The notes beneath the pieces were generated by a model. The model did not search any database and was not told the DNA's origin. It saw only the letters and a list, made by a program, of their open reading frames with translations. A program made the position numbers and the translations under genes. Positions 1 through 64,000 of a stretch of 64,000 nucleotides of DNA are shown piece by piece (position 1 is the first letter of the stretch; each line of letters opens with the position of its first letter). Source of the DNA: Exiguobacterium profundum (GTDB lineage: Bacteria; Bacillota; Bacilli; Exiguobacteriales; Exiguobacteriaceae). Where the stretch lies: NCBI RefSeq assembly GCF_001909285.1, contig NZ_MRSV01000001.1, positions 1,073,331 through 1,137,330 of the forward strand, in the 5' to 3' direction.

Positions 1-1
1 T

Positions 2-1168
2 GAGTTTCGCGTCTTGACCGAGGACGGACGAACCGTCTGGATTTTAGGATCATCCCGTCCGGAAAAGATAGCGGATGGTCACGTGTTGTGGCACGGTTAT
101 ATCGGAGATGTCACGGAGAAGAAAACATATGAGAAAGAGATTGAGTATCTCAGTTACCACGATCAATTGACGGGCATTAAAAACCGGCGTTACTTTGAAG
201 AGGCGTTGGAGCGCTATGATGATGACCACTTTTATCCGCTCACACTCATCGTCATCGATATCAACGGGTTGAAGCTCACGAACGATGCGTTCGGACACTT
301 GGTCGGAGACCAGCTGCTCGTCGAAGCGGCGAATATTTTGCGAAATGAATTGCGCGCGAAAGATGAAGTGGCACGAGTCGGAGGCGATGAGTTCGTCGTG
401 ATCTCTCCGAATACGACGCTCGATGAGGCGAAACAGCTGTCGGATCGTCTCGGTCGTCTCTTCCACGAGCAGACGGTTGAAGGATTACCGATTTCCGCAT
501 CATTCGGTGAAGCGGTCAAACATGACTCGAATGTCGAATTGACCGAGGTGTTCAATTTAGCGGAAGATCGGATGTATCACCACAAGGTTTCTGAAAAGCA
601 GAGTCGACGCCACCATTCCATTCAAATCATCATGCGCACGCTGTATGAGAAGATTCCACGAGAAGAAGCGCATTCTCAACGAGTCGCCAATTTAGCGGGG
701 CAACTGGCAGAAGCGATGGGCTTCACGAATGCCGAAGTGAATGAGATTCGAACGGCCGCTATTCTCCATGACATAGGAAAAGTGGCAATCAGCAACGATA
801 TTTTGGATAAACCGGGCGCGCTGACCGAATCGGAATGGTATGAAATCAAACGCCACCCGGAAATCAGTTACAATATTTTAAGTACCGTACCCGAATATGT
901 CGCCTTATCGGAAATTGTCTTGGCGCACCATGAACGATGGGACGGGAAAGGCTATCCGAAAGGGCTACAAGATTTTGAGATCCCTCTTGCTTCACGAATC
1001 ATCGCAATTGCGGATACGTTCGATGTCATGGTGACGGGGCGACCGTATCGACAGGCGAAGACGATTGACGAGGCACTCGCCATCATCTCACAAGAGGCGG
1101 GCAAACAGTTTGACCCATCTCTCGTCGACGTCTTCTTTGAAAAAGTCGTACCGACACTTCAACAATAA
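2..1168 (+). CDS. GGDEF/HD-GYP c-di-GMP protein, 5'-partial
   Basis: The reading frame is open to the left window edge, so the N-terminus is missing; 388 residues are visible. The first ~40 look like the end of a PAS/PAC sensor domain (ends GYIGDVTEKK). A GGDEF domain follows with intact GGDEF at about visible residue 127, preceded five residues earlier by RAKD, the RxxD inhibitory site. The C-terminal half is an HD-GYP domain with LHDIGK and HHERWDGKGYP. Family knowledge: GGDEF makes c-di-GMP and HD-GYP degrades it, so this is a dual enzyme; which activity dominates cannot be read. A bidirectional terminator separates it from the convergent ABC genes. Confidence 0.92.
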   Translation, partial: EFRVLTEDGRTVWILGSSRPEKIADGHVLWHGYIGDVTEKKTYEKEIEYLSYHDQLTGIKNRRYFEEALERYDDDHFYPLTLIVIDINGLKLTNDAFGHLVGDQLLVEAANILRNELRAKDEVARVGGDEFVVISPNTTLDEAKQLSDRLGRLFHEQTVEGLPISASFGEAVKHDSNVELTEVFNLAEDRMYHHKVSEKQSRRHHSIQIIMRTLYEKIPREEAHSQRVANLAGQLAEAMGFTNAEVNEIRTAAILHDIGKVAISNDILDKPGALTESEWYEIKRHPEISYNILSTVPEYVALSEIVLAHHERWDGKGYPKGLQDFEIPLASRIIAIADTFDVMVTGRPYRQAKTIDEALAIISQEAGKQFDPSLVDVFFEKVVPTLQQ

Positions 1169-1204
1169 AAAGCGAGTCCTCCTGAATATGGGGGACTCGC
1201 TTTT
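1169..1204. terminator. Bidirectional Rho-independent terminator
   Basis: Stem AAAGCGAGTCC / GGACTCGCTTT with a short loop and A/T runs on both sides, between the convergent GGDEF/HD-GYP gene and ABC permease. It can serve both strands. Confidence 0.85.
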
Positions 1205-1207
1205 GTA

Positions 1208-2308
1208 TTAGACGGTCAGGGGTCGTTTCTTCAACACGAGGATGGTGAGGAGGAAGACGACTCCGGTCATGCCAATCATGACAAGGATGGAGAGATACGG
1301 GAATTGTCCCTCATACATCGTGATGACACCGTTATTCAACCAATAGGTCGGCAGGAAACGACCGACAAGTTTCAATGAATCCGGCAACCAGAGCAGGCTG
1401 ATGAACGCCCCGCCGGTGATGGCGGATGCCATCGTGACCGAGATTTGAAAGATGTTCGCCTTCTCCCGATTCGTCGCAAACACGGCGATGAGGCCACCGA
1501 GGGCTAGACAGACGAGCAGATAGGAAGAAAACAAGGCGAACACGGTCGGGAGATGTGTCCATACATCCTGACCGTATAAAGCGAGGCTCACGCCAATCAA
1601 CAGCATCACGTAGATGAAGCCGACGAGATAAAAGGCTAGTAGCAGGGAGGCGAAGTAACGCCTTGGTGTCACCGGTGAGGCGAACAACCGCGCATAGATC
1701 TTCTCGTCCCGATCATCCGCGACAAACATAGGAATGAACTGGAGAAAGGTCGACATCATGATGAACGACAACAGACCGAAGAAGGCCTGTGTTCGGGCGG
1801 TCGTGGCGACACTTTCCTGGAACGGTTCACTTGAAAGTGTGTAACCGTTCGACGTCTCTTTTGACGCAAGCTGTTCGAACGTCGCTTTATCGTAGCCGCT
1901 CGCTTCGAGCAGTTGGCGTTCGCGGGACAGATGACCGTTCAGTGCCTGCTCGATCAACGAGGCATCACTCCCGGCGATTGCAGAGAAGGAAGGGCGAGGC
2001 ATCTCTCCTGTGAACGCCTGTTTCGTGAAGTCATCAGGAATGATGAGGACGATATCTTCTCCTTCTAACAAGACATCATCCGTGTTCGACTCGAGTAACG
2101 TGACCCGACCAAACCGTTCGGCCTCGTCAATGAGGCGTTCGGCGAGAAGTCCACCGTCCCGGTCGACAATCCCGATGGATGCGTTCAAACTGGACGTTCC
2201 ACCGACGAAGGAGAGGATGAGCGCGAAACCGAACATCGACACGAAGGTGAACACCCACAGCCCTTTCTTTCGAAGCATCCGTTTGGCCACATGTCTAATG
2301 AGAACCAT
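1208..2308 (-). CDS. ABC-2 type exporter permease
   Basis: 366 residues with the ABC-2 permease layout: one N-terminal membrane segment (about 15-35), a large hydrophilic segment of ~150 residues presumably outside the membrane, then about five hydrophobic helices to a basic C-terminus. It is the last gene of a minus-strand set ATPase - permease - permease. Its ATG overlaps the end of the upstream permease by 14 bp and has AAAGGGG upstream, so translation is coupled. The paired permeases probably form a heterodimeric drug, peptide or lipid exporter; substrate unknown. The partner ATPase carries a stop codon, so the system may be inactive in this strain. Confidence 0.85.
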   Translation of the reverse strand: MVLIRHVAKRMLRKKGLWVFTFVSMFGFALILSFVGGTSSLNASIGIVDRDGGLLAERLIDEAERFGRVTLLESNTDDVLLEGEDIVLIIPDDFTKQAFTGEMPRPSFSAIAGSDASLIEQALNGHLSRERQLLEASGYDKATFEQLASKETSNGYTLSSEPFQESVATTARTQAFFGLLSFIMMSTFLQFIPMFVADDRDEKIYARLFASPVTPRRYFASLLLAFYLVGFIYVMLLIGVSLALYGQDVWTHLPTVFALFSSYLLVCLALGGLIAVFATNREKANIFQISVTMASAITGGAFISLLWLPDSLKLVGRFLPTYWLNNGVITMYEGQFPYLSILVMIGMTGVVFLLTILVLKKRPLTV

Positions 2309-3428
2309 GACGCTTCACCCCTTTCGAGAGAATGTAGCTGAATGCAATCAAGATGAGGAGATGAATCCCGAGCAATCCGAGACTTTGCCAATACAGATTC
2401 ATGTCACCTTCACGTAGGAGGACGGCTAGCATCCCGTCCCGCATGAAAATCGGCATGAACACGTAGGCAGCCCACGGCGCATAGTTCAGCGTCACTTGGT
2501 CAAAACCGGGGACATAGCCACCGGATAAGATCATGAGGATGGCGACGAAGCCGTTGACGATCGCATCCTTTGTCGTCGCGCTCAACTTCGGCAAGTTGAC
2601 AATCAGAAATCCGATGGCGACCCCGTACGCGGTCAAGGCGAGCCAAGACAGAATCAGATAGCCGAACTGTACGTTCGCCAAGTCGAATGTGCGATAGACG
2701 AAATGGCTGAACCAAAACAAGAGGATGAGCTGCAACAAGATGATGACGTAGCGACTGAACGTCCGCGCAAGTCGATATTGAACCGTTCGGACTGGGGCCG
2801 CTTGGATGCGTAAGTAACTGCCTGTATTCGGTTGCTCTTCTCGTGCCATCGATGTGATATAAAACGACCCGAACAATGCTGTCATGATTGAAATCGTGAC
2901 GGTGAAATACTCGAGCGAGGTCGGGGTACGTCCTGCCAAGTCGACACTTTCCGTATCGAGCCAAGCCTCATTCACATATGGGGCCGACACGCCTGCTTCC
3001 GCGAGCGTAATCTGTTGATTGGCGACGGCTGTATACTGACCGAGGATGGCATCGAGGACGTCGAACTCGACCGTCGTCGGTTCCTCATAGAAGAGTGTGA
3101 TGTCAGGTCCATCGAGTTGCAAGATGACATCGGCATCGCCATCGTTCACACCTTGTTCGGCAGATTGGAGGTCAACGTATGGGACAAGTCGGATGAAGGC
3201 TTGAATGTCTTCCTCATTTAAAAAAGCCTCGAGCGGTGCTCGATACTGGTCGGTCGACGATTCGACGTAGGCGATGTTCGTGACCGGAAGTTTGAACGTG
3301 TCACTGAAGACGGCCGACAGCATCGTCCCGAGTCCGAAAATGAGGATGAGCGGAAAGATGAGCATCCAAAAGAGAGTGGCACGATCACGAAGCCGCTGTT
3401 TCACATCATATTTGATGAAAGTCCACAT
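2295..3428 (-). CDS. ABC-2 type exporter permease
   Basis: 377 residues: N-terminal membrane helix (about 17-38), an extracytoplasmic stretch rich in acidic residues, then about five membrane helices in the last 200 residues. The start ATG (MWTFIKYDVK) has GGAGG seven bases upstream. It lies 10 bp after the ATPase gene and overlaps the second permease. Together these resemble DrrAB/YhfE-type exporters. Family membership (ABC2_membrane_3-like) is judged from topology and order rather than a unique motif. Confidence 0.83.
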   Translation of the reverse strand: MWTFIKYDVKQRLRDRATLFWMLIFPLILIFGLGTMLSAVFSDTFKLPVTNIAYVESSTDQYRAPLEAFLNEEDIQAFIRLVPYVDLQSAEQGVNDGDADVILQLDGPDITLFYEEPTTVEFDVLDAILGQYTAVANQQITLAEAGVSAPYVNEAWLDTESVDLAGRTPTSLEYFTVTISIMTALFGSFYITSMAREEQPNTGSYLRIQAAPVRTVQYRLARTFSRYVIILLQLILLFWFSHFVYRTFDLANVQFGYLILSWLALTAYGVAIGFLIVNLPKLSATTKDAIVNGFVAILMILSGGYVPGFDQVTLNYAPWAAYVFMPIFMRDGMLAVLLREGDMNLYWQSLGLLGIHLLILIAFSYILSKGVKRHGSH

Positions 3429-3438
3429 GACGTCCCTC

Positions 3439-4371
3439 CTATTCCCGGAGCGTCTTCCCCGTCAATGCCAAAAAGACGGTATTGAGGGAAGGGCGGTCGA
3501 CCGTGATGGCGGTGAAGTGGACGCGTTCTTGATGGAGCGTCTCAAGGAGCGGGGCAAGCGGCGTGTCTTTGTCTAACGACACCTCGATATACGGTTCTTC
3601 ATACTCTACTTTTTGAACGTGTTTGAGTGCATCGAGACGTTCGAGCAAATTTGGTGTGAGCGCATCGACTTTGATCCGGGCCGTCTCGAGTGTCATGATA
3701 CGGTCTTTCAATTCGTCCTGCGTGCCTTCTGCGATGATCCTTCCTTCATCAACGATGGCGATTCGGTCGCAGAGGAGTTCGACTTCTTCCATGTAATGAG
3801 ATGTATAGATGATGGTGGCACCGCGGCGATTCAGTTCGCGGATGTTCTCTAAAATGGTATTTCGCGACTGCGGGTCGATGGCGACGGTCGGTTCATCCAT
3901 GAAAATGAGTTCGGGTTCATGGACGATGCCACAAGCGATATTGAGGCGACGGAGGAGACCGCCGGACAGTTCGGGCGGACGTTTCTTTTGATGGGCATCG
4001 AGTTCGACGAAGTGGAGCGCGGCCTCGGTCTTTTGTTTCGCTTCTTTCGGACTGAATCCATACAGCTAAGCAAAAAATTGGATGTTCTCATAGACGGTCA
4101 GCTGGTCATAGACGGAGACGTGTTGCGGCACGATCCCGACGCGGCGTTTGATGGCCAGTTCGTCTTTTGGTATCGCTTTTCCAAAAATGTGAATCGAACC
4201 GGAGTCCGCCTCGTACAGATTCAACATGACCGAAATGGCGGTCGTCTTCCCGGCACCATTCGGTCCGAGCAACCCGAAGAGTTCGCCTTCTTCCACTTTC
4301 AGAGTGAGGTCGTTCAAGGCAATCGTATCCCCGAACCGTTTCGTGACATGGTCGAGCGAGATAATGGACAT
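3439..4371 (-). pseudogene. ABC exporter ATPase interrupted by in-frame amber stop
   Basis: The 310-codon frame encodes a complete DrrA-type ATPase: Walker A GPNGAGKTT near residue 40, signature ELSGGLLRRL, Walker B LIFMDEP, and the H-loop in IIYTSHYMEE. A single TAG at 4066-4068 falls between ...NIQFFA and LYGFSPKEA, where homologues usually have a charged residue (K or R), so one substitution such as AAG to TAG explains it. The frame is otherwise unbroken across the stop. Start ATG has AAAGGAG upstream. It could be a nonsense mutant, suppressed, or a sequencing error; both permeases downstream are intact. An internal restart at 3900 would lack Walker A. Confidence 0.85.
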
Positions 4372-4515
4372 CGTGATACTCCTTTCTCATGTGAAATGTT
4401 TCTCGTTCTAAACAAAGGTGTTCGAGGATTGTCACGAATTTACCTGTCCGGAACACTTGAAATGTGCAATAATCTAATTATTCAGATAATTATAGTGTTG
4501 AAATGAGGGATTTGG

Positions 4516-4914
4516 ATGAAAGGATGGCAATTCAACAAACAAGAGGGGGCATTGTTCCCGGACGAAATCGTGCTTTCTGCGTTTTGTACAGTCGAACCGA
4601 AACGAATGGATTCGACACTCCCGTTCTATTATGATGAGTCGATTTTTCGTTTTTTTTATAAGCATGGGGAGACGTTCTACTTTAAAATATCACCGAGCTA
4701 TCACGAGTTTGAAATCAATATCAAAGGTGGGGACGGGGAGCTCGTATATTATCAACTGCTCCGCACCGTCAGCAAGGTCGAGATTTTAGAAGACCGGCGA
4801 GACCACGCAGAGTTATTGATCGTCCTAGCTGAAGATCGAAAGCGGACCGTGACGTCAATCGAATTGACCGTCCGACCGCGTTTTCGTGTGCTCGTGAAAG
4901 AGCATGAGATATAA
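4516..4914 (+). CDS. Hypothetical protein, 132 aa
   Basis: I do not recognise this protein. It is 132 residues, mixed acidic/basic, with no signal peptide or membrane helix and no cysteine cluster; one Cys near residue 24. The predicted pattern is mainly beta-strand with many charged turns. It has a weak ribosome site (GAGGGA) and its own terminator downstream, and reads divergently from the broken ABC exporter, so a functional link is possible but unsupported. Codon use looks like the surrounding genes. Confidence 0.65.
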   Translation: MKGWQFNKQEGALFPDEIVLSAFCTVEPKRMDSTLPFYYDESIFRFFYKHGETFYFKISPSYHEFEINIKGGDGELVYYQLLRTVSKVEILEDRRDHAELLIVLAEDRKRTVTSIELTVRPRFRVLVKEHEI

Positions 4915-4933
4915 GAAGTGCGTAAGGCTCGAG

Positions 4934-4957
4934 AGCGGATGCGAATCCGCTTTTTTA
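4934..4957 (+). terminator. Terminator of the 132-aa hypothetical gene
   Basis: Stem AGCGGAT / ATCCGCT with a four-base loop followed by six T. Confidence 0.8.
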
Positions 4958-4962
4958 ATTGG

Positions 4963-4992
4963 CGAAAAAAAGACAGCCACGACGTGACTGTC
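4963..4992 (-). terminator. Terminator of the CAP-domain gene
   Basis: On the minus strand GACAGTCAC / GTGGCTGTC (one G-T wobble) followed by seven T. Confidence 0.8.
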
Positions 4993-5001
4993 CTTCGGCG
5001 G

Positions 5002-5901
5002 TTATTTCGTCAAAAAGATTTGAACATGGATGGTCGACCCTTGGGCATCGGTCGCTTTGCCAATCCCGAGGTGCGTATAATTCGCATTCAAGATATTCGC
5101 GCGATGACCGCTGCTGTTCATCCACGCATCGACCGCTCGGACTGGGTCGCTCGATCCTTTATAGATGTTCTCCCCCCAGCCCCGATACGAGACGCCGTAA
5201 GCGTCTAACGTGTCCCCGGGTGTACCGTTCTCCTTGAGCGTGTGCGAGAATTGACCCGTACGCGCCATCTCATCGGCACGGACTTGGGCGACACGGTTCG
5301 CCTCACTCGAAGCGGCGAGAAGAGAGAGACCGGCAGCCTTCCGTTCTTTGTTTGTCTCAGTCAACACGTTGACGGGCGACGTGAAACTGACATGATTGGC
5401 GAGGATGTACCCAGTGTATGAACCGTAGCGCACCTTGTACCATCGTGATGTGCCGGTATAGCGATATGACACGGTCTCAAGTTCTGTACCCTGCCGGACG
5501 AACTTGACGTTCGAAGAGGTCGTGAGCGGACGTGACTTTAAATAAATGCTCGACGGCTTGACGTACGTCGGTTTCGTGAACTTCACCTCAGCAGTGGACA
5601 AACGGACATACTTGGCGGGCAGGTAAGCGTAGCCGCTGCCCCATTGAATCTTATACCAGCGCACACCGTCCAATTGGAACGAAGTCCGGACACGCATCGA
5701 ACCGTCTCGTGGGATGAGTGCAAGTCGTTTCGCACTCAAAGAAGGCGACTGCCGAACGTTGAGTTGACTGATGTTGGTCACGTAACCGGTCGTGTTGATC
5801 GACGTCTCATAATAGGCTTGGACGCGGTCGGTAGAGAAGGGCGACCCGATCACACCGAGTGTCAGAATGATGGTGAGTAGTAGAGAGATATGCTTCTTCA
5901 A
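5002..5901 (-). CDS. Secreted SH3b - SH3b - CAP domain protein
   Basis: 299 residues. Residues 1-29 form a signal peptide ending near VQA. Two bacterial SH3 modules follow (about 38-100, with LNVRQSPSLSAKRL, and about 108-172, with YLKSRPLTTSSNVKFV), which usually bind peptidoglycan. The C-terminal ~120 residues are a CAP/SCP domain: FSHT, GWGENIY and SSGHRANIL supply the His/Glu/His set seen in the family, and HLGIG closes the fold. Similar to the YkwD/YlbC group of Bacilli, whose biochemical role is unclear. Monocistronic with its own terminator; a good ribosome site precedes the ATG. Confidence 0.88.
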   Translation of the reverse strand: MKKHISLLLTIILTLGVIGSPFSTDRVQAYYETSINTTGYVTNISQLNVRQSPSLSAKRLALIPRDGSMRVRTSFQLDGVRWYKIQWGSGYAYLPAKYVRLSTAEVKFTKPTYVKPSSIYLKSRPLTTSSNVKFVRQGTELETVSYRYTGTSRWYKVRYGSYTGYILANHVSFTSPVNVLTETNKERKAAGLSLLAASSEANRVAQVRADEMARTGQFSHTLKENGTPGDTLDAYGVSYRGWGENIYKGSSDPVRAVDAWMNSSGHRANILNANYTHLGIGKATDAQGSTIHVQIFLTK

Positions 5902-5976
5902 TGGAATCGACTCCTTTTGTGGGACTCCCTATATTCTATATCGTTTGGGTGATTTTTGGTTTTACCTTTTCATTAC

Positions 5977-6006
5977 AAAAAGGATGGACTCTTCGTGAGC
6001 CCATCC
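5977..6006 (-). terminator. Terminator of namZ-like gene
   Basis: Minus strand GGATGGGCTC / GAGTCCATCC (one wobble) followed by TTTTTG. Confidence 0.82.
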
Positions 6007-6011
6007 TCGTT

Positions 6012-7247
6012 TCATTTATACATTAAATACTCTTTCCGAATTGGGAGAAACGCGTCCCGCTCGTCCTCGATTTTCGTCAGGATGTCTTCAAGCGGAGCTC
6101 CTTCGAGAATCATATCTTTCACGTAGGCGTTTCCTGTCAATTTCGTGATGAAGTCATTCGCTAAAAACTCGAAGTCGTCCGGATACATGCTGTGAGCCGT
6201 TTGAATCATCGCAATCCCAGTTCTTGTCGATTCGAATCGAGCTGGATCAGTGACATAGACCTCAACCCCGTGCGTCAGTTTGCCCGCGTGTTTTGAGAAC
6301 GTCGGCGTGAACGAGGCAGCCCGGAAAGCGACACCTGGCAAGTCGAGCCCGTTCAGCTCATTCGCATATTCATGCGCTTTTATATACGGCGCGCCGATCA
6401 GCTGAAACGGTTTCGTCGTCCCGCGCCCCTCGGATAAGTTCGTTCCTTCAAACAATCCGGTCGCAGGGTAAACATTGACCGTGTCGGTCGTCGGCATGTT
6501 CGGGGACGGCATGACGAACGGGAGTCCCGTGTCCTCATACATCATCGAACGCTTCCAACCTTTCATTTTTACGACTTCAAGGTCGGCTTGAATCTGATAC
6601 TCGGTGTTGAACAGTCGCGCGAGTTCACCGACGGTCATCCCATGTTTTAGTGGAATCGGATAGAGACCGATGAAACTGGAGTAATCCGGGTCGAGCACCG
6701 GACCGTCAACGCGAAGCCCGCCTTGCGGGTTCGGACGGTCGAGGACGACAAACGGAATCCCGTTCTCGGCAGCGGCTTCCATCGCATACGCCATCGTATA
6801 GATATACGTATAGTAGCGTGTCCCGACGTCTTGGATGTCAAAGACGAGCACGTCGACATCTTGTAGCATCTCAGGAGTCGGTTTCTTCGTGGCACCATAT
6901 AGGCTATATACAGGCAACCCCGTCACGTCATCGATGTAGGAACTGACCGTCGATCCGGCTTGGGCATCTCCCCGAACGCCATGCTCTGGTCCGTACAATG
7001 CCGTCAACTCGAAGTCATCGGACTGGTCAAATAGGTCGACGATGCTCGTTCTCTCCGCGTTGATCCCGGTCGGATTCGTGATTAGTCCGACCCGTTTTCC
7101 TTTCAAGATTTCCGGGTTTTCCATCAACCGGTCGACCCCGAGTTCGACCTTTGGTTTTTTCGGTTCAGATTTCGCATCGGCATCCAACCAGACGATGGAA
7201 GTCGTGAGAATCGTCAACGCAGCCATACCACCCAACCACTTTTTCAT
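6012..7247 (-). CDS. namZ: Exo-beta-N-acetylmuramidase NamZ-like (DUF1343)
   Basis: 411 residues from the ATG at 7247, chosen because GGAGGAG lies eight bases upstream; an ATG 12 codons earlier has no ribosome site. Residues 1-26 form a signal peptide. The body carries DUF1343/GH171 landmarks: GVDRLMENPEILKGKRVGL, LTALYGPEHGVRGDAQAG, DVLVFDIQDVGTRYYTY and VVLDRPNPQGG. Family knowledge: B. subtilis NamZ (YbbC) removes MurNAc from non-reducing ends in cell-wall recycling. Here nagZ, murQ and the MurNAc PTS genes are not adjacent, so it stands alone. A cre-like box lies upstream. Confidence 0.88.
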   Translation of the reverse strand: MKKWLGGMAALTILTTSIVWLDADAKSEPKKPKVELGVDRLMENPEILKGKRVGLITNPTGINAERTSIVDLFDQSDDFELTALYGPEHGVRGDAQAGSTVSSYIDDVTGLPVYSLYGATKKPTPEMLQDVDVLVFDIQDVGTRYYTYIYTMAYAMEAAAENGIPFVVLDRPNPQGGLRVDGPVLDPDYSSFIGLYPIPLKHGMTVGELARLFNTEYQIQADLEVVKMKGWKRSMMYEDTGLPFVMPSPNMPTTDTVNVYPATGLFEGTNLSEGRGTTKPFQLIGAPYIKAHEYANELNGLDLPGVAFRAASFTPTFSKHAGKLTHGVEVYVTDPARFESTRTGIAMIQTAHSMYPDDFEFLANDFITKLTGNAYVKDMILEGAPLEDILTKIEDERDAFLPIRKEYLMYK

Positions 7248-7268
7248 CAGAAACTCCTCCTTCGATTC

Positions 7269-7284
7269 ATGTAAGCGCTTCAAT
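7269..7284 (-). promoter_or_regulatory. cre-like box upstream of namZ
   Basis: ATGTAAGCGCTTCAAT contains the symmetric core AAGCGCTT and matches the cre consensus with two mismatches, one base short of the full palindrome. It sits 22 bases before the start codon. Inference only. Confidence 0.4.
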
Positions 7285-7386
7285 TTCTTAACAGGAGTGT
7301 ACCATTCAGAAATTTAATTTCAATATTTAATCATAAAAATAGGAATTTATATTTCTTAATTTCGTACTTTTCTCCTAATCGAACAT

Positions 7387-7418
7387 AAAAAAACGTGTCC
7401 TTCGATGAAAGACACGTT
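7387..7418 (-). terminator. Terminator of C39-like peptidase gene
   Basis: Minus strand AACGTGTC / GACACGTT, extended by TTTC/GAAG inside, followed by seven T. Confidence 0.82.
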
Positions 7419-7427
7419 CCTATTTAC

Positions 7428-9185
7428 TCATCTGACCGCGAGCGCTTTCCATCCCGTCGCGCTCATGACGGCGCTCACTTTTGACTTAGGGATGACCAAG
7501 CGACCGCGATATGGGTCGTTGATATACAAGTTTGACTTGTCATAGCCGGTTGCCAACATGACATGATAGTTGACGTAGCCGGTGAACTTCTTGTTCGAAG
7601 CGGTATACCAGTTGAAGTAGCCGTATGGTTTGTTGAAGTCGACACTCGCCCAGACGATGACCGGGTTGCCCATCGACAGTTCGCGTTCGATTGAGCCGAG
7701 CCCTTGATTGGACAAGTCTTTCACCGGACGATACTTACTGGCGAATTCAATCATGCCTTTTGGATAAATCCCATAGTTCTTATATTTTCCGAGCGTCCCT
7801 TTCGGATCTCCTGTGAACATGACGTTCGGGTCGACCCAGCGATAGAGACGGTTCTCATAGCGAGCGTTCCACATACTCTTTGGCATCTCGTTATATAAGG
7901 TCGAGGCGCTGACGGCACGCCCTTTTTCTTCAAGTGCCATTTTGAGAGAGAAGAACTCGCAGCCTGACGGATACCCCATCGGGAACTGACGATAGAGCGG
8001 GACGCTCATCTTATAGACGGACAGTGCCTGAGAATAGGCACCACGCGCATCGAATGAGGCGTTTCCGACACGACGGTTTTGATACATCTTTCCGTATGTA
8101 TCAAAGTAATACCACTTGCCGTCGATGGCTTGCCAATCCGTCTTTTTCGTCAAGGTTTGAGCATAATATTCGTACTGGGTCGTATATTTCCATCCTTTCT
8201 CCGGCACACCGGTCGAATGGAAATGATACGTCTTTCCATCTAATCGGAATTTCCCTTTCAAGCGGTATCCGTAAGTCGGGTGGAATCCGACCTTCTTCCC
8301 ATCGACCGTTTGAAATCCGTACTCACGACGTCCATATGGATCGAATGAATAGACGCGTGCATTCAATGTGTGGACACCTTCTAGTCGGTAGCCATAGGTC
8401 GGATGGAAGCCGTACATAACACCATTTACCTGTTGAAGGCCATACTTACGATCGCCGTATTTTCCGAACAGGTAGTGACTATTGTTAATCCGATGCAACC
8501 CTTCGAGGCGATACCCATAGTAGGGATGAAATCCATACACTTTTTCACCGATTCGGGTGAGACCTTGTCGACGTACCCCGTCAGTCCCGAAATAATAGCG
8601 TCGTGTGCCGATCGTCTGCCATCCGGTCGCCATCTTTCCTTGCTCCATCAAATAATATTTCTTGCCGTCAATCGTGTACATGCCTGTACGAATGGTGCCG
8701 TCTGGGAAGAAATAATGTTTGGCGTCACCAAACTGTTGCCATCCCGAGAGTCGGACCCCGTCCTCGTTGAAGTAATATCGTTTGCCTTCGATTGTCTGGA
8801 AGCCGGTGACGGCTTGACCGGTTTCGTCGTAATAATAGACGAGACCATCGCGTTCTTGCCATCCGGTGAGTAGCTTCCCGTTCTCGTCAAATGTGTATGT
8901 CGTGCCGTCGACCGCATGGGGACCCGTGATGAGTCGACCGTCTGTCTCAAAATAATATGTAGCACCTTCGATTTCCTGCCAACCTGTGAGGAGGGTACCA
9001 TCTTCATTCAGATAGTACGTATGACCCTCGATTACTTGCCACCCTGTCAACACCGTCCCGTCACTCGATGTATAGACGATGCCATCCTCCGTCTGTTGGA
9101 ATGAACCCTCAGCGGACGCGAACTGTGGACTCGTCCACACTGCACCGATTAACAGACCGATGCCGACCCTTCTTTTCCATGTCAT
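7428..9185 (-). CDS. Secreted cell-wall-binding repeat protein with C39-like peptidase domain
   Basis: 585 residues. Signal peptide 1-25 (ends FASA). Residues ~35-390 are about 15 tandem ~20-residue aromatic/glycine repeats of the choline-/glucan-binding type (GWQ..EG..YYF..DG), with a divergent second half using YGFHPTYGYRLEG units. The C-terminal ~180 residues match peptidase C39-like (C39_2) proteins: Cys409 in GYPSGCEFFSL, His541 in NYHVMLATGYD and Asn556/Asp557 in INDPYRG form a plausible catalytic set. The likely role is surface-bound proteolysis or peptidoglycan-linked processing; no substrate is evident. ATG has GGAGG eight bases upstream. Confidence 0.87.
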   Translation of the reverse strand: MTWKRRVGIGLLIGAVWTSPQFASAEGSFQQTEDGIVYTSSDGTVLTGWQVIEGHTYYLNEDGTLLTGWQEIEGATYYFETDGRLITGPHAVDGTTYTFDENGKLLTGWQERDGLVYYYDETGQAVTGFQTIEGKRYYFNEDGVRLSGWQQFGDAKHYFFPDGTIRTGMYTIDGKKYYLMEQGKMATGWQTIGTRRYYFGTDGVRRQGLTRIGEKVYGFHPYYGYRLEGLHRINNSHYLFGKYGDRKYGLQQVNGVMYGFHPTYGYRLEGVHTLNARVYSFDPYGRREYGFQTVDGKKVGFHPTYGYRLKGKFRLDGKTYHFHSTGVPEKGWKYTTQYEYYAQTLTKKTDWQAIDGKWYYFDTYGKMYQNRRVGNASFDARGAYSQALSVYKMSVPLYRQFPMGYPSGCEFFSLKMALEEKGRAVSASTLYNEMPKSMWNARYENRLYRWVDPNVMFTGDPKGTLGKYKNYGIYPKGMIEFASKYRPVKDLSNQGLGSIERELSMGNPVIVWASVDFNKPYGYFNWYTASNKKFTGYVNYHVMLATGYDKSNLYINDPYRGRLVIPKSKVSAVMSATGWKALAVR

Positions 9186-9200
9186 TCATGTGACCTCCTC

Positions 9201-9212
9201 TGTATGCATACA
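9201..9212. promoter_or_regulatory. 12-bp perfect palindrome upstream of C39-like gene
   Basis: TGTATGCATACA, a perfect palindrome immediately upstream of the ribosome site. It could be an operator or part of the 5' leader. No regulator is assigned. Confidence 0.35.
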
Positions 9213-9277
9213 GAAGAGATACCCATATTTATCCAAGATGAAGCTGTGGCAAATGAATCATTTGTAAGGTCAGACGT

Positions 9278-10036
9278 TTACGCCGTATGACTCATGAACC
9301 GAAGTCGTTTCGACGCCATATACAGGGATAGGATGACGACAACGGTTCCGGTCACAATCGGCCACACGAGATTCACTTCTGTCAAGAACATCTGACTCGA
9401 TAGTGGACCGAGCATCCATGGCATCCAATCGAGGTCGACCCAGCCGATGAGGAGCGACATGACGAAATGAAGACCGAGCGTCAAGACGACCGCAACGACA
9501 CCGCTCTCGATCATCGCAGCGAGGAGAATGAAGATGGAGAGCTGAACGACAAAATGAAAGACAAGAAGTGCTGTAGATATGAGAAATGCGGTTACATCAA
9601 ACGCCTCGAAAAGAATAACCGTATAGTAAGCGGCCGCTAATTGGGCGAGTACGAGACCACCGACCGTCAATAGGACGTAATGTGCCCATTTACTGATAAC
9701 GATGCGAGACGTCGGGATTTGTAACGACTTGAGCCAAGCGAGCGTTCCGTTCGTCCGCTCATGACTGAACGTATGCATCGCCGACAACAAGACGACGAGA
9801 AGACCGATTTGGCGAAGCTGTTCACTGACTGAAATCAACACTTCTTCTGGTGTCGGTGTCGGGAGATCAATCACGGCGCCGTCCGGTAAATTGCCACCGG
9901 AAGCGAGGATATCTGGTAGGAAATAGAGCGTGAGCGGTTGCATCGAGGCAAGGAGCATGAGCACGATTGGGATCCAAATGAGTCGTTTGTTCGACCATGA
10001 CTCTCGCCATTCCTGTTTAAAGATTGCGGTACGCAT
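9278..10036 (-). CDS. ABC-2 type transporter permease
   Basis: 252 residues with about six hydrophobic segments (first at 20-40, others between 70 and 245) and no catalytic motif. Its ATG overlaps the stop of the upstream ATPase by one base (TGATG), so the two are translationally coupled. Topology and partner fit an ABC-2 permease of the NosY/YxlG group. With the 68-residue membrane protein upstream, this resembles the YxlE-YxlF-YxlG arrangement of Bacilli, where it accompanies sigY control; no sigma or anti-sigma gene is present here. Substrate unknown. Confidence 0.85.
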   Translation of the reverse strand: MRTAIFKQEWRESWSNKRLIWIPIVLMLLASMQPLTLYFLPDILASGGNLPDGAVIDLPTPTPEEVLISVSEQLRQIGLLVVLLSAMHTFSHERTNGTLAWLKSLQIPTSRIVISKWAHYVLLTVGGLVLAQLAAAYYTVILFEAFDVTAFLISTALLVFHFVVQLSIFILLAAMIESGVVAVVLTLGLHFVMSLLIGWVDLDWMPWMLGPLSSQMFLTEVNLVWPIVTGTVVVILSLYMASKRLRFMSHTA

Positions 10037-10884
10037 CAGGCGTTCACCTCCAAGAATAAAGATTCGAGTGACGGGTGCCCGACGTGTAGTGATTGGATGA
10101 TGAGATTCCGTTCCAGGATGCGCCGCAAAATCGCCCGTTCGGCGAGATTCCGGTCCGTTGACTCAAACGTCCACGTCGAACCACGTTTGGTTGTTCGGGT
10201 CACGCCTTCTAACTGCGTCCAGTCTGCATCGGTCGTCCCATCGTCAAAGAGACGTAGCTCAATGGTCGACTTCGAACCGAGCAGGTCGGTCACGGTTCCT
10301 TCCATGAGCAATTTGCCTTGTCGAAGCAGGAGCACCCAGTCACTTGCCTCTTCGGCATCCGGCAGGACGTGCGTCGAGTACAGGATCATTCGCTCTCGTT
10401 TCAAGTCACTCAATAGATCGAGTACTTCTCGTCGACCGCGTGGGTCGAGTGCCGAGACCGGTTCATCGAGCAGTAAGAGTTCCGGGTCATGGACGAGCGC
10501 TTGGGCGATCCCGAGACGCTGTCGCATCCCTCCCGATAAGTTCGCTGCCGGCCGGTCGACCGGTTCGAGCCCGACTCGTTTCAATAGTTGAATCGGCTCG
10601 ACGTGTTTGGTCCCCGTCAATTCAGCGGCATACCGAATCGTCTCAACGGGAGTCAACGATGGATAGAGGGCAGGGCGCTGAGGCAAATAGCCGATCCGAA
10701 TACGTTCGTGTCCGGTCATATCGCCACTTGTCGGTTCGGTGACGCGGGCGAGCAAGTTCAAAAGCGTCGTCTTCCCGGCACCGTTTTCTCCAAGGAGGGA
10801 CGTGCAACCCGGTCGTAATTCGAAACTGACATCATCGAGCGCCGTGAAGGCGCCGAATCGCTTCGTTACATGTGTGATTTTCAT
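10036..10884 (-). CDS. ABC transporter ATP-binding protein (YxlF-like)
   Basis: 282 residues from the ATG at 10884, which overlaps the stop of the upstream membrane gene (ATGA). Upstream in-frame starts would run into that gene. Walker A GENGAGKTT, Q-loop IGYLPQRPALYP, signature NLSGGMRQRL, Walker B LLLLDEP and a switch His in ILYSTHVLPDAEE are intact. The C-terminal ~70 residues are the variable accessory domain of DrrA/CcmA-type exporters. It powers the permease encoded directly downstream. Confidence 0.92.
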   Translation of the reverse strand: MKITHVTKRFGAFTALDDVSFELRPGCTSLLGENGAGKTTLLNLLARVTEPTSGDMTGHERIRIGYLPQRPALYPSLTPVETIRYAAELTGTKHVEPIQLLKRVGLEPVDRPAANLSGGMRQRLGIAQALVHDPELLLLDEPVSALDPRGRREVLDLLSDLKRERMILYSTHVLPDAEEASDWVLLLRQGKLLMEGTVTDLLGSKSTIELRLFDDGTTDADWTQLEGVTRTTKRGSTWTFESTDRNLAERAILRRILERNLIIQSLHVGHPSLESLFLEVNA

Positions 10885-11087
10885 CGCGGAGTCCGTCCCC
10901 ATAAGAAGTATACGATTGGGCCTAGTATGTTGATGAAGACGATGACGAGAAGCCATACCCATTTCGGACCGTTCGTCACGTCACGTTTGAACAAGTCAAT
11001 CAAGGCGACGACGAGCAGGATGAGTTGCAAAATCAAAACAGGTAGTAAGATAAGAAAAAGTGTATTCGGGTCATTTGCGATGTCCAT
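10881..11087 (-). CDS. PLDc_N-domain small membrane protein (YxlE-like)
   Basis: 68 residues with two membrane helices (about 10-30 and 42-62) and the PLDc_N signature NGPKWVWLLVIVF...GPIVYFLWGR. It overlaps the ABC ATPase by four bases and is first in the three-gene operon. In Bacillus the similar YxlE acts as a negative regulator of an ECF sigma factor together with YxlD; that role here is speculative because no sigma gene is nearby. GGAGG precedes the ATG. Confidence 0.82.
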   Translation of the reverse strand: MDIANDPNTLFLILLPVLILQLILLVVALIDLFKRDVTNGPKWVWLLVIVFINILGPIVYFLWGRTPR

Positions 11088-11160
11088 CGCGAGAACCTCC
11101 TTTTGAATTAGCTGTCTTTAAAACATTCTACATGAAGGGTATGTCCCCTGTATGTGACAC

Positions 11161-11191
11161 AAAAAATCCCCATCTCACGACGGAGATGGGG
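11161..11191 (-). terminator. Terminator of uspA-like gene
   Basis: Minus strand CCCCATCTC / GAGATGGGG followed by ATTTTTTG. Confidence 0.85.
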
Positions 11192-11199
11192 ACGATGCG

Positions 11200-11613
11200 T
11201 CATTTCACTATAATGACAGGAGCGAGAGCTCGTTTGGCCAGTTTATGACTCACGCTACCGAGCACGAACTCTTGGAACGTGTTCAATCCACGTGATCCGA
11301 CGACGACGTATTCGTATGGTTCATGGTTCGCATATTTGACGAGCTCGACGTCCGGCTCCCCACGAAGTTCGATGTATTCGTAGGCAATGCCTTCTGCTTC
11401 CGTCAAATCGAACAGTGGCTTGAGCATCTGCTTTCGCTTCGTCTCCAAGTCGATTTTCCCTGTCGAATTGAGGGCCGCTTCTTTCGATTCCTTCGCACTG
11501 ATGACGTGCACGATATCAATCGATGCATTCGACGCCTTTGCGAGCTGAATCGCTTTTTCTAGCGCACGTTTCGAGTGGGCAGAACCATCTGCCGCTAAAA
11601 ATACCTTTCCCAT
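11200..11613 (-). CDS. Universal stress protein, UspA family
   Basis: 137 residues, the normal single-domain length. It starts MGKVFLAADGSAHSKRALEKA (the first ~15 residues carry the D13-like nucleotide contact) and ends with the ATP-binding loop VVGSRGLNTFQEFVLGSVS (G-2x-G-9x-G-S/T). Probably an ATP-binding Usp acting in the cytoplasm under stress. It lies next to the SulP-family gene on the same strand with a 70-bp gap, so the two may be co-transcribed; a strong terminator follows. Confidence 0.9.
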   Translation of the reverse strand: MGKVFLAADGSAHSKRALEKAIQLAKASNASIDIVHVISAKESKEAALNSTGKIDLETKRKQMLKPLFDLTEAEGIAYEYIELRGEPDVELVKYANHEPYEYVVVGSRGLNTFQEFVLGSVSHKLAKRALAPVIIVK

Positions 11614-11683
11614 GAAAAACTCCTCCTCTTTCGCACGTTCTACTTTTAGTATAGGTGATTTGGCGAAACGGGGAAATGATGAA

Positions 11684-13165
11684 TCAGTTCCCTGCGTTCG
11701 CGTCTTGTTGCTTCAAGTGAAGGGCGAGCGTGTTGAGCAGTTTTTCCGAGTCTTTGTTCAAGTTGAGCAGTTCCGGTTCAATTCCGACTTCCCGATATTT
11801 GAAGATGACCTTATCGATTGCCCCGATGGCGGAGTCGTCCCAAAGATGCGTGTTCGCAAAGTCGATGGTGACTGTTTGGATACCGGCTTCAGCATCCTCT
11901 GTCACGTCGAACTGATTGACGAATTCAGATGTCGAGGCGAAGAAGAGCTGACCGTTCACCATGTAATGAGCCTTGTCGGCATCGATCTTTCGCTCGAGAT
12001 CGATTTTTGAGATTTTAGCAGCGAAGAGAATTGCTGCTGTCAAAATCCCGGCGAGTACACCGAGTGACAAATCATGTGTGACGACGGTGACGAGTACGGT
12101 GACGAGCATGACGACCGTATCCGATTTTTGGGCGGTACGCATCGCTTTGAGCGAACCCCAGTCAAACGTCGCATAGGAGACGAAGAACATGACCCCGACG
12201 AGCGCGCCGACCGGAATCAGCATGAGCACGTCGCTGATTGTCATGATCATGACGAAGAGCGCGAGACCGGCTGTAAGTGTCGACAGACGTCCACGAGCAC
12301 CCGATGAGACATTGATGACCGATTGCCCAATCATCGCACATCCTGGCATCCCACCGAAGAACCCAGCAATGATGTTCGCAATCCCTTGTCCGCGCGATTC
12401 ACGGTTTTTGTTTGAGTCCGTTCCTGTCATATCGTCAACGATTTGTGCCGTCAAGAGCGACTCGATCAATCCGACGAATGCGAGGGAAATCGAGTAAGGA
12501 AGAATGATCAACAACGTTTCAAACGTCAACGGGACGTTCGGGAATAAAAATTCCGGGAGTGTTGCTGAGATTGTTCCCATGTCTCCGATATTTTTCGTAT
12601 CGAGTCCGAGTGTGATGGCTAAAATCGTCATGACGACGATGGCGACAAGTGGTGCAGGGATGGCTTTTGTGACTCGTGGAAATAAGAAGATAATGGCGAG
12701 TGACGCGGCGACGATTGCCCAGATGATCCAGCTTTCCCCTTCAAAGTTGGATAGTTGCGCTTGAAAAATCAGAATGGCAAGCGCATTGACAAAGCCAACC
12801 ATGACGGCGCGTGGAATGAACTTCATTAAGCGGGCGATGCCGAGATAACCGAGTACGATTTGAATGACACCCGTTAGAATCCCAGCGGCCAGCAAATATT
12901 GAAGACCATGGTCGGCGACGAGTGAGACGATGACGAGCGCCATCGCACCGGTCGCAGCCGAAATCATCGCAGGGCGACCGCCTGCGATTGAAATCACCAT
13001 GGCGATGATGAACGAAGCATAGAGCCCGACCATCGGGTTGACGCCAGCGATGAGTGAGAACGCGATCGCCTCAGGGATGAGGGCGAGAGCGACAACAATC
13101 CCCGCAAGGACGTCTGCTCGGACGTTACCGAGCCAGTCTTGTTTGATTGTATTCATTTTTTCCAA
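11684..13165 (-). CDS. SulP family anion permease with STAS domain
   Basis: 493 residues from a TTG at 13165, preferred because GAGGTG stands eight bases upstream; the ATG nine bases further in is a fallback. About 10-12 membrane helices (20-390) include SulP landmarks: [37 protein letters not shown] and the [19 protein letters not shown] loop. The C-terminus (about 395-490) is a STAS domain with the strand [20 protein letters not shown]. SulP proteins carry sulfate, bicarbonate or other anions; the short N-terminus and QSVIN motif resemble BicA/YchM-like members. Transported ion not predictable. Divergent from arsR. Confidence 0.9.
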
Positions 13166-13338
13166 GAAGTTCACACCTCTCTTTATATTTTGACTTTGAT
13201 CTTCGAGTCTCACGAAGATCAAATGCCACATTATATGAAAGGAAATGTTCCAACGTTACGTGTTTTCACAACGTGTTTCATCATAACGGATTTTTTTTGA
13301 AATGTTTTTTGAATGAAGTTGAAAAGTATGGTAATTTC

Positions 13339-13354
13339 ATAACGGATACGTTAT
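13339..13354. promoter_or_regulatory. Candidate ArsR operator
   Basis: Inverted repeat ATAACG-gata-CGTTAT in the arsR leader, close to TTATATAAC that may be the -10. ArsR/SmtB repressors bind such imperfect AT-rich dyads overlapping promoters. Assignment rests on position and symmetry only. Confidence 0.45.
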
Positions 13355-13389
13355 ATAACAATTAGGTTATACAGGAAGGGGAAGTGGAA

Positions 13390-13707
13390 ATGTACACTGC
13401 AGAAGAATTAAGCAAAGTACTCAAGGTGCTCGGTGATCCGACTCGATTGACCATGCTGAAACAGATGGAAGCGGGAGAACAGTGTGCGTGTAGTTTCGTC
13501 GACTGTTTTGACATCTCACAGCCGGCAATCAGCCGTCATTTGAAGATGTTGCGTCAGGCTGGACTGTTATTAGAGCGCCGAGACAAACAATGGATCCACT
13601 ATCGATTGAATGAGACGAGCCCTTTTTATGGGATTGTCGTCGATTTGCTCGACAAGATTGAGACAATCGATGTGAGTTGCGACTGTGACACCGAATGTGC
13701 AATTTAA
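13390..13707 (+). CDS. arsR: ArsR family arsenic-responsive repressor
   Basis: 105 residues from the ATG at 13390 (GGAAGGGG nine bases upstream; the GTG two codons earlier is too close). Winged-helix ArsR fold: KVLKVLGDPTRLTML, recognition helix SQPAISRHLKMLRQAGL, wing RRDKQWIHYRL. A C-A-C pair in EQCACSFVDCF lies where E. coli-type ArsR binds As(III), with a third Cys nearby, and the C-terminus adds CDCDTEC. It leads the operon arsR-arsD-arsA-hesB-like-arsB-CoADR and presumably represses it. Confidence 0.93.
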   Translation: MYTAEELSKVLKVLGDPTRLTMLKQMEAGEQCACSFVDCFDISQPAISRHLKMLRQAGLLLERRDKQWIHYRLNETSPFYGIVVDLLDKIETIDVSCDCDTECAI

Positions 13708-13720
13708 GGAGGAGTCAACG

Positions 13721-14080
13721 ATGAAACTTGAAGTGTTTGAACCGGCAATGTGCTGTCCAACAGGATTATGTGGTCCATCCATCGATCCAGAACTGACGCG
13801 AGTGGCGACAATTCACTACGTGTTAAAACAGCGAGGCTTCGATGTTGCTCGTTATAATCTGGCATCGGAACCGAATCGATTCGTTGAAAATGTCAAGGTG
13901 CAAGCTGAAATTGCAAACGGGCTCGAGATGCTCCCGCTCACAGTAGTTGATAAAAAAATCGTAAAACGGGGTGCCTATTTAACAGATGAAGAAATTGCGG
14001 AGTTGACGGGACTACCGGTTGGCGCATTTGCCAAGAAAGATGGAGAAAAGCCGAAAGTTCGCATCTCACTGAAGAAATAA
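13721..14080 (+). CDS. arsD: ArsD arsenic metallochaperone
   Basis: 119 residues, normal ArsD length, starting at the ATG with GGAGG nine bases upstream (in-frame upstream codons lie in arsR). MKLEVFEPAMCCPTGLCG gives Cys11, Cys12 and Cys17, equivalent to the Cys12-13-18 triad that hands As(III) to ArsA. The thioredoxin-like body follows (LPLTVVDKKIVKRGAYLT). Thirteen bases separate it from arsR and 12 from arsA. Confidence 0.93.
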   Translation: MKLEVFEPAMCCPTGLCGPSIDPELTRVATIHYVLKQRGFDVARYNLASEPNRFVENVKVQAEIANGLEMLPLTVVDKKIVKRGAYLTDEEIAELTGLPVGAFAKKDGEKPKVRISLKK

Positions 14081-14092
14081 GGAGATATGCTC

Positions 14093-15850
14093 ATGAAGAC
14101 ATTTGATTTTCATACGATTGAACCGACCCGTTATGTGTTCTTGACCGGGAAAGGTGGCGTCGGGAAGACATCGACAGCGTCAAGCCTCGCCCTGACGCTC
14201 GCCGACCGTGGCAAGCGTGTCTTACTCGTTTCGACCGACCCGGCCAGTAATTTACAAGACGTGTTTGAGATGGAACTCGATGAGACGCCGCGCCTCGTTC
14301 CGGAAACAAAGCTTGCCATCGCCAACTTCGATCCCGAAGAAGCGGCAAAACAATATATGGAGCGCATGGTCGGACCTTATCGAGGTGTATTGCCGGACGT
14401 GGCCATTCAGTCGATGGAAGAGCAATTATCCGGTGCCTGTACGGTTGAGATTGCGGCATTCGACCAATTTACGGACTTGTTGACGTCCGTGTCAGCCCGT
14501 GAGACGTACGATCACGTCATCTTTGACACGGCACCGACCGGTCATACGTTGCGCCTACTCACCTTGCCGAGTGCATGGGATGAATTTTTGGAGACGAACA
14601 CGACAGGTGCGTCTTGCCTTGGTCCGCTTGCCGGTTTAGCTGACAAACAATTGCAGTACAAAAAGGCAGTTGAGACGCTCACTGATGGTAAAGAGACGAC
14701 ACTACTTCTCGTTGCCCGTCCCGAAACATCCACACTCATCGAAGCGGAGCGTGCCGCGACCGAACTTCGCGCCATCGGCATCGAGCGAATGCAGCTCATC
14801 GTCAACGGTCTTATCCAACAGGATGAAGGGGCAGACCGATACATGAAGCGGCTCATCGAGAGTCAGCAACAAGCACTCCGTGAACTTCCTGAAGGCATAA
14901 CTGACCTCGAGGCATTCAAACTTCCATATGCTTACGAAAATCTGATCGGTGTCTCTGCACTTCGGCGCTTTGTGAACGGAGAGACGGTCGCTGTCGCAGA
15001 TGCATGCTATGACTCGAGTCGTTACGGATCACTTGATCGACTCGTTGATGAGATTGAGGCGGACGGTCCAAGTGTCATCATGACGATGGGGAAAGGTGGC
15101 GTCGGGAAGACGACACTTGCTTCGCTGATTGCGGTCGCGCTTCATGAAAGAGGGCACTCTGTTCATTTGACGACGACGGATCCGGCAGCTCATGTCGCTT
15201 TCACGATTGGGACAAACATTGCAGATACGTTCACGGTCGATGCCATTGACCCGAAAGTTGAAATTGAGAGGTATCGACAGGATGTGTTCAAGGAAGCAGG
15301 GGACCTGAATGAAGAGCAACGTATGATGCTCGAAGAGGACCTGCGTTCGCCGTGCACCGAAGAAATCGCCGTTTTCCGTGCCTTTGCGAATCAGGTGGCG
15401 AAAGCGAAAGACCGTTTTGTCGTCATCGATACGGCACCGACCGGACACACGCTTCTTCTGTTAGATGCGACCGAGAGTTATCATCGCGAACTCGAACGCT
15501 CGACTGGCGTTGTCCCGGAAGCAGTCCGAGATTTGTTGCCGAAATTACGTGATCCGAAACAAACGCACGTCATCATCACGACCTTGCCTGAAGCGACGCC
15601 GGTATATGAAGCTGAACGACTCGTAGCAGATTTGAATCGGGCTAAGATTCTACCGTTCGCTTGGGTCGTTAATCAATCGTTCACGCCACTCGATGTCACG
15701 AGCAAACTATTGACCGCGAAAGTCGCGAATGAAGTCCTATGGCTCGAACGTGTGAACAGCTATCGGCGTCCGACGATACTCGCCTGGCAAGAACATTTGC
15801 CAGTCGGATATTCCGCGTTATCCCAACTATTGAAGGAGGAAGTGAAATGA
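14093..15850 (+). CDS. arsA: ArsA arsenite-transporting ATPase
   Basis: 585 residues, full two-domain ArsA length. Each half has a deviant Walker A (GKGGVGKTSTAS near residue 20; GKGGVGKTTLAS near 335) and the signal sequence DTAPTGHTLRLL / DTAPTGHTLLLL. The metal-site cysteines fit LSGACTVEIA and LRSPCTEEIA plus Cys in TGASCLG. It energises ArsB and is fed by ArsD. Start: the second ATG (14093) with GGAG eight bases upstream. Stop overlaps the next gene (ATGA). Confidence 0.95.
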   Translation: MKTFDFHTIEPTRYVFLTGKGGVGKTSTASSLALTLADRGKRVLLVSTDPASNLQDVFEMELDETPRLVPETKLAIANFDPEEAAKQYMERMVGPYRGVLPDVAIQSMEEQLSGACTVEIAAFDQFTDLLTSVSARETYDHVIFDTAPTGHTLRLLTLPSAWDEFLETNTTGASCLGPLAGLADKQLQYKKAVETLTDGKETTLLLVARPETSTLIEAERAATELRAIGIERMQLIVNGLIQQDEGADRYMKRLIESQQQALRELPEGITDLEAFKLPYAYENLIGVSALRRFVNGETVAVADACYDSSRYGSLDRLVDEIEADGPSVIMTMGKGGVGKTTLASLIAVALHERGHSVHLTTTDPAAHVAFTIGTNIADTFTVDAIDPKVEIERYRQDVFKEAGDLNEEQRMMLEEDLRSPCTEEIAVFRAFANQVAKAKDRFVVIDTAPTGHTLLLLDATESYHRELERSTGVVPEAVRDLLPKLRDPKQTHVIITTLPEATPVYEAERLVADLNRAKILPFAWVVNQSFTPLDVTSKLLTAKVANEVLWLERVNSYRRPTILAWQEHLPVGYSALSQLLKEEVK

Positions 15851-16125
15851 ACATCACGAATGAAGCCATCGATTACTTAAAAACAGCGCTAGAGGAGGAG
15901 CAGACAAAATCGGTCCGCATCATCACGGAGGCCGGTTGCTGTGGACCGACACTAGGTTTGGCCGTAGCGACACCGGAAGCGACCGATGAGGTGAAGCACT
16001 TCGACGACCTTACGTTTGCCGTGGCGAACGAAGCTACAGCGTTGTCCGCAAACGTCACGCTCGACGTTGAATCAACAGAAGAGGGAATGACACTCGTATT
16101 GCACGGTTTGCAGCCGAGTTGCTAA
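15847..16125 (+). CDS. HesB/IscA-like protein in ars operon
   Basis: 92 residues, from an ATG overlapping the arsA stop with GGAGGAAG upstream. It resembles the HesB/IscA A-type fold: an N-terminal helix (ITNEAIDYLKTALEEE) then strands around ITEAGCCGPTLGLAV, with a C-terminal LQPSC. A Cys-Cys pair plus a terminal Cys replaces the classical C-x60-C-x-C set, so iron-sulfur scaffolding is uncertain. Proteins of this type occur in other ars operons and include selenocysteine forms at the CC position. A role in As(III) or persulfide binding is inferred from context. Confidence 0.78.
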   Translation: MNITNEAIDYLKTALEEEQTKSVRIITEAGCCGPTLGLAVATPEATDEVKHFDDLTFAVANEATALSANVTLDVESTEEGMTLVLHGLQPSC

Positions 16126-16157
16126 AAAATAAATAGAGATTATTGGAGGATTACATT

Positions 16158-17444
16158 GTGCAGTGGATTGCTAGTTTAATTTTTCTTGTGACGTTTTTCC
16201 TCATCATCAAGCAACCGAAAGGCCTCGGCATCGGTTACTCGGCGATGGGGATGGCTGTCATCGCTCTCGTTTCGGGCGTCGTCAATCTTGATGACGTCGG
16301 AACGGTATGGGGCATCATTTGGAACGCGACGTTCACCTTTATCGCAATCATCATCATTTCACTCATTTTAGATGAGATTGGATTCTTTGAATGGGCCGCG
16401 TTACACATGGCGCGAATCGCCAAAGGCGGCGGGGTGAAACTCTTCGTTTATATCACACTACTCGGTGCCCTCGTCGCAGCATTGTTTGCGAACGACGGGG
16501 CGGCGCTGATCTTGACACCGATTGTCTTGGCGATGGTCCGGGCTCTCAAACTGCCGGATGCGGTCGTCTTGGCATACGTTATGGCATCGGGATTCATCGC
16601 CGATACGGCAAGTCTTCCATTCATCGTCTCGAACCTCGTCAACATTGTCTCAGCCGACTTCTTTGGTATCGGGTTCGCCGAGTACGCCGCGCGGATGGTA
16701 TTCGTGAACGTGTTCGCGGTCGCGGGGAGTCTGCTCGTGTTGTACCTTTATTTCAAAAAAGATATCCCGAAACAGTATGACGCCTCACAGTTGGCTGAAC
16801 CTTCGTCCGTCATTAAAGATCATACGATGTTCCGCTTATCCTGGATTGTACTCGGTTTACTGGTCATCGGGTACTTCACGAGTGATTTAGTCGAGATCCC
16901 CGTTTCGCTCGTCGCGGGTGTCATCGCCTTGTTCTTCCTCGTGATGGCGAACCGCTCGTCAGCGGTCCAGACGATGCAAGTCATCAAAGGTGCACCGTGG
17001 GCCATCGTCTTCTTCTCGCTCGGGATGTATATTGTCGTCTACGGTTTACAAAATGCCGGACTCACTCAAGTATTGGCGAACTTTATCGATTGGTTCGCGG
17101 TTAACAGCTTCAGTGCCACGTTCGGGATGGGCTTTTTGGCCGCCATCTTGTCATCGGTCATGAACAATATGCCGACCGTCATGATTGATGCGCTCGCCAT
17201 CGACTTGACGCATACGACCGGACAGATTCGGGAAGCGTTAATCTATGCGAACGTCATTGGTTCCGATCTCGGTCCAAAGATTACCCCGATTGGGTCGCTA
17301 GCGACGCTTCTATGGCTCCACGTCCTTCGTACGAAAGGCCTCAAAATCGGATGGGGGCAGTACTTTAAAGTCGGGATCATCTTGACGATTCCGACATTGG
17401 CTATCACGTTGCTCGGCCTATACATCAGCTTATTACTTTATTGA
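16158..17444 (+). CDS. arsB: ArsB-type arsenite efflux permease
   Basis: 428 residues from the GTG at 16158, which has TTGGAGGA seven bases upstream. About 11-12 membrane helices and ArsB/ion-transporter-superfamily signatures: [42 protein letters not shown] and [20 protein letters not shown]. With ArsA it would form an ATP-driven arsenite pump; alone it uses the membrane potential. Thirty-two bases from the HesB-like gene and 14 from the reductase, inside the operon. Confidence 0.94.
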
Positions 17445-17458
17445 GGAGTGGATTATAT

Positions 17459-19117
17459 ATGAAACTAGTCATCATCGGTTCAGTCGCTGCAGGGACATCG
17501 GTTGCGGCGAAAGCGCGTCGGAACAACGAAGACGCACAAATCACGATTTACGATCGAGATTACGATATATCGTACTCTGGTTGTGGGATTCCTTACTACG
17601 TTGGCGGAGAAGTCGAGTCACGTGACGATTTGACACCGCGCGATGCGGCCTTCTTCAAGAAGCGCTACAACATCGACGTCATGACACGCCATAACGTCAC
17701 AGCTGTCGACAAAGACGCGAAGACGGTGACGGTTGAAAACTTAGAGACGGGTGTCACGTTCACGGACTCATATGATGTCCTCGTCCTTGCGACGGGAGCG
17801 TCGAGCATCATCCCACCGATTCCAGGGGTGAAGTCGGACAACGTCTTCCCGATTCGAAACATCCAACATGCGGAGGCGACACGCTCCTTCGTCGATTCGA
17901 CAGACCCGAAACATGCGACAATCATCGGAGCCGGCTTCATCGGTCTAGAGATGGCGGAACAGTTGAAGCTTCGTGGTGTGGACGTGACCATTATCGAGCG
18001 CGTGCCGCAAGTGATGCCACCACTCGACAAGGATATGGCGTGTCGCGTTGAGGAACACCTCGAGAAGAACGGAATCGAGCTCATGCTCGGAGAGACCGTT
18101 ACAGAACTTGTCGGTGACGGACACGTCGAACGGGTCGTCACGGAGAGTGGGAAGACGATTGAGACCGACCTCGTCATCTTGTCTGTCGGAGTCCGTCCGA
18201 ACGTCGAGCTCGCCATGAACATGGGAGTCAAACTAGGTGAAACGGGTGCGATCGCCGTCAATGAGCGGATGGAGACGAACATCCCAGACGTCTATGCGGC
18301 AGGAGACGTCGCGGAGAGTTTCTCGATCGTGACAGGGAAACCGATTTGGCGTCCACTTGGTTCGACAGCGAACAAGATGGGGCGGACCGCCGGGGACGTC
18401 ATCACGGGCGGTCACCTCGAACATCGGGGCATCCTCGGAACGGGCATCTTCAAAGTGTTCGGACTTGCCGTCGCACAGACGGGTCTCGCCGAAAAAGAAG
18501 CACGCGAACTCGGATACGATATCGAGGTACTTCATAACACGAAACCGGATAAGCCTGCCTATATGGGTGGAAAAGATATGACGATTAAAGCGGTCGCCGA
18601 TCGTGCGACGCGTCAACTGCTCGGTGTCCAAATCGTTGGATTTGAAGGAGTCGACAAACGAATCGACGTCTTCGTCACGGCCATCACCCTTAAGGCGAAA
18701 GTGGACGACTTGTTCCATCTCGACCTCGCCTACGCACCACCGTTCTCGACGACGAAAGACCCGGTCATGTATACGGGGATGGTGCTTTCGAACAGTATCG
18801 ACAAGGCGGCTCGACTCATCACGCCGGCCGAACTTCAGGCACGAATCGATGCCGGGGAAGACATGCAAATCATCGATACGCGGAAAGCAGCACAGTTCGA
18901 GAAGGCGTGTGTCGATTGTGCGGTCAACGTCCCACTCGGTAACCTTCGGGAAGCGGCGAAAGACATGGACAAGGACAAACCGACCGTTGTTTACTGTAAC
19001 GGAGGCGTGACGGGCAACGCGGCACAGAACGTGCTCCGTAACCTCGGATTCACCGATGTGTACAACTTGTCAGGTGGAAATAAGAATTATCAGTTGTTCA
19101 AAAAATACGGGAACTAA
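17459..19117 (+). CDS. CoA-disulfide reductase - rhodanese fusion
   Basis: 552 residues. N-terminal FAD-binding site MKLVIIGSVAAGTSVA, the single redox Cys42 in SYSGCGIPYYVGG as in CoA-disulfide reductases, NAD(P) fold IIGAGFIGLEMAEQL, and the second FAD motif DVYAAGDVAE. After ~450 residues a rhodanese domain follows with the loop VVYCNGGVTG (Cys persulfide candidate). Such fusions reduce CoA disulfides or persulfides/polysulfides. As the last gene of the ars operon it may keep thiols reduced or handle persulfides during arsenic stress; that is inference. ATG has GAGGAG upstream; a strong terminator follows. Confidence 0.9.
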   Translation: MKLVIIGSVAAGTSVAAKARRNNEDAQITIYDRDYDISYSGCGIPYYVGGEVESRDDLTPRDAAFFKKRYNIDVMTRHNVTAVDKDAKTVTVENLETGVTFTDSYDVLVLATGASSIIPPIPGVKSDNVFPIRNIQHAEATRSFVDSTDPKHATIIGAGFIGLEMAEQLKLRGVDVTIIERVPQVMPPLDKDMACRVEEHLEKNGIELMLGETVTELVGDGHVERVVTESGKTIETDLVILSVGVRPNVELAMNMGVKLGETGAIAVNERMETNIPDVYAAGDVAESFSIVTGKPIWRPLGSTANKMGRTAGDVITGGHLEHRGILGTGIFKVFGLAVAQTGLAEKEARELGYDIEVLHNTKPDKPAYMGGKDMTIKAVADRATRQLLGVQIVGFEGVDKRIDVFVTAITLKAKVDDLFHLDLAYAPPFSTTKDPVMYTGMVLSNSIDKAARLITPAELQARIDAGEDMQIIDTRKAAQFEKACVDCAVNVPLGNLREAAKDMDKDKPTVVYCNGGVTGNAAQNVLRNLGFTDVYNLSGGNKNYQLFKKYGN

Positions 19118-19119
19118 GC

Positions 19120-19155
19120 AAGACGACGTCCGCAACTGCCGGACGTCGTCTTTTG
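19120..19155 (+). terminator. Terminator of the ars operon
   Basis: AAGACGACGTCCG / CGGACGTCGTCTT, a perfect 13-bp stem, ending in TTTTG. Confidence 0.9.
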
Positions 19156-19180
19156 ATATGCTGTACGTGAGGTGAAGTCG

Positions 19181-19750
19181 ATGGATTATAAGATGTTACA
19201 TGAGAAGTTTGAGCGACGGAAGCAGTGGCTCATTTTTGACAAAGAATTAGTCGTCCGTCGTGTCATGGTACGCTACAAGGCAAGGATTATCCCGAAGACG
19301 GACATCATGGACTTAGTGAACGACGATCAACTGTCGTATGAACATATCTTTTGTTGCTTAACGATTGATGACCCAAGAATGCTTGATAAAGTCTTCACGG
19401 CGAAAGAGAGAAAAGACCATCAGTGGGAGATTGATGACAATGCGAGGCGTGGGATGGTATATAAGCACAAAGATGAGGCACATCGACTTTACAACCAGTT
19501 GATTATCGATGAACAGGAAGGTCGCCGACTCGACATCGTCTTCGAGAGCAAGGATGGAAAGTATGTGACCGGTTTTTTGACAAGAGTCATGTCAGAGCAA
19601 GTCGCCTCTTATATTTTTGCACATGTCGGAGGCGCCAAGTTCACAGGTTTAGTCCCACGTTCACTCTTACCAGCGGACTTAACAGATGAAGAAATCAAGA
19701 TGAGCTATCGGTGGTACTTGGAGTCGCTCGATGAATGGAATAAACTTTGA
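19181..19750 (+). CDS. Hypothetical protein, 189 aa
   Basis: I do not recognise the family. It starts at the ATG preceded by GAGGTG six bases upstream (MDYKMLHEKF). It is soluble, rich in charged residues, with a basic N-terminal third (FERRKQWLIF, VVRRVMVRYKARII), two adjacent Cys (EHIFCCLTI) and a C-terminal helix ending DEEIKMSYRWYLESLDEW. No signal peptide, membrane span or known catalytic motif. It stands alone between the ars terminator and a bidirectional terminator. Confidence 0.7.
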   Translation: MDYKMLHEKFERRKQWLIFDKELVVRRVMVRYKARIIPKTDIMDLVNDDQLSYEHIFCCLTIDDPRMLDKVFTAKERKDHQWEIDDNARRGMVYKHKDEAHRLYNQLIIDEQEGRRLDIVFESKDGKYVTGFLTRVMSEQVASYIFAHVGGAKFTGLVPRSLLPADLTDEEIKMSYRWYLESLDEWNKL

Positions 19751-19778
19751 AAAACCTCTCACAAATGTGAGAGGTTAG
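19751..19778. terminator. Bidirectional terminator
   Basis: AACCTCTCAC / GTGAGAGGTT with a four-base loop between convergent genes; A and T runs on the outer sides. Confidence 0.8.
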
Positions 19779-20911
19779 TTTGCTTTCTGTTGACTCCATT
19801 TGCCGATTTGATTTCGTCCGTTCCGTTTGGCGACGTAAAGACCGATGTCTGCCTTTTTGATTAGTTTTTCGGTCGTGATGACCTTTCGTTCAGAAGTGCT
19901 CGATACTCCGATTGAAATGGTGACCTCAAGCGTCGAACTGTCAGGTAATTGAAACGGTTGTTTCGAGACTTCGGTCAAATAGCGATTCGCAATCGACATG
20001 GCTTGCGAAAGGTTGCAGTCGGCAAGTAAAACAGAGAACTCTTCTCCACCGTTTCGGCAGACCATGTCATCTGCTCGCGCGATTCCAGAGAGACGTTGAC
20101 CGAGCTCGACTAAAATTGCATCACCCGCATCGTGTCCATACGTATCATTAACTGATTTGAAGTGATCGATATCGATTAACAACAACGCAATCTCGTTCGG
20201 CGACGTGAACACTTCTTCATCGACGCGTTTCATTTCCTCATCAAACTGTCTTCTATTACCTAACCCCGTTAATGTATCCGTATAAGCCGCTTCTTTATAT
20301 TTTGTGATAAGACGTTCAGAGCGTTCGATTTTTCGTATGCCACCATACACGATATGCAAAAAGAATCCTGCCGCGTAACCGATGAATAAAAACCAGATGA
20401 GTGTTATAAAATATGCACTTGGCTCCTTATAGTTCGTCATGTTGAGAATAGAGAAGAGTGCAATGAACGTAAGACTAATCATATTTACGATTCGAATATC
20501 TTGTGTCGGCTGGGTCCGTTCGCGCATTCGTAAGAACAGAAATGCTGTTCCAGCTGCTACGGAATAATCTAGGAGTGTGATCAGAAGTAGCATTTCTCCG
20601 GGAACGATAAACGGAAGTAGGATAATACTCGTCACATACGTGATACGCAGACCAGATATCCCAAAGTACAAAGCAGAAATGATGAGTGGGACAAATCCAT
20701 ACTGAAAGTCCGCTTGAGCGTTCCAAAGTACACCATGAAGCGTGATGATCATAGAGAGTCCTGCTAGGAGGATGGAGATGGTCATCTGACGCCGAATCGG
20801 TAATTTATTTGTGAAACCGAGCTTGGTAAAACGTGAGATCAGATATAGACCAACGAGCAAAAGGCTCGCGTTGGCAATTAGGTTATTAATTAAGTTTGTA
20901 AGTGATAGCAA
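19775..20911 (-). CDS. Membrane diguanylate cyclase (5TM-GGDEF)
   Basis: 378 residues from a TTG with AAGGAGG ten bases upstream. Six or so membrane helices occupy residues 1-195 and look like the 5TMR-LYT sensor (YFGISGLRITYV). A GGDEF domain follows: TDTLTGLGNRRQF, IDIDHFKSVNDTYGH, active site RNGGEEF, and RADD five residues before it as the inhibitory I-site. Expected to make c-di-GMP in response to a cell-surface signal, with product inhibition. Monocistronic; the stop lies inside the bidirectional terminator. Confidence 0.9.
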   Translation of the reverse strand: MLSLTNLINNLIANASLLLVGLYLISRFTKLGFTNKLPIRRQMTISILLAGLSMIITLHGVLWNAQADFQYGFVPLIISALYFGISGLRITYVTSIILLPFIVPGEMLLLITLLDYSVAAGTAFLFLRMRERTQPTQDIRIVNMISLTFIALFSILNMTNYKEPSAYFITLIWFLFIGYAAGFFLHIVYGGIRKIERSERLITKYKEAAYTDTLTGLGNRRQFDEEMKRVDEEVFTSPNEIALLLIDIDHFKSVNDTYGHDAGDAILVELGQRLSGIARADDMVCRNGGEEFSVLLADCNLSQAMSIANRYLTEVSKQPFQLPDSSTLEVTISIGVSSTSERKVITTEKLIKKADIGLYVAKRNGRNQIGKWSQQKAN

Positions 20912-21013
20912 TTAAGTTTTTCCTCCTTAAATTCTATATACAGGTTGAACTCTCGGAAAGCAATCCTTATTGTGGAGGAAAGGTGTTTAATGCTCTACTT
21001 TACTAAAATAACA

Positions 21014-21042
21014 TTGCTTCACTAAAAGAAACCGTTTACAAT
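21014..21042 (+). promoter_or_regulatory. SigA-type promoter of pulA
   Basis: -35 TTGCTT (21014-21019), exactly 17 bases, -10 TACAAT (21037-21042). The predicted start is near 21049, inside the cre box. Confidence 0.65.
21026..21041 (+). promoter_or_regulatory. Second cre-like box in pulA promoter
   Basis: AAGAAACCGTTTACAA matches cre with two mismatches and overlaps the -10. Weaker than the box at 21048. Confidence 0.35.
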
Positions 21043-21047
21043 TTCTG

Positions 21048-21061
21048 TGTAAGCGTTTTCT
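21048..21061 (+). promoter_or_regulatory. cre box of pulA
   Basis: TGTAAGCGTTTTCT differs from TGNAARCGNWWWCA at one position and sits at the predicted transcription start. That position fits CcpA repression of a starch-degrading enzyme when glucose is present. Confidence 0.65.
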
Positions 21062-21089
21062 CAAAATAGTGCTACAAGGAGGGACCCTC

Positions 21090-24011
21090 ATGGTCAAAAA
21101 GCAATGGAAACCCGTATGGGCAGTTGTGCTAACGTTTGCACTGATTCTGTCAATGTTTCCGATGTCGACGTCTGCTTTAGATAAAGGGAAGTCGACGCTT
21201 GTCGTCGTCCATTATCAAGAGGCGCCGGATAACGAAAAGGATTGGAACTTATGGCTTTGGGCGAACGGCCCAGATTACTTCCCGAACAAAGGCTTCACAT
21301 TCAACGGGGAAGATGCATTCGGAAAGGTGGCGGCTTACGAATTCCCAGTCGATTCACCTGAAAAAATCGGTCTCATCGTCCGCACGGATAATTGGGACAA
21401 AGATAAAGGTTCTGAGAACGACCGCTTCATCACAAGCGATATGATTCAAGATGGTGTCGCTGAAGTGTGGATCAAGTCGGGCGATCCGACCATCTATACA
21501 TCGAACCCGGACGGGGAGACGGCTTCGACGGAAATCGATATGAAAGTTCATTATTTCCGTTACGACAATACATATACGGACTGGGGTCTTTGGGCTTGGC
21601 CGGAAGGTGGGGACGGGCAGAGCATCGCCTTCGATGAGGCTGATGATTTCGGTGCCGTCGCGAACGTGAAACTCGCCAACCCGGAATCGAAGAAACTCAT
21701 GGGCTTGATCACGAAAAAAGGAGAATGGACGGAGAAGGATGGGGAAGACCGATTCGTTCTCGGGACTGCGAAAGAGATTTGGCTCGTTGAAGGAGATTCG
21801 ACAATCTACTATTCAGAGCCACAAATCGATCGCTCTCCAAAACTTGTCTCGTTCTCGGCGGACACGTTCCGTCAAGCAACACTCACAACGAATCGCGTCA
21901 TCACGGATGCGTTCATCGATGAATTGAGCGTAGACGGGGCAACGGTGGAATCGATAAAAAAAGCTAGCGACAAGTCGGTGACGATTCAATTCAAAGCAGA
22001 CATCGATTTAGCGAAAGTCATCAAAGCCTCGCACCCGGAGTTCGGAGAACAGACGCTCCAGGCCGGCAAAGTTCTTCGTTCGAAAGAATTCGATGCGAAA
22101 TATGCATACGACGGTAAACTCGGTGTCACGTACCAAAAGTCGAAAACGAAGTTTGTCCTCTGGGCACCGACGGCTCAACAAGTCGAGCTCGAACTGTGGA
22201 ACATGCCGACGAACCGACCGACGAACGACAAAGATATGAAGAAAGTGATTCAAATGAAGCGCGGTGAGCGCGGCACGTGGGTGACGGAAGTTCGTGGTGA
22301 CCTGGACGGCATCGGTTATACGTACCAAGTGACCCATGCGACAGGGAAGGTCCGTGCGGTCGATCCGTATGCGACGGCTGTCGGCGTGAACGGTGACCAA
22401 GGTGTCATCGTCGATTTGAAAGAGACAGATCCAAAACGTTGGAATTCGATGAAACCGAAGTTGAAACAATCGACGGACGCGATCATCTATGAGACGCATA
22501 TCCGTGATTTCTCCATCTTTGATGTGAAGACGGACAAATACGACTCAGGGATCCAAAACAAAGGAAAGTATCTCGGTGTCATCGAACCAGGAACGCGTCT
22601 TCTCGTTGACGGAAAGAAAACGGCAACAAAGACAGGGCTCGATCACGTCAAAGATCTCGGCGTGACACACGTTCAGTTCATTCCGGTCTATGACTTCAAC
22701 ACGGCCTCCGTCGATGAGACGAATCCGATGGCGACGTACAACTGGGGATATGACCCGAAAAACTACAATGCACCAGAAGGGTCGTATTCAACGAATCCTT
22801 ACGATGCGAAAGTACGCATCATGGAAATGAAACAGATGATTCAAGGATTGCATGACAACAATTTACGTGCCATCATGGACGTCGTATACAACCATATGTT
22901 CGATGCACAGGCGTCGAACTTGCATAAAATCGTACCGGGTTACTACTACCGCTACACAGCGGGTGGTGACTTTGCCAACGGAACAGGTGTCGGAAACGAT
23001 ACGGCTTCCGAACGGGCGATGATGCAAAAACTGATCGTCGACTCGGTCGTCTATTGGGCAAAAGAGTACCATTGGGACGGATTCCGTTTCGACTTGATGG
23101 GAATCCATGACGTCGACACGATGAACAAGGTTCGTTCGGAATTGAATCGAGTTGACAAGTCGATTCTCGTCTTCGGAGAAGGATGGGACCTCGGTACGCC
23201 GCTCGATGCTGAATTAAAAGCAAATCAAAAGAACGCCTACGACATGCCGGGCATCGCCCACTTCAATGACAACATCCGTGACGGCTTGAAAGGCAGCGTC
23301 TTCTTCGATGAGGACAAAGGATTCGTCAACGGAAAAGAGGGCATGGAAAATCGCGTGAAGACGGGAATCGTCGGTGAGATCGCTTATAGCGACACGATTA
23401 AAGGATTCACGAAAGAGCCGACGCAAGCCATCACGTACGTTGAAGCCCATGACAACCACACGTTATGGGATAAGCTGGAGTTGACGAACCCAACCGCATC
23501 AGAATTAAACAAGACGAAGATGCACCGACTCGCTTCAAGCATCATTTTGACGAGTCAAGGGACGACATTCCTCCACGCTGGACAAGAGTTCATGCGCACG
23601 AAGGAAGGCGACCACAACTCGTACAAATCACCAGACTCAATCAACCAGCTCGATTGGAAACGGGCGGCCGACCGCAAGGCGGACGTTCAATACATGAAAG
23701 GCCTGATTGAGATGCGTAAAGCCAACCCAGGTCTTCGGATGACAAAAGCGAGCGATGTAAAACGATTCTTGACGTTCCACAAAGCGGAAGCGAACGTCAT
23801 CACATACACGATTGACGAAGATGCACCGGGTCAAAAGAACGACTTGTTCATCACACATAACGCCAACCCGACAAATGTCCAAGTCACCCTTCCTAAAGGG
23901 AACTGGAACGTGATTGTCGATGGCGACCGTTCCGGAACGAAGACAATCAAGCGCGCAACTGGAAAAGTAAGCGTGCCTGCATACAAGACGTTCGTCCTCG
24001 AACGGAACTAA
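21090..24011 (+). CDS. pulA: Secreted type I pullulanase
   Basis: 973 residues from the ATG with AAGGAGG eight bases upstream. Signal peptide 1-29 (cut near STSA). Two CBM41 starch-binding modules follow (about 33-130 and 145-245, each with a W.LW.W/WGLWAWPEG type motif), then a CBM48-like region (TKFVLWAPTAQQVELELW) and a GH13 barrel. Pullulanase motif YNWGYDP; catalytic Asp in DGFRFDLMG, Glu in VFGEGWD, Asp in EAHDNHT. It cleaves alpha-1,6 links in pullulan and branched starch outside the cell. Single gene with its own promoter, cre boxes and terminator; no maltodextrin transporter is adjacent. Confidence 0.95.
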   Translation: MVKKQWKPVWAVVLTFALILSMFPMSTSALDKGKSTLVVVHYQEAPDNEKDWNLWLWANGPDYFPNKGFTFNGEDAFGKVAAYEFPVDSPEKIGLIVRTDNWDKDKGSENDRFITSDMIQDGVAEVWIKSGDPTIYTSNPDGETASTEIDMKVHYFRYDNTYTDWGLWAWPEGGDGQSIAFDEADDFGAVANVKLANPESKKLMGLITKKGEWTEKDGEDRFVLGTAKEIWLVEGDSTIYYSEPQIDRSPKLVSFSADTFRQATLTTNRVITDAFIDELSVDGATVESIKKASDKSVTIQFKADIDLAKVIKASHPEFGEQTLQAGKVLRSKEFDAKYAYDGKLGVTYQKSKTKFVLWAPTAQQVELELWNMPTNRPTNDKDMKKVIQMKRGERGTWVTEVRGDLDGIGYTYQVTHATGKVRAVDPYATAVGVNGDQGVIVDLKETDPKRWNSMKPKLKQSTDAIIYETHIRDFSIFDVKTDKYDSGIQNKGKYLGVIEPGTRLLVDGKKTATKTGLDHVKDLGVTHVQFIPVYDFNTASVDETNPMATYNWGYDPKNYNAPEGSYSTNPYDAKVRIMEMKQMIQGLHDNNLRAIMDVVYNHMFDAQASNLHKIVPGYYYRYTAGGDFANGTGVGNDTASERAMMQKLIVDSVVYWAKEYHWDGFRFDLMGIHDVDTMNKVRSELNRVDKSILVFGEGWDLGTPLDAELKANQKNAYDMPGIAHFNDNIRDGLKGSVFFDEDKGFVNGKEGMENRVKTGIVGEIAYSDTIKGFTKEPTQAITYVEAHDNHTLWDKLELTNPTASELNKTKMHRLASSIILTSQGTTFLHAGQEFMRTKEGDHNSYKSPDSINQLDWKRAADRKADVQYMKGLIEMRKANPGLRMTKASDVKRFLTFHKAEANVITYTIDEDAPGQKNDLFITHNANPTNVQVTLPKGNWNVIVDGDRSGTKTIKRATGKVSVPAYKTFVLERN

Positions 24012-24018
24012 TCATTGA

Positions 24019-24046
24019 CCCCACTTTGAAACGAGTGGGGTTTTCT
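24019..24046 (+). terminator. Terminator of pulA
   Basis: CCCCACT / AGTGGGG stem followed by TTTTCT. Confidence 0.85.
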
Positions 24047-24155
24047 AATGGAACAATTATGGGTAATTGGTAATTGATGCTTTAAAAACTAGTTTTTTGT
24101 ATGAATACGAGAATTTCCGTTTGAAACTTCCATCTCTTTCGAAAGGAGAGGTTGT

Positions 24156-24670
24156 ATGGCGATTTTCAAAAAGTGGATTCATCGCGTCAATGGTGATGTC
24201 ACGGATATGCTGTCAGCTGGACCGATTCTCCCGTTCCATGTGGATTCGCTCTTGATTGAACAGTATCCGGATGCCATTTACGTGCTCGATACAAATGGTC
24301 GACTAATCGATTCGAATGAAAAGATGGGACTGCTGTTCGATAACTGCGCATGATCTCCAGCCGATGCGGAAGAGTTTGCGCCGTATCACGAACAGGCGTT
24401 AACCCGAGAAACGGTTCATCCTGACGATTGAGAGCGGTTGACTCAAGCAATTCAGACGTCACGTTCATCATTCGTTTTGCATCCGGTACAGACTTGCCTG
24501 TCCGCTTACGTCGAATGACTGAAGTGACGAATGGGCTGTATCAATATGCCGCCGACTACGAATCAAGTCCGACCATCGAGGCGCAAATGACCGCCCTCGA
24601 GCAGGAAGTGAGCGAAAACGAAGAAGTCACCGACTACATCGAACTCGTCCATCAGCCAGAGCGGTCTTGA
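24156..24670 (+). pseudogene. Decayed PAS-domain gene
   Basis: A good start (AAAGGAGAGG then ATG, MAIFKKWIHRV) opens a frame with a PAS-like stretch (IEQYPDAIYVLDTNGRLID), broken by TGA at 24351. The same frame continues with coding character (SPADAEEFAPYHEQALTRET) to a second TGA near 24429, and coding then shifts frame near 24480 into RFASGTDLPVRLRRMTEV... up to 24670. Two stops plus one frameshift indicate an inactivated sensor gene. No GGDEF, kinase or other output domain remains. It lies between pulA and nos. Confidence 0.75.
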
Positions 24671-24712
24671 GTATCCGACTTGTCTTCTGTGAGAATAGAT
24701 AGTTGAAACAGG

Positions 24713-24761
24713 GGTCTCCTTTTCTCTAAGATGGAGAAAGAGAGAATCGAGTGAGGAGACC
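24713..24761 (+). promoter_or_regulatory. Leader hairpin overlapping the nos ribosome site
   Basis: GGTCTCCT (24713-24720) pairs perfectly with AGGAGACC (24754-24761); the second arm contains the Shine-Dalgarno AGGAG just before the nos ATG. A nested stem TTTCTC / GAGAAA (24721-24739) lies in the loop. The fold would hide the ribosome site. Function is inferred. Confidence 0.5.
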
Positions 24762-24767
24762 TTAGAT

Positions 24768-25844
24768 ATGAATCTGTATGAACAAGCGAGCGACTGGATG
24801 CGGCAATGGCATGACGACCCTTCCGAACGCCTCCGAGAAATCAAAGATGAAATTGAGCGCACGGGCACCTATTCATTGACGACGGAAGAGTTGTGTGAGG
24901 GTGCCAAGGTGGCGTGGCGGAATTCGAATCGTTGCATCGGCCGCTTGTTTTGGCAGACACTCCATGTGATTGACGCACGGGACGCCGATACGTTTGAGGC
25001 TGTCTACACCCATCTTGTCGACCACCTTCGGTTCGCCACGAACGGCGGAAAAATCCGTTCGACGATGACGGTTCTTCCGAACGAGTTCAAACTATTGAAC
25101 ACACAATTGATTCGGTACGCGGGATATGAGACACCTGACGGAATCATCGGAGACCCGATGTCCGTCACGATGACGAAGCGCGCGAAAGAACTCGGATGGG
25201 TCGGAGCCGGCACGCCGTTCGATATCCTCCCGCTCATGATCACGGACGGGCGAGACGTCCGCTTGTTTGAGTTGCCGAGTGAGGCCGTGCTTGAGGTGGA
25301 CATTCGGCACGAGGATGTGGACTTGTTTGACGGACGGACCATCAAATGGCACGCAGTCCCAGCGATTGCGGATATGGAACTAGAGATCGGAGGTCTACGG
25401 TTTACCTCGGTCCCGTTTAACGGCTGGTATATGGAGACGGAAATCGGGGCAAGGAATTTGGCCGATACGGACCGTTATGATTTGTTGCCGCTCGTCGGAC
25501 GGTCACTCGGGCTCGATACGACGAAAGAGCGGTCGCTTTGGCGCGACCGGGCACTCGTCGAATTGAACATCGCCGTCCTGCAATCGTTCGAGCGGGAAGG
25601 TGTGACCATTGTCGACCACCATACGGCTGCCAAACAGTTCAAGCGGTTCGAAAAAAACGAACGGGACGCGGGGCGTGACGTCACCGGGCAATGGAGTTGG
25701 CTCATCCCGCCTCTCTCTCCTGCGACGACGCACGTTTTTCACGAGCATTACGACAATCAGATCAAGACACCGAACCTGTTTGCTCGAAGTGGATGTCCGT
25801 TCTCAGGGTTTCGTCAGCCGGTAAAAGAGGAATTGAAAGGCTAG
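24768..25844 (+). CDS. nos: Bacterial nitric oxide synthase oxygenase
   Basis: 358 residues, the length of Bacillus/Staphylococcus NOS oxygenase without a reductase domain. Heme-ligand Cys56 in RNSNRCIGRLFW; the arginine-site segment FNGWYMETEIGARNL contains the conserved Glu; the C-terminus WSWLIPPLSPATTHVFH carries the pterin-contact aromatic residues. It oxidises arginine to citrulline and NO using a borrowed flavodoxin-type reductase. A small RDD-like gene follows 23 bp later, likely co-transcribed. The leader hairpin above may control translation. Confidence 0.95.
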   Translation: MNLYEQASDWMRQWHDDPSERLREIKDEIERTGTYSLTTEELCEGAKVAWRNSNRCIGRLFWQTLHVIDARDADTFEAVYTHLVDHLRFATNGGKIRSTMTVLPNEFKLLNTQLIRYAGYETPDGIIGDPMSVTMTKRAKELGWVGAGTPFDILPLMITDGRDVRLFELPSEAVLEVDIRHEDVDLFDGRTIKWHAVPAIADMELEIGGLRFTSVPFNGWYMETEIGARNLADTDRYDLLPLVGRSLGLDTTKERSLWRDRALVELNIAVLQSFEREGVTIVDHHTAAKQFKRFEKNERDAGRDVTGQWSWLIPPLSPATTHVFHEHYDNQIKTPNLFARSGCPFSGFRQPVKEELKG

Positions 25845-25867
25845 AACCGAGAGAAAGGATGATTGCT

Positions 25868-26278
25868 GTGGCAGTCCCACTTTGGAAACGAGCCGTCGCT
25901 GGTCAAATCGACCAACTCGTCTTTCAGACACCGGCAAAACTGATTGAAAAGGCAGTCCGTAAGAAGATTTGGCCAGACAAAGAAGTGAAACGGTATTACT
26001 TACCGACCGTTGTGACGATGGCCGGAGAAGTCTATTGTATGTTGTATCGAAACGGTCAGACGATAGGAGACCGTGTCGTCGGAATTAAGGTCGTGAGTGC
26101 GGATGGACGCCCGCTTTCATTGGAGCAAGTCATCAAGCGGACACTCTATAAAGACGTCGTCTACCCGGCGACGCTTGGGATTCCGCTCATCCGTGCACTT
26201 CAACAGATGAAGTCGAATAAAGACCTCGAGTTGCCGCATGATGAGTTCGCCCATACAAAATTGATCTCGACCAAATGA
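25868..26278 (+). CDS. RDD-like small protein
   Basis: 136 residues from a GTG with AAAGGA eight bases upstream; an ATG at 25859 lies too close to that site. The pattern LWKRAVAGQIDQ ... NGQTIGDRVVGIKVVSADGRPLSLEQVIKRTLYKD (first ~20 residues of it are the diagnostic part) matches RDD-family proteins, which are usually membrane proteins; here the hydrophobic segments are weak (about 48-62 and 97-110), so membrane insertion is uncertain. Likely in one transcript with nos. Confidence 0.68.
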   Translation: MAVPLWKRAVAGQIDQLVFQTPAKLIEKAVRKKIWPDKEVKRYYLPTVVTMAGEVYCMLYRNGQTIGDRVVGIKVVSADGRPLSLEQVIKRTLYKDVVYPATLGIPLIRALQQMKSNKDLELPHDEFAHTKLISTK

Positions 26279-26285
26279 AGAGGAG

Positions 26286-26314
26286 CAGGGCGACCGTGTG
26301 TCGCTCTGTTTTTT
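26286..26314 (+). terminator. Terminator of nos-RDD unit
   Basis: CAGGGCGAC / GTCGCTCTG (one G-U) followed by six T. Confidence 0.8.
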
Positions 26315-26403
26315 CGTCCCGTTTGGTCGAGTAGGAATAGCGGCGGGAAATAAGGTATAATGGGATTGAAAAAAAATGAACGACTATTGGAGGCTTTTTA
26401 GTT

Positions 26404-27255
26404 ATGACAAAAATCGCATGGATTACCGACAGTATGGCCAACTTCTCTCAAGAAGAGGCAGCAAGTCTCGGTGTCGATATCGTTCCGATTCAATTGATCG
26501 TGGACGGGAACGGCTATAGTGAAACCAAACTCTCGCTCGAAGACCTACATCGGTATATGATTGACCAAAAGAAAGAAGCGAAGACGTCACAACCGATCTT
26601 CGGAGATTTCATCGCCCGCTACGAACGCTTGAAAGAAGAGGGATATGATTGTGCCATCGCCGTCCATTGCTCGAATGGATTGAGCAGTACGGCGAAAAAT
26701 TCGAAAGCAGCTGCCGAAGCGGCTGACTTTACCGTGTATACCATCGACTCGCATGCCGCACTCGAGGCGCAACAAGAACTCGTCCGAATCGGCAAGGCCG
26801 CTGAAGCCGAAGGCAAGTCAGTGGAGGAAATCGTCGCCCTTCTCGAAGCATGGCGTGATAAGAAGAACTTCTTCATGATCATCGGAAACATGGAAACGAT
26901 GCGCCGAGGCGGTCGTGTTTCTTCCGGTGAGATGTTCCTTGCGAACATCTTGAACATCAAGCCGATCATCACCCTCGATGAGACGGGGAAAGTCATCCCG
27001 TTCAAAAAGGCCCGTTCATTGAAGAAGGCTTATGCGGAGATGGTCGGTGAACTCGAACGTCGTCACGCGGAAAACGGTGTGAAGGACAATCGGGTGTTCG
27101 TTCAGACGGCACTCGCACCGAACATGCAAGATGACCTCGTCGCACTCATCGAGTCGAAATTACCAGATCTTGAAGTCGTACGGACTCGATTCTGTCCCTC
27201 GATTGCGGTACATGCCGGATTTGAGACGGTCGGTGTCTTGTGGCTCAACTCTTAA
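26404..27255 (+). CDS. DegV family fatty-acid-binding protein
   Basis: 283 residues, normal DegV length. IAWITDSMANF opens the fold; KTSQPIFGDF is the conserved TSQP loop, and HCSNGLSSTAKNS, TIDSHAALEAQQ and NMETMRRGGRVSS are the lipid-head-group loops. Family knowledge: DegV (FakB) proteins hold a fatty acid for phosphorylation by FakA. FakA is not in the window, and a second DegV gene lies at 34404. ATG with TTGGAGG upstream. Confidence 0.92.
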   Translation: MTKIAWITDSMANFSQEEAASLGVDIVPIQLIVDGNGYSETKLSLEDLHRYMIDQKKEAKTSQPIFGDFIARYERLKEEGYDCAIAVHCSNGLSSTAKNSKAAAEAADFTVYTIDSHAALEAQQELVRIGKAAEAEGKSVEEIVALLEAWRDKKNFFMIIGNMETMRRGGRVSSGEMFLANILNIKPIITLDETGKVIPFKKARSLKKAYAEMVGELERRHAENGVKDNRVFVQTALAPNMQDDLVALIESKLPDLEVVRTRFCPSIAVHAGFETVGVLWLNS

Positions 27256-27275
27256 TTAAGTAGGAGGAATGCAAG

Positions 27276-27602
27276 ATGGAAGCAATGACAACCTTGACTG
27301 GATTGAATGAACGGATTGCGAGCACGGAACAGCTGCTCGTCTACGTGTCACATCCGGGATGCAGTGTCTGTCATGCGCTGAAACCTCAGATTGAAGAGAT
27401 GCTCCATCAGTTCCCAGAAATTGTGGCGGTCGCGGTAGACTCGGATGAAGTGCCGGAAGTCGCAGGCGCCTTCTCCATCTTTACCGTGCCGGTCGTCCTC
27501 TTTTTCATCAACGGGAAAGAAATGCTCCGCCGGGCACGATTCGTGCCGATCGGCGAACTGACGCATCAACTCGAACGCATGCAAGAAATGAGACAAGCGT
27601 GA
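27276..27602 (+). CDS. Thioredoxin-like protein
   Basis: 108 residues, thioredoxin fold with a CSVC redox pair (Cys29, Cys32) after LLVYVSHPG and the cis-Pro in FTVPVVLFFINGKE. YbbN/YtpP-type short thioredoxins of Bacilli are similar. It lies 20 bp after degV on the same strand and ends in a strong terminator, so the two are probably one transcript. AGGAGG is seven bases before the ATG. Confidence 0.87.
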   Translation: MEAMTTLTGLNERIASTEQLLVYVSHPGCSVCHALKPQIEEMLHQFPEIVAVAVDSDEVPEVAGAFSIFTVPVVLFFINGKEMLRRARFVPIGELTHQLERMQEMRQA

Positions 27603-27607
27603 ATATG

Positions 27608-27642
27608 ACCCATCATCCTGTCATGGGATGATGGGTTTTTTT
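27608..27642 (+). terminator. Terminator of degV-thioredoxin unit
   Basis: ACCCATCATCC / GGGATGATGGGT stem followed by seven T. Confidence 0.88.
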
Positions 27643-27688
27643 CTTTTTGTTTCGGGTAAATACCCGCAAACACATAAGGGGTGATTCG

Positions 27689-28090
27689 ATGCGAGGCAAA
27701 CAATACGTGGGAGAATCGATTGATGTGTACTATGATGTGTCGCTCTGCGTCCATGCGGCGGAATGCGTACGGGGATTGCCGGAAGTGTTCGATACGAAAC
27801 GGAAGCCGTGGATCTTACCGGATGGGGCCGAGGCTCCTGATGTCGCGACGGTGATTGAACGCTGCCCGAGCGGTGCGCTGCAGTTCGTTCGGAAGGATGG
27901 TGGAGATGCGGAGGAACCGGACGTCCCGACGTCTGTTAAATTAAACGACTGGCAACAAATCGAGGTGCGTGGCGACCTTCAAATCGAGCAAGGAGATGAG
28001 GTCATCTCCACGTATCGGGCCACGCTCTGCGGGTGTGGACAATCCGGGAAGCGACCGATTTGCGACCATAGTGGCGCGTGTAAAGGATGA
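27689..28090 (+). CDS. YjdI-type Fer4_19 - CDGSH-like fusion
   Basis: 133 residues from an ATG with AAGGGGTG seven bases upstream. The first ~70 residues match the YjdI/DUF1271 (Fer4_19) mono-cluster domain: IDVYYDVSLCVHAAECVRGL, KRKPWILP and IERCPSGAL provide three to four Cys ligands. The C-terminal part resembles a CDGSH iron-sulfur domain, LCGCGQSGKRPICDHSG, but reads C-D-H-S-G instead of C-D-G-S-H, moving the His ligand two positions. Neighbours DUF5996 and YjdJ-type GNAT follow; yjdI and yjdJ are also adjacent in E. coli. Function unknown; an electron carrier or cluster sensor is likely. Confidence 0.83.
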   Translation: MRGKQYVGESIDVYYDVSLCVHAAECVRGLPEVFDTKRKPWILPDGAEAPDVATVIERCPSGALQFVRKDGGDAEEPDVPTSVKLNDWQQIEVRGDLQIEQGDEVISTYRATLCGCGQSGKRPICDHSGACKG

Positions 28091-28101
28091 GAGGATGATG
28101 G

Positions 28102-28998
28102 ATGATGCAGATTCCACTACACTCGGACTGGCATGATACAAAGTTGACCTTGCATTTGATTTCCCAACTACTAGGGAAGATTAGACTCCAACTGGCCCCA
28201 CCTGAGCCGCAATGGGGGCATGTCTCGCTACCGCTCACGGTTAATGGGTTCACGACGGGGCTGTTGTTTGAAGGGGAACGGGCACTCCAGCTTGATGTGG
28301 ATCTACTAAGTTCTTGCCTTGTCGTTCATGTCGAAGATCAGACAGACGCCATCCCGATTGAAGCGAGGAAGACAATCAAGTCCTATCATGACGACTTATT
28401 CAATCGACTGCGGACGCATGGGGTCGACATACGCATCAACCCGAAACCACAGGAGATGACCTTCCAAGGACTTCTCGATACGGATGAGACACCGCTCGCT
28501 TATGATGCGGCGTATGCCCGGCAAGGATTAAGGCTGTTTCAACGGGCGGCGCACGAACAGCTGACGTACCTATCGAAGCTACGATGCCGGAAAATCAAAC
28601 CGGCACTCTTTTGGGGGACGTTCGACGTGTCCTCGCTCGTCATCTATCCGATCGAGCATCCGTTTCCGGAAGACAAAGTGATCGAGCGCGTCGCCTTCGA
28701 TGAACAGTTGATTGAATTCGGATTTTGGCTTGGGGATGATGTGACGGAACGACCGAGCTATTTTGTCTTGCCTTATCCGTTCCTGTTCAGACCGCTACCG
28801 ACCGATACGCTCAAGCCGGAAGCGGCTTATTATGACGCGGAGAAGAGTGAATTTTTCTTGCCGCTTTTTGAAGGAACGAGTGGGGAAGTCCAAGCGTTTT
28901 TGTCTACATCGTTTGACATCTTGATGGACGAGATGGATTGGACGATGCGTGACCATTTCTTTATCCCGCTAAAACTAGAAGAGGAGAGTGGTGAGTAA
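28102..28998 (+). CDS. DUF5996 family protein
   Basis: 298 residues, soluble, no signal peptide. It matches the DUF5996 pattern in my memory: WGHVSLPLTVNGFTTGLL near the N-terminus, KPQEMTFQGLLDTDE, and PALFWGTFDVSSLVIYP about residue 175, with a later stretch EFGFWLGDDVTERPSYF. No catalytic role is known to me. It begins 11 bp after the YjdI/CDGSH gene and its stop directly abuts the next ATG, so it sits inside an operon. Confidence 0.8.
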   Translation: MMQIPLHSDWHDTKLTLHLISQLLGKIRLQLAPPEPQWGHVSLPLTVNGFTTGLLFEGERALQLDVDLLSSCLVVHVEDQTDAIPIEARKTIKSYHDDLFNRLRTHGVDIRINPKPQEMTFQGLLDTDETPLAYDAAYARQGLRLFQRAAHEQLTYLSKLRCRKIKPALFWGTFDVSSLVIYPIEHPFPEDKVIERVAFDEQLIEFGFWLGDDVTERPSYFVLPYPFLFRPLPTDTLKPEAAYYDAEKSEFFLPLFEGTSGEVQAFLSTSFDILMDEMDWTMRDHFFIPLKLEEESGE

Positions 28999-29271
28999 AT
29001 GGAAATTAAACAGAAGGAAAATACGTTTTACGTCGGGGACGAGGCGAAGCCATCGGCAGAACTGCACTACGTGCCGACGGGGGCGGACAAACTGATTGTC
29101 GATCATACGTATGTCAGTGATGAACTTCGAGGACAGGGAATCGGAGAGAAACTTGTTGTCGCCGTGGTCGAATATGCTCGGGAAGAAGGAAAGACGATTA
29201 TCCCACTCTGTCCCTTTACGAAAAATCAGTTCGACCGACATGCCGAGTATCACGACGTGTTGGCGAACTGA
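28999..29271 (+). CDS. YjdJ-type small GNAT acetyltransferase
   Basis: 90 residues, the short GNAT form of the YjdJ group. HTYVSDELRGQGIGEKLV is the acetyl-CoA loop (R/Q-x-x-G-x-G/A) and IIPLCPFTKNQFDRHAEY the conserved tail with a reactive Cys and the His-Pro/Ala-Glu-Tyr ending. Immediately follows DUF5996 and precedes ltrA by 15 bp. Target unknown. Confidence 0.87.
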   Translation: MEIKQKENTFYVGDEAKPSAELHYVPTGADKLIVDHTYVSDELRGQGIGEKLVVAVVEYAREEGKTIIPLCPFTKNQFDRHAEYHDVLAN

Positions 29272-29286
29272 ACCGGGGTGGGCTAG

Positions 29287-30369
29287 ATGGAAGAAAAACG
29301 AGCCACATGGTTAGAGCTCTTCTATGACCTGGTTTATGTCGCTGCGATTGCGACGGCGACCCATGTCCTTCTTCATACCCATCATGGTGTCATCCCGTTC
29401 GAATATGCCTCGAAGTTCGTCCTCATGTTCATCCCGATTTGGTGGGCGTGGGTGGGGCAGACGATGTTCATCAACCGCTTTTTCGAAGATGCGATTCACC
29501 AGCGGCTGTTCGTAATTGGACAGATGATCTTCGTATTGATTATGACGGCGAGCTTGAGCGTGGATTTTGATGACTACTACTATTCATTTCTCATTGGCTA
29601 CTTAGGTTTGCGCGTCATGACGGTCTTGCAGTATACGATGGTAAATCGACGTATTCAAGACCCGGCGGCACGCTTTTTAGGCACCTATTTTTGGATTGGA
29701 TTCGGCGTCTCGTCGTTGTCCATCTTTTTTGATGGAAGCTTGCGCTACGTCGTGCTGTATCTCGGGATCATCATCGATTTGATTGTACCGATCATCGGTC
29801 GGAAACGCTTGGCCATGACGCCCATAAACTTAGGATATTTGCTCGAACGCTTTGGTCTTTTGACCATCATCGTCTTAGGGGAATCCATTATCAGTATCTT
29901 GGCGGTGCTCGAGCCGCAAGACGGGGATATTCGGTCTATCAGCTTTTCGATTTTAGCATTCATCGTGCTCATCGCCATTTGGTGGCAATACTTTGACAAC
30001 ATCGAAAAGAAAGTGGACAAAGACGCGGTCGGGACCGGTCAAATCATTTTGTACGGTCATCTGTTCATTTGGATGTCACTCAGCGTTCTGGCGAGCATGA
30101 TGAAACTGATGTATCTCGGGGAGTTGGATGAGCGCTTTGAAGTGATGGTGACGTTCGGTGCCGTTCTCGTCTACTTTTTGTCGACGACGCTCGTGTTTCA
30201 CAATCATCGCTTCCCGGAAAGCCGGTTGCACTGGGGCTATTTCGTGTTTTTCGTCGCGCTCATTCTCGTGTTTACCGGCCTCCATCTATTCGTCCTCGTC
30301 TCACCGTTAATCATCATGATTGAACTCGCCATCTTCTTCGCCATCTATGCGAAACTGACGACCACATAA
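29287..30369 (+). CDS. ltrA: LtrA family low-temperature-requirement membrane protein
   Basis: 360 residues, about nine to ten membrane helices. TWLELFYDLVYVAAI at the N-terminus and FGLLTIIVLGESIISIL in the middle are the LtrA signatures. In Listeria ltrA is needed for growth in the cold; biochemical function is unknown. It begins 15 bp after the yjdJ-like gene and ends in a strong bidirectional terminator, so it may be the last gene of the yjdI-like operon. Confidence 0.88.
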   Translation: MEEKRATWLELFYDLVYVAAIATATHVLLHTHHGVIPFEYASKFVLMFIPIWWAWVGQTMFINRFFEDAIHQRLFVIGQMIFVLIMTASLSVDFDDYYYSFLIGYLGLRVMTVLQYTMVNRRIQDPAARFLGTYFWIGFGVSSLSIFFDGSLRYVVLYLGIIIDLIVPIIGRKRLAMTPINLGYLLERFGLLTIIVLGESIISILAVLEPQDGDIRSISFSILAFIVLIAIWWQYFDNIEKKVDKDAVGTGQIILYGHLFIWMSLSVLASMMKLMYLGELDERFEVMVTFGAVLVYFLSTTLVFHNHRFPESRLHWGYFVFFVALILVFTGLHLFVLVSPLIIMIELAIFFAIYAKLTTT

Positions 30370-30398
30370 AAATGGAGCGCCGTGGGGCGCTCCATTTT
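30369..30398. terminator. Bidirectional terminator
   Basis: AAAATGGAGCGCC / GGGCGCTCCATTTT with a three-base loop between convergent genes. Confidence 0.88.
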
Positions 30399-30399
30399 C

Positions 30400-31125
30400 T
30401 TATTCTGCTGCTTGTGGGACGAGATAAATCAAGCCAAACGGGTTATGCAACAAGTTGTCGATGGTCGTCCGCTCATCTTCTCCCATCTCGACCGTGAAGG
30501 CGCGACCGTCTTCAAAGGCGAAATGGTCGCCATCGCCGAACATCGCGCCACCTGAGATGAGGTGGAAGTTGAACGAATGGATTACGTGGATGGCATCTTC
30601 AATGTCGAGTGTCATCGGCACAGCCACGTCTGCATGACCGAACGCTTTCATTCCCCATGACATATAGGCGTTCTCTTCTTCTGTGATAGCCGTGAGAAGC
30701 GAATAGTCGAGTGCGAGGTCTTCTTCTTTTGATTCTTGCCACTCGTCTTTCGAGTAAGAGACACCAGCTGACTCGACCATGACGCCAACTCCACCTGCGT
30801 TTAAGACGGCGTTTGCGGCACGACGTGCAGCGGCGACGTCTGTCAAATCGTTGACGTCGACAATCAAGTAGACGACATGCGTATGACGAGCGATTCCTTT
30901 CGCGACTTTCGGGGTGAACCCGCCAGAACTCGCGTGAATCATCGCCTCGGCGAGAGCTGGGTCACGTTCGACGACTTCTACGGTGAACGCCTTCCCTGTC
31001 TCATCTTCGAGCAACAACAGACCGGCCATCGTGTAGCCTTCACTATGTAAACTGATTTGTTCGCTGACGCCTTCTGCGGAAGACCAGTTTCCGGGAATGG
31101 CGAGCATGACTTGTGTACGATTCAT
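30400..31125 (-). CDS. DUF4261 domain protein
   Basis: 241 residues from the ATG at 31125 (AAAGGAT about nine bases upstream; an ATG three codons earlier falls inside the ribosome site). It begins MNRTQVMLAIPGNW, and the C-terminal ~80 residues resemble DUF4261 (NPFGLIYLVPQAAE end, GDGDHFAFEDG). Soluble, acidic; no catalytic motif recognised. Monocistronic between two terminators. Confidence 0.75.
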   Translation of the reverse strand: MNRTQVMLAIPGNWSSAEGVSEQISLHSEGYTMAGLLLLEDETGKAFTVEVVERDPALAEAMIHASSGGFTPKVAKGIARHTHVVYLIVDVNDLTDVAAARRAANAVLNAGGVGVMVESAGVSYSKDEWQESKEEDLALDYSLLTAITEEENAYMSWGMKAFGHADVAVPMTLDIEDAIHVIHSFNFHLISGGAMFGDGDHFAFEDGRAFTVEMGEDERTTIDNLLHNPFGLIYLVPQAAE

Positions 31126-31148
31126 GTGTATCATCCTTTTCTGCAAAA

Positions 31149-31177
31149 GTCAGGTCTCTCCTCAGGAGAGACCTGGT
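31149..31177 (-). terminator. Terminator of FtsX-type ABC operon
   Basis: CAGGTCTCTCC / GGAGAGACCTG, three-base loop; on the minus strand it is followed by ACTTTTG. Confidence 0.78.
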
Positions 31178-31209
31178 CTATCTCTTATTATGCCCTATTT
31201 TGGCATGAA

Positions 31210-33531
31210 TTATTCTTGATACGTCTTTAAAACTTCCTGAAGTGGGATTTGATCGATTTTTCGGCGGCTGATGAATGTACTCATGAAGAAGAGGAGAACG
31301 ACTGCACCGAGCGTATAGACGATATAGATCCATTCAAATTCAAGTGGGAGCACGAGCCCATAATCTTCCGCGAAGACGACGACGATGACCCGAAGCGTCA
31401 ACAGGGCGATGGGGATGCTCAAGAGGGCGGAGATGAGCGCGTAGATGAAGTAGCTGTTCAAAATCATCGAGCGGACTTCCCGTTTTTGATATCCCATCAC
31501 TTTCAACAAGGAGATGACGTAATAGTTCTTCTCGACCGTCAGTGCCGTCAAGACGAACAGGATGCTGAAAGCGATGAGGGACGCCCCACCAATCAAGACA
31601 TTCATCATGAAATTCATATATTGGTTGATCGATTCGGACTGATCGATCAACCCTTGGCGTGACAGAATAGTCGAATAGTCCGATTCGCTCGGACGCTCCG
31701 TCGCATAGATACCGTTGAACAGGTCATCCGTTGCGCCAGCGGTGAGAAGTTCACTTAACGTCGCCCGGGGCAAATAGGCGAAGTCGCCAGAGAATTCATC
31801 GGCAATCCCGATAATAGGATAGGTCAACGTGTCCCCGTCGAGTGCGACATCGATGTCTTGACCCACATCGAGGTCGAGTTTTAGCGCGAGTGAGGAGGAG
31901 ACGACAAGGCCGTCGGGTTCAAGTGTCAACACATCCCCATCTTCGTTTTGGAGTGGGAACAAGGTGTTGTCGAAGTCTAGTCCCTTCAAGGTGATCAGGT
32001 TATCTTCGACAAAGGCGAACGGATAGGTGAGGAACGGTTCTTGTCCCGCTTCTAAAACCGGTGTCCCGTCTGTATACGCCTCGTATTCATACACCGCTTC
32101 GTTCAATCCGCCAACGGTCATACGGTCGACGGAGCCGTTCATCATGAGGGCGAAAACGATGAGAATCGTCGAGAAGAGGATCCCGAGAAAGAAGATGAGA
32201 AAACTCCCCGTGCTCTTGACGGCATACAAATATTTGAACTTCGTCTTGCCACTCGCCCGTCTCAACAGGCGACTGACAAGTCGACTGAGTCGATTCAATG
32301 AGACATTGTCCCGTGGTGACAAGAGGGCAAGGGCGCTCTCACCCATAATTTTATAGATGACAGCTCCTGCAACGAGCGCAAAGAAGAGGAGCGGGGCGAA
32401 CACGGCTGTCACGAACACGAGTGGACTTTGGGCGATGGTGATGGACGGTAAAAGATAGAAGTCGAGATAGAGTTCTTTCAACGGGTTCGCGAAATAAAGC
32501 CCCAGGAAATAACCAATGATGAGCATAAAGAATGCGAAAACCAAGATGAGCACCAAGTAAGGCGATGCGATTTGCCGACGACTATAACCAATCGCCTTCA
32601 ACAGTCCGATTTGTCCTCGTTCCGCCTCGAGCATATTTGAGATCAGGATGGCGACGATGATGACAGCGATGGAAACGATAAAGAGACTGAGTCCGAGCGC
32701 CATCGCCTTGCCGGATGAAATCTCACTGTAGATGGCACCACTTCGGATAATATTTTCCGTCTCCATGACCGAGACGACAAACGGGAGGTCTATGTCGGTC
32801 TTGATCGCTTGATCGGTCACACCGGACAGTCGGAAAGACTCTTGCCCGATGAATGTTTCGAACGATTCATCCGTCATCAAGAGGAGGGTCTGTGAACCAG
32901 GGTCCAAGTTGAAGAAGTTATCATCGAAGAGTGGGAGCGTATAGTCCGGAAAGAGGACAAATCCACTCACCGTGAACGGTTTGCCGATGTCGATTGTGTC
33001 TCCGATGTCGATACCGTTCTCCTCTGCATATTTTTTATTGAGGGCTACTTCGTCATTCGCGCTCGGTCGATCACCGGCTTCGAGGTAGGAGCGGTTGATC
33101 GTGTCTGATTCTTTGACGATCAATCCCCGATGTTCAATATCATCGAACGTGTAGGTGATGGCTTTTAAGTCACGGAGTTCAATCGTAGCATCCGGCATCT
33201 CCTGTTCGACGGCAGCGATTCGCGATGCGATCAGACGATTGAAGACTTCCGCATCGGCTTGTTTGATGTCAGCCAATGTGAACGTTCCTGTTTCCGCGAG
33301 CGTGGCGACAGCGGGGTCGCGTAACTCCTCTTCCGTCACCCGATTGAGCATGTCAATCGCAAAGTCTTCCTGATTCGATTCTTCCAGATACTCTTCAGTC
33401 GGGACCTCGATTCCACTTATGCCATAGAACATCATCGTGTACGTGAGTGAACTCATGACGATGATGATGGCGATGGCGAGGAGTTGCATCCACTTCCGAT
33501 TTAATGTCTTCCAGACGTTTTTATACAGCAT
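31210..33531 (-). CDS. FtsX-like ABC permease
   Basis: 773 residues with the two-FtsX-domain layout: an N-terminal helix (about 16-38), a large outer domain (~40-270), three helices (~275-400), a further helix near 440, a second outer region, and three helices before the C-terminus. MGYQKREVRSMILNSYF and IGYSRRQIASPYLVLIL are the typical FtsX cytoplasmic loops. It is 12 bp after the ATPase gene. Such systems export lipoproteins or peptides or act as mechanotransmitters in antibiotic sensing; no two-component genes are adjacent. Confidence 0.9.
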   Translation of the reverse strand: MLYKNVWKTLNRKWMQLLAIAIIIVMSSLTYTMMFYGISGIEVPTEEYLEESNQEDFAIDMLNRVTEEELRDPAVATLAETGTFTLADIKQADAEVFNRLIASRIAAVEQEMPDATIELRDLKAITYTFDDIEHRGLIVKESDTINRSYLEAGDRPSANDEVALNKKYAEENGIDIGDTIDIGKPFTVSGFVLFPDYTLPLFDDNFFNLDPGSQTLLLMTDESFETFIGQESFRLSGVTDQAIKTDIDLPFVVSVMETENIIRSGAIYSEISSGKAMALGLSLFIVSIAVIIVAILISNMLEAERGQIGLLKAIGYSRRQIASPYLVLILVFAFFMLIIGYFLGLYFANPLKELYLDFYLLPSITIAQSPLVFVTAVFAPLLFFALVAGAVIYKIMGESALALLSPRDNVSLNRLSRLVSRLLRRASGKTKFKYLYAVKSTGSFLIFFLGILFSTILIVFALMMNGSVDRMTVGGLNEAVYEYEAYTDGTPVLEAGQEPFLTYPFAFVEDNLITLKGLDFDNTLFPLQNEDGDVLTLEPDGLVVSSSLALKLDLDVGQDIDVALDGDTLTYPIIGIADEFSGDFAYLPRATLSELLTAGATDDLFNGIYATERPSESDYSTILSRQGLIDQSESINQYMNFMMNVLIGGASLIAFSILFVLTALTVEKNYYVISLLKVMGYQKREVRSMILNSYFIYALISALLSIPIALLTLRVIVVVFAEDYGLVLPLEFEWIYIVYTLGAVVLLFFMSTFISRRKIDQIPLQEVLKTYQE

Positions 33532-33543
33532 GTCGCCACCCCC

Positions 33544-34242
33544 TTATCCCCAATGGATGTCACGTGCCGCGACCCGGGTCTCATGATGGGTCACCTCCAC
33601 GATTCGACCGGAGTTCATCTTGATGACATCGTCCGCCATCTCACTGATTCCATTATTGTGTGTGATGACGACGACTGTTTTTTGATACGTTTTGTTCAAT
33701 CGTTCCAATAGTTCGAGTACTCTCTTCGAATTTTCCTCGTCGAGTGAGCCCGTCGGTTCGTCACAAAAGATGATGGCGGGATTTTTGGCGAGGCTGCGGG
33801 CGACGGAGACACGTTGCTGCTCACCGCCCGATAGTTGATAGGGGTATTTATCACGTGCCGCTGTGAGCCCAACTTGTTCGAGCAATTCATCAATCGGCAG
33901 CGGGTCTTTCGTTAAGTCAGAACCAATTTGTACGTTCTCATAGACGGTCAAGTTTTGAAGAAGGTTGTATTGTTGGAAAATGAAGCCAAGATGGTCGCGT
34001 CGAAAAGCAGTCATCTGATCGACGGATAGGTCGGTCAGCACGGTGTCGCCGAACGTGATCTTACCTGAGGTGACCGTGTCGAGTCCGCTGATGACGTTGA
34101 GCAGTGTACTCTTCCCGCTCCCGCTTGGACCTAGGATCACGACGAACGCGCCATCCCGGATGGTGAGGTCGATGTCTTTCAAGGCGGCCGTTTCCACGTC
34201 GCCTGTCTTATAGATTTTGCTGACGTTCCGTAGTTCGATCAT
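33544..34242 (-). CDS. ABC ATPase of MacB/LolD type
   Basis: 232 residues from the ATG at 34242 with GGAGG ten bases upstream. Walker [24 protein letters not shown], signature [17 protein letters not shown], Walker [15 protein letters not shown] and switch VVVITHN are all present and canonical for the MacB/LolD group. It pairs with the FtsX-like permease immediately downstream. Confidence 0.95.
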
Positions 34243-34403
34243 GCCACACACGCCTCCTTTATTTGTTATCTAAGGTATACCCTTTTCGAGAAGTGATTGG
34301 ACGAGCTACACATAGGATGTTTTGAAAAAATAGTGAAACCGCTTCACCTGTGATAAAATAATATAACCAGGTACTAAAAACTTTTTTTAAGGGAGAACTC
34401 TTT

Positions 34404-35234
34404 ATGAAGATTGCTTACATCACGGACAGCACGATTGTCCTTCCAGATGCATTAGCGCAACATCCTGACATCCACATTGTCCCGCTCTATGTCGTCAAAG
34501 GGGACCAGCCGTATAAAGATGGAATCGACGTTGACGCGAAAACGGTTTACGAGTGGATTGACGCGGGAGAGCGCGTCTCGACGAGTCAGCCCGCGATCGG
34601 GGATTTCGTCACACTCTATGAAAAATTGAAAGAAGAGTACGATATGGGCATCGCGATTCACCTATCGTCTGACCTGAGTGGGACGTATTCGGCGTCCGTT
34701 CAAGGGGCTGAGATTGCGGAGTTCAAGTTGCTCGCCTTCGATTCACGGGCAGGTATCTATACGATGGGACTCATGTTCGAGGAGTTGATTGAACGCGTCG
34801 AAAGAGGCGATGCGCTTGAAGACGTGGAAGCATACATGAAGAAGCGCGTCGAGGACGTCCGCATCGAATTGACGCTTCAAAATTTGACGCAGATACAAAA
34901 AGGCGGTCGAATCTCTAAATCGAAGGCGCTCATCGGGAACATGCTTCAATTGAAACCTGTACTTCGATTCGAAGACGGTTTGATTGTCCCGTATCAAACG
35001 GTCCGCACATACAAGAAAGCACAAGCCCATTTGTTCGAAGTGTTACGTGCGGCAATCGAGTCCGGTGAATGTCAGGACGTCTCGATTTTCCACGGAAATG
35101 TCCCTGAGCTTGCTGAGGAGTGGAAAAAACAACTCGGTGACACGATTCCGATCAGAGTTGATACACTCGCACCACTTCTTGGGGCGCATACGGGATCCGG
35201 GTCAATTGGAATTTCTTATTTGAAAGCGAAATAA
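34404..35234 (+). CDS. DegV family fatty-acid-binding protein (second copy)
   Basis: 276 residues. IAYITDSTIVLPDAL, STSQPAIGDFV, HLSSDLSGTYSASV, FDSRAGIYTMG and QIQKGGRISKSK follow the DegV/FakB plan and give the Ser and Arg residues that hold the fatty-acid carboxylate. It differs clearly from the copy at 26404, as expected for FakB paralogues that take different chain types. AAGGGAGA lies upstream of the ATG; terminator follows. Confidence 0.92.
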   Translation: MKIAYITDSTIVLPDALAQHPDIHIVPLYVVKGDQPYKDGIDVDAKTVYEWIDAGERVSTSQPAIGDFVTLYEKLKEEYDMGIAIHLSSDLSGTYSASVQGAEIAEFKLLAFDSRAGIYTMGLMFEELIERVERGDALEDVEAYMKKRVEDVRIELTLQNLTQIQKGGRISKSKALIGNMLQLKPVLRFEDGLIVPYQTVRTYKKAQAHLFEVLRAAIESGECQDVSIFHGNVPELAEEWKKQLGDTIPIRVDTLAPLLGAHTGSGSIGISYLKAK

Positions 35235-35239
35235 TGATT

Positions 35240-35272
35240 AAGGGCGGTCCTCCTACGAGGATCGCCCTTTTA
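35240..35272 (+). terminator. Terminator of second degV
   Basis: AAGGGCGGTCCTC / GAGGATCGCCCTT (one wobble) followed by TTTTAC. The stop codon of the convergent 29-residue ORF falls at its edge. Confidence 0.8.
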
Positions 35273-35359
35273 CGTATTCTTTTGTTTCCGCAAATAGAGA
35301 AGTGTGATAGTGAGCGAATAGATGATCAAAAACGTGATCAGAAATAGAGAAAAGTCCAT
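35270..35359 (-). CDS. 29-residue single-pass membrane peptide
   Basis: ATG at 35359 with AAAGGGGG nine bases upstream opens MDFSLFLITFLIIYSLTITL plus LYLRKQKNT, then TAA. About 22 hydrophobic residues form one membrane helix, followed by a basic tail, so the orientation is probably N-out/C-in. The strong ribosome site argues that it is translated. Size and shape fit small membrane regulators or a type I toxin; no antisense RNA was identified. It is convergent with degV. Confidence 0.6.
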   Translation of the reverse strand: MDFSLFLITFLIIYSLTITLLYLRKQKNT

Positions 35360-35522
35360 GGTTAGCCCCCTTTATCCAAGTTGTTGCCGACATCTAGAAA
35401 AGCGAAACATCAAATTGGGAATCATTTCAATATTTCATTGTCTCAACTTTCAAACAATTGCTGGAATGTTTTTGCATTACGTGTCATACTAGAAAAAATG
35501 AACGAGAAAAGGGGGGAAGACG

Positions 35523-37202
35523 ATGCGATTTCGGAAGTACCTAGTTCGGAGCTGGTTCGCGTGGACGCTCGTCTTCACGGGAGTGATGTATTTGACTTTC
35601 CAAAACCTTGAGGCGTTCGACTGGCCGTTGTTTTGGTTCATCTATACGCTTGGGGCATTGTTCGTCATGAATCCTTTAAAGCGCAGGCATCTTCACTTCA
35701 CGTTCCATGAGATGTTTGTCTTTATCACATTCTTTTTATACGGACTAGCGCCCGCACTGTTGATGGGGCAATTGCTCCTCTTCACGTTTCAGGCGCGAGC
35801 CTTCAATCGTCGCGTCGGGCGACGACGGTTCCTTCATTTCTATCCGCTCAACACGGTGATTGAATGTCTGCTCGTTCTGTTGCCGGGGCTCGCCTATATC
35901 GCTCTCGGTGGACGGATCGGAGAGCCGATTCATTTGATGCAACAAGGCGTGGCGATGTTGGCGTTTTTAGGCACCTTGTTCCTCGTCTTGACGATGAGTT
36001 TTGCTTTATCCTACTTCATGGTTGGAGAACGGATCCCGTTCCCGATTATGTGGCGATTGATTCGCTTTGATTGGCTCGTCGTGTCACTCGAGCTTTTGTT
36101 CTCGATGATTGCTATCGAGTCGTATCTCGTCTTCGGTTATGTCGGACTCATCGTCACGTTCTTCGTACTATCTGTCCTAAAGATGACGATGTCGAAAGCG
36201 ACGGAGACGGAAGAAACCAAGTCGAGAGTCGATCAAGTCGAACGCTTGAAAGAACAGCTGTACCGCGTGGACAGCGAGCAATTGTTGATTGAGAAGTTTT
36301 GGAACGGTCTACGTGATATCGTCGAAGTGGAGCGTGGTTGGCTACAGGTCAATCGAAAAGGGGAGCGGACGTTTTATGATATGACCGGTCGCGTCATCCC
36401 GAGTGTGCCGGATGCCTTCACGATTGAACGGTATCATGATGAGGACGAACCGTGTTTCGTCTATGACTCGCTCCATGAATGGCATCCTGAATTGCAGCGA
36501 AACCAACAGGAACTACACCATTCGGCGCTCGTCATCCAACCCGTTTGGGGAGCGGAGACGGCGGTCAGCTGCATGGTATCGACGACGGCAAACGGGGCAT
36601 ACGAAACTCCGATTGCGGTTGAAGTGAACCGCCTCCTCAAGACGTTATCTTGGTCAATCGAACGCATCGATGAACGCAAACGTTTGCAACACGAGAGTTT
36701 GACAGATCCGTTAACGGGATTACATAATCAGCGGGCACTACGACGTTGGACGAAAGAACGTTTGAACGATGTGGCGTCCTATCCGCTCTCTGTTTTCTTG
36801 ATCGATTTGGACCACTTCAAATCGATCAATGACACATACGGTCATGCATTCGGGGACGAGGTGTTGATTGAAGCAGGTCAACTCTTTACTCGCAATGTTC
36901 GAGCGACGGACTTGGTGACGCGCTACGGAGGCGAAGAGTTCGTGTTCGTCTTCCCGAGAATGGATGAGGCGGCCGCCAATCTGGTCGGCGAAAAGATACG
37001 AAACGCCTTGAAGCGCCATGATTTTGGGACAGAAGGCACGCGCATCACGGTGACGGCGAGTATCGGGATTGAAACGATTTATGAATATGAAGACCTCGAT
37101 ACAGTCTTGCGACATGCGGACCGGGCCATGTATGTCGGGGCGAAATTTAACGGGCGAGATCGTGTCGCCCACTATCATGATCTGTCGACAGAGGTCAGAT
37201 GA
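35523..37202 (+). CDS. Membrane diguanylate cyclase (6TM-GAF-like-GGDEF)
   Basis: 559 residues. Five to six membrane helices (about 12-225), a coiled stretch (230-260), a GAF-like sensor region (about 260-385) and a GGDEF domain: TDPLTGLHNQRALRR, IDLDHFKSINDTYGH, active site RYGGEEF, with RATD five residues upstream (inhibitory I-site). Makes c-di-GMP under control of a membrane/cytosolic signal. AAGGGGGGAAG precedes the ATG. Convergent with the homing-repeat gene; a stem AAAGGAGGATC / GATCCTCCTTT at 37202-37235 lies between them. Confidence 0.9.
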   Translation: MRFRKYLVRSWFAWTLVFTGVMYLTFQNLEAFDWPLFWFIYTLGALFVMNPLKRRHLHFTFHEMFVFITFFLYGLAPALLMGQLLLFTFQARAFNRRVGRRRFLHFYPLNTVIECLLVLLPGLAYIALGGRIGEPIHLMQQGVAMLAFLGTLFLVLTMSFALSYFMVGERIPFPIMWRLIRFDWLVVSLELLFSMIAIESYLVFGYVGLIVTFFVLSVLKMTMSKATETEETKSRVDQVERLKEQLYRVDSEQLLIEKFWNGLRDIVEVERGWLQVNRKGERTFYDMTGRVIPSVPDAFTIERYHDEDEPCFVYDSLHEWHPELQRNQQELHHSALVIQPVWGAETAVSCMVSTTANGAYETPIAVEVNRLLKTLSWSIERIDERKRLQHESLTDPLTGLHNQRALRRWTKERLNDVASYPLSVFLIDLDHFKSINDTYGHAFGDEVLIEAGQLFTRNVRATDLVTRYGGEEFVFVFPRMDEAAANLVGEKIRNALKRHDFGTEGTRITVTASIGIETIYEYEDLDTVLRHADRAMYVGAKFNGRDRVAHYHDLSTEVR

Positions 37203-37235
37203 AAGGAGGATCCCCAAAATGGTTGATCCTCCTTT
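37202..37235. terminator. Hairpin between convergent genes
   Basis: AAAGGAGGATC / GATCCTCCTTT, 11-bp stem with a 12-base loop. No separate T run follows on either strand, so terminator strength is doubtful. Confidence 0.55.
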
Positions 37236-37247
37236 CGTATGAAATGA

Positions 37248-37889
37248 TTATGAGTTCGTATTATAAAGTTCAGATTCAACCGCATGAACGGCGGCTGACC
37301 AGGAGCCATAGCGATGCAAGATCGCTTTCGTTGAAGGTTTGTTGTTGCGCTTTGCCCATTCACGGTAAGCTTCGAATGAGAGCGAGAAGCCCATTTCCTG
37401 AATGGCTTCACGAAGGGCGTTCGAGAGTTCTGTTTTCGAATAGGTCACACTCGCCTCAAGTCCTGCCTCGGCACAGGCATCATGCCACGAACCGAACGTC
37501 TTGACTATATGATAATGGCTCGGTGCCTTCGGATGGAGCTTTCGCCATTGCTGATACTTCTTCAAGGTGATGATCGAGCCCATGTCTCGCGAATAAATGG
37601 CGAGCGTCTCGATGATGTCCTCGCGTGTATACTTCGGCATTTTGTCTGGCAATTCGACGGTTGACTCTCCATGCCATTCATAGCCTGCGATGGCAAGTGC
37701 CTCAGCCCATGACCCGAACTGACGAATGATCGACTCAGGAGACGGCCAATTCTGTTCCATTGCGAAGCGGCGATAGACAGAACGGCGTGGACGTTCCTTC
37801 AACAAGTCCCCGAGAAGACGAATGCAATGGATCATCCTTTGCTGTTCGGTAGACAAGTGATGGGATTTAGTGGATAGCGTTTGATTCAA
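37248..37889 (-). CDS. Three-repeat homing-endonuclease-associated repeat (HNH_repeat) protein
   Basis: 213 residues from a TTG at 37889, which has AAGGAGG eight bases upstream; the longer frame's TTG nine codons earlier has none. Three ~55-residue repeats each end in a GSW box: RQFGSWAEALAIAG (58-71), KTFGSWHDACAEAG (130-143), HRYGSWSAAVHAV (192-204). Each repeat begins with an aromatic/charged helix pair (KYQQWRKLHPKAPS; AYREWAKRNNKPS). This is the PF18780 type, normally a DNA-binding accessory of homing endonucleases, but no GIY-YIG, HNH or LAGLIDADG nuclease part is present. It could be a regulator or a remnant. A 16-bp palindrome lies upstream. Confidence 0.78.
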   Translation of the reverse strand: MNQTLSTKSHHLSTEQQRMIHCIRLLGDLLKERPRRSVYRRFAMEQNWPSPESIIRQFGSWAEALAIAGYEWHGESTVELPDKMPKYTREDIIETLAIYSRDMGSIITLKKYQQWRKLHPKAPSHYHIVKTFGSWHDACAEAGLEASVTYSKTELSNALREAIQEMGFSLSFEAYREWAKRNNKPSTKAILHRYGSWSAAVHAVESELYNTNS

Positions 37890-38007
37890 TGATGGTTCCT
37901 CCTTCCGTGGACTCAAATCTGAACCGACAAAAAAAAAAAAATGCTCCTACAATCATACTATCGGATTGTTTTTCGGATTTTTTTACGTGATTTTGAAAAA
38001 TTTTAAA

Positions 38008-38023
38008 CAATTCCTAGGAATTG
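38008..38023. promoter_or_regulatory. 16-bp perfect palindrome
   Basis: CAATTCCTAGGAATTG, perfect over eight bases per arm, about 120 bp upstream of the homing-repeat gene. Candidate operator; binding protein unknown. Confidence 0.4.
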
Positions 38024-38143
38024 GATAGGACTAAAGTCGCAGTAAAAAATTTCAAAAAATGGTAACAGTTCTATTACAAATTAAATCGAATTTCGAGAGA
38101 AATGTAAACATAAAGTTTTAATCACCCAAATTTGTAATATTTT

Positions 38144-38203
38144 AAAAAAAAAGTACCCAGCTGGAGAGTTGGGGTCATCGCCTTCGCTCCAGATGAGTAC
38201 CCT
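38144..38203 (-). ncRNA. Candidate ~60-nt small RNA with own promoter and terminator
   Basis: On the minus strand TTGATT (38235-38230), 17 bases, TATTAT (38212-38207) form a good SigA promoter. Transcription from about 38203 would give a hairpin whose arms GTACTCATCTGGAG and CTCCAGCTGGGTAC pair at 12 of 14 positions around a 20-base loop rich in A and C (ATGACCCCAACT), followed by nine T. The unit is self-contained. It could instead be a leader/attenuator for the homing-repeat gene 250 bp downstream. Confidence 0.55.
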
Positions 38204-38206
38204 TCT

Positions 38207-38235
38207 ATAATAAATTTAATTTTCAGACTAATCAA
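38207..38235 (-). promoter_or_regulatory. SigA-type promoter of candidate small RNA
   Basis: -35 TTGATT and -10 TATTAT separated by exactly 17 bases, read on the minus strand, seven bases before the hairpin. Confidence 0.55.
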
Positions 38236-38341
38236 TCAAATATTGAAATTACGGCAAAAAAATTTTAATGGCTGGTCAATGAAAGACCGATTCTGCTAAA
38301 ATAGCCGCATTGAGTGAAAAACAGAAAAGAGGATCATCACT

Positions 38342-39154
38342 ATGACAGTTTGGTTATTTTATACGTTACTTGGATTGATTCAAGGGTTCACAGAGCCCAT
38401 CCCGATTTCATCGAGCGGACATCTTGTCATCTTCCAAGAACTATTTAACATTGACTTGCCGGGATTGTCATTTGAAGTTTTCGTAAACTTTGCATCGCTT
38501 CTTGCGGTTTTAACAATCTATCGTCAAGACGTCGTTCGTCTCATCATGAGTTTGTGGACGTTTTTATTTAAGAAAGACCGTTCGGATGAGACGATGGTCG
38601 ACGTGAAGTTCATCGGGCTGTTACTTGTCGCGACCGTTCCGGCCGGTGTGCTCGGTGTCCTGTTTGGTGACTGGATCGCCGAGGTGCTCGGTGGCGTGGC
38701 GACAGTCGGCTATACACTCATCATTACGGGACTCGCCCTCTGGTTCATCCGGAACATGCGAGGAAACAAGGGCGACGGTGGCATTACGCTACGTGACGCC
38801 GTATTGATCGGACTTGCTCAGGCCGTGGCGCTCATTCCTGGGATCAGCCGTTCCGGGGCGACTATCGTCATGGCGATGCTCCTCGGGATCAAACAGGAAT
38901 CCGCGCTTCGGTTCTCGTTCTTCCTGTTCATTCCGATTAGTCTCGGGACGATGATCTTGGACGGTCCGACGTTGTTCACAAACCCAGACACGCGTGATTT
39001 GTTCGGTCCGCTCCTTTTGGCATTTATCGCATCATACGTGTTGACGGCCATTTCATTGAAGTGGTTCCAGCACATCATGGCAAAAGGCGAATTGAAGTAT
39101 TTTTCATATTACTGCTGGATTGTCGGGCTTCTCGTCGTCCTCTTTCTCGCATAA
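38342..39154 (+). CDS. uppP: Undecaprenyl-diphosphatase UppP (BacA)
   Basis: 270 residues, seven to eight membrane helices. EPIPISSSGHLVIF near residue 19 and PGISRSGATIVMAML near 160 are the two active-site motifs with the Ser/Arg residues. It removes a phosphate from undecaprenyl diphosphate to recycle the cell-wall lipid carrier and can give bacitracin resistance. Monocistronic: short leader and a strong terminator. AGAGGAT precedes the ATG. Confidence 0.94.
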   Translation: MTVWLFYTLLGLIQGFTEPIPISSSGHLVIFQELFNIDLPGLSFEVFVNFASLLAVLTIYRQDVVRLIMSLWTFLFKKDRSDETMVDVKFIGLLLVATVPAGVLGVLFGDWIAEVLGGVATVGYTLIITGLALWFIRNMRGNKGDGGITLRDAVLIGLAQAVALIPGISRSGATIVMAMLLGIKQESALRFSFFLFIPISLGTMILDGPTLFTNPDTRDLFGPLLLAFIASYVLTAISLKWFQHIMAKGELKYFSYYCWIVGLLVVLFLA

Positions 39155-39160
39155 TCGAGG

Positions 39161-39188
39161 CGCTACTCTCACGAGTAGCGTTTTTTGT
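39161..39188 (+). terminator. Terminator of uppP
   Basis: CGCTACTC / GAGTAGCG followed by six T. Confidence 0.85.
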
Positions 39189-39239
39189 TTTGTTAATTAA
39201 AAACAATTGCGATACAGTAAACCTGTACAAACAAATATT

Positions 39240-39372
39240 CCTTCGGGGTCGGGTGAAATTCCCAACCGGCGGTGATGGGCCTATGCCCTAAGTCCGTGAC
39301 CCGGGCGCACGTGTGCGAACGGTGGATCTAGTGAGACTCTAGAGCCGACAGTATAGTCTGGATGGGAGAAGA
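39240..39372 (+). promoter_or_regulatory. FMN riboswitch (RFN element)
   Basis: Conserved RFN blocks are visible in order: CTTCGGGGTCGGGTGAAATT, CCCAACCGGCGGTGATGGG, AGTCCGTGACCCG, GGTGGATCTAGTGA, AGCCGACAGTATAGTCTGGA and TGGGAGAAG. It senses FMN and, with the downstream terminator at 39471, controls the rib operon. Confidence 0.95.
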
Positions 39373-39380
39373 AACAAAAA

Positions 39381-39399
39381 ACAGGTCCACGTGACCTGT
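39381..39399 (+). other. Leader hairpin between RFN and terminator
   Basis: ACAGGTC / GACCTGT with a short loop, followed by a second stem near 39410-39431 (TTTTC / GAAAA). Probably part of the expression platform. Confidence 0.4.
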
Positions 39400-39470
39400 G
39401 CTTCGTCGTACGCTTTTCTGTATAGAAAACGTTTATTTGGCTTGCCAAAATTCGACGAAACCCTCCCACC

Positions 39471-39504
39471 AAGACCCTAAGGACTGCTCCTTAGGGTCTT
39501 TTGT
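39471..39504 (+). terminator. Rho-independent terminator of the rib leader
   Basis: AAGACCCTAAGGA / TCCTTAGGGTCTT with a four-base loop and TTTTGTTT tail, 100 bases after the RFN aptamer and 26 bases before ribD. Likely the FMN-dependent off switch. Confidence 0.85.
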
Positions 39505-39529
39505 TTGTACGGAAAAAGGAGGGAGAACG

Positions 39530-40594
39530 ATGAAACAGTACATGGAACAGGCCATTCAATTGGCGAAATCAGCCGATGGACAGACCGGTGTCAATCCACT
39601 CGTCGGTGCCGTTCTCGTGAAAGACGGACGTATCGTCGGAATGGGTGCCCACCTTAAGGCGGGCGAACCACATGCTGAAGTGCATGCGATTCGAATGGCC
39701 GGTGCGGCTGCATCCGGGGCGACTTTATATGTCACGCTCGAACCGTGCTCGCATCACGGTAAGACACCACCGTGCGCCGATTTGATTGTAGAATCGGGCA
39801 TCAAACGTGTCGTCGTCGCCATGAAAGATCCGAATCCACTCGTCGCAGGCAATGGGATCGTGCGCCTGCAAGCGGCCGGTGTCGAAGTCGATGTGGGTCT
39901 GCTTGAGGAAGAGGCGCGTGCCTTGAATCCGGCATTTTTGCGGTCGCTTGAGACGAAACGACCATACGTCATCTTGAAGACGGCAACGAGCCTCGATGGG
40001 AAAGTTGCCTTAGAGACGGGGGAGAGTCAATGGGTGACGAGTTCGGAAGCCCGTCGTGATGTGCATGAACTTCGTGCCACGGTCGATGCGATTTTGACCG
40101 GGATTGGAACGGTACTCGCGGATGACCCATCGCTTACGGTTCGATTGGACCGCGTGACGCGACAGCCGAAACGAGTCGTGCTCGACCGTGACCTGAGGTT
40201 ACCGCTCGCTAGTACGTTAGCACGTACCGCCGAAGACGTCCCGGTGCTCCTCTTCACTTCGTCAGATGAGGCAGAACGACGTGAACGAGCTCAAGCCGTC
40301 GGTATCGAATTATTCGATTATACGTCACTCGGCACGGTTCTTGAGACGCTATACGCAAATGGGATTGGGCGTGTGTTGATCGAGGCCGGACCGACGCTTG
40401 TCACCTCACTACTTGACGGAGGCTACGTGGATGAATGGGTCGCCTATCAATCACCACGGGTGTTCGGTGGGAAGCATGGCGTCTATCGCTCACAGCAGGA
40501 AGGGACGATCGATGTGATATCCCGTTTTACGATTCATCAGGTCGAAACGATTGGACCCGACCTGAAAGTCGTCCTTCGAAAGGGGGCGCTCTGA
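39530..40594 (+). CDS. ribD: Riboflavin biosynthesis deaminase/reductase RibD
   Basis: 354 residues from the ATG with AAGGAGGG eight bases upstream; longer in-frame starts lie in the riboswitch. The deaminase domain (1-145) has the zinc site HAEVHAI and EPCSHHGKTPPC. The reductase domain (about 148-354) has ATSLDGKVALETGES and IEAGPTLVTSLL. It converts DARPP to the ribitylamino pyrimidine phosphate in two steps. First gene of the FMN-switched operon; its stop overlaps the next ATG. Confidence 0.96.
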   Translation: MKQYMEQAIQLAKSADGQTGVNPLVGAVLVKDGRIVGMGAHLKAGEPHAEVHAIRMAGAAASGATLYVTLEPCSHHGKTPPCADLIVESGIKRVVVAMKDPNPLVAGNGIVRLQAAGVEVDVGLLEEEARALNPAFLRSLETKRPYVILKTATSLDGKVALETGESQWVTSSEARRDVHELRATVDAILTGIGTVLADDPSLTVRLDRVTRQPKRVVLDRDLRLPLASTLARTAEDVPVLLFTSSDEAERRERAQAVGIELFDYTSLGTVLETLYANGIGRVLIEAGPTLVTSLLDGGYVDEWVAYQSPRVFGGKHGVYRSQQEGTIDVISRFTIHQVETIGPDLKVVLRKGAL

Positions 40595-41235
40595 TGTTCA
40601 CGGGAATCGTAGAAGAAATCGGAGCGGTCAAAGCGGTCAAGCGCAACGGACCATCTTTACGACTCGTTTTGTCCGCTGTGAAAGTGCTTGAGGATGTGAA
40701 GCTCGGGGACAGCATTGCCGTGAATGGGATCTGTCTCACGGTGACGACGTTTGATGACGCGACGTTCTCTGTCGATGTCATGCCAGAAACATTGAAGGCA
40801 TCGAGTCTAGATGGGGTCAAGCCTGGAACACCTGTCAATCTCGAACGAGCGATGCCGGCGAACGGACGGTTTGGCGGACATTTCGTATCCGGTCATGTCG
40901 ACGGGGTCGGGCGAATCACGAAGAAACGTCCTCTCGCGAATGCGGTCTATGTTGATATCCAGTGTGACCGCGCGCTCCTTTCCTACATTGTCCCGAAAGG
41001 CTCGATATCTGTAGATGGAACGAGTTTGACTGTGTTTGACGTGTCAGAGCGTGGGTTTACCCTGTCCTTGATTCCACACACATACAGCGAGACCGTGCTT
41101 GGGATGAAACAGACGGGTGATTTAGTCAATTTAGAATGTGATCTGTTAGCAAAATATATGGAAAAGATCGTCGGGCAGTCGAAGATGACGCTCGAGTCTT
41201 TGGCGGAACAAGGATATGGAAAGGCGGGATGGTAA
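40594..41235 (+). CDS. ribE: Riboflavin synthase alpha subunit
   Basis: 213 residues, two lumazine-binding repeats: MFTGIVEEIGAVKAV ... VNGICLTVT and GHVDGVGRITKK ... VDGTSLTV. It turns two 6,7-dimethyl-8-ribityllumazine into riboflavin plus pyrimidine. The ATG overlaps the ribD stop (TGATG) with AAAGGGGG upstream, and its own stop overlaps ribBA, so the operon is coupled. Confidence 0.95.
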   Translation: MFTGIVEEIGAVKAVKRNGPSLRLVLSAVKVLEDVKLGDSIAVNGICLTVTTFDDATFSVDVMPETLKASSLDGVKPGTPVNLERAMPANGRFGGHFVSGHVDGVGRITKKRPLANAVYVDIQCDRALLSYIVPKGSISVDGTSLTVFDVSERGFTLSLIPHTYSETVLGMKQTGDLVNLECDLLAKYMEKIVGQSKMTLESLAEQGYGKAGW

Positions 41236-42419
41236 TGTTTGATTCGATTGAACGGGCGGTTGAGGAACTGAGACGAGGACGTCCCATCATCGTCGTGGAT
41301 GATGAGGACCGTGAGAATGAAGGGGACTTTGTCGTACTCGGTGACAAGATGACACCGGAAACGATGAACTTTTTGATCACGGAAGGGAAAGGACTCGTCT
41401 GTAGCGCCGTAGCAGAAGAAGTGGCAGTTCGTCTCGACCTCGCGCCGATGGTGACGAACAGTACAGACCCACACGGTACCGCCTTCACGGTCAGTGTCGA
41501 CCATATCGATTCGACGACTGGTATCTCGGCGAGTGAACGGTCTCACACCGTTCGTGAGTTAGCGAACCCATCGTCCCATCCATCCGATTTTCAACGTCCG
41601 GGACATCTGTTCCCGCTCATTGCGAAGAAGGGAGGCGTCTCCGTTCGCCGAGGTCATACCGAAGCGTCTGTCGACCTGGCGCGACTCGCAGGAAGTGAGC
41701 CGGTCGCGGTCATCTGTGAAATCATTCGAGAGGACGGGGAGATGGCACGCGTACCTGATTTGGTACAAGTCGCTGAACGCCACGGGTTGGCATTCATCAC
41801 TATCGAAGCGTTAGTCCGATATATGGAGGAGAACCTCGTCACACGTGTTGCGGACGTGTCCCTACCTTCCTCAAAAGGAACGTTTCGCATGATAGGGTAT
41901 GAGAATCGAATGGACCGTGAAGAGCATGTGGCGCTCGTGACGGAGACACTTGAGGAGGTCCCGCTCGTTCGCATTCACTCCGAATGTCTGACCGGTGACG
42001 TCTTCGGTTCGTTCCGATGTGATTGCGGTCCGCAACTGGACACGGCGATGGCACGAATCGAGCAGGAATCGGGCATCGTGCTCTATATGCGTCAAGAAGG
42101 GCGAGGCATCGGACTGTTGAACAAACTGAAGGCGTACGCCCTTCAAGAGAATGGATTGGATACGGTCGAGGCGAACGTGGCACTAGGGTTTCATCCGGAC
42201 CTTCGGGACTATCGGGTGAGCGCGGCGATGCTTCGTGATCTTGGCGTCACCCGTGTCCGGCTCATGACGAACAACCCCGATAAAGTCGATGCCTTGGAAT
42301 CATGTGGCATCACAGTCGTCGAACGCGTTCCGATTCATGTCGGTGCGCATGAAGCGAACGAATCGTATCGCCTGACGAAACAACTCAAAATGAATCATAT
42401 TGGAGGAACATGGACATGA
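41235..42419 (+). CDS. ribBA: RibBA: DHBP synthase / GTP cyclohydrolase II
   Basis: 394 residues from the ATG at 41235, which overlaps the ribE stop (TAATG); an ATG two codons earlier lacks spacing from the ribosome site. DHBP synthase domain (1-200): [13 protein letters not shown] and the [11 protein letters not shown] loop. GTP cyclohydrolase II domain (205-394): zinc Cys in [20 protein letters not shown] and the [13 protein letters not shown] loop. It supplies both riboflavin precursors. Confidence 0.95.
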
Positions 42420-42880
42420 CCTATACATTTGAAGGAAACTTAGTTGGAGAAGGCTTAAAGATTGGAATCGTCGTCGGACGGTTCAACGACTTGATCACGA
42501 TGCGTCTGCTTGACGGGGCGAAGGATGCCTTGAAACGTCATGGAGTGAAGGAAGAGGATGTGTCGCTCGCTTTCGTCCCAGGAGCATTTGAACTTCCGCT
42601 CGTCGCGAAAAAAATGGCGATGAGCAAACAATACGACGCGGTCATCACGCTCGGAGCCGTCATTCGTGGTGCGACCCCGCATTTTGATTACGTCTGTAAC
42701 GAAGCGGCAAAAGGGATCGCCCAGGCGAGCTATCAATCCGAAGTCCCGGTCATCTTCGGCGTGTTGACGACGGAGACGATTGAACAGGCGATTGAGCGTG
42801 CAGGAACAAAAGCAGGCAACAAAGGGTGGGAAGCGGCGACTTCTGCCATCGAGATGGCCAATCTGTTAAAGCAAGTCTAA
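42416..42880 (+). CDS. ribH: 6,7-dimethyl-8-ribityllumazine synthase
   Basis: 154 residues from the ATG at 42416 (GGAGG nine bases upstream, ATGA overlap with ribBA). Motifs [41 protein letters not shown] and [12 protein letters not shown] are typical. It condenses the pyrimidine with DHBP; the enzyme usually forms a 60-mer shell with RibE. Last gene of the operon. Confidence 0.96.
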
Positions 42881-42882
42881 TC

Positions 42883-42910
42883 AAAACCGGGTGGCGACCA
42901 CCCGGTTTTT
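42883..42910 (+). terminator. Terminator of the rib operon
   Basis: AAACCGGGTGG / CCACCCGGTTT followed by TTTTT. Confidence 0.9.
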
Positions 42911-42911
42911 C

Positions 42912-42952
42912 AAATGGGTAAACTAGGATAAAAAAAAAAAAAAATGGGTAAA
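42912..42952 (+). repeat. 11-bp direct repeat flanking an A15 tract
   Basis: AAATGGGTAAA occurs at 42912-42922 and 42942-42952 with A15 (42930-42944) between, 60 bp before the GAF/HD-GYP gene. The tract could lie in a promoter spacer (TAGGAT - 19 - TAAAAT) and change its length by slippage. Confidence 0.5.
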
Positions 42953-43004
42953 ATAAGTTCATGGATCGAATGCATGTATTTGAACGATAAGGGAGGTTTG
43001 GCAC

Positions 43005-44240
43005 ATGGCAACTTCGCACGAATCATTGACGTTACAGTTACAACAACAAGAGCGACTCCATCACCTGCTTTCGTCACTCCTCAATCGCTTTTTAACGACA
43101 GAGATTGCGGATTTCAAAAAGCGGGTTGACCAATCGCTAGCCGAACTTGGACATTATTTCGCGGTCGACCGCGTCTATGTCTTCGATTACGATTTTACGA
43201 ATCAAGTCTGCCATAACACGTTCGAATGGTGCGCCGAAGGAATCACGGCTGAAATGGACAATCTTCAAGACGTGCCGATTGATGTGCTGCCCGAGTGGGT
43301 GAATACCCATGTGGCGGGTGAGACGATGTATATTCCACGGGTCGCCAATCTACCTGAAGGGAGCGCCGTCCGCGCCATCTTAGAACCGCAAGCGATTCAA
43401 AGTTTGCTCGCGGTCCCCATGATGCAAGGGAAGTCGTGTCAGGGATTTGTCGGGTTTGATTCCGTCGTCTCGGAACGGACGTACACGGAGTACGAACAAC
43501 AGGCGCTACAAGATTTCAGCAATGCGCTGCTCGGGGCGGTCGAGCGACACCGCATCGAGGCCGGACGGGAAGAAGCGCAGCGGGTCCTCGCCGAGCGTGA
43601 AAAAGAATTGATCGATTATCAAGAGGGGCTAGTCCGCACGCTGTTACGTCTGTCCGCACTCCGGAACAACGAGACGGGGAACCATATCGAGCGGGTGCAG
43701 GATTTGTCGACGCTGTTCGCGACGATTTTATACGATCATCATCATCCGGAAGTGTCACCGCTCTTTATCGAAGGAATCCGTCTTGCGGCACCGCTACATG
43801 ACATCGGTAAAATCTCTGTTCCGGACGCAATTTTACTCAAAGCAAATCAACTGTCCGACCAGGAATGGGTATTCATGCGTGACCATGTGCGTGTCGGCGG
43901 CGAAGTGTTGAAAGATTTGCAGACACAGTTCCCTCAGAACTACTTCATTCAAATGGCCTATCACATCGCGCTGTATCATCACGAGCGCTGGGACGGCACC
44001 GGGTACAACCAAGGACTGAAAGGGGAAGACATCCCGCTCGCGGCTCGAATCGTCACCATCATCGACGTCTATGACGCACTACGGACGGTCCGACCGTATA
44101 AGCCGGCCTATACTCATAAGGATGCGATTCTTGCGATGCGAGACATGGAAGGAGCGTTCGACCCGACTTTGTTCGAATTATTCCTAGTTCACCAAGAAGA
44201 AATCGCCATCATGTTCGAGCAGACATTTAAAGCACACTAA
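43005..44240 (+). CDS. GAF - HD-GYP c-di-GMP phosphodiesterase
   Basis: 411 residues. GAF domain (about 25-185, AVDRVYVFDYDF and GKSCQGFVGFDSV), coiled linker (185-215), HD-GYP domain (220-405): HIERVQDLS, APLHDIGKISVPD, HVRVGGEVLKDL and HHERWDGTGYNQGLKG. The GYP box reads GYN, while the HD and other metal ligands are intact, so c-di-GMP hydrolysis is likely but substrate specificity may differ. AAGGGAGG precedes the ATG. The A15 repeat region lies in the leader. Confidence 0.9.
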   Translation: MATSHESLTLQLQQQERLHHLLSSLLNRFLTTEIADFKKRVDQSLAELGHYFAVDRVYVFDYDFTNQVCHNTFEWCAEGITAEMDNLQDVPIDVLPEWVNTHVAGETMYIPRVANLPEGSAVRAILEPQAIQSLLAVPMMQGKSCQGFVGFDSVVSERTYTEYEQQALQDFSNALLGAVERHRIEAGREEAQRVLAEREKELIDYQEGLVRTLLRLSALRNNETGNHIERVQDLSTLFATILYDHHHPEVSPLFIEGIRLAAPLHDIGKISVPDAILLKANQLSDQEWVFMRDHVRVGGEVLKDLQTQFPQNYFIQMAYHIALYHHERWDGTGYNQGLKGEDIPLAARIVTIIDVYDALRTVRPYKPAYTHKDAILAMRDMEGAFDPTLFELFLVHQEEIAIMFEQTFKAH

Positions 44241-44276
44241 AAAGGAAACGTCCCCTCGGGGAGCGTCTCCTTTTTG
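44240..44276. terminator. Bidirectional terminator
   Basis: AAAAAGGA...ACGTCCCC / GGGGAGCGT...TCCTTTTT with one mismatch, between convergent genes. Confidence 0.82.
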
Positions 44277-44277
44277 A

Positions 44278-45822
44278 TTAGAACGTTTCAGATGTTGTTT
44301 TCGCTTGCATGTGGAGTTGGATGTAATCCGGGCCACCTGCTTTTGAATCCGTACCTGACATGTTGAATCCACCGAACGGCTGATAGCCGACGATTGCGCC
44401 TGTGCAACCACGGTTGAAGTAAAGGTTCCCAACGTGGAAGTTTTGGCGAGCGTATTCTTGATTTATACGGTCACGTGTGAGGACCGCCCCTGTCAAGCCG
44501 TATTCTGTGTTGTTCGCGATATCGATTGCTTCTTTGAAGTCTTTCGCTTTCGTGAAGGCGACGATTGGTCCGAAAATCTCTTCTTGCATGAGGCGGGCTT
44601 TCGGGTCGACGTCTGCGACGACAGTCGGCTCGATGAAGTAGCCTGTTGAATCGTCTGCTTTCCCACCTGCGACGATGCGTCCTTCTTCTTTTGCGACATC
44701 GAAGTACGATGTGATCTTCTTGAAGGCCGATGCGTCGATGACTGGTCCCATGAAGTGTTCGTTCTTCTCTGTGTTTCCGACAGAGAGTTCGTTCGTGAGT
44801 TCGACGACACGGTCGAGTACCGTATCATACACGCTGTCGACGATGACGGCACGTGAACAAGCCGAACATTTCTGACCAGAGAAACCGAATGCCGATTTCA
44901 CGATCGATTGTGCAGCGAGCTCGAGGTCGGCTGATTCGTCGACGACGATCGTATCTTTTCCACCCATCTCCGCGATCACGCGTTTGAGCCAAATTTGACC
45001 TTCATTCAATTTAGACGCACGTTCGTTGATGCGGAGTCCCACATCACGCGATCCTGTGAAGCTGATGAAGCGTGTCTTCGGATGGTCGACGAGATAGTCC
45101 CCGACTTCTGCACCCGGTCCCGGGATGAAGTTGAGCACGCCTTTTGGAAGACCTGCCTCTTCCATCACTTCGACGAATTTCGCAGCGACGATTGGCGTCG
45201 TCGAAGCTGGTTTCAAGAGAATTGTGTTACCGGCGACGATGGCCGCAACTGCTGTACCGGCCATGATTGCGAATGGGAAGTTCCATGGGCTGATGACGAT
45301 CCCGACCCCGAGTGGGATGTAGTCATACCGGTTGTATTCGCCTGGGCGGCTCTCCACTTTCTTGCCTGGTTTGAGTTCGAGCATTTGACGTGCATAATAT
45401 TCCATGAAGTCGATTGCTTCCGCTGTATCCGCATCTGCCTCGTTCCACGGTTTACCCGCTTCTTTGACGAGGTAAGCCGAGAACTCGTGCTTACGTTTGC
45501 GGACGATGTTCGCTGCTTTGAACAAGACGTCGGCGCGGACAGCCGGGTCGACATGGCGCCATGAGTCAAATGCTGTGAGTGCTTCTTGCATCGCACGTTC
45601 TGCGAGCTCTTGGTTCGCTTTTGACACGCGACCGATCACTTCTTCTTTGTTAGCCGGGTTGTAAGACGTGATTTTACCTTCCGTCGTAACCTTTTCCCCA
45701 CCAATTACGAGCGGATAGTCTTTCCCGAGCTCACCGTTCACTTTCTCGATTGCCGCTTGGATTGCTTCGGCATTCTCTTTTTGTGTAAAGTCTGTGAATG
45801 GTTCATGTTTGTATGGAATCAT
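44278..45822 (-). CDS. rocA: 1-pyrroline-5-carboxylate dehydrogenase
   Basis: 514 residues, RocA length. ALDH motifs: [32 protein letters not shown] (base Glu) and [12 protein letters not shown] (catalytic Cys), with [11 protein letters not shown] and [14 protein letters not shown] near the end. It oxidises P5C to glutamate in arginine/proline use. No proline dehydrogenase or arginase gene is adjacent. AAGGGGGA lies upstream of the ATG, and a cre-like box 30 bp further. Confidence 0.93.
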
Positions 45823-45851
45823 TCTCGTTCCCCCTTAAAGTGATGTTGAGC

Positions 45852-45867
45852 GTTAAAGCGCTTACGT
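45852..45867 (-). promoter_or_regulatory. cre-like box upstream of rocA
   Basis: GTTAAAGCGCTTACGT, symmetric AAAGCGCTTA core, two to three mismatches to cre. On the minus strand it follows a possible -10 (TACAAT) by four bases. Confidence 0.4.
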
Positions 45868-45957
45868 CTGTATTGTATCGAAATTATCGTAGAAATCCTA
45901 GTGAAACAATTTTCCAGAAACACATGGCATTGGAGCAAGAAATCGAGACGTGATAGG

Positions 45958-46797
45958 ATGGGGGAGAACACGGCTTTAGAAAGGACGAACAACATAAAAA
46001 AATGGTTCATTCCGCTACTCCTCGTCTTCATGCTCGGGGCATGTGGGAACGAGGAAGAGACGGTGGTAGAAGAGACAGACCGCGCATTGCCGGACGCTGT
46101 CACGAACGTGTACGCAGACTATCAGACGGCACTTGAGTCTGGAGACGCTGAGGCACTCGCATCAATTGATTATGCTGGCCGGTTGACCGAGATTCCGGCG
46201 ACTGGTGCCGTCACCCGTCAATTGTCTCCTGGTGAGATTTATAAGAGCTGGGTCAACGAAGAGGAAGACGTGGCGTTCCTTGTCCATGAGATGATCGATG
46301 AAGAAGGGAACCCGCTCCCGAACCGACTCAGTAAAATCGCTGTGAAGGAAGGGGATGAGTGGTCACTAGTCATCACACCGGTCGCTTTACCAAAAGACGT
46401 GATTGCCGAGGTCGGAGAGTTACTCATCGGTGTCCAGGCGAACGAGTACGGAGTGAATGCCGAAGCGAACGCCCGTCTCGCCGAGATTCCGGAAGATGAG
46501 GCTGGTCCGATCTATGACCAAGTCAACGCACAGACGGACTATATGGCGCTCGAGGCAGACAATAACGTCTTCCTGCTCATGGCGGAAACGTTGACGGTCG
46601 AGGAGAACCAAACCATCATGACCGACTATTTCAAAGCGTATGAGACGTGGTACACCGATAACGAGGAGACGCTCCGAAAAGCGGCTGCAACGGAAAATCC
46701 AGTCGAGTATATCGAAGTGCTTGACCCGTTAAAGACAAAATTAGAAGAAGCGATCGATGGCTATGACGAACAACTTGTCGACCCATCGTTTGGCTAA
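45958..46797 (+). CDS. Lipoprotein of unknown function
   Basis: 279 residues from the ATG at 45958. The start is uncertain: GATAGG is too close and no ideal ribosome site is visible; the GTG at 45901 is longer and also unsupported. Residues 13-28 form a signal ending in the lipobox LGAC, then an acidic linker (GNEEETVVEET). The body (about 45-279) is acidic and helix-rich, with no recognised domain. Probably an extracellular lipid-anchored protein. It lies 13 bp before bcp and may be co-transcribed. Confidence 0.78.
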   Translation: MGENTALERTNNIKKWFIPLLLVFMLGACGNEEETVVEETDRALPDAVTNVYADYQTALESGDAEALASIDYAGRLTEIPATGAVTRQLSPGEIYKSWVNEEEDVAFLVHEMIDEEGNPLPNRLSKIAVKEGDEWSLVITPVALPKDVIAEVGELLIGVQANEYGVNAEANARLAEIPEDEAGPIYDQVNAQTDYMALEADNNVFLLMAETLTVEENQTIMTDYFKAYETWYTDNEETLRKAAATENPVEYIEVLDPLKTKLEEAIDGYDEQLVDPSFG

Positions 46798-46810
46798 GGA
46801 GGAACAGCAG

Positions 46811-47248
46811 ATGCTCGCACCAACATTTTCATTACCGAACCAAAACGGAGAGATGGTTTCATTAAAGGACTATCTCGGCAAGAAAGTCGTCTTATACTTC
46901 TATCCTCGAGATTCGACACCTGGTTGCACGACCGAGGCATGCGATTTCCGCGATGCGTTGCCGAAGATGGAAGGCGCGGTCGTCCTTGGGGTATCGGCCG
47001 ACAGTCAAAAGAAACATCAAAACTTTATCGCCAAGAATGACCTCCCATTTGATTTACTCGTGGACGAGGAACATGAAGTGTCCGAGCTTTACGGCGTCTG
47101 GCAGTTGAAGAAAAATTACGGGAAAGAATATTACGGCATCGTCCGTTCGACTTTCTTGATCAACGAGGACGGCTATATCGAACAAGAGTGGCGCAACGTC
47201 AAAGTGAAAGGTCACGTCGAAGAAGTCGTGGCTGCCATTCGTTCGTAA
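46811..47248 (+). CDS. bcp: Thioredoxin-dependent peroxiredoxin Bcp
   Basis: 145 residues from the ATG with AAGGAGG eight bases upstream. VVLYFYPRDSTPGCTTEACDF has the peroxidatic Cys in PGCTTEAC with the resolving Cys five residues later, as in atypical 2-Cys BCP enzymes; GIVRSTFLINEDG follows. It reduces hydroperoxides with thioredoxin. Short intergenic gap to the lipoprotein gene. Confidence 0.93.
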   Translation: MLAPTFSLPNQNGEMVSLKDYLGKKVVLYFYPRDSTPGCTTEACDFRDALPKMEGAVVLGVSADSQKKHQNFIAKNDLPFDLLVDEEHEVSELYGVWQLKKNYGKEYYGIVRSTFLINEDGYIEQEWRNVKVKGHVEEVVAAIRS

Positions 47249-47283
47249 AACGAGAAACTGAAGGAAAGGTCATGAACGGTTTC

Positions 47284-47320
47284 AGACTGTAGACAACGCA
47301 TGGGTCTACAGTCTTTTTTG
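47284..47320 (+). terminator. Terminator of bcp
   Basis: AGACTGTAGAC / GTCTACAGTCT stem followed by six T. Confidence 0.87.
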
Positions 47321-47559
47321 TTCCCTTAAGAGTCTCGCCTGCCCGTAATTGGTCGTTGCTATCAAGCCGTTTCGAGCGTGCTTTATACAGTTGCAACCAC
47401 TCCATTTCTGATTGAGATGTAGTCTATCGATTAACGGTTCGTATTGATCATGAAATCCGGGCTCATGCAGTTGAATATATTACAATCATATTTCGAAATA
47501 AATTTTAAGAATCTTTTAGATACAAGGGTTCAACGAAAATATTACAATTATATAACGTT

Positions 47560-47575
47560 TTGAAAACGCTTTCTT
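47560..47575 (+). promoter_or_regulatory. cre box upstream of alanine symporter
   Basis: TTGAAAACGCTTTCTT has one mismatch to WTGNAARCGNWWWCAW. It follows TATAAC (47551-47556), a possible -10, so CcpA would block near the start site. Confidence 0.6.
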
Positions 47576-47662
47576 TAGGCGGTGTACCTTGACTCGATTG
47601 TGAATGTTCTGAAAAATATAGGGAGAGCGCTCAAATCAAGAACGTAGGAGGAGAGCAACACG

Positions 47663-49024
47663 GTGAATCAAATTGAAAGTTGGCTGACGAGTTTATCCAA
47701 TCTCGTCTGGGGGCCACATTTACTCATATTACTCGTCGGGACAGGGATTTTCCTGACCGTCCGTCTCGGATTTATCCAAGTGACGCGACTTGGGGTCGGT
47801 CTGAAAGAGGCATTTATACCAAAACCAGAACAACCGAAGAAAAAGCAACGTGGGGACATCTCGCATTTCCAAGCACTTATGACGGCATTGGCGGCCACGG
47901 TCGGTACCGGAAACATGGTCGGTGTCGCGACGGCGATTGTCCTCGGGGGACCGGGTGCTATCGTTTGGATGTGGTTATCTGGTTTCGTCGGGATGGCGAC
48001 GAAATACGCTGAGGCTATCCTGGCGGTCAAATATCGTGTCGTCGATGAACGCGGTGAGATTGCCGGGGGTCCGATGTATTACTTAGAACACGGACTAAAG
48101 AAAAAGTGGCTCGGCGTCTTGTTCGCCGTCTTTGCATCGGTCGCAGCCTTTGGGATTGGGAACGGGGTCCAAACGAACTCGATCAGTCTCGCCTTGAACA
48201 ACTCGTTCAACATCCCAATGGTTGTGACAGGGATCGTCATGATGGCGGTCACGGCATTCGTCATCTTAGGTGGTGTCAAATCAATCGGAAAAGTCGTCGG
48301 AATCTTCGTCCCGTTCATGATTTTCGCATATGTCGGGAGTGGGCTCGTGATTCTCATCATGAACCTTGAATTGGTACCAAATGCCTTATCGACAATGTTC
48401 TCGAGCACATTCAGTGCTGAAGCCATCGGTGGGGGTGCGTTAGGTGCCGCGATTCGCTACGGGGTCGCGCGCGGTGTGTTCTCTAACGAGGCAGGACTTG
48501 GATCTGCACCGATTGCGGCCGCAGCAGCGAAGACCGACTTCCCGGGACGTCAAGCACTCGTTTCGATGACACAAGTGTTGATCGACACACTCATCGTCTG
48601 TTCTATCACGGGACTCACGATCGTTATGGGTGGTCAATATACGGAAGGGCTTGAAGGAATTGCCTTGACGCAAGCCTCGTTCGCTTTCTTCTTAGGACCT
48701 ATTGGTGAAATCATCGTGACGATCTCGCTCGTCTTCTTCGCCTACTCAACCGTCCTCGGCTGGTGTTATTACGGTGAACGTTCAGCGTATTATTTACTCG
48801 GGGAAAAAGTGATCGTCCCATATCGTGTCCTCTACATTTTAGTCGCGGGACTCGGTGCGATGACGACGAACTTGAATTTGATCTGGTCCATCTCGGATGT
48901 GTTCAACGGTCTCATGGCTATCCCGAACTTGATTGGACTCTTGTTCCTCTCAGGTGTGGTCGTCGCCGAGACAAAACGATTCGAACTCGAACGGAAAAAA
49001 GAACGGCAGTCATCTGCCGCTTGA
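47663..49024 (+). CDS. Sodium:alanine symporter, AGCS family
   Basis: 453 residues from a GTG with AGGAGGAG upstream. About ten membrane helices; AGCS signatures ALAATVGTGNMVGVATAI, GGPGAIVWMWLSGFVGMATK, GGPMYYLEHGL and GVARGVFSNEAGLGSAPIAA. It takes up alanine or glycine with sodium. Single gene with a cre box upstream and a bidirectional terminator downstream. Confidence 0.94.
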   Translation: MNQIESWLTSLSNLVWGPHLLILLVGTGIFLTVRLGFIQVTRLGVGLKEAFIPKPEQPKKKQRGDISHFQALMTALAATVGTGNMVGVATAIVLGGPGAIVWMWLSGFVGMATKYAEAILAVKYRVVDERGEIAGGPMYYLEHGLKKKWLGVLFAVFASVAAFGIGNGVQTNSISLALNNSFNIPMVVTGIVMMAVTAFVILGGVKSIGKVVGIFVPFMIFAYVGSGLVILIMNLELVPNALSTMFSSTFSAEAIGGGALGAAIRYGVARGVFSNEAGLGSAPIAAAAAKTDFPGRQALVSMTQVLIDTLIVCSITGLTIVMGGQYTEGLEGIALTQASFAFFLGPIGEIIVTISLVFFAYSTVLGWCYYGERSAYYLLGEKVIVPYRVLYILVAGLGAMTTNLNLIWSISDVFNGLMAIPNLIGLLFLSGVVVAETKRFELERKKERQSSAA

Positions 49025-49028
49025 TGAG

Positions 49029-49064
49029 AAAACCCGCCGAACAGCACGTGTCGGCGGGTTTTTG
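49029..49064. terminator. Bidirectional terminator
   Basis: AAACCCGCCGA / TCGGCGGGTTT followed by TTTTG, between convergent genes. Confidence 0.88.
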
Positions 49065-50768
49065 TCATACCTTGAATTGGCGAATCAGTGAATCAAGTTC
49101 TTCCATCTTTTGTTGCGACTGTTCCGTCGCATGGTTCAACTCGGCGAAGCGTTCGACGGACATCGTCACTTTTTCAGCAATTTCCTGCGTACCGAGCGCT
49201 CCGTTGTTGACGGTCGTCGCAACGTCCTGGATGACACCGATCATGTTCGACGTCAATTGTTCGAGCTCCCCGGCAGCGGCGGCGAACTCGGTCGCGGTCG
49301 TTTCGAAGCGACCTGCGTCCTCGCTATATTGTCCGGCTGCCTCTTCAAGTTGGTCATAATCTTTCAAGACGTTTGTGTCGAGGAAGTGGAGCATCTGTCC
49401 AGAACTCTCGTTCAAATGATCGACCGAATGAAGGACGGTCGTCGAGATGACTTGAATGCGTTCGACGGTCGCCCGGCTCGTTTCGGCGAGTTTTCGAATC
49501 TCGTCGGCGACGACGGCGAATCCGCGTCCGGCCTCTCCGGCACGAGCCGCTTCAATCGAGGCATTGAGTGACAAGAGGTTCGTCTGCGCGGCGATGTCGA
49601 GGATGTCGTTCGTGAGCGTCGCGATCTCATGGACGGCTTTCGCATCTTGCATCGCTTTCTCTAAGTTTGTGCGTGTCGACTGAAGGACGCTGATGGCATT
49701 CTCTTTCGCCTCCACCGCATGTGACTTGAGGGAGAGGGCACGCTCATCGATTTGTCTCGCTTCGGTTTTCCGCTCATCGGCCATCGTCACGATGTGATGA
49801 ATCGTCCGTTCCATATCCGAGGCGGAAGCGTTCATCTCTTGCGCGCTTGCGGCCGTCTGTTGCATACCGGCGGTCAAGTCTTCAGTCGTCGCAGCGGTCG
49901 TCGTCATATATGTGTCGAGTTCTTTCAACTCTTCATACATATGAGTAGATTGCTTCGTCACGCCTGTCGTCACGTCGTTCACTTGAAGAATCAACTGACG
50001 CAAGTTGGCGATGAATTGATTGAAGTCACGTGCGAGTCCGGCAAACTCGTCGCGGCGCTTCACAGGAATCGATGTCGTCAAATCGCCATCACTCGTGGCG
50101 AGCTCATGCATCTTCGTCTTGAACTCTTTGAGCGGCTCAAAGATGGAGCGGAAGATGAAGAGCATCATGAGGATCGTCATGACAGCCGCGACACCAAGCA
50201 CGATGAAGAGCGTCAACTGAACTTGCTCAAACATCTTAGCTGCTGCGGCGGTGTCCGATTGAATCGCTTCGCGGTTCAAGTTGACGAGAAGACCGAGAGA
50301 GTTCGAAAGCGTATCGGCACTTGCGGTTGCCGTATCGCGAATATACGCTTCTGCGGCCTCTGTACCGTCTTCATTCGAAATACGAATGAGTTCATTCATG
50401 ACCGTTTGAAAGTTATCCCAATTCGCACGGGCTTCATCGAAGAGCTGTTGATCTTCTTCCATGATAATCGTCGCTTCATAGCCGTCCATCCGTTGTTCCA
50501 AAATGGCGACGGATGCTTGAATATCCCGTTCGATGTTTTGTTTCGTCACGGCGTCATCCACGAGAGCGTGACGAATCAAATGACGACGGATTTCGAGCAG
50601 TTGCTTATCGACTTGATGAATCTGGTCCATTCCTGGAACCCAGGAAACGGTCATGTCTTCTTGAGCTGCTTTTGATGCGTTCAAGGCGTACCATGAGTAA
50701 CCGCTTACACCGAGGAGCAGCACAAACATGATGCTAAACGCAGTGATGAGTTTATTCCGAATCGACAT
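49065..50768 (-). CDS. Methyl-accepting chemotaxis protein
   Basis: 567 residues. TM1 (about 8-27), periplasmic-type four-helix-bundle sensor (30-185), TM2 (186-208), HAMP (210-262), then the long coiled signalling domain with the hairpin tip [20 protein letters not shown]. It controls CheA; ligand unknown. AGGAGG lies ahead of the ATG. Divergent from gatC with ~210 bp between. Confidence 0.94.
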
Positions 50769-50919
50769 ACGATTCCTCCTTACGAATCTTTTCTACCATT
50801 AGCATAATCAGAATCGCACATCGACCGTATAGCTGATTTCGAAAGCGGGTCAATATTCGGAGAAGATTTCCCTAGTTTCTCAAAAAGGAGACATTTTCTC
50901 ACAAGATAGATTTCCTTTT

Positions 50920-50947
50920 TTGTCTTATGATAAAGTGGTATGATAAT
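50920..50947 (+). promoter_or_regulatory. Promoter of gat operon
   Basis: TTGTCT (50920-50925), 16 bases, GATAAT (50942-50947), 36 bp before gatC. A standard SigA shape with one base less spacing. Confidence 0.5.
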
Positions 50948-50982
50948 GAACGATGTATTGAAAACTGTTGGAGGTGGGAATT

Positions 50983-51273
50983 TTGGCTCGTATTACAGAA
51001 GCTGAAGTTCGGCACGTCGCCGGACTTGCCCGACTTGCGATCACGGATGAAGAAGTGACGCACTTCACGGAGCAATTGACAAAAATTCTCGAGTTCGCCG
51101 AGCAACTCGATGAGCTGGATACAACGGGCGTCGAACCAACGACCCATGCCCTAGATTTGAAAAACGTACTACGCAAAGACGAGGTCCGTCCATCGCTTCC
51201 ACGTGAGGAAGTCGAACGGATGGCACCTGACTGGGAGAACGGTCAAGTCCGTGTCCCTGCGGTCTTTGAGTAA
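50983..51273 (+). CDS. gatC: Asp-tRNA(Asn)/Glu-tRNA(Gln) amidotransferase subunit C
   Basis: 96 residues from a TTG with GGAGGTGG upstream. [19 protein letters not shown] and [16 protein letters not shown] are the GatC patterns; [15 protein letters not shown] closes. It stabilises GatA in GatCAB, which amidates misacylated tRNAs in Gram-positives lacking GlnRS. First gene of gatCAB. Confidence 0.95.
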
Positions 51274-51284
51274 GGAGGCCTTTC

Positions 51285-52727
51285 ATGAGTTTATTTGACC
51301 ACGGTGTAGCGAAACTGCATACGTTATTAAAAGAAGGCGAAGTCACGGTCACGGACCTCGTCAAAGAGTCGTTCGACCGCATCGAAGCGACGGATGATCA
51401 AATCGGTGCGTTTTTGACGCTCAATGAGGATGCGTTTGAGCAAGCGAAGCGCATGGATGAGCTCGCAAAAACGTCAGACAACCCGCTTTTCGGCATGCCG
51501 ATCGGTGTGAAAGACAACATCGTTACAAAAGGGATGCGGACGACATGTGCCTCGACGTTCCTCGAGAACTTCGTCCCGGCACACGATGCGACGGTCGTCG
51601 AGCGTCTTCATGATGCGGGTGCCCTCACAATCGGGAAGTTGAACATGGACGAGTTCGCGATGGGTTCATCAAACGAGAACTCGGCGTTCAAGCCTGTCCG
51701 TAACCCATGGGATCCGACTCGTGTACCAGGAGGTTCTTCAGGCGGTTCAGCAGCATCGGTCGCAGCTGGGCAAGTCCTCTTCAGCCTCGGTTCGGATACG
51801 GGTGGTTCGATTCGTCAACCAGCCGCGTATTGTGGTGTCGTCGGGATGAAGCCGACATACGGTCTCGTCTCACGTTTCGGTCTCGTTGCCTTCGCGTCGT
51901 CACTCGACCAAATCGGCCCGCTCACGCGCACGGTCGAAGACAATGCTTACTTATTGAATACGATTGCGGGCCATTGCGACATGGACTCGACGTCGGCTGA
52001 AGTCGAGGTGCCGGACTATACGGCAGCGCTCAACCAGGATTTGACGGGCATGAAGTTCGCACTTCCGGAAGAGTTCATGGCAGAAGGTGTCGCACCTGGC
52101 GTCCGTGAACAAATTGAAAAAGCAATCGAGACGCTCAAGTCTCTCGGTGCGACAATCGAGACGGTTTCGATTCCGTCTGTGAAGTATGCCCTCTCGGCGT
52201 ACTACTTGCTCGCGTCGTCAGAAGCTTCTTCGAACTTGGCTCGTTTCGACGGTATCCGTTATGGACGTCGCGCCGAAGCGGACACGCTCGACGAAGTGTT
52301 CACGTATTCGCGTGAACAAGGGTTCGGGGACGAGGTCAAACGCCGGATCATGCTCGGGACTTATGCCCTCAGCTCTGGTTACTACGATGCGTTCTACAAG
52401 AAAGCCCAACAAGTCCGTACCCTCATGAAGCAGGACTTCGCGAAAGTGTTCGAAGAGTATGATGCCATCGTTGGACCAACTGCTCCGACGACAGCGTTCA
52501 AACTCGGCGAACAGCTCGACGATCCGCTCACGATGTATGCGAACGATATCATGACGATTCCGGTCAACTTGGTCGGTATCCCGGCCATCTCGGTCCCGGC
52601 AGGTCTTTCAGAAGGACTTCCGGTCGGTCTTCAAATTATCGGGAACTACTTTGATGAATCAACACTTTACCGCGTGGCCCATGCTTTTGAACAAGCAAAC
52701 GGCGGTTTCAAGATGCCACAGCTCTAA
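51285..52727 (+). CDS. gatA: Amidotransferase subunit A
   Basis: 480 residues. Amidase-signature Ser-cisSer-Lys triad: GVKDNI (Lys near 78), [15 protein letters not shown] and [16 protein letters not shown]. It releases ammonia from glutamine for GatB. Eleven bp after gatC, with AAGGAGG upstream of the ATG. Confidence 0.97.
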
Positions 52728-52739
52728 GGAGGACGTACG

Positions 52740-54170
52740 ATGAACTTTGAAACGATCATCGGGATCGAGGTGCACGCCGAGCTGAGCACGAAGTCGAAGA
52801 TTTGGTGTGGCTGCTCACGCACTTACGGTGCCGAAACGAATACACAGACGTGTCCGATTTGTCTCGGACACCCAGGCGTCTTGCCTAAATTGAACGAAGA
52901 AGCGGTCAACCTCGCCATCAAAGCGGCAATGGCACTCAACTGTGAGATTGCGACAGATACGAAGTTCGACCGCAAGAACTACTTCTACCCTGACACGCCG
53001 AAAGCATATCAAATCTCGCAGTTTGATAAGCCGATCGGTTCAAACGGTCACGTCGACGTCGAAGTAGACGGAGAGATGAAACGATTCCGCATCGAGCGCG
53101 TGCACTTGGAAGAAGATGCCGGGAAGATGAACCACACGGGCGAGAAGCACTCGGTCGTCGACTTCAACCGGACCGGTTCACCACTCATCGAGATTGTCAG
53201 TGAGGCAGACATGCGCTCACCGAAAGATGCGGTCGCGTATCTCGAGCGTTTGAAAGAAGTCCTCTCGTTCGCTGGCGTCTCGGACGTCAAGATGGAAGAG
53301 GGGTCACTTCGCTGTGACTGTAACATCTCGGTCCGTCCATTCGGGCAGGAGAAGTTCGGTACGAAGACAGAGCTCAAGAACTTGAACTCGTTCTCAAACG
53401 TCTTAAAGGCACTCGACTATGAAGAGACGCGTCATCGCAAATTGCTTCTTTCAGGTGGCGTCATGCGTCAAGAGACGCTCCGTTACGACGAAGCGGCGAA
53501 AAAGACGATTCTCATGCGTGTTAAAGAAGGGGCAGCGGACTACCGTTACTTCCCAGAACCGGACCTCGTCCGTCTCGAAATCGATGAGGCATGGAAAGAG
53601 CGCATCCGCGCGACGATTCCAGAGATGCCGGCAGCTCGTCGTGAACGCTACATGAGCCAATACGGTCTCTCGGCATACGACGCAAAAGCCCTCACGTCAA
53701 CGCGAGAGTTCTCGGACTTCTTCGAAGCGACGACAGCGGCCGGTGCGGAGCCGAAAGCGGCAGCGAACTGGCTCATGGGTGAAGTGCTCGGTCACTTGAA
53801 CAAGTCGAATGAAACGGTCGAGACGATGAAGTTGACACCGGAATCACTCGCCGAGCTCATCCGCTTGATCGCAGAAGGGACGATTTCATCGAAAATCGCG
53901 AAGCGTGTCTTCACGGCGATGATGGAAGAAGGCGCTGATCCGAAAGCGTATGTGGAAGCGAACGGACTCGCCCAAATCTCGGACGAGAACTTACTCCGTG
54001 GCTACATCCTCGAATTGTTCGACGCGCATCCGCAAATGATCGAAGACTTCAAGAACGGGAAAGACCGTGCGAAAGGCTTCATCATCGGCCAAATCATGAA
54101 ACAGACGAAAGGGATGGCGAACCCGGCACTCCTCGATGGTTTGTTCCACGAAGAGATCGCAAAACGCTAA
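52740..54170 (+). CDS. gatB: Amidotransferase subunit B
   Basis: 476 residues. [19 protein letters not shown] and [15 protein letters not shown] carry the zinc cysteines, [11 protein letters not shown] the kinase-like site, and [10 protein letters not shown] follows. The C-terminal YqeY-like tail (about 330-476) binds tRNA. It lies 12 bp after gatA; terminator downstream. Confidence 0.97.
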
Positions 54171-54177
54171 GCAGGCG

Positions 54178-54202
54178 GCGAGACACTTGTGTCTCGCTTT
54201 TC
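54178..54202 (+). terminator. Terminator of gatCAB
   Basis: GCGAGACAC / GTGTCTCGC with a two-base loop, followed by TTTTC. Confidence 0.8.
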
Positions 54203-54233
54203 GCTCGAGTTGAGCATAGGGGAGAGAATCAAT

Positions 54234-55232
54234 ATGCAACGGAAACGTGCGCGGGTCATTTATAACCCGACATCTGGTAAAGAAGTGATCAAACGGGAAC
54301 TCCCGTACATTTTGAACCGCCTCGAGGATGCGGGTTATGAGACGTCGACGTATGCGACGAAAGCGATTGGTGATGCCACGCTCGAAGCAAAACGGGCCTC
54401 AGCGGCCGAGTTCGACCTCATCATCGCCGCAGGCGGAGACGGGACATTGAACGAAGTCATCTCAGGGCTCGCCCCGCTAGAGAATCGTCCGACGATCGGA
54501 CTCATTCCGGTCGGGACGACGAACGACTTTGCCCGGGCGATGCGGATCCCACTAAGTGTGGTCGGTGCACTCGACGTCATCTGTGACGGATTCGAGATGC
54601 CGGTCGACCTTGGGGAAATCGAAGGCGAGAAAGGTGACATTCACTATTTCATCAATATCGCCGGTGGCGGCATCATGACCGAGCTCTCGTATGAGGTGCC
54701 ATCGAAGTTGAAGACAGCACTCGGGCAGCTCGCGTATTACGTGAAAGGGATGGAGAAACTGCCTCTCATCAAACCGACGTATATCGAGCTCGAACACGAT
54801 GAAGGAACGTTCCAAGGCGAGGTCATGGTCTTCCTCACATCGAACTCGAACTCGGTCGGTGGATATGAAAAAATCTCACCACACGCGTCGTTGAATGACG
54901 GGTTGTTCGATCTGTTCATTTTACGGAAATGTAACTTGTTCGAATTCATCCACGTCGTCCGTTTACTCCTTCGGGGTGAGCACTTATCAAGCTCACTCGT
55001 CGAGCATGTGAAGACGAGCCGCGTCCGGATGAAGACGACCGAGCCGATGAGTCTCAACATCGACGGTGAGTACGGCGGGGAATGCACAGGTGAAATGCGG
55101 AACTTATTCCGTCACTTGACGGTGCTCGCGCCGAACGCCCGAATTCGCGAGATGGAAGATTTGAATGCACAATATGAACGCGAACAGATGATCAAGCAAT
55201 TGTTCAATGTTTCGCTCGATAAAGCAGAGTGA
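54234..55232 (+). CDS. dgkB: Diacylglycerol kinase DgkB
   Basis: 332 residues from the ATG with GGGGAGAG upstream. RVIYNPTSGKE, IIAAGGDGTLNEVISGL, IPVGTTNDFARAM and the C-terminal SLNIDGEYGGE match the soluble DgkB/YerQ group. It phosphorylates diacylglycerol from lipoteichoic-acid synthesis. The order gatCAB-dgkB-rlmCD matches Bacillus. Confidence 0.95.
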   Translation: MQRKRARVIYNPTSGKEVIKRELPYILNRLEDAGYETSTYATKAIGDATLEAKRASAAEFDLIIAAGGDGTLNEVISGLAPLENRPTIGLIPVGTTNDFARAMRIPLSVVGALDVICDGFEMPVDLGEIEGEKGDIHYFINIAGGGIMTELSYEVPSKLKTALGQLAYYVKGMEKLPLIKPTYIELEHDEGTFQGEVMVFLTSNSNSVGGYEKISPHASLNDGLFDLFILRKCNLFEFIHVVRLLLRGEHLSSSLVEHVKTSRVRMKTTEPMSLNIDGEYGGECTGEMRNLFRHLTVLAPNARIREMEDLNAQYEREQMIKQLFNVSLDKAE

Positions 55233-55233
55233 A

Positions 55234-55268
55234 AAGATAGGAATGACGACATCTGTCATTCCTATTTG
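55234..55268 (+). terminator. Hairpin between dgkB and rRNA methyltransferase gene
   Basis: ATAGGAATGAC / GTCATTCCTAT, a perfect 11-bp stem, followed by TTTGC. The T run is short, so it may be a weak terminator. Confidence 0.65.
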
Positions 55269-55287
55269 CAATGGAAGGAGCATTCGT

Positions 55288-56649
55288 ATGCTACCAGTGA
55301 AAAAGAATGATCGTCTCGATGTCCACGTCCACGACTTGACCCATGAAGGGGCGGGTGTGGCACGTGTCGACGGCTATACGTTGTTCGTCCCGAACGCGTT
55401 ACCGGGTGAGACGGTCGAAATCGTCGTGACGAAGACGAACAAGCAGTACGGGTTCGCCCGATTGTTGAACGTGAAAGAAGCGAGCGCTGACCGCGTCGAG
55501 CCACCGTGCCCGATTTTTTATCAGTTTTTCGGCTGTCAGCTGCAACACTTCAGTTATGAAGGACAACTTCGCCAGAAACGAGAACGTGTCGTCGATGCGC
55601 TCAAGCGTCTTGGTCAGTTCGACGTGCCGGTCCATGACACGATCGGGATGCCAGAACCTTGGCGCTACCGCAACAAGGCGCAAGTCCCGTTCAAACAAGA
55701 AGGAGACCGTCTCGTTTCAGGCTTCTATCGTCCTCGTTCCCATGATATCGTCGAGATGAGCGAATGTTTGATTCAAGATGAGCGCAATGATCAGGCGATC
55801 CAAGTCGTCCGTGATGTGTTGGATGCTCGCGGTGTGCCGGCGTATGACGAGAAGACAGGACGTGGGGTCATCCGTCACGTGATGGCCCGTTACGGGTACC
55901 ATTCGGGTGAACTGATGATCGTCCTCATCACGAAGACGACGAAGCTAAAAGGTGTGAATGAGATCGTCGCCGATATCGTCGAGCGTCTTCCAGACGTGAC
56001 GTCGATCATGCAAAACGTCAACCCGGACAAGACGAACGTCATCCTCGGGGCGACGAACAAGTTGCTCTACGGCCACGAGACGATTGAGGATAAAATCGCA
56101 GGACTCACGTTCACGATCTCTCCGCACTCGTTCTTCCAAGTCAATCCGGTTCAAACGGAGAAGTTGTACGGGATAGCGCTGGAGTACGCACAACTGTCAG
56201 GTACGGAACAAGTCGTCGATGCGTATTGCGGCATCGGGACGATCAGTCTGTTCCTCGCCCGGAAAGCGGCGCACGTGTATGGTGTTGAAGTCGTTCCAGA
56301 AGCGATCGAGGATGCGAAACAGAATGCGCTCGTCAATGAGATCGATAACGTGACGTACGCATGTGGCGCGGCGGAAGACGTGCTTCCAGAGTGGAAGAAA
56401 GACGGTGTGAACCCGGACGTCATCGTCGTCGACCCACCACGTAAAGGCTGTGCCGAATCGTTCCTTGAGACGATGGTCGAGATGGGACCGAAACGGATTG
56501 TATACGTTTCTTGTAACGTCGCGACGCAGGCTCGTGATATGCGTTACCTCGCCGACCGTGGCTATCGCTTGATGGAAGTGACACCGGTCGACATGTTCCC
56601 GCATACGGCTCATGTGGAGACAGTGGCGTGGATGGAGAAAGTAGAATAA
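55288..56649 (+). CDS. rlmCD: 23S rRNA (uracil-C5)-methyltransferase, RlmCD/RumA type
   Basis: 453 residues from the ATG with GGAAGGAG upstream. TRAM domain (1-65, DVHVHDLTHEGAGVARVDGY), iron-sulfur Cys pattern PPCPIFYQFFGCQLQHF, SAM site VVDAYCGIGTISLFLA, catalytic loop VSCNVATQARDM and VDPPRKGC. It methylates uridines 747 and 1939-type positions of 23S rRNA. The AT-rich restriction island begins directly after its terminator. Confidence 0.93.
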   Translation: MLPVKKNDRLDVHVHDLTHEGAGVARVDGYTLFVPNALPGETVEIVVTKTNKQYGFARLLNVKEASADRVEPPCPIFYQFFGCQLQHFSYEGQLRQKRERVVDALKRLGQFDVPVHDTIGMPEPWRYRNKAQVPFKQEGDRLVSGFYRPRSHDIVEMSECLIQDERNDQAIQVVRDVLDARGVPAYDEKTGRGVIRHVMARYGYHSGELMIVLITKTTKLKGVNEIVADIVERLPDVTSIMQNVNPDKTNVILGATNKLLYGHETIEDKIAGLTFTISPHSFFQVNPVQTEKLYGIALEYAQLSGTEQVVDAYCGIGTISLFLARKAAHVYGVEVVPEAIEDAKQNALVNEIDNVTYACGAAEDVLPEWKKDGVNPDVIVVDPPRKGCAESFLETMVEMGPKRIVYVSCNVATQARDMRYLADRGYRLMEVTPVDMFPHTAHVETVAWMEKVE

Positions 56650-56658
56650 GATGAATGT

Positions 56659-56696
56659 AACATGCCTTCGATTGATTCAATCAAGGGCATGTTTTA
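56659..56696 (+). terminator. Terminator of rlmCD
   Basis: ACATGCC / GGGCATGT with inner TTGATTG/CAATCAA, followed by TTTTATT. Confidence 0.82.
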
Positions 56697-56898
56697 TTAT
56701 TTACAACCTATTTTTATGATTATAGAGCATAAATTATTAAGTGCACTACGTATGGGTTTATACGTATATATTTCTCTAGTTATGTAATATGTTAAAAAAG
56801 AAGTTATAAATATTTATGAAATACGAATAGGATGAAAATAATTAAATATTAGTTTTATTCCGAAAAGATATGGTGTATCTTTTTAGAATTTAAAAATG

Positions 56899-56986
56899 TT
56901 ACTTTCACGAACTCGGATAATGACTATATTATTATGATTTAAGTTAACTTTGTTAGTTTGTTAGTCGAAGTACATAGTGAAAGTAA
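56899..56986. promoter_or_regulatory. Inverted repeats flanking the nuclease promoter region
   Basis: TTACTTTCAC (56899-56908) and its exact complement GTGAAAGTAA (56977-56986) flank a 68-bp AT-rich stretch that also holds two adjacent copies of TTTGTTAG (56949-56964). Placement suggests control of the downstream endonuclease; no C-protein gene is present. Confidence 0.45.
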
Positions 56987-57024
56987 TTGAAAATGTAAAA
57001 TTTTTTATTTAAAGGAGGCTTATT

Positions 57025-58644
57025 ATGAACAAAGAATACAAGTCGGTTCGAGAGATAAAAGAACATGGTGAAGCTGCTATAGGAAAGAGGATTCGAGAAC
57101 TTGTTTCAAAAGAGAGCGTTAATAGTTGGTATGTAAACCCCAAAAATAAAGGGTGGATTGGTAATTCTATCGAAAAAGATTGGTTTGGATTAGAAAATAA
57201 TAGTAGGCCAGAAGCTGACTTCGACACATTAGGTGTAGAGCTTAAGTGTGCAGGACTTAAATTTTTTAAAAGAGATGGTTTTTGGGCTGCGAATGAAAGG
57301 TTAGTACTTAATATCTTTGATTACGATGAGAAAAACAAAAAAGATTTTCAAACTTCTTCTTTTTTAAAAAAATCTAACTTAATAAAACTGGTGTTATATA
57401 AATATGACCCGATTGAATATTATAGTTTTGAAGGAAAAGAATATCCAATCTATCCTGATTTTATTGTGTCTGACTCCATTCTTTTTAATTTATACGACTT
57501 AATGGAAGAAGATTTAGATATAATTAGAAATGACTGGGAATTAATAATGAATATGATTAGGGAAGGACGTGCTGATGAAATTTCTGAAGGTATGACACAA
57601 TATCTTGGTGCTGTTACTAAGGGAGGAAAAAAAAAAAAAAACCTTACATCACAACCTTTCAGTGACAAAAGGGCACATAGACGAGCTTTTTCGCTGAAAC
57701 CGTCGTATATGAAAGAAATCACGAGACGTATCGTCAATAGACAGTTAACAAGTTCGACAACGTATGATTCATATGTCATTGACTATCCAGAGCTACATGA
57801 ACAATCATTTGACACGCAGTATGACACTAGAGAACATATAATAACTAACCCATCTGAATTACACACAAAAACGTTTGAAGAAATCATTCTAAATCGACTA
57901 AAACCATATCATGGAATGAACAAAAAGATATTAGGGGAAGAATTTGGAGTAAACATACCAGCTAAGAATGATAAAGCTAGTTCTCGATTGATAACACAAA
58001 AAATGTTTAATTTACAAAATGATTTAGAAGAAACTGACGAGTTTAAAAAAGCTGGGATTGTTTTGAAAATTATTACCGTGAAGTCAAATAAGAGGAAAAA
58101 GGAATCTAAAAAAAGATTAACAACTGAAGGGTTTAAACTTGAGTCGGATATTAGCTTTATTAAAGATATTTGTGATTTAGAATGGGAAGACACGCGAGTA
58201 TATGATTATCTTTCAACAACAAAATTTTTATTATTCATTTATGAGGAAACTTCTAAAGGAGAGATATTCAAAGGGGCAAAGTTCTGGTATATGCCTGAAG
58301 AAGATCTTGTGAAGAGGGTTAGTGAAACGTGGAGAAAAAAAAAAAAAATTCTTATCGAAGGTGTTGAATTAACATATAAACCTGTAAATAACAAAAAAGG
58401 ATTTGTAGTAATAAATAATCTACCTAGTAATTCAAATAACACTGGAGTTCTTCATATAAGACCATCGGCAGAAAAATCAGAATATTTTGAAGGGAAAAAT
58501 TCTAGTCGCCTTCCTACGCCTGCTCGTTGGAAAAATAGACCGGAAAATATGGAGAACGTTTTGACGAATGATTATATGGTTAAACAAGCATTTTGGCTAA
58601 ATAAGAACTATATGTATCAACAGGTAAAAGAATATTTTGAGTGA
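57025..58644 (+). CDS. Sau3AI/MutH-like type II restriction endonuclease
   Basis: 539 residues; Sau3AI is about 490. Strong resemblance by memory to Sau3AI: ERLVLNIFDYDEK, FQTSSFLKKSN, ADEISEGMTQYLGAVTKG, AHRRAFSLKPSYM and the C-terminal KQAFWLNKNYMYQQVKEY. The MutH-type active site is Asp...Glu-x-Lys in RPEADFDTLGVELKCAG (about residue 71-84). Two MutH-like halves are expected: the N-terminal catalytic, the C-terminal DNA-binding. The likely target is GATC. AAAGGAGG precedes the ATG. A15 and A14 tracts lie in the gene (codons for KKKK). Codon use is far more AT-rich than neighbours. No methyltransferase is seen. Confidence 0.88.
   Translation: MNKEYKSVREIKEHGEAAIGKRIRELVSKESVNSWYVNPKNKGWIGNSIEKDWFGLENNSRPEADFDTLGVELKCAGLKFFKRDGFWAANERLVLNIFDYDEKNKKDFQTSSFLKKSNLIKLVLYKYDPIEYYSFEGKEYPIYPDFIVSDSILFNLYDLMEEDLDIIRNDWELIMNMIREGRADEISEGMTQYLGAVTKGGKKKKNLTSQPFSDKRAHRRAFSLKPSYMKEITRRIVNRQLTSSTTYDSYVIDYPELHEQSFDTQYDTREHIITNPSELHTKTFEEIILNRLKPYHGMNKKILGEEFGVNIPAKNDKASSRLITQKMFNLQNDLEETDEFKKAGIVLKIITVKSNKRKKESKKRLTTEGFKLESDISFIKDICDLEWEDTRVYDYLSTTKFLLFIYEETSKGEIFKGAKFWYMPEEDLVKRVSETWRKKKKILIEGVELTYKPVNNKKGFVVINNLPSNSNNTGVLHIRPSAEKSEYFEGKNSSRLPTPARWKNRPENMENVLTNDYMVKQAFWLNKNYMYQQVKEYFE
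57627..57641 (+). repeat. A15 tract within endonuclease gene
   Basis: Fifteen A starting in the last base of a GGA codon and encoding KKKK; slippage by one would shift the frame. Located where Sau3AI has a variable short loop. Confidence 0.9.
58335..58348 (+). repeat. A14 tract within endonuclease gene
   Basis: Fourteen A encoding part of RKKKKI in the C-terminal half; a second site for slippage. Confidence 0.9.
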
Positions 58645-58675
58645 TTTGGATTTTTCAGAAGTCGAATATAATATT

Positions 58676-58705
58676 AAGGGTGATTTCTATATAGATATCA
58701 CCCTT
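58676..58705 (+). terminator. Terminator of the endonuclease gene
   Basis: AAGGGTGAT / ATCACCCTT with an inner TCTATATAGA dyad, followed by ATATTATT; weak U tract. Confidence 0.65.
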
Positions 58706-58869
58706 ATATTATTATAAAAAATTTCAATTAAATATTTAGTGACTGCTTTTTTAAAGGGTTCTTTCTAGTGAACGGACTAAGCACCTATTCTTATTTTCAT
58801 GGTCGAATAAAGAAGAGATTTTTAATTGCTCTCTACTATATTTATTGATAACTGAAAGGAGAGTCGGAG

Positions 58870-59463
58870 ATGAGGAAAATCATTGTTCTGGAACACCTGT
58901 CGTTAGACGGTGTGATTCAAGCACCAGGTGGGAGAGAAGAAGATTTAAGTGGGGATTTCATGCATGGGGGATGGACGGAACCTTTTTCGAGCCAAGATCT
59001 CGGAATTTGGATTCGGACGCAAATGCATAGTGAGTTTGATTTGTTGCTCGGTCGAAAGACATATGACCAATGGGCGAGTTACTGGCCGAACCACGATGAC
59101 GTCTGGCCGGAAGCCAACCGGGCGATGAAGTATGTGGTAACACGGCAATCACAGGATTCACGATGGGAGTCAACGATGCTTCTGACAGAACCAGTCGAAG
59201 CGTTGAAACGACTCAAACAAGAAGAGGGACCCGATTTACACGTCTGGGGAAGCAGCGAACTTGTGCATACGCTACTCGCGAACGACCTCATCGATGAAGT
59301 TCGACTGATTGTATATCCCATCATCATCGGTTCAGGCAAACGACTTTTCCCAGACGGCAACATCTTGCCACTACACCTCGACGTGATCGAGCAACAGCTG
59401 ATGCCGAACGGGGTCCATGTTGTTCGGTATGGGCGCCTTCAATCGGTAGGGGGGAAGATATGA
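58870..59463 (+). CDS. Dihydrofolate-reductase-like protein (RibD C-terminal type)
   Basis: 197 residues. MRKIIVLEHLSLDGVIQAPGG, LLLGRKTYDQW, WGSSELVHTLLANDLIDEV and YPIIIGSGKRLF are the YyaP/RibD-C patterns. Probably an NADPH-dependent reductase; substrate unknown. AAAGGAGAG precedes the ATG. Its stop overlaps the next gene (ATGA), so the two are coupled. Codon use returns to the chromosomal norm here. Confidence 0.9.
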   Translation: MRKIIVLEHLSLDGVIQAPGGREEDLSGDFMHGGWTEPFSSQDLGIWIRTQMHSEFDLLLGRKTYDQWASYWPNHDDVWPEANRAMKYVVTRQSQDSRWESTMLLTEPVEALKRLKQEEGPDLHVWGSSELVHTLLANDLIDEVRLIVYPIIIGSGKRLFPDGNILPLHLDVIEQQLMPNGVHVVRYGRLQSVGGKI

Positions 59464-59993
59464 GAATCGAGCAACACCTCGAAATGACCGTATCAGAATC
59501 GATGGATAAGGAGCTAACTGAGCTATTACAACATGCGTTTCCCTCAATTTATCCGAATCGCCGCTACTTCAAGCAATTACCCCATTTCCGACTCATCGCG
59601 TATGAAGACGAACGGATCATTGGACAAGTCGGGTTAGACTTTCGTGTGATGAATATGAACGGGGAATCGATTCACGTGCTCGGCATCATCGATCTGTGTG
59701 TCCGGGAAGAAGTTCGGGGACGTGGGGTCGGACGGGCACTGATGAAAAAAGTCATTGCTCTTGGGGAAACGTACCCCATCGATTTTCTTCTGTTATTCGC
59801 AGACCGACCAGACCTCTACGAACGCATTGGGTTTCACACGGTATCTAACACATGCACGTGGCTTCAAATCAATGACGAGAATCAGACGACACGCGGAATC
59901 GGTGAGGCATCGTTTGAAGAATTGATGATTCGTCAGGTGGGAGACAAACGATGGAGCGACGGAACACTCGATTTGCTTGGATATTTATACTAG
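59460..59993 (+). CDS. GNAT family N-acetyltransferase
   Basis: 177 residues. The acetyl-CoA loop is CVREEVRGRGVGRALM near residue 80-95; RPDLYERIGFHTV follows, as in GNAT proteins of the general type. Acts on an unknown amine. It overlaps the preceding reductase gene by four bases and is followed 10 bp later by the frameshifted gene. Confidence 0.9.
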   Translation: MRIEQHLEMTVSESMDKELTELLQHAFPSIYPNRRYFKQLPHFRLIAYEDERIIGQVGLDFRVMNMNGESIHVLGIIDLCVREEVRGRGVGRALMKKVIALGETYPIDFLLLFADRPDLYERIGFHTVSNTCTWLQINDENQTTRGIGEASFEELMIRQVGDKRWSDGTLDLLGYLY

Positions 59994-60003
59994 GGGGATA
60001 TCG

Positions 60004-60619
60004 ATGAATCTTGAACAAGTGACAAAAATGTATGAGACGTATAAACAAAAAATCGGGGACCGAAAACAAGTGTATGAAACGATTGCTGATACTTTTGACG
60101 TAAAGCAGGCGCTCTATCCGGAGTCACGTCGACGTCGCCCCTTCCCTCGTCATCCCTCATGTCATCTATGTCGACAGTTTCAAAGGGACGATTCGTTTCT
60201 TCAAGCAAATTGAAACGGTACAGGAGCTGATGGATCAACGAAAGGAATATAATGAGCCGTGTACGATTGAATTTTTTGGTCAGGACTATACGCAGCCGCT
60301 CGACATCGAACCCGTTGACTTGATCATCTCGCAATATGCGGGGTTTGTCGGTCAGGCGACGAAACAATATTTGAAGCCGCGTGGCATCTTGCTCTGTAAC
60401 GATAGCCATGGAGATGCGACGTTGGCGCAATTCGATAAAACGTTCGAGCTGATTGGGGTCATGGGAAGTACAAATGAACTCATTCAGACAGGGCTCGACG
60501 ATTATTTCCGATTGCCGAAAGGGAAAGACGTCGATGTAGCCGAAGTGAAGAAGACGATGAAAGGTCCAATGTATACGAAGTCAGTTGAGAATTATGTGTT
60601 TCAAAAAAGGAGGGATTGA
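60004..60619 (+). pseudogene. Frameshifted conserved gene
   Basis: An ATG (MNLEQVTKMYETYKQKIGDR) with GGGGATATCG upstream reads to ...KQALYPE, then turns to unlike sequence. The next frame continues plausibly: SHVDVAPSLVIPHVIYVDSF, then MDQRKEYNEPCTIEFF and QYAGFVGQATKQYLKPRG to the TGA at 60617. One missing G near 60120 (YPG-SHVDV) restores a single ~204-residue protein. The family is not known to me; the second half looks like a methyltransferase-type Rossmann core. It could also be a sequencing error. Confidence 0.75.
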
Positions 60620-61060
60620 ATGAAGCAATATACGATTCGAACTCGTAACGTCCCGCTTTCCCTGCATGACGCGGTCATCACGGAAGCGACTTTTATGGGT
60701 TCGACAATCCGTCTCGTTTTTGCGGATGGCATCCGTGACTTGTTCAAGAAAGAAGCGGTATGGACGGGACGTGCCGTCGTGACAATCTCGAACGTAGACC
60801 GGGATTCTTCGTCGCTCGTCCGCTTCGGTGAATCGTCTTATTCGGTATGTCCGATCGAACAATTAGGTCAGTTTGTTAAAATGGGGCGCTTCGAAATCAT
60901 CGATGAACTGTACGGATATCGGCAACTATTGTTCCGCTGCATGTGGTTGACCGATACGATGTGTGAGGCGGTGGAGCTGAGTCTATCCCATTCAAGTGAG
61001 CTCGTCATCCGATGGGAAGACGAGCCGTCCGAAGCGATGTATGAATCTGAATCATTTTGA
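60620..61060 (+). CDS. Hypothetical protein, 146 aa
   Basis: Not recognised. 146 residues, mainly beta-strand by pattern (VITEATFMGSTIRLVFADGI; VVTISNVDRDSSSLVRFG), with two Cys (CPIEQ, RCMWL). No signal or membrane span. The ATG directly follows the stop of the frameshifted gene, with AGGAGGG upstream. Its 3' end overlaps the convergent tmrB stop by nine bases. Confidence 0.7.
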   Translation: MKQYTIRTRNVPLSLHDAVITEATFMGSTIRLVFADGIRDLFKKEAVWTGRAVVTISNVDRDSSSLVRFGESSYSVCPIEQLGQFVKMGRFEIIDELYGYRQLLFRCMWLTDTMCEAVELSLSHSSELVIRWEDEPSEAMYESESF

Positions 61061-61579
61061 GGCAAGTGTGAGACCGACATGATCGGCGACCGCTCGCGCA
61101 ACATCTTGTTTTGATAGGTGATCTGTTACAATTTTTTCTGCATGGATTTCAGATTGAAATGCGGACTGGCAGCGAACAATCTGCGCTTTCCCCCAAGAGT
61201 TGAACCATTCGAAACGTTTATTCAATCGTTTCACGAGCGTTTGTCGATGCGCTTCAAGGATCAAATGACGTACGTCGATCCCGTCCCGCTGAAGCCGACC
61301 GATGATTTCGTCTACATACGTTGCGTCCACCAATGTCATGGGAACGAGGATGACCCCATCGAAGGACGTGGCAATCTTCGACAACATCCGATAGTTGAAC
61401 TCCCGCCATTCCGGATGGTGCTGAAAATCGGGCTGTTGAAGGCTTTTTGGCAATTGGTTCCGAATGAAAAAGCCGACTTGTTCCGGGTCGTAGAGAAACG
61501 CATTCGGCAACTGTTTCTCAAGTAGCTTGGCACAGGTTGTCTTGCCCGAACCGAATGCGCCGTTAATCCATATAATCAT
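61052..61579 (-). CDS. tmrB: TmrB-like ATP-binding protein
   Basis: 175 residues from the ATG at 61579 with GGGGGGA seven bases upstream. P-loop INGAFGSGKTT at residues 5-15; YDPEQVGFFIRNQLPK, HPEWREFNYRMLSKI and the C-terminal helix (HLSKQDVARAVADHVGL) resemble B. subtilis TmrB, which gives tunicamycin resistance from the membrane side. It stands alone. Confidence 0.87.
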   Translation of the reverse strand: MIIWINGAFGSGKTTCAKLLEKQLPNAFLYDPEQVGFFIRNQLPKSLQQPDFQHHPEWREFNYRMLSKIATSFDGVILVPMTLVDATYVDEIIGRLQRDGIDVRHLILEAHRQTLVKRLNKRFEWFNSWGKAQIVRCQSAFQSEIHAEKIVTDHLSKQDVARAVADHVGLTLASK

Positions 61580-61672
61580 CAAAGTCCCCCCATTTTTCAT
61601 CATGTTTTCTTGCAATTATAACGTATAGTTGAGTTTGCAGAATCCTATAGATTGACTAAAGGAGATTGAAAC

Positions 61673-62542
61673 ATGTTATCGATTGATGTATATGTTGTCC
61701 ATGCTTTTTCAAAAGATGGTGAAGGAGGGAATGCGGCTGGGGTCGTATTACATGCAGATGCCTTAACCGAATTAGAAATGAAACAGATTGCGAAGAAGGT
61801 CGGTTACAGTGAGACTGCCTTCGTGAGTCAATCGCATCATGCGGATGTCCGCGTCCGTTTTTTCACACCTGAAGAGGAAGTCGACCTCTGTGGTCATGCA
61901 ACGATTGCAACGTTTCATGTATTGAAAGAACAAGGTCTACTTGGGAGTGGACGATTTACACAAGAGACGAGAGCTGGTGTGTTAGAGGTCGAGATCCGAA
62001 ATGATTTGACTATTATGATGCAGCAGCGACTCCCAGAATTTTTACCCGTGACAAATCATCAAGAAATTGCTGATTCACTTAAGGTTCCGCTTGAGGTATT
62101 AGATGATCGTTTTCCGATTCTGATCGGTTTCACTGGACTCCGGGATATCCTGATTCCTATCAAATCGCTTACTGAACTATTGTCTATTCAACCGGACTTC
62201 GAAAAAGTGAAGGAAATCAGTCGACAATCTCACGTGGTTGGGTACCATCTTTTCACTCTTGAAACGATGGAGGATGGCATCGCCCATACACGAAATTTTG
62301 CGCCACTATATGGAATCGATGAAGAATCTGCCACTGGAACGTCGAACGGTGCGCTGGCTTGTTATCTGTTCGAGCAATCTCTTGTTTTGAAGAAGTCGTC
62401 TACGCTTGTCATGGAGCAAGGATATGGAATGAAATTTCCGTCAGAAATTTTGGTAGAACTAACTGTAGCAGGAGAAGAAATCTCACACGTCACGGTTGGA
62501 GGAAAGGCGACTACTCTGAGCGTACAACATCTTGATTTCTAG
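61673..62542 (+). CDS. PhzF family epimerase/isomerase
   Basis: 289 residues. VVHAFSKDGEGGNAAGVVL, SETAFVSQ (catalytic Glu) and EVDLCGHATIATFHVL are PhzF motifs; FAPLYGIDEESATGTSNGAL is the second-half match. PhzF folds isomerise small acidic metabolites; substrate unknown. Own ribosome site (AAAGGAGA) and bidirectional terminator. Confidence 0.92.
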   Translation: MLSIDVYVVHAFSKDGEGGNAAGVVLHADALTELEMKQIAKKVGYSETAFVSQSHHADVRVRFFTPEEEVDLCGHATIATFHVLKEQGLLGSGRFTQETRAGVLEVEIRNDLTIMMQQRLPEFLPVTNHQEIADSLKVPLEVLDDRFPILIGFTGLRDILIPIKSLTELLSIQPDFEKVKEISRQSHVVGYHLFTLETMEDGIAHTRNFAPLYGIDEESATGTSNGALACYLFEQSLVLKKSSTLVMEQGYGMKFPSEILVELTVAGEEISHVTVGGKATTLSVQHLDF

Positions 62543-62548
62543 GAACTC

Positions 62549-62576
62549 AAAAGACGAGCCGCGGCTCGTCTTTTTC
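62549..62576. terminator. Bidirectional terminator
   Basis: AAAGACGAGCC / GGCTCGTCTTT followed by TTT, shared by phzF-like and DUF5692 genes. Confidence 0.85.
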
Positions 62577-63519
62577 ATGCTGTCTTAGGATTAGGAGATT
62601 CTGTTTCTCGTAACGCATCGACTCGTTTGTATTCTTCAGTATCGGTCCACAGCTCGTCTTTCAACGGGTTGAGACGTCGTTTCATAATACGTGATACCTG
62701 CATGACGGCGAGCACGACGTTGAGGGCAAGACTGATGAGGGCGAGCGTCCAGTTCGCTGCCGGATTATACGAGACGCTCACATTGAACGTACTGCCGACC
62801 GCAAAGAAGTAAGGGAAGGTCATGACCCACATCATCCAAATCGAGAGCGTTTGGGCACGGTTCTGCATCCATGTTCCTTTCGCCCAAAGGAGAGCAGGGA
62901 TGGTTGCGGCAATGTTCAACGCAAATCCGGAATAAAATGCGTTACCTGGTGCACACGAATAGACGTAGGAGATGTTCCAGATTCCATATGCGATGATCCA
63001 CAATTTCGTCTGGTCCGGCCAAATCATATCGACTCGCTTACCGGACGTCGCAAAGATACCGAACCAGCCACAAATGGTGAGGATGTTCAAAATTCCGGCG
63101 AAGGCGTTGACGTAGTTCCACCCACCGGAGATGTAATTCATGCCGTCGACGACCCCATCAAATCCCATGAAGCCGACTTGAAACTCCCGTATAACGGCCT
63201 CCATGATATTGATGGCAAGAATGGCCGGGACGAGTACTAAATACCAAGGATGTTTCTTATGGTAGTTCGTGAAGCGGATGACCATGTAGATGAGCGCGCC
63301 GGCGAGTGCCGAATACACCTTCACCCAATGGAACCACGACGTGATTTCCGAATCGACGACAAACAACCAGATTGGAGTCAGTGCGATCGGTAACGCCATG
63401 AACATAAGTTGGCTCGCCCGTTTACCAGAACGGACGAACTCGTTAAACCCCATCAGCAGTCCAAGGACGACGAACCACATGACGACGTTATACCAAGGCA
63501 TTGATTCGAAGAAAAACAT
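62575..63519 (-). CDS. DUF5692 membrane protein
   Basis: 314 residues from the ATG with AAAGGAG nine bases upstream. About eight to nine membrane helices; the first hydrophobic span is YNVVMWFVVLGLLMGF. It fits DUF5692 by topology and by landmarks (FGVDG-like FDGVVDGMNYISGGWNYVNA, SCAPGNAFYSGFALNIA). Function unknown. Divergent from a TetR gene with an operator between, so it is likely that regulator's target. A cre-like box also lies in the shared promoter region. Confidence 0.8.
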   Translation of the reverse strand: MFFFESMPWYNVVMWFVVLGLLMGFNEFVRSGKRASQLMFMALPIALTPIWLFVVDSEITSWFHWVKVYSALAGALIYMVIRFTNYHKKHPWYLVLVPAILAINIMEAVIREFQVGFMGFDGVVDGMNYISGGWNYVNAFAGILNILTICGWFGIFATSGKRVDMIWPDQTKLWIIAYGIWNISYVYSCAPGNAFYSGFALNIAATIPALLWAKGTWMQNRAQTLSIWMMWVMTFPYFFAVGSTFNVSVSYNPAANWTLALISLALNVVLAVMQVSRIMKRRLNPLKDELWTDTEEYKRVDALRETESPNPKTA

Positions 63520-63570
63520 AACATGACACTCCTTTCGAAAATGAGATAAACAGAAATAAATGCAGTGACT

Positions 63571-63596
63571 AAACATACCGAACGTTCGTTATGTTT
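63571..63596. promoter_or_regulatory. 26-bp TetR-type operator
   Basis: Palindrome AAACATA(C)CGAACGTTCG(T)TATGTTT, centre at 63583/63584, with one mismatched pair. It lies between the DUF5692 gene and the divergent TetR gene, upstream of the DUF5692 start. Confidence 0.75.
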
Positions 63597-63618
63597 ATGT
63601 GAAAAGTGTAACAAACTA

Positions 63619-63634
63619 TTGTAAGCGCTGTCAA
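63619..63634. promoter_or_regulatory. cre box between DUF5692 and TetR genes
   Basis: TTGTAAGCGCTGTCAA fits the 16-base cre consensus with one deviation. Confidence 0.55.
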
Positions 63635-63720
63635 TAGGGGGTGGGAGCTCACATGGAAGTGTCGAAAGTTTGCCACATCATTATGGTATAATGAGCGTTG
63701 AAAACAGAGGAGGGTGCGAG

Positions 63721-64000
63721 ATGATGATGAACGAAGGAAAGTTGAAAATCTTACAAGCTGCGCGTGAAATCATCGTCGAACAGGGCATCAAAGGCACGAC
63801 GCTCCGAGGGATTGCGGAGCGGGCCGGATTCAGTACGGGTGCGATTTATCATTACTACACGTCCAAAGAGGCGATTCTATATGACGTGATGGACGAGGGG
63901 CTCGGTGAGGTAAAACGCATTGAGACCGTCTCCCATGACGATCGAAAGGAAGCGGCGGTGATTATTCAGGAAATCTATGAAGGTATGCAGGAGCGCCTTC
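63721..64000 (+). CDS. TetR family regulator, 3'-partial
   Basis: The frame is open to the right edge; 93 residues are seen. MMMNEGKLKILQAAREIIVE, then the helix-turn-helix TTLRGIAERAGFSTGAIYHYYTSKEAILYDVM. GAGGAGGG is seven bases before the first ATG. It probably represses the divergent DUF5692 gene and itself through the palindrome at 63571. Ligand domain is outside the window. Confidence 0.92.
   Translation, partial: MMMNEGKLKILQAAREIIVEQGIKGTTLRGIAERAGFSTGAIYHYYTSKEAILYDVMDEGLGEVKRIETVSHDDRKEAAVIIQEIYEGMQERL

Follow-up and report, generated by a model that had tools for sequence, protein, structure and literature searches.

We conclude that the gene at positions 57025-58644 of the window (the whole 64-kb stretch of DNA analysed here) encodes a solitary endonuclease of the Sau3AI family, R2, which is probably protected in trans by M1, a C5-methylase encoded elsewhere in the same genome. 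Judging from gene content and comparison with relatives, we think it likely that R2 is an active GATC endonuclease and that, with M1 protecting the host, a methylase of its own became dispensable.

The R2 gene and its AT-rich island

R2 scored 426.5 bits against the NCBIfam model of the Sau3AI family, NF040973 (curated cut-off 300), and also matched Pfam MutH in a profile search. Both of its halves matched the solved Sau3AI structure 4pxg (E 6e-66; residues 8-237 and 270-536). These matches bear out the earlier note, which had described a Sau3AI/MutH-like endonuclease. The features of the gene are as follows.

57011-57018, + strand: ribosome binding site AAAGGAGG, with the ATG 6 bases further on (direct sequence reading)
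57025-58644, + strand: R2, solitary Sau3AI-family type II endonuclease, 539 aa (NF040973, Pfam MutH, PDB 4pxg for both domains)
57040-57771, + strand: N-terminal (catalytic) MutH-like domain, approximately residues 6-249 (NF040973 6-249; 4pxg 8-237)
57217-57246, + strand: catalytic D65 ... E72-L-K74 (4pxg alignment; kept in 7 of 7 R2 copies)
57832-58641, + strand: C-terminal MutH-like domain, approximately residues 270-539 (4pxg 270-536, 7xm0 272-536, 2reu 281-536)
58675-58706, + strand: inverted repeat 3' of the R2 stop, a possible terminator (16-nt arms, 94% complementary; the terminator scan called none here)

The pattern D-x6-E-x-K, which we take to be the MutH/Sau3AI active site, was assigned to D65, E72 and K74; the 4pxg chain has Ala where R2 has E72. 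All seven R2 genes found (see below) are full length, have no internal stop and keep D/E/K in the alignment, so that low activity through loss of these residues is not borne out, low activity being one way out that the earlier note had left to the host. R2 is not a MutH repair enzyme, as its scores fall far under the equivalog cut-offs (56.4 bits for NF003458, cut-off 243; 48.6 bits for TIGR02248, cut-off 229.9). A prophage origin was also rejected, no relative being found in viral_contigs; three unannotated faecal phage records resemble R2 at 30–34%. An AlphaFold model built from four sequences had a mean pLDDT of 36.8 and was set aside.

R2 lies on an island bounded by two flanking genes.

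55207-56649, + strand: left flank gene, presumably rlmCD (a name taken from the earlier note), with a DNA match in each of the 19 genus genomes
56696-58853, no strand: AT-rich insertion of ~2.16 kb, from the rlmCD terminator to the leader of the next gene (blastn against G016, G002 and G001; GC content)
58870-59463, + strand: right flank gene, reductase-like (we assume dihydrofolate reductase-like), which directly follows the rlmCD terminator in G016, G002 and G001

GC content drops from ~0.50–0.55 in the flanks to 0.29–0.35 across ~56500-59000. We compared window positions 56000-59500 by blastn with the matching loci of the 18 other genus genomes. In G016, G002 and G001 the flanks are only 10, 10 and 23 bp apart, with matches ending at 56695, 56695 and 56682, respectively, and resuming from 58854, which indicates that the window genome gained the ~2.16 kb. 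The right-hand gene also lies within ~40 bp in G011, G017 and G008 (L040, L043 and L048; 68–69% identity). Both the AT-rich island and its position directly 3' of the rlmCD terminator, as the earlier note had them, thus hold, and the search for an empty site in relatives that it had called for found one in three congeners. R2 itself is present in 1 of the 19 genus genomes, that of the window. These observations support a recent gain of the AT-rich island with R2.

The other island ORFs of at least 60 aa run antisense to R2, except for one that starts at the right edge of the island. A small partner gene was rejected, the stretches 5' and 3' of R2 being short AT-rich open stretches, as was an RNA family, none of which reached threshold. 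The repeat scan found no repeats at the two ends of the island, and promoter-like sites around it were not in excess of shuffles. Nor did a C-protein or Vsr gene appear nearby in the ORF list, in line with the earlier note; tblastn with two queries, an HTH protein and the methylase M2 (see below), covered 56601-57100 and 58601-59000, at the two ends of R2. In several genus genomes a different gene follows rlmCD (judged by ORF starts), so that the spot tolerates insertions. Across L032-L049 (from ~2950 onward, in rlmCD orientation) genes at this spot differ by species, as in a small variable slot; by eye, they include MarR-like, Fic-like and nucleotidyltransferase-like genes.

C5-methylases in genomes with R2

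Solitary type II endonucleases have long been puzzling, as a host without protection ought to be killed by an active one. GATC sites do occur throughout the window, as the earlier note had pointed out, with 232 occurrences against 423 expected from a Markov estimate. Across the genus, among the 16 palindromic tetramers, GATC ranks lowest or second lowest in abundance in all but one of the 18 genomes sampled (L181-L198; mean O/E 0.62), the exception being G006 with an O/E of 0.92. This depletion is independent of M1-R1, the system described next: O/E was 0.62 in nine genomes with R1 and 0.63 in nine without (p 0.93), the groups being set by the R1 search alone and including nine of the ten genomes without R1 (G004, with 8% contamination, was omitted).

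The window genome (G000; 2.92 Mb in 21 contigs) holds a complete Sau3AI-like system. M1, the only PF00145 C5-methylase found in it, lies at C1:357658-358899, ~771 kb from R2, and adjoins both R1, a second Sau3AI-family endonuclease, and a Vsr gene. R1 is intact, with 476 aa and a score of 515.5 bits against NF040973; R2 is 63 aa longer and is 40% identical to it in the N-domain and 33% overall. The genome therefore contains a single C5-methylase and two intact endonucleases of the Sau3AI type. Among adenine-methylase families the search covered MethyltransfD12 (PF02086), which had no match in G000, and protection by an enzyme of this Dam type was rejected.

These results settle the note's main claim in part. 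R2 has no methylase beside it, as claimed, the sole PF00145 gene found in the genome being M1, and in this respect the arrangement is that of a separated R-M system (a full-length endonuclease with no methylase within 4 kb) and not that of a linked type II system, in which the methylase stands beside the endonuclease. An orphan without protection finds no support, given M1-R1-Vsr. The genome search for a Dam/M.Sau3AI-type methylase that the note had suggested thus returned M1, and protection from elsewhere, one of its options, is the best supported. What the note had said would overturn its reading, a cognate GATC methylase beside a second endonuclease copy, is largely what M1-R1 is, at a distance.

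Seven R2 copies were found, at least 67% identical over their full length: those of Peribacillus deserti, Aquibacillus rhizosphaerae (G020), Rossellomorea aquimaris (G021), a Niallia plasmid, G113, G199 and the window (539 aa in the window, 539–543 aa in the relatives). The copies of Peribacillus, Aquibacillus and Rossellomorea came from a pattern scan that retrieves close relatives only, so seven may be an undercount. In three of the seven (Niallia plasmid, Peribacillus and G199) R2 is accompanied by a small gene for an HTH protein and by a divergent methylase, called M2 here, whereas the other four (window, Aquibacillus, Rossellomorea and G113) are solitary. All four genomes with a solitary R2 carry an M1-class methylase. 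An M1-R1 pair lies 8–10 kb from R2 in Aquibacillus and on another contig in G113; in Rossellomorea, M1 lies ~16 kb from R2.

Remnants of the cassette persist beside two of the solitary genes, as decayed HTH and M2 N-terminal pieces in G113 and as the last 28 codons of M2 in Rossellomorea. The latter genome also has, just upstream of R2 (L146 3540-3731), a 66-aa stretch that is 36% like the R1 C-domain and is a putative remnant of another Sau3AI-type endonuclease. As this is the only trace of R1 found there, R2, the only intact Sau3AI-type endonuclease seen in Rossellomorea, may have replaced a lost R1. The six Bacillus-type copies resemble one another in the 57–81 bp 5' of R2, even where, as in Aquibacillus and Rossellomorea, the sequence further upstream differs. 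The three Bacillus-type solitary copies have in common a 4-aa insertion absent from the other R2 copies; their independence may therefore be incomplete, even if they differ in what remains of M2. The window has no M2 or HTH remnant in the 375 bp upstream of R2, and so no trace there of the route of gain. M2 is lost from beside R2 in relatives that hold M1, and the two whole genomes with the M2-R2 cassette (G019 and G199) showed no second PF00145 methylase. This loss is not universal, since G419 keeps an M2-like methylase with a 48% R2-like gene alongside M1.

In a methylase tree of 38 rows (37 different), the M1s of G000, G020, G021 and G113 and the M2s fall in one clade of 28 (support 100/99), with the other C5-methylases of the same genomes outside it; the tool attached a long-branch warning to this tree. 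The M1 of the window genome is 44–45% identical to the three R2-linked M2s. The target recognition region of C5-methylases usually lies between motifs VIII and IX, and there M1s and M2s have a block in common, GPKKIER..GH..SEGGM..RTMLTSEG..NRS.H. The single clade and the common block support, but do not prove, GATC as the common site of M1 and M2. As GATC has one cytosine per strand, C5-methylases of this specificity would leave an identical mark, and M1 could replace M2.

To place the co-occurrence of solitary R2 and M1 against a background, we used 397 sampled genomes from the order of Aquibacillus (a sample from the order of G019 is the same except for its centre and is not independent). 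A clade methylase was found in 42 at E 1e-40 or better, and an M1-type match of at least 370 bits in 40, these being the 42 minus G199 (M2 only) and G424 (a fragment with a stop). Without the solitary-R2 genomes G020 and G113, both in the sample, the count is 38 of 395. If solitary R2 copies fell at random, all four would lie in M1 genomes with a chance of 0.1 x 0.1 x 0.1 x 0.44, or ~4e-4, a rough figure in which the copies are not independent, the 10% is applied to Rossellomorea from outside the sample, and the window genome is represented by 8 of 18 other genus genomes. The 40 sampled genomes with a Sau3AI-type match (C-domain-only proteins included) all lie within the 42, G199 by way of M2.

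Solitude seems rarer outside R2, since at 35 of the 40 other Sau3AI-type places a clade methylase lies no more than 4 kb away. At the five exceptions, the gene is fused to another C5-methylase (G063:C11), lies near a C5-methylase fragment (G241:C9), lies 2 kb from a contig end (G227:C5), or simply has no clade methylase within that distance (G349 and G128). The genomes of the last four nevertheless have one.

Constraint, mechanism and competing explanations

Pairwise dN/dS among the six Bacillus-type R2 copies ranged from 0.14 to 0.30, with 0.19–0.24 for solitary pairs against 0.14–0.18 for M2-linked pairs. For pairs that include the window R2, dS is saturated; three of the six gave no estimate and three gave 0.04–0.06 at dS >3. 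These low values speak for R2 as a maintained protein, and the slightly higher values of solitary pairs could reflect mild relaxation.

The window gene carries two long A tracts.

57627-57641, + strand: A15 homopolymer in the R2 coding sequence (in the six relatives, A runs reach 7–8 at most)
58335-58348, + strand: A14 homopolymer in the R2 coding sequence (absent from the six relatives)

Only five A runs of at least 9 occur on the + strand of the 64-kb window, and no T runs of that length. Elsewhere in it lie an A13 at 37929-37941 and an A15 at 42930-42944, the latter apparently 3' of a terminator-like hairpin.

The following course of events would account for these findings. R2 would descend from an M2-HTH-R2 cassette and would have arrived as a lone gene or been reduced to one. 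It would be expressed and cut incoming unmodified GATC, while M1, part of a different complete Sau3AI-like system, would keep the chromosome marked in trans. In cells with M1 the cassette's own M2 would be dispensable, and it would decay or be left behind in transfer. Against this account stand the small number of copies (four solitary, three paired) and their relatedness, the M2-like methylase kept beside M1 in G419, the GATC depletion that does not follow M1-R1, the slightly higher dN/dS of solitary pairs, and the lack of excess in promoter-like sites.

Four other explanations have to be weighed against it. R2 might be a silent or inactive relic, unexpressed or non-cutting, with M1 present incidentally. 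In the survey of PMC3488263, 99 of 272 solitary endonucleases are given as likely fragments and others are discussed, within the text available, as unexpressed or inactive. The promoter-like sites of the island, no more frequent than in shuffles, and the presence of R2 in just one of 19 genus genomes would fit such a gene. A relic would not be expected to combine full length, an intact active site and a strong ribosome binding site with low dN/dS across copies, and incidental presence of M1 sits poorly with four of four solitary-R2 genomes against 40 of 397 sampled; we judge this explanation unlikely. Another idea is that slippage of polymerase or replication at A15 and A14 puts most R2 copies or transcripts out of frame, as a throttle or phase switch. 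Two such in-frame tracts in one gene, in a window with so few long A runs, contrast with the 7–8 of the relatives, and codon-order shuffles gave two runs of at least 14 in 0 of 5000 cases and one run in 68. Given the R2 protein, however, 482 of 5000 synonymous shuffles yield two runs and 2454 yield one, so that the tracts are largely due to lysine (KKKK) residues. At the tracts the R2 copies align without any difference in length, and long runs also occur outside R2. Slippage could lower full-length R2 output, and a length switch is compatible with, not exclusive of, protection in trans, but we give it a rather small chance.

R2 might also have changed its target, to modified GATC (type IIM/IV-like) or to another sequence, which would make a GATC methylase unneeded. 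Its low identity to R1 (33%) and its 63 additional residues leave room for this, and contig C11 of the window genome has a Sau3AI-like C-domain protein near AAA (McrB-like) and McrC genes. Yet the M2-linked copies, which share 87–92% identity with the three solitary copies of Bacillus type, adjoin an ordinary C5-methylase from the clade found with Sau3AI-type endonucleases, so that methyl-dependent cutting, another option of the earlier note, gains no positive support. A GATm5C cutter would also kill M1 cells, in which all four solitary copies reside. Among the matches listed, no model of a methyl-dependent (type IIM/IV) endonuclease was found for R2. We regard a changed target as very improbable. 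It is also conceivable, at low probability, that R2 is a free-riding selfish gene that works by addiction, making M1 hard to lose without adding to defence. If nothing but M1 protected the host, a solitary R2 would indeed make M1 essential, and a selfish view of R-M systems is given in the text seen of PMC3488263. The gene anatomy expected is identical to that of the defence reading, and the two are not separable on it. Protection in trans of an active R2 by M1 remains the explanation that we favour.

Wider modules and known systems

The R2 subfamily lines up paired, decaying and solitary states. For each of the four solitary copies, the genome encodes at another place a methylase of the same clade, which in three cases belongs to another complete system. 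This leads to a testable rule, namely that a genome with a resident isospecific methylase tolerates a solitary endonuclease. The pattern also suggests that a single mark on DNA might cover several unrelated effectors, in which case defence parts could spread without an antidote of their own.

Tentatively, from gene neighbourhoods, we extend this to the idea, doubtful as it stands, that the clade GATC C5-methylase is a shared hub of self-marking for several restriction effectors gained and lost separately. The hypothetical effectors of the hub would be R1, the solitary R2 and two modules, one that combines a Sau3AI C-domain protein with a PLD-helicase like PbeA and one with UvrD/NERD helicases; if this reading is true, the window R2 would be one plug-in effector. 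The C-domain module consists of a Sau3AI C-terminal-domain-only protein, a protein of ~403–439 aa and a PLD-SNF2 helicase, and occurs beside a clade C5-methylase in five genomes (G107, G171, G184, G218 and G232), at these loci.

L202, 6496-15001
L203, 6244-15001
L204, 2757-13309
L205, 4690-14064
L206, 7760-14584

A protein of ~800 aa accompanies it in three of the five cases (not seen in L204 and L206). The helicase of G107 matches PADLOC PbeA, and those of the other four are 62–70% identical to the G107 protein by blastp, those of G184 and G218 over partial stretches. A single clade methylase sits between R1 and this module in G107 and G171; in G184, G218 and G232 the search found no R1, and the module has clade methylases close by (G232 has two). 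The Sau3AI C-domain of the module may be a reader of unmethylated GATC. M1 of G021 occurs together with the helicase module, in a genome where the solitary R2 lies beside the R1-like fragment; the UvrD/NERD module adjoins a clade methylase in both G021 and G128. UvrD/NERD genes, a clade methylase and a lone Sau3AI-like gene possibly form one larger defence system.

Some further loci are worth recording. UvrD/NERD loci are L145 6693-19990, L146 27-5757, L201 467-9257 and L143 8892-17204. Their helicase genes lie beside the clade methylase and near a solitary R2 or another lone Sau3AI-like gene, and the L145/L146 set has PADLOC GajB and NERD+UvrD matches; in L143, genes weakly similar (24–29%) to the UvrD/NERD helicase set come after R2. 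L208 5853-8132 is a single ORF of 759 aa in which an N-terminal C5-methylase is fused to a Sau3AI-type endonuclease domain, adjoining helicase genes that resemble those near M1 in L145 and L201. Contig C11 of the window genome, a 76.5-kb plasmid-like contig with a gene that we assume to be ParA-like, carries a 507-aa protein with the Sau3AI C-terminal domain only (L007 10768-12291) and the AAA (McrB-like) and McrC genes (L007 1730-5466). Similar Sau3AI C-domain matches, plus M1, occur in G003 and G017.

Coupling of a defence system to a cytosine methylase has been described for CxC-ABC/DndE systems, called PbeABCD by others, in the portion of PMC10853773 consulted; MutH and Sau3AI go unmentioned in its main text. 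GATm5C blocks Sau3AI, according to the part of PMC5608340 consulted. Like the Sau3AI R-M system (NF040973; 4pxg, 2reu, 7xm0), R2 has two MutH-like domains with D-x6-E-x-K, and unlike it, R2 has no adjoining methylase. The same difference separates the window from the M2-HTH-R2 cassettes of the Niallia sp. Man26 plasmid (NZ_CP095745.1), Peribacillus deserti and G199, whose endonucleases are 68–69% identical over the full length; window R2 lacks the divergent C5-methylase and small HTH gene next door. In Listeria, a Sau3AI-like system of an endonuclease and a cytosine methylase acting at GATC occupies a variable chromosomal slot, as the accessible text of PMC10059834 has it. R2 resembles it in its location and differs in that the Listeria system is complete; the words orphan and solitary are absent from the main text of that paper. 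Among the matches listed in the open-licence literature, there was no description of a solitary Sau3AI-like endonuclease.

The closest parallel is the survey of Ershova 2012 (PMC3488263), in whose available text 272 solitary restriction endonucleases are reported, 57 with a predicted distant methylase, and a scenario is given in which an endonuclease gene enters a genome that holds a methylase with equal or broader specificity; Sau3AI is absent from the main text. R2, far from its presumed methylase, is like these separated R-M systems. According to the same text, every predicted distant methylase was itself solitary, whereas M1 is part of a complete second R-M system in the window genome, Aquibacillus and G113; Rossellomorea, with no intact R1 found, differs from these three. 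M1, 44–45% identical to the R2-linked M2s, also falls below the 50% ortholog threshold stated there. Separated R-M systems are thus known, and the new element proposed here is that the protecting methylase would be on loan from a second, complete system in the same cell.
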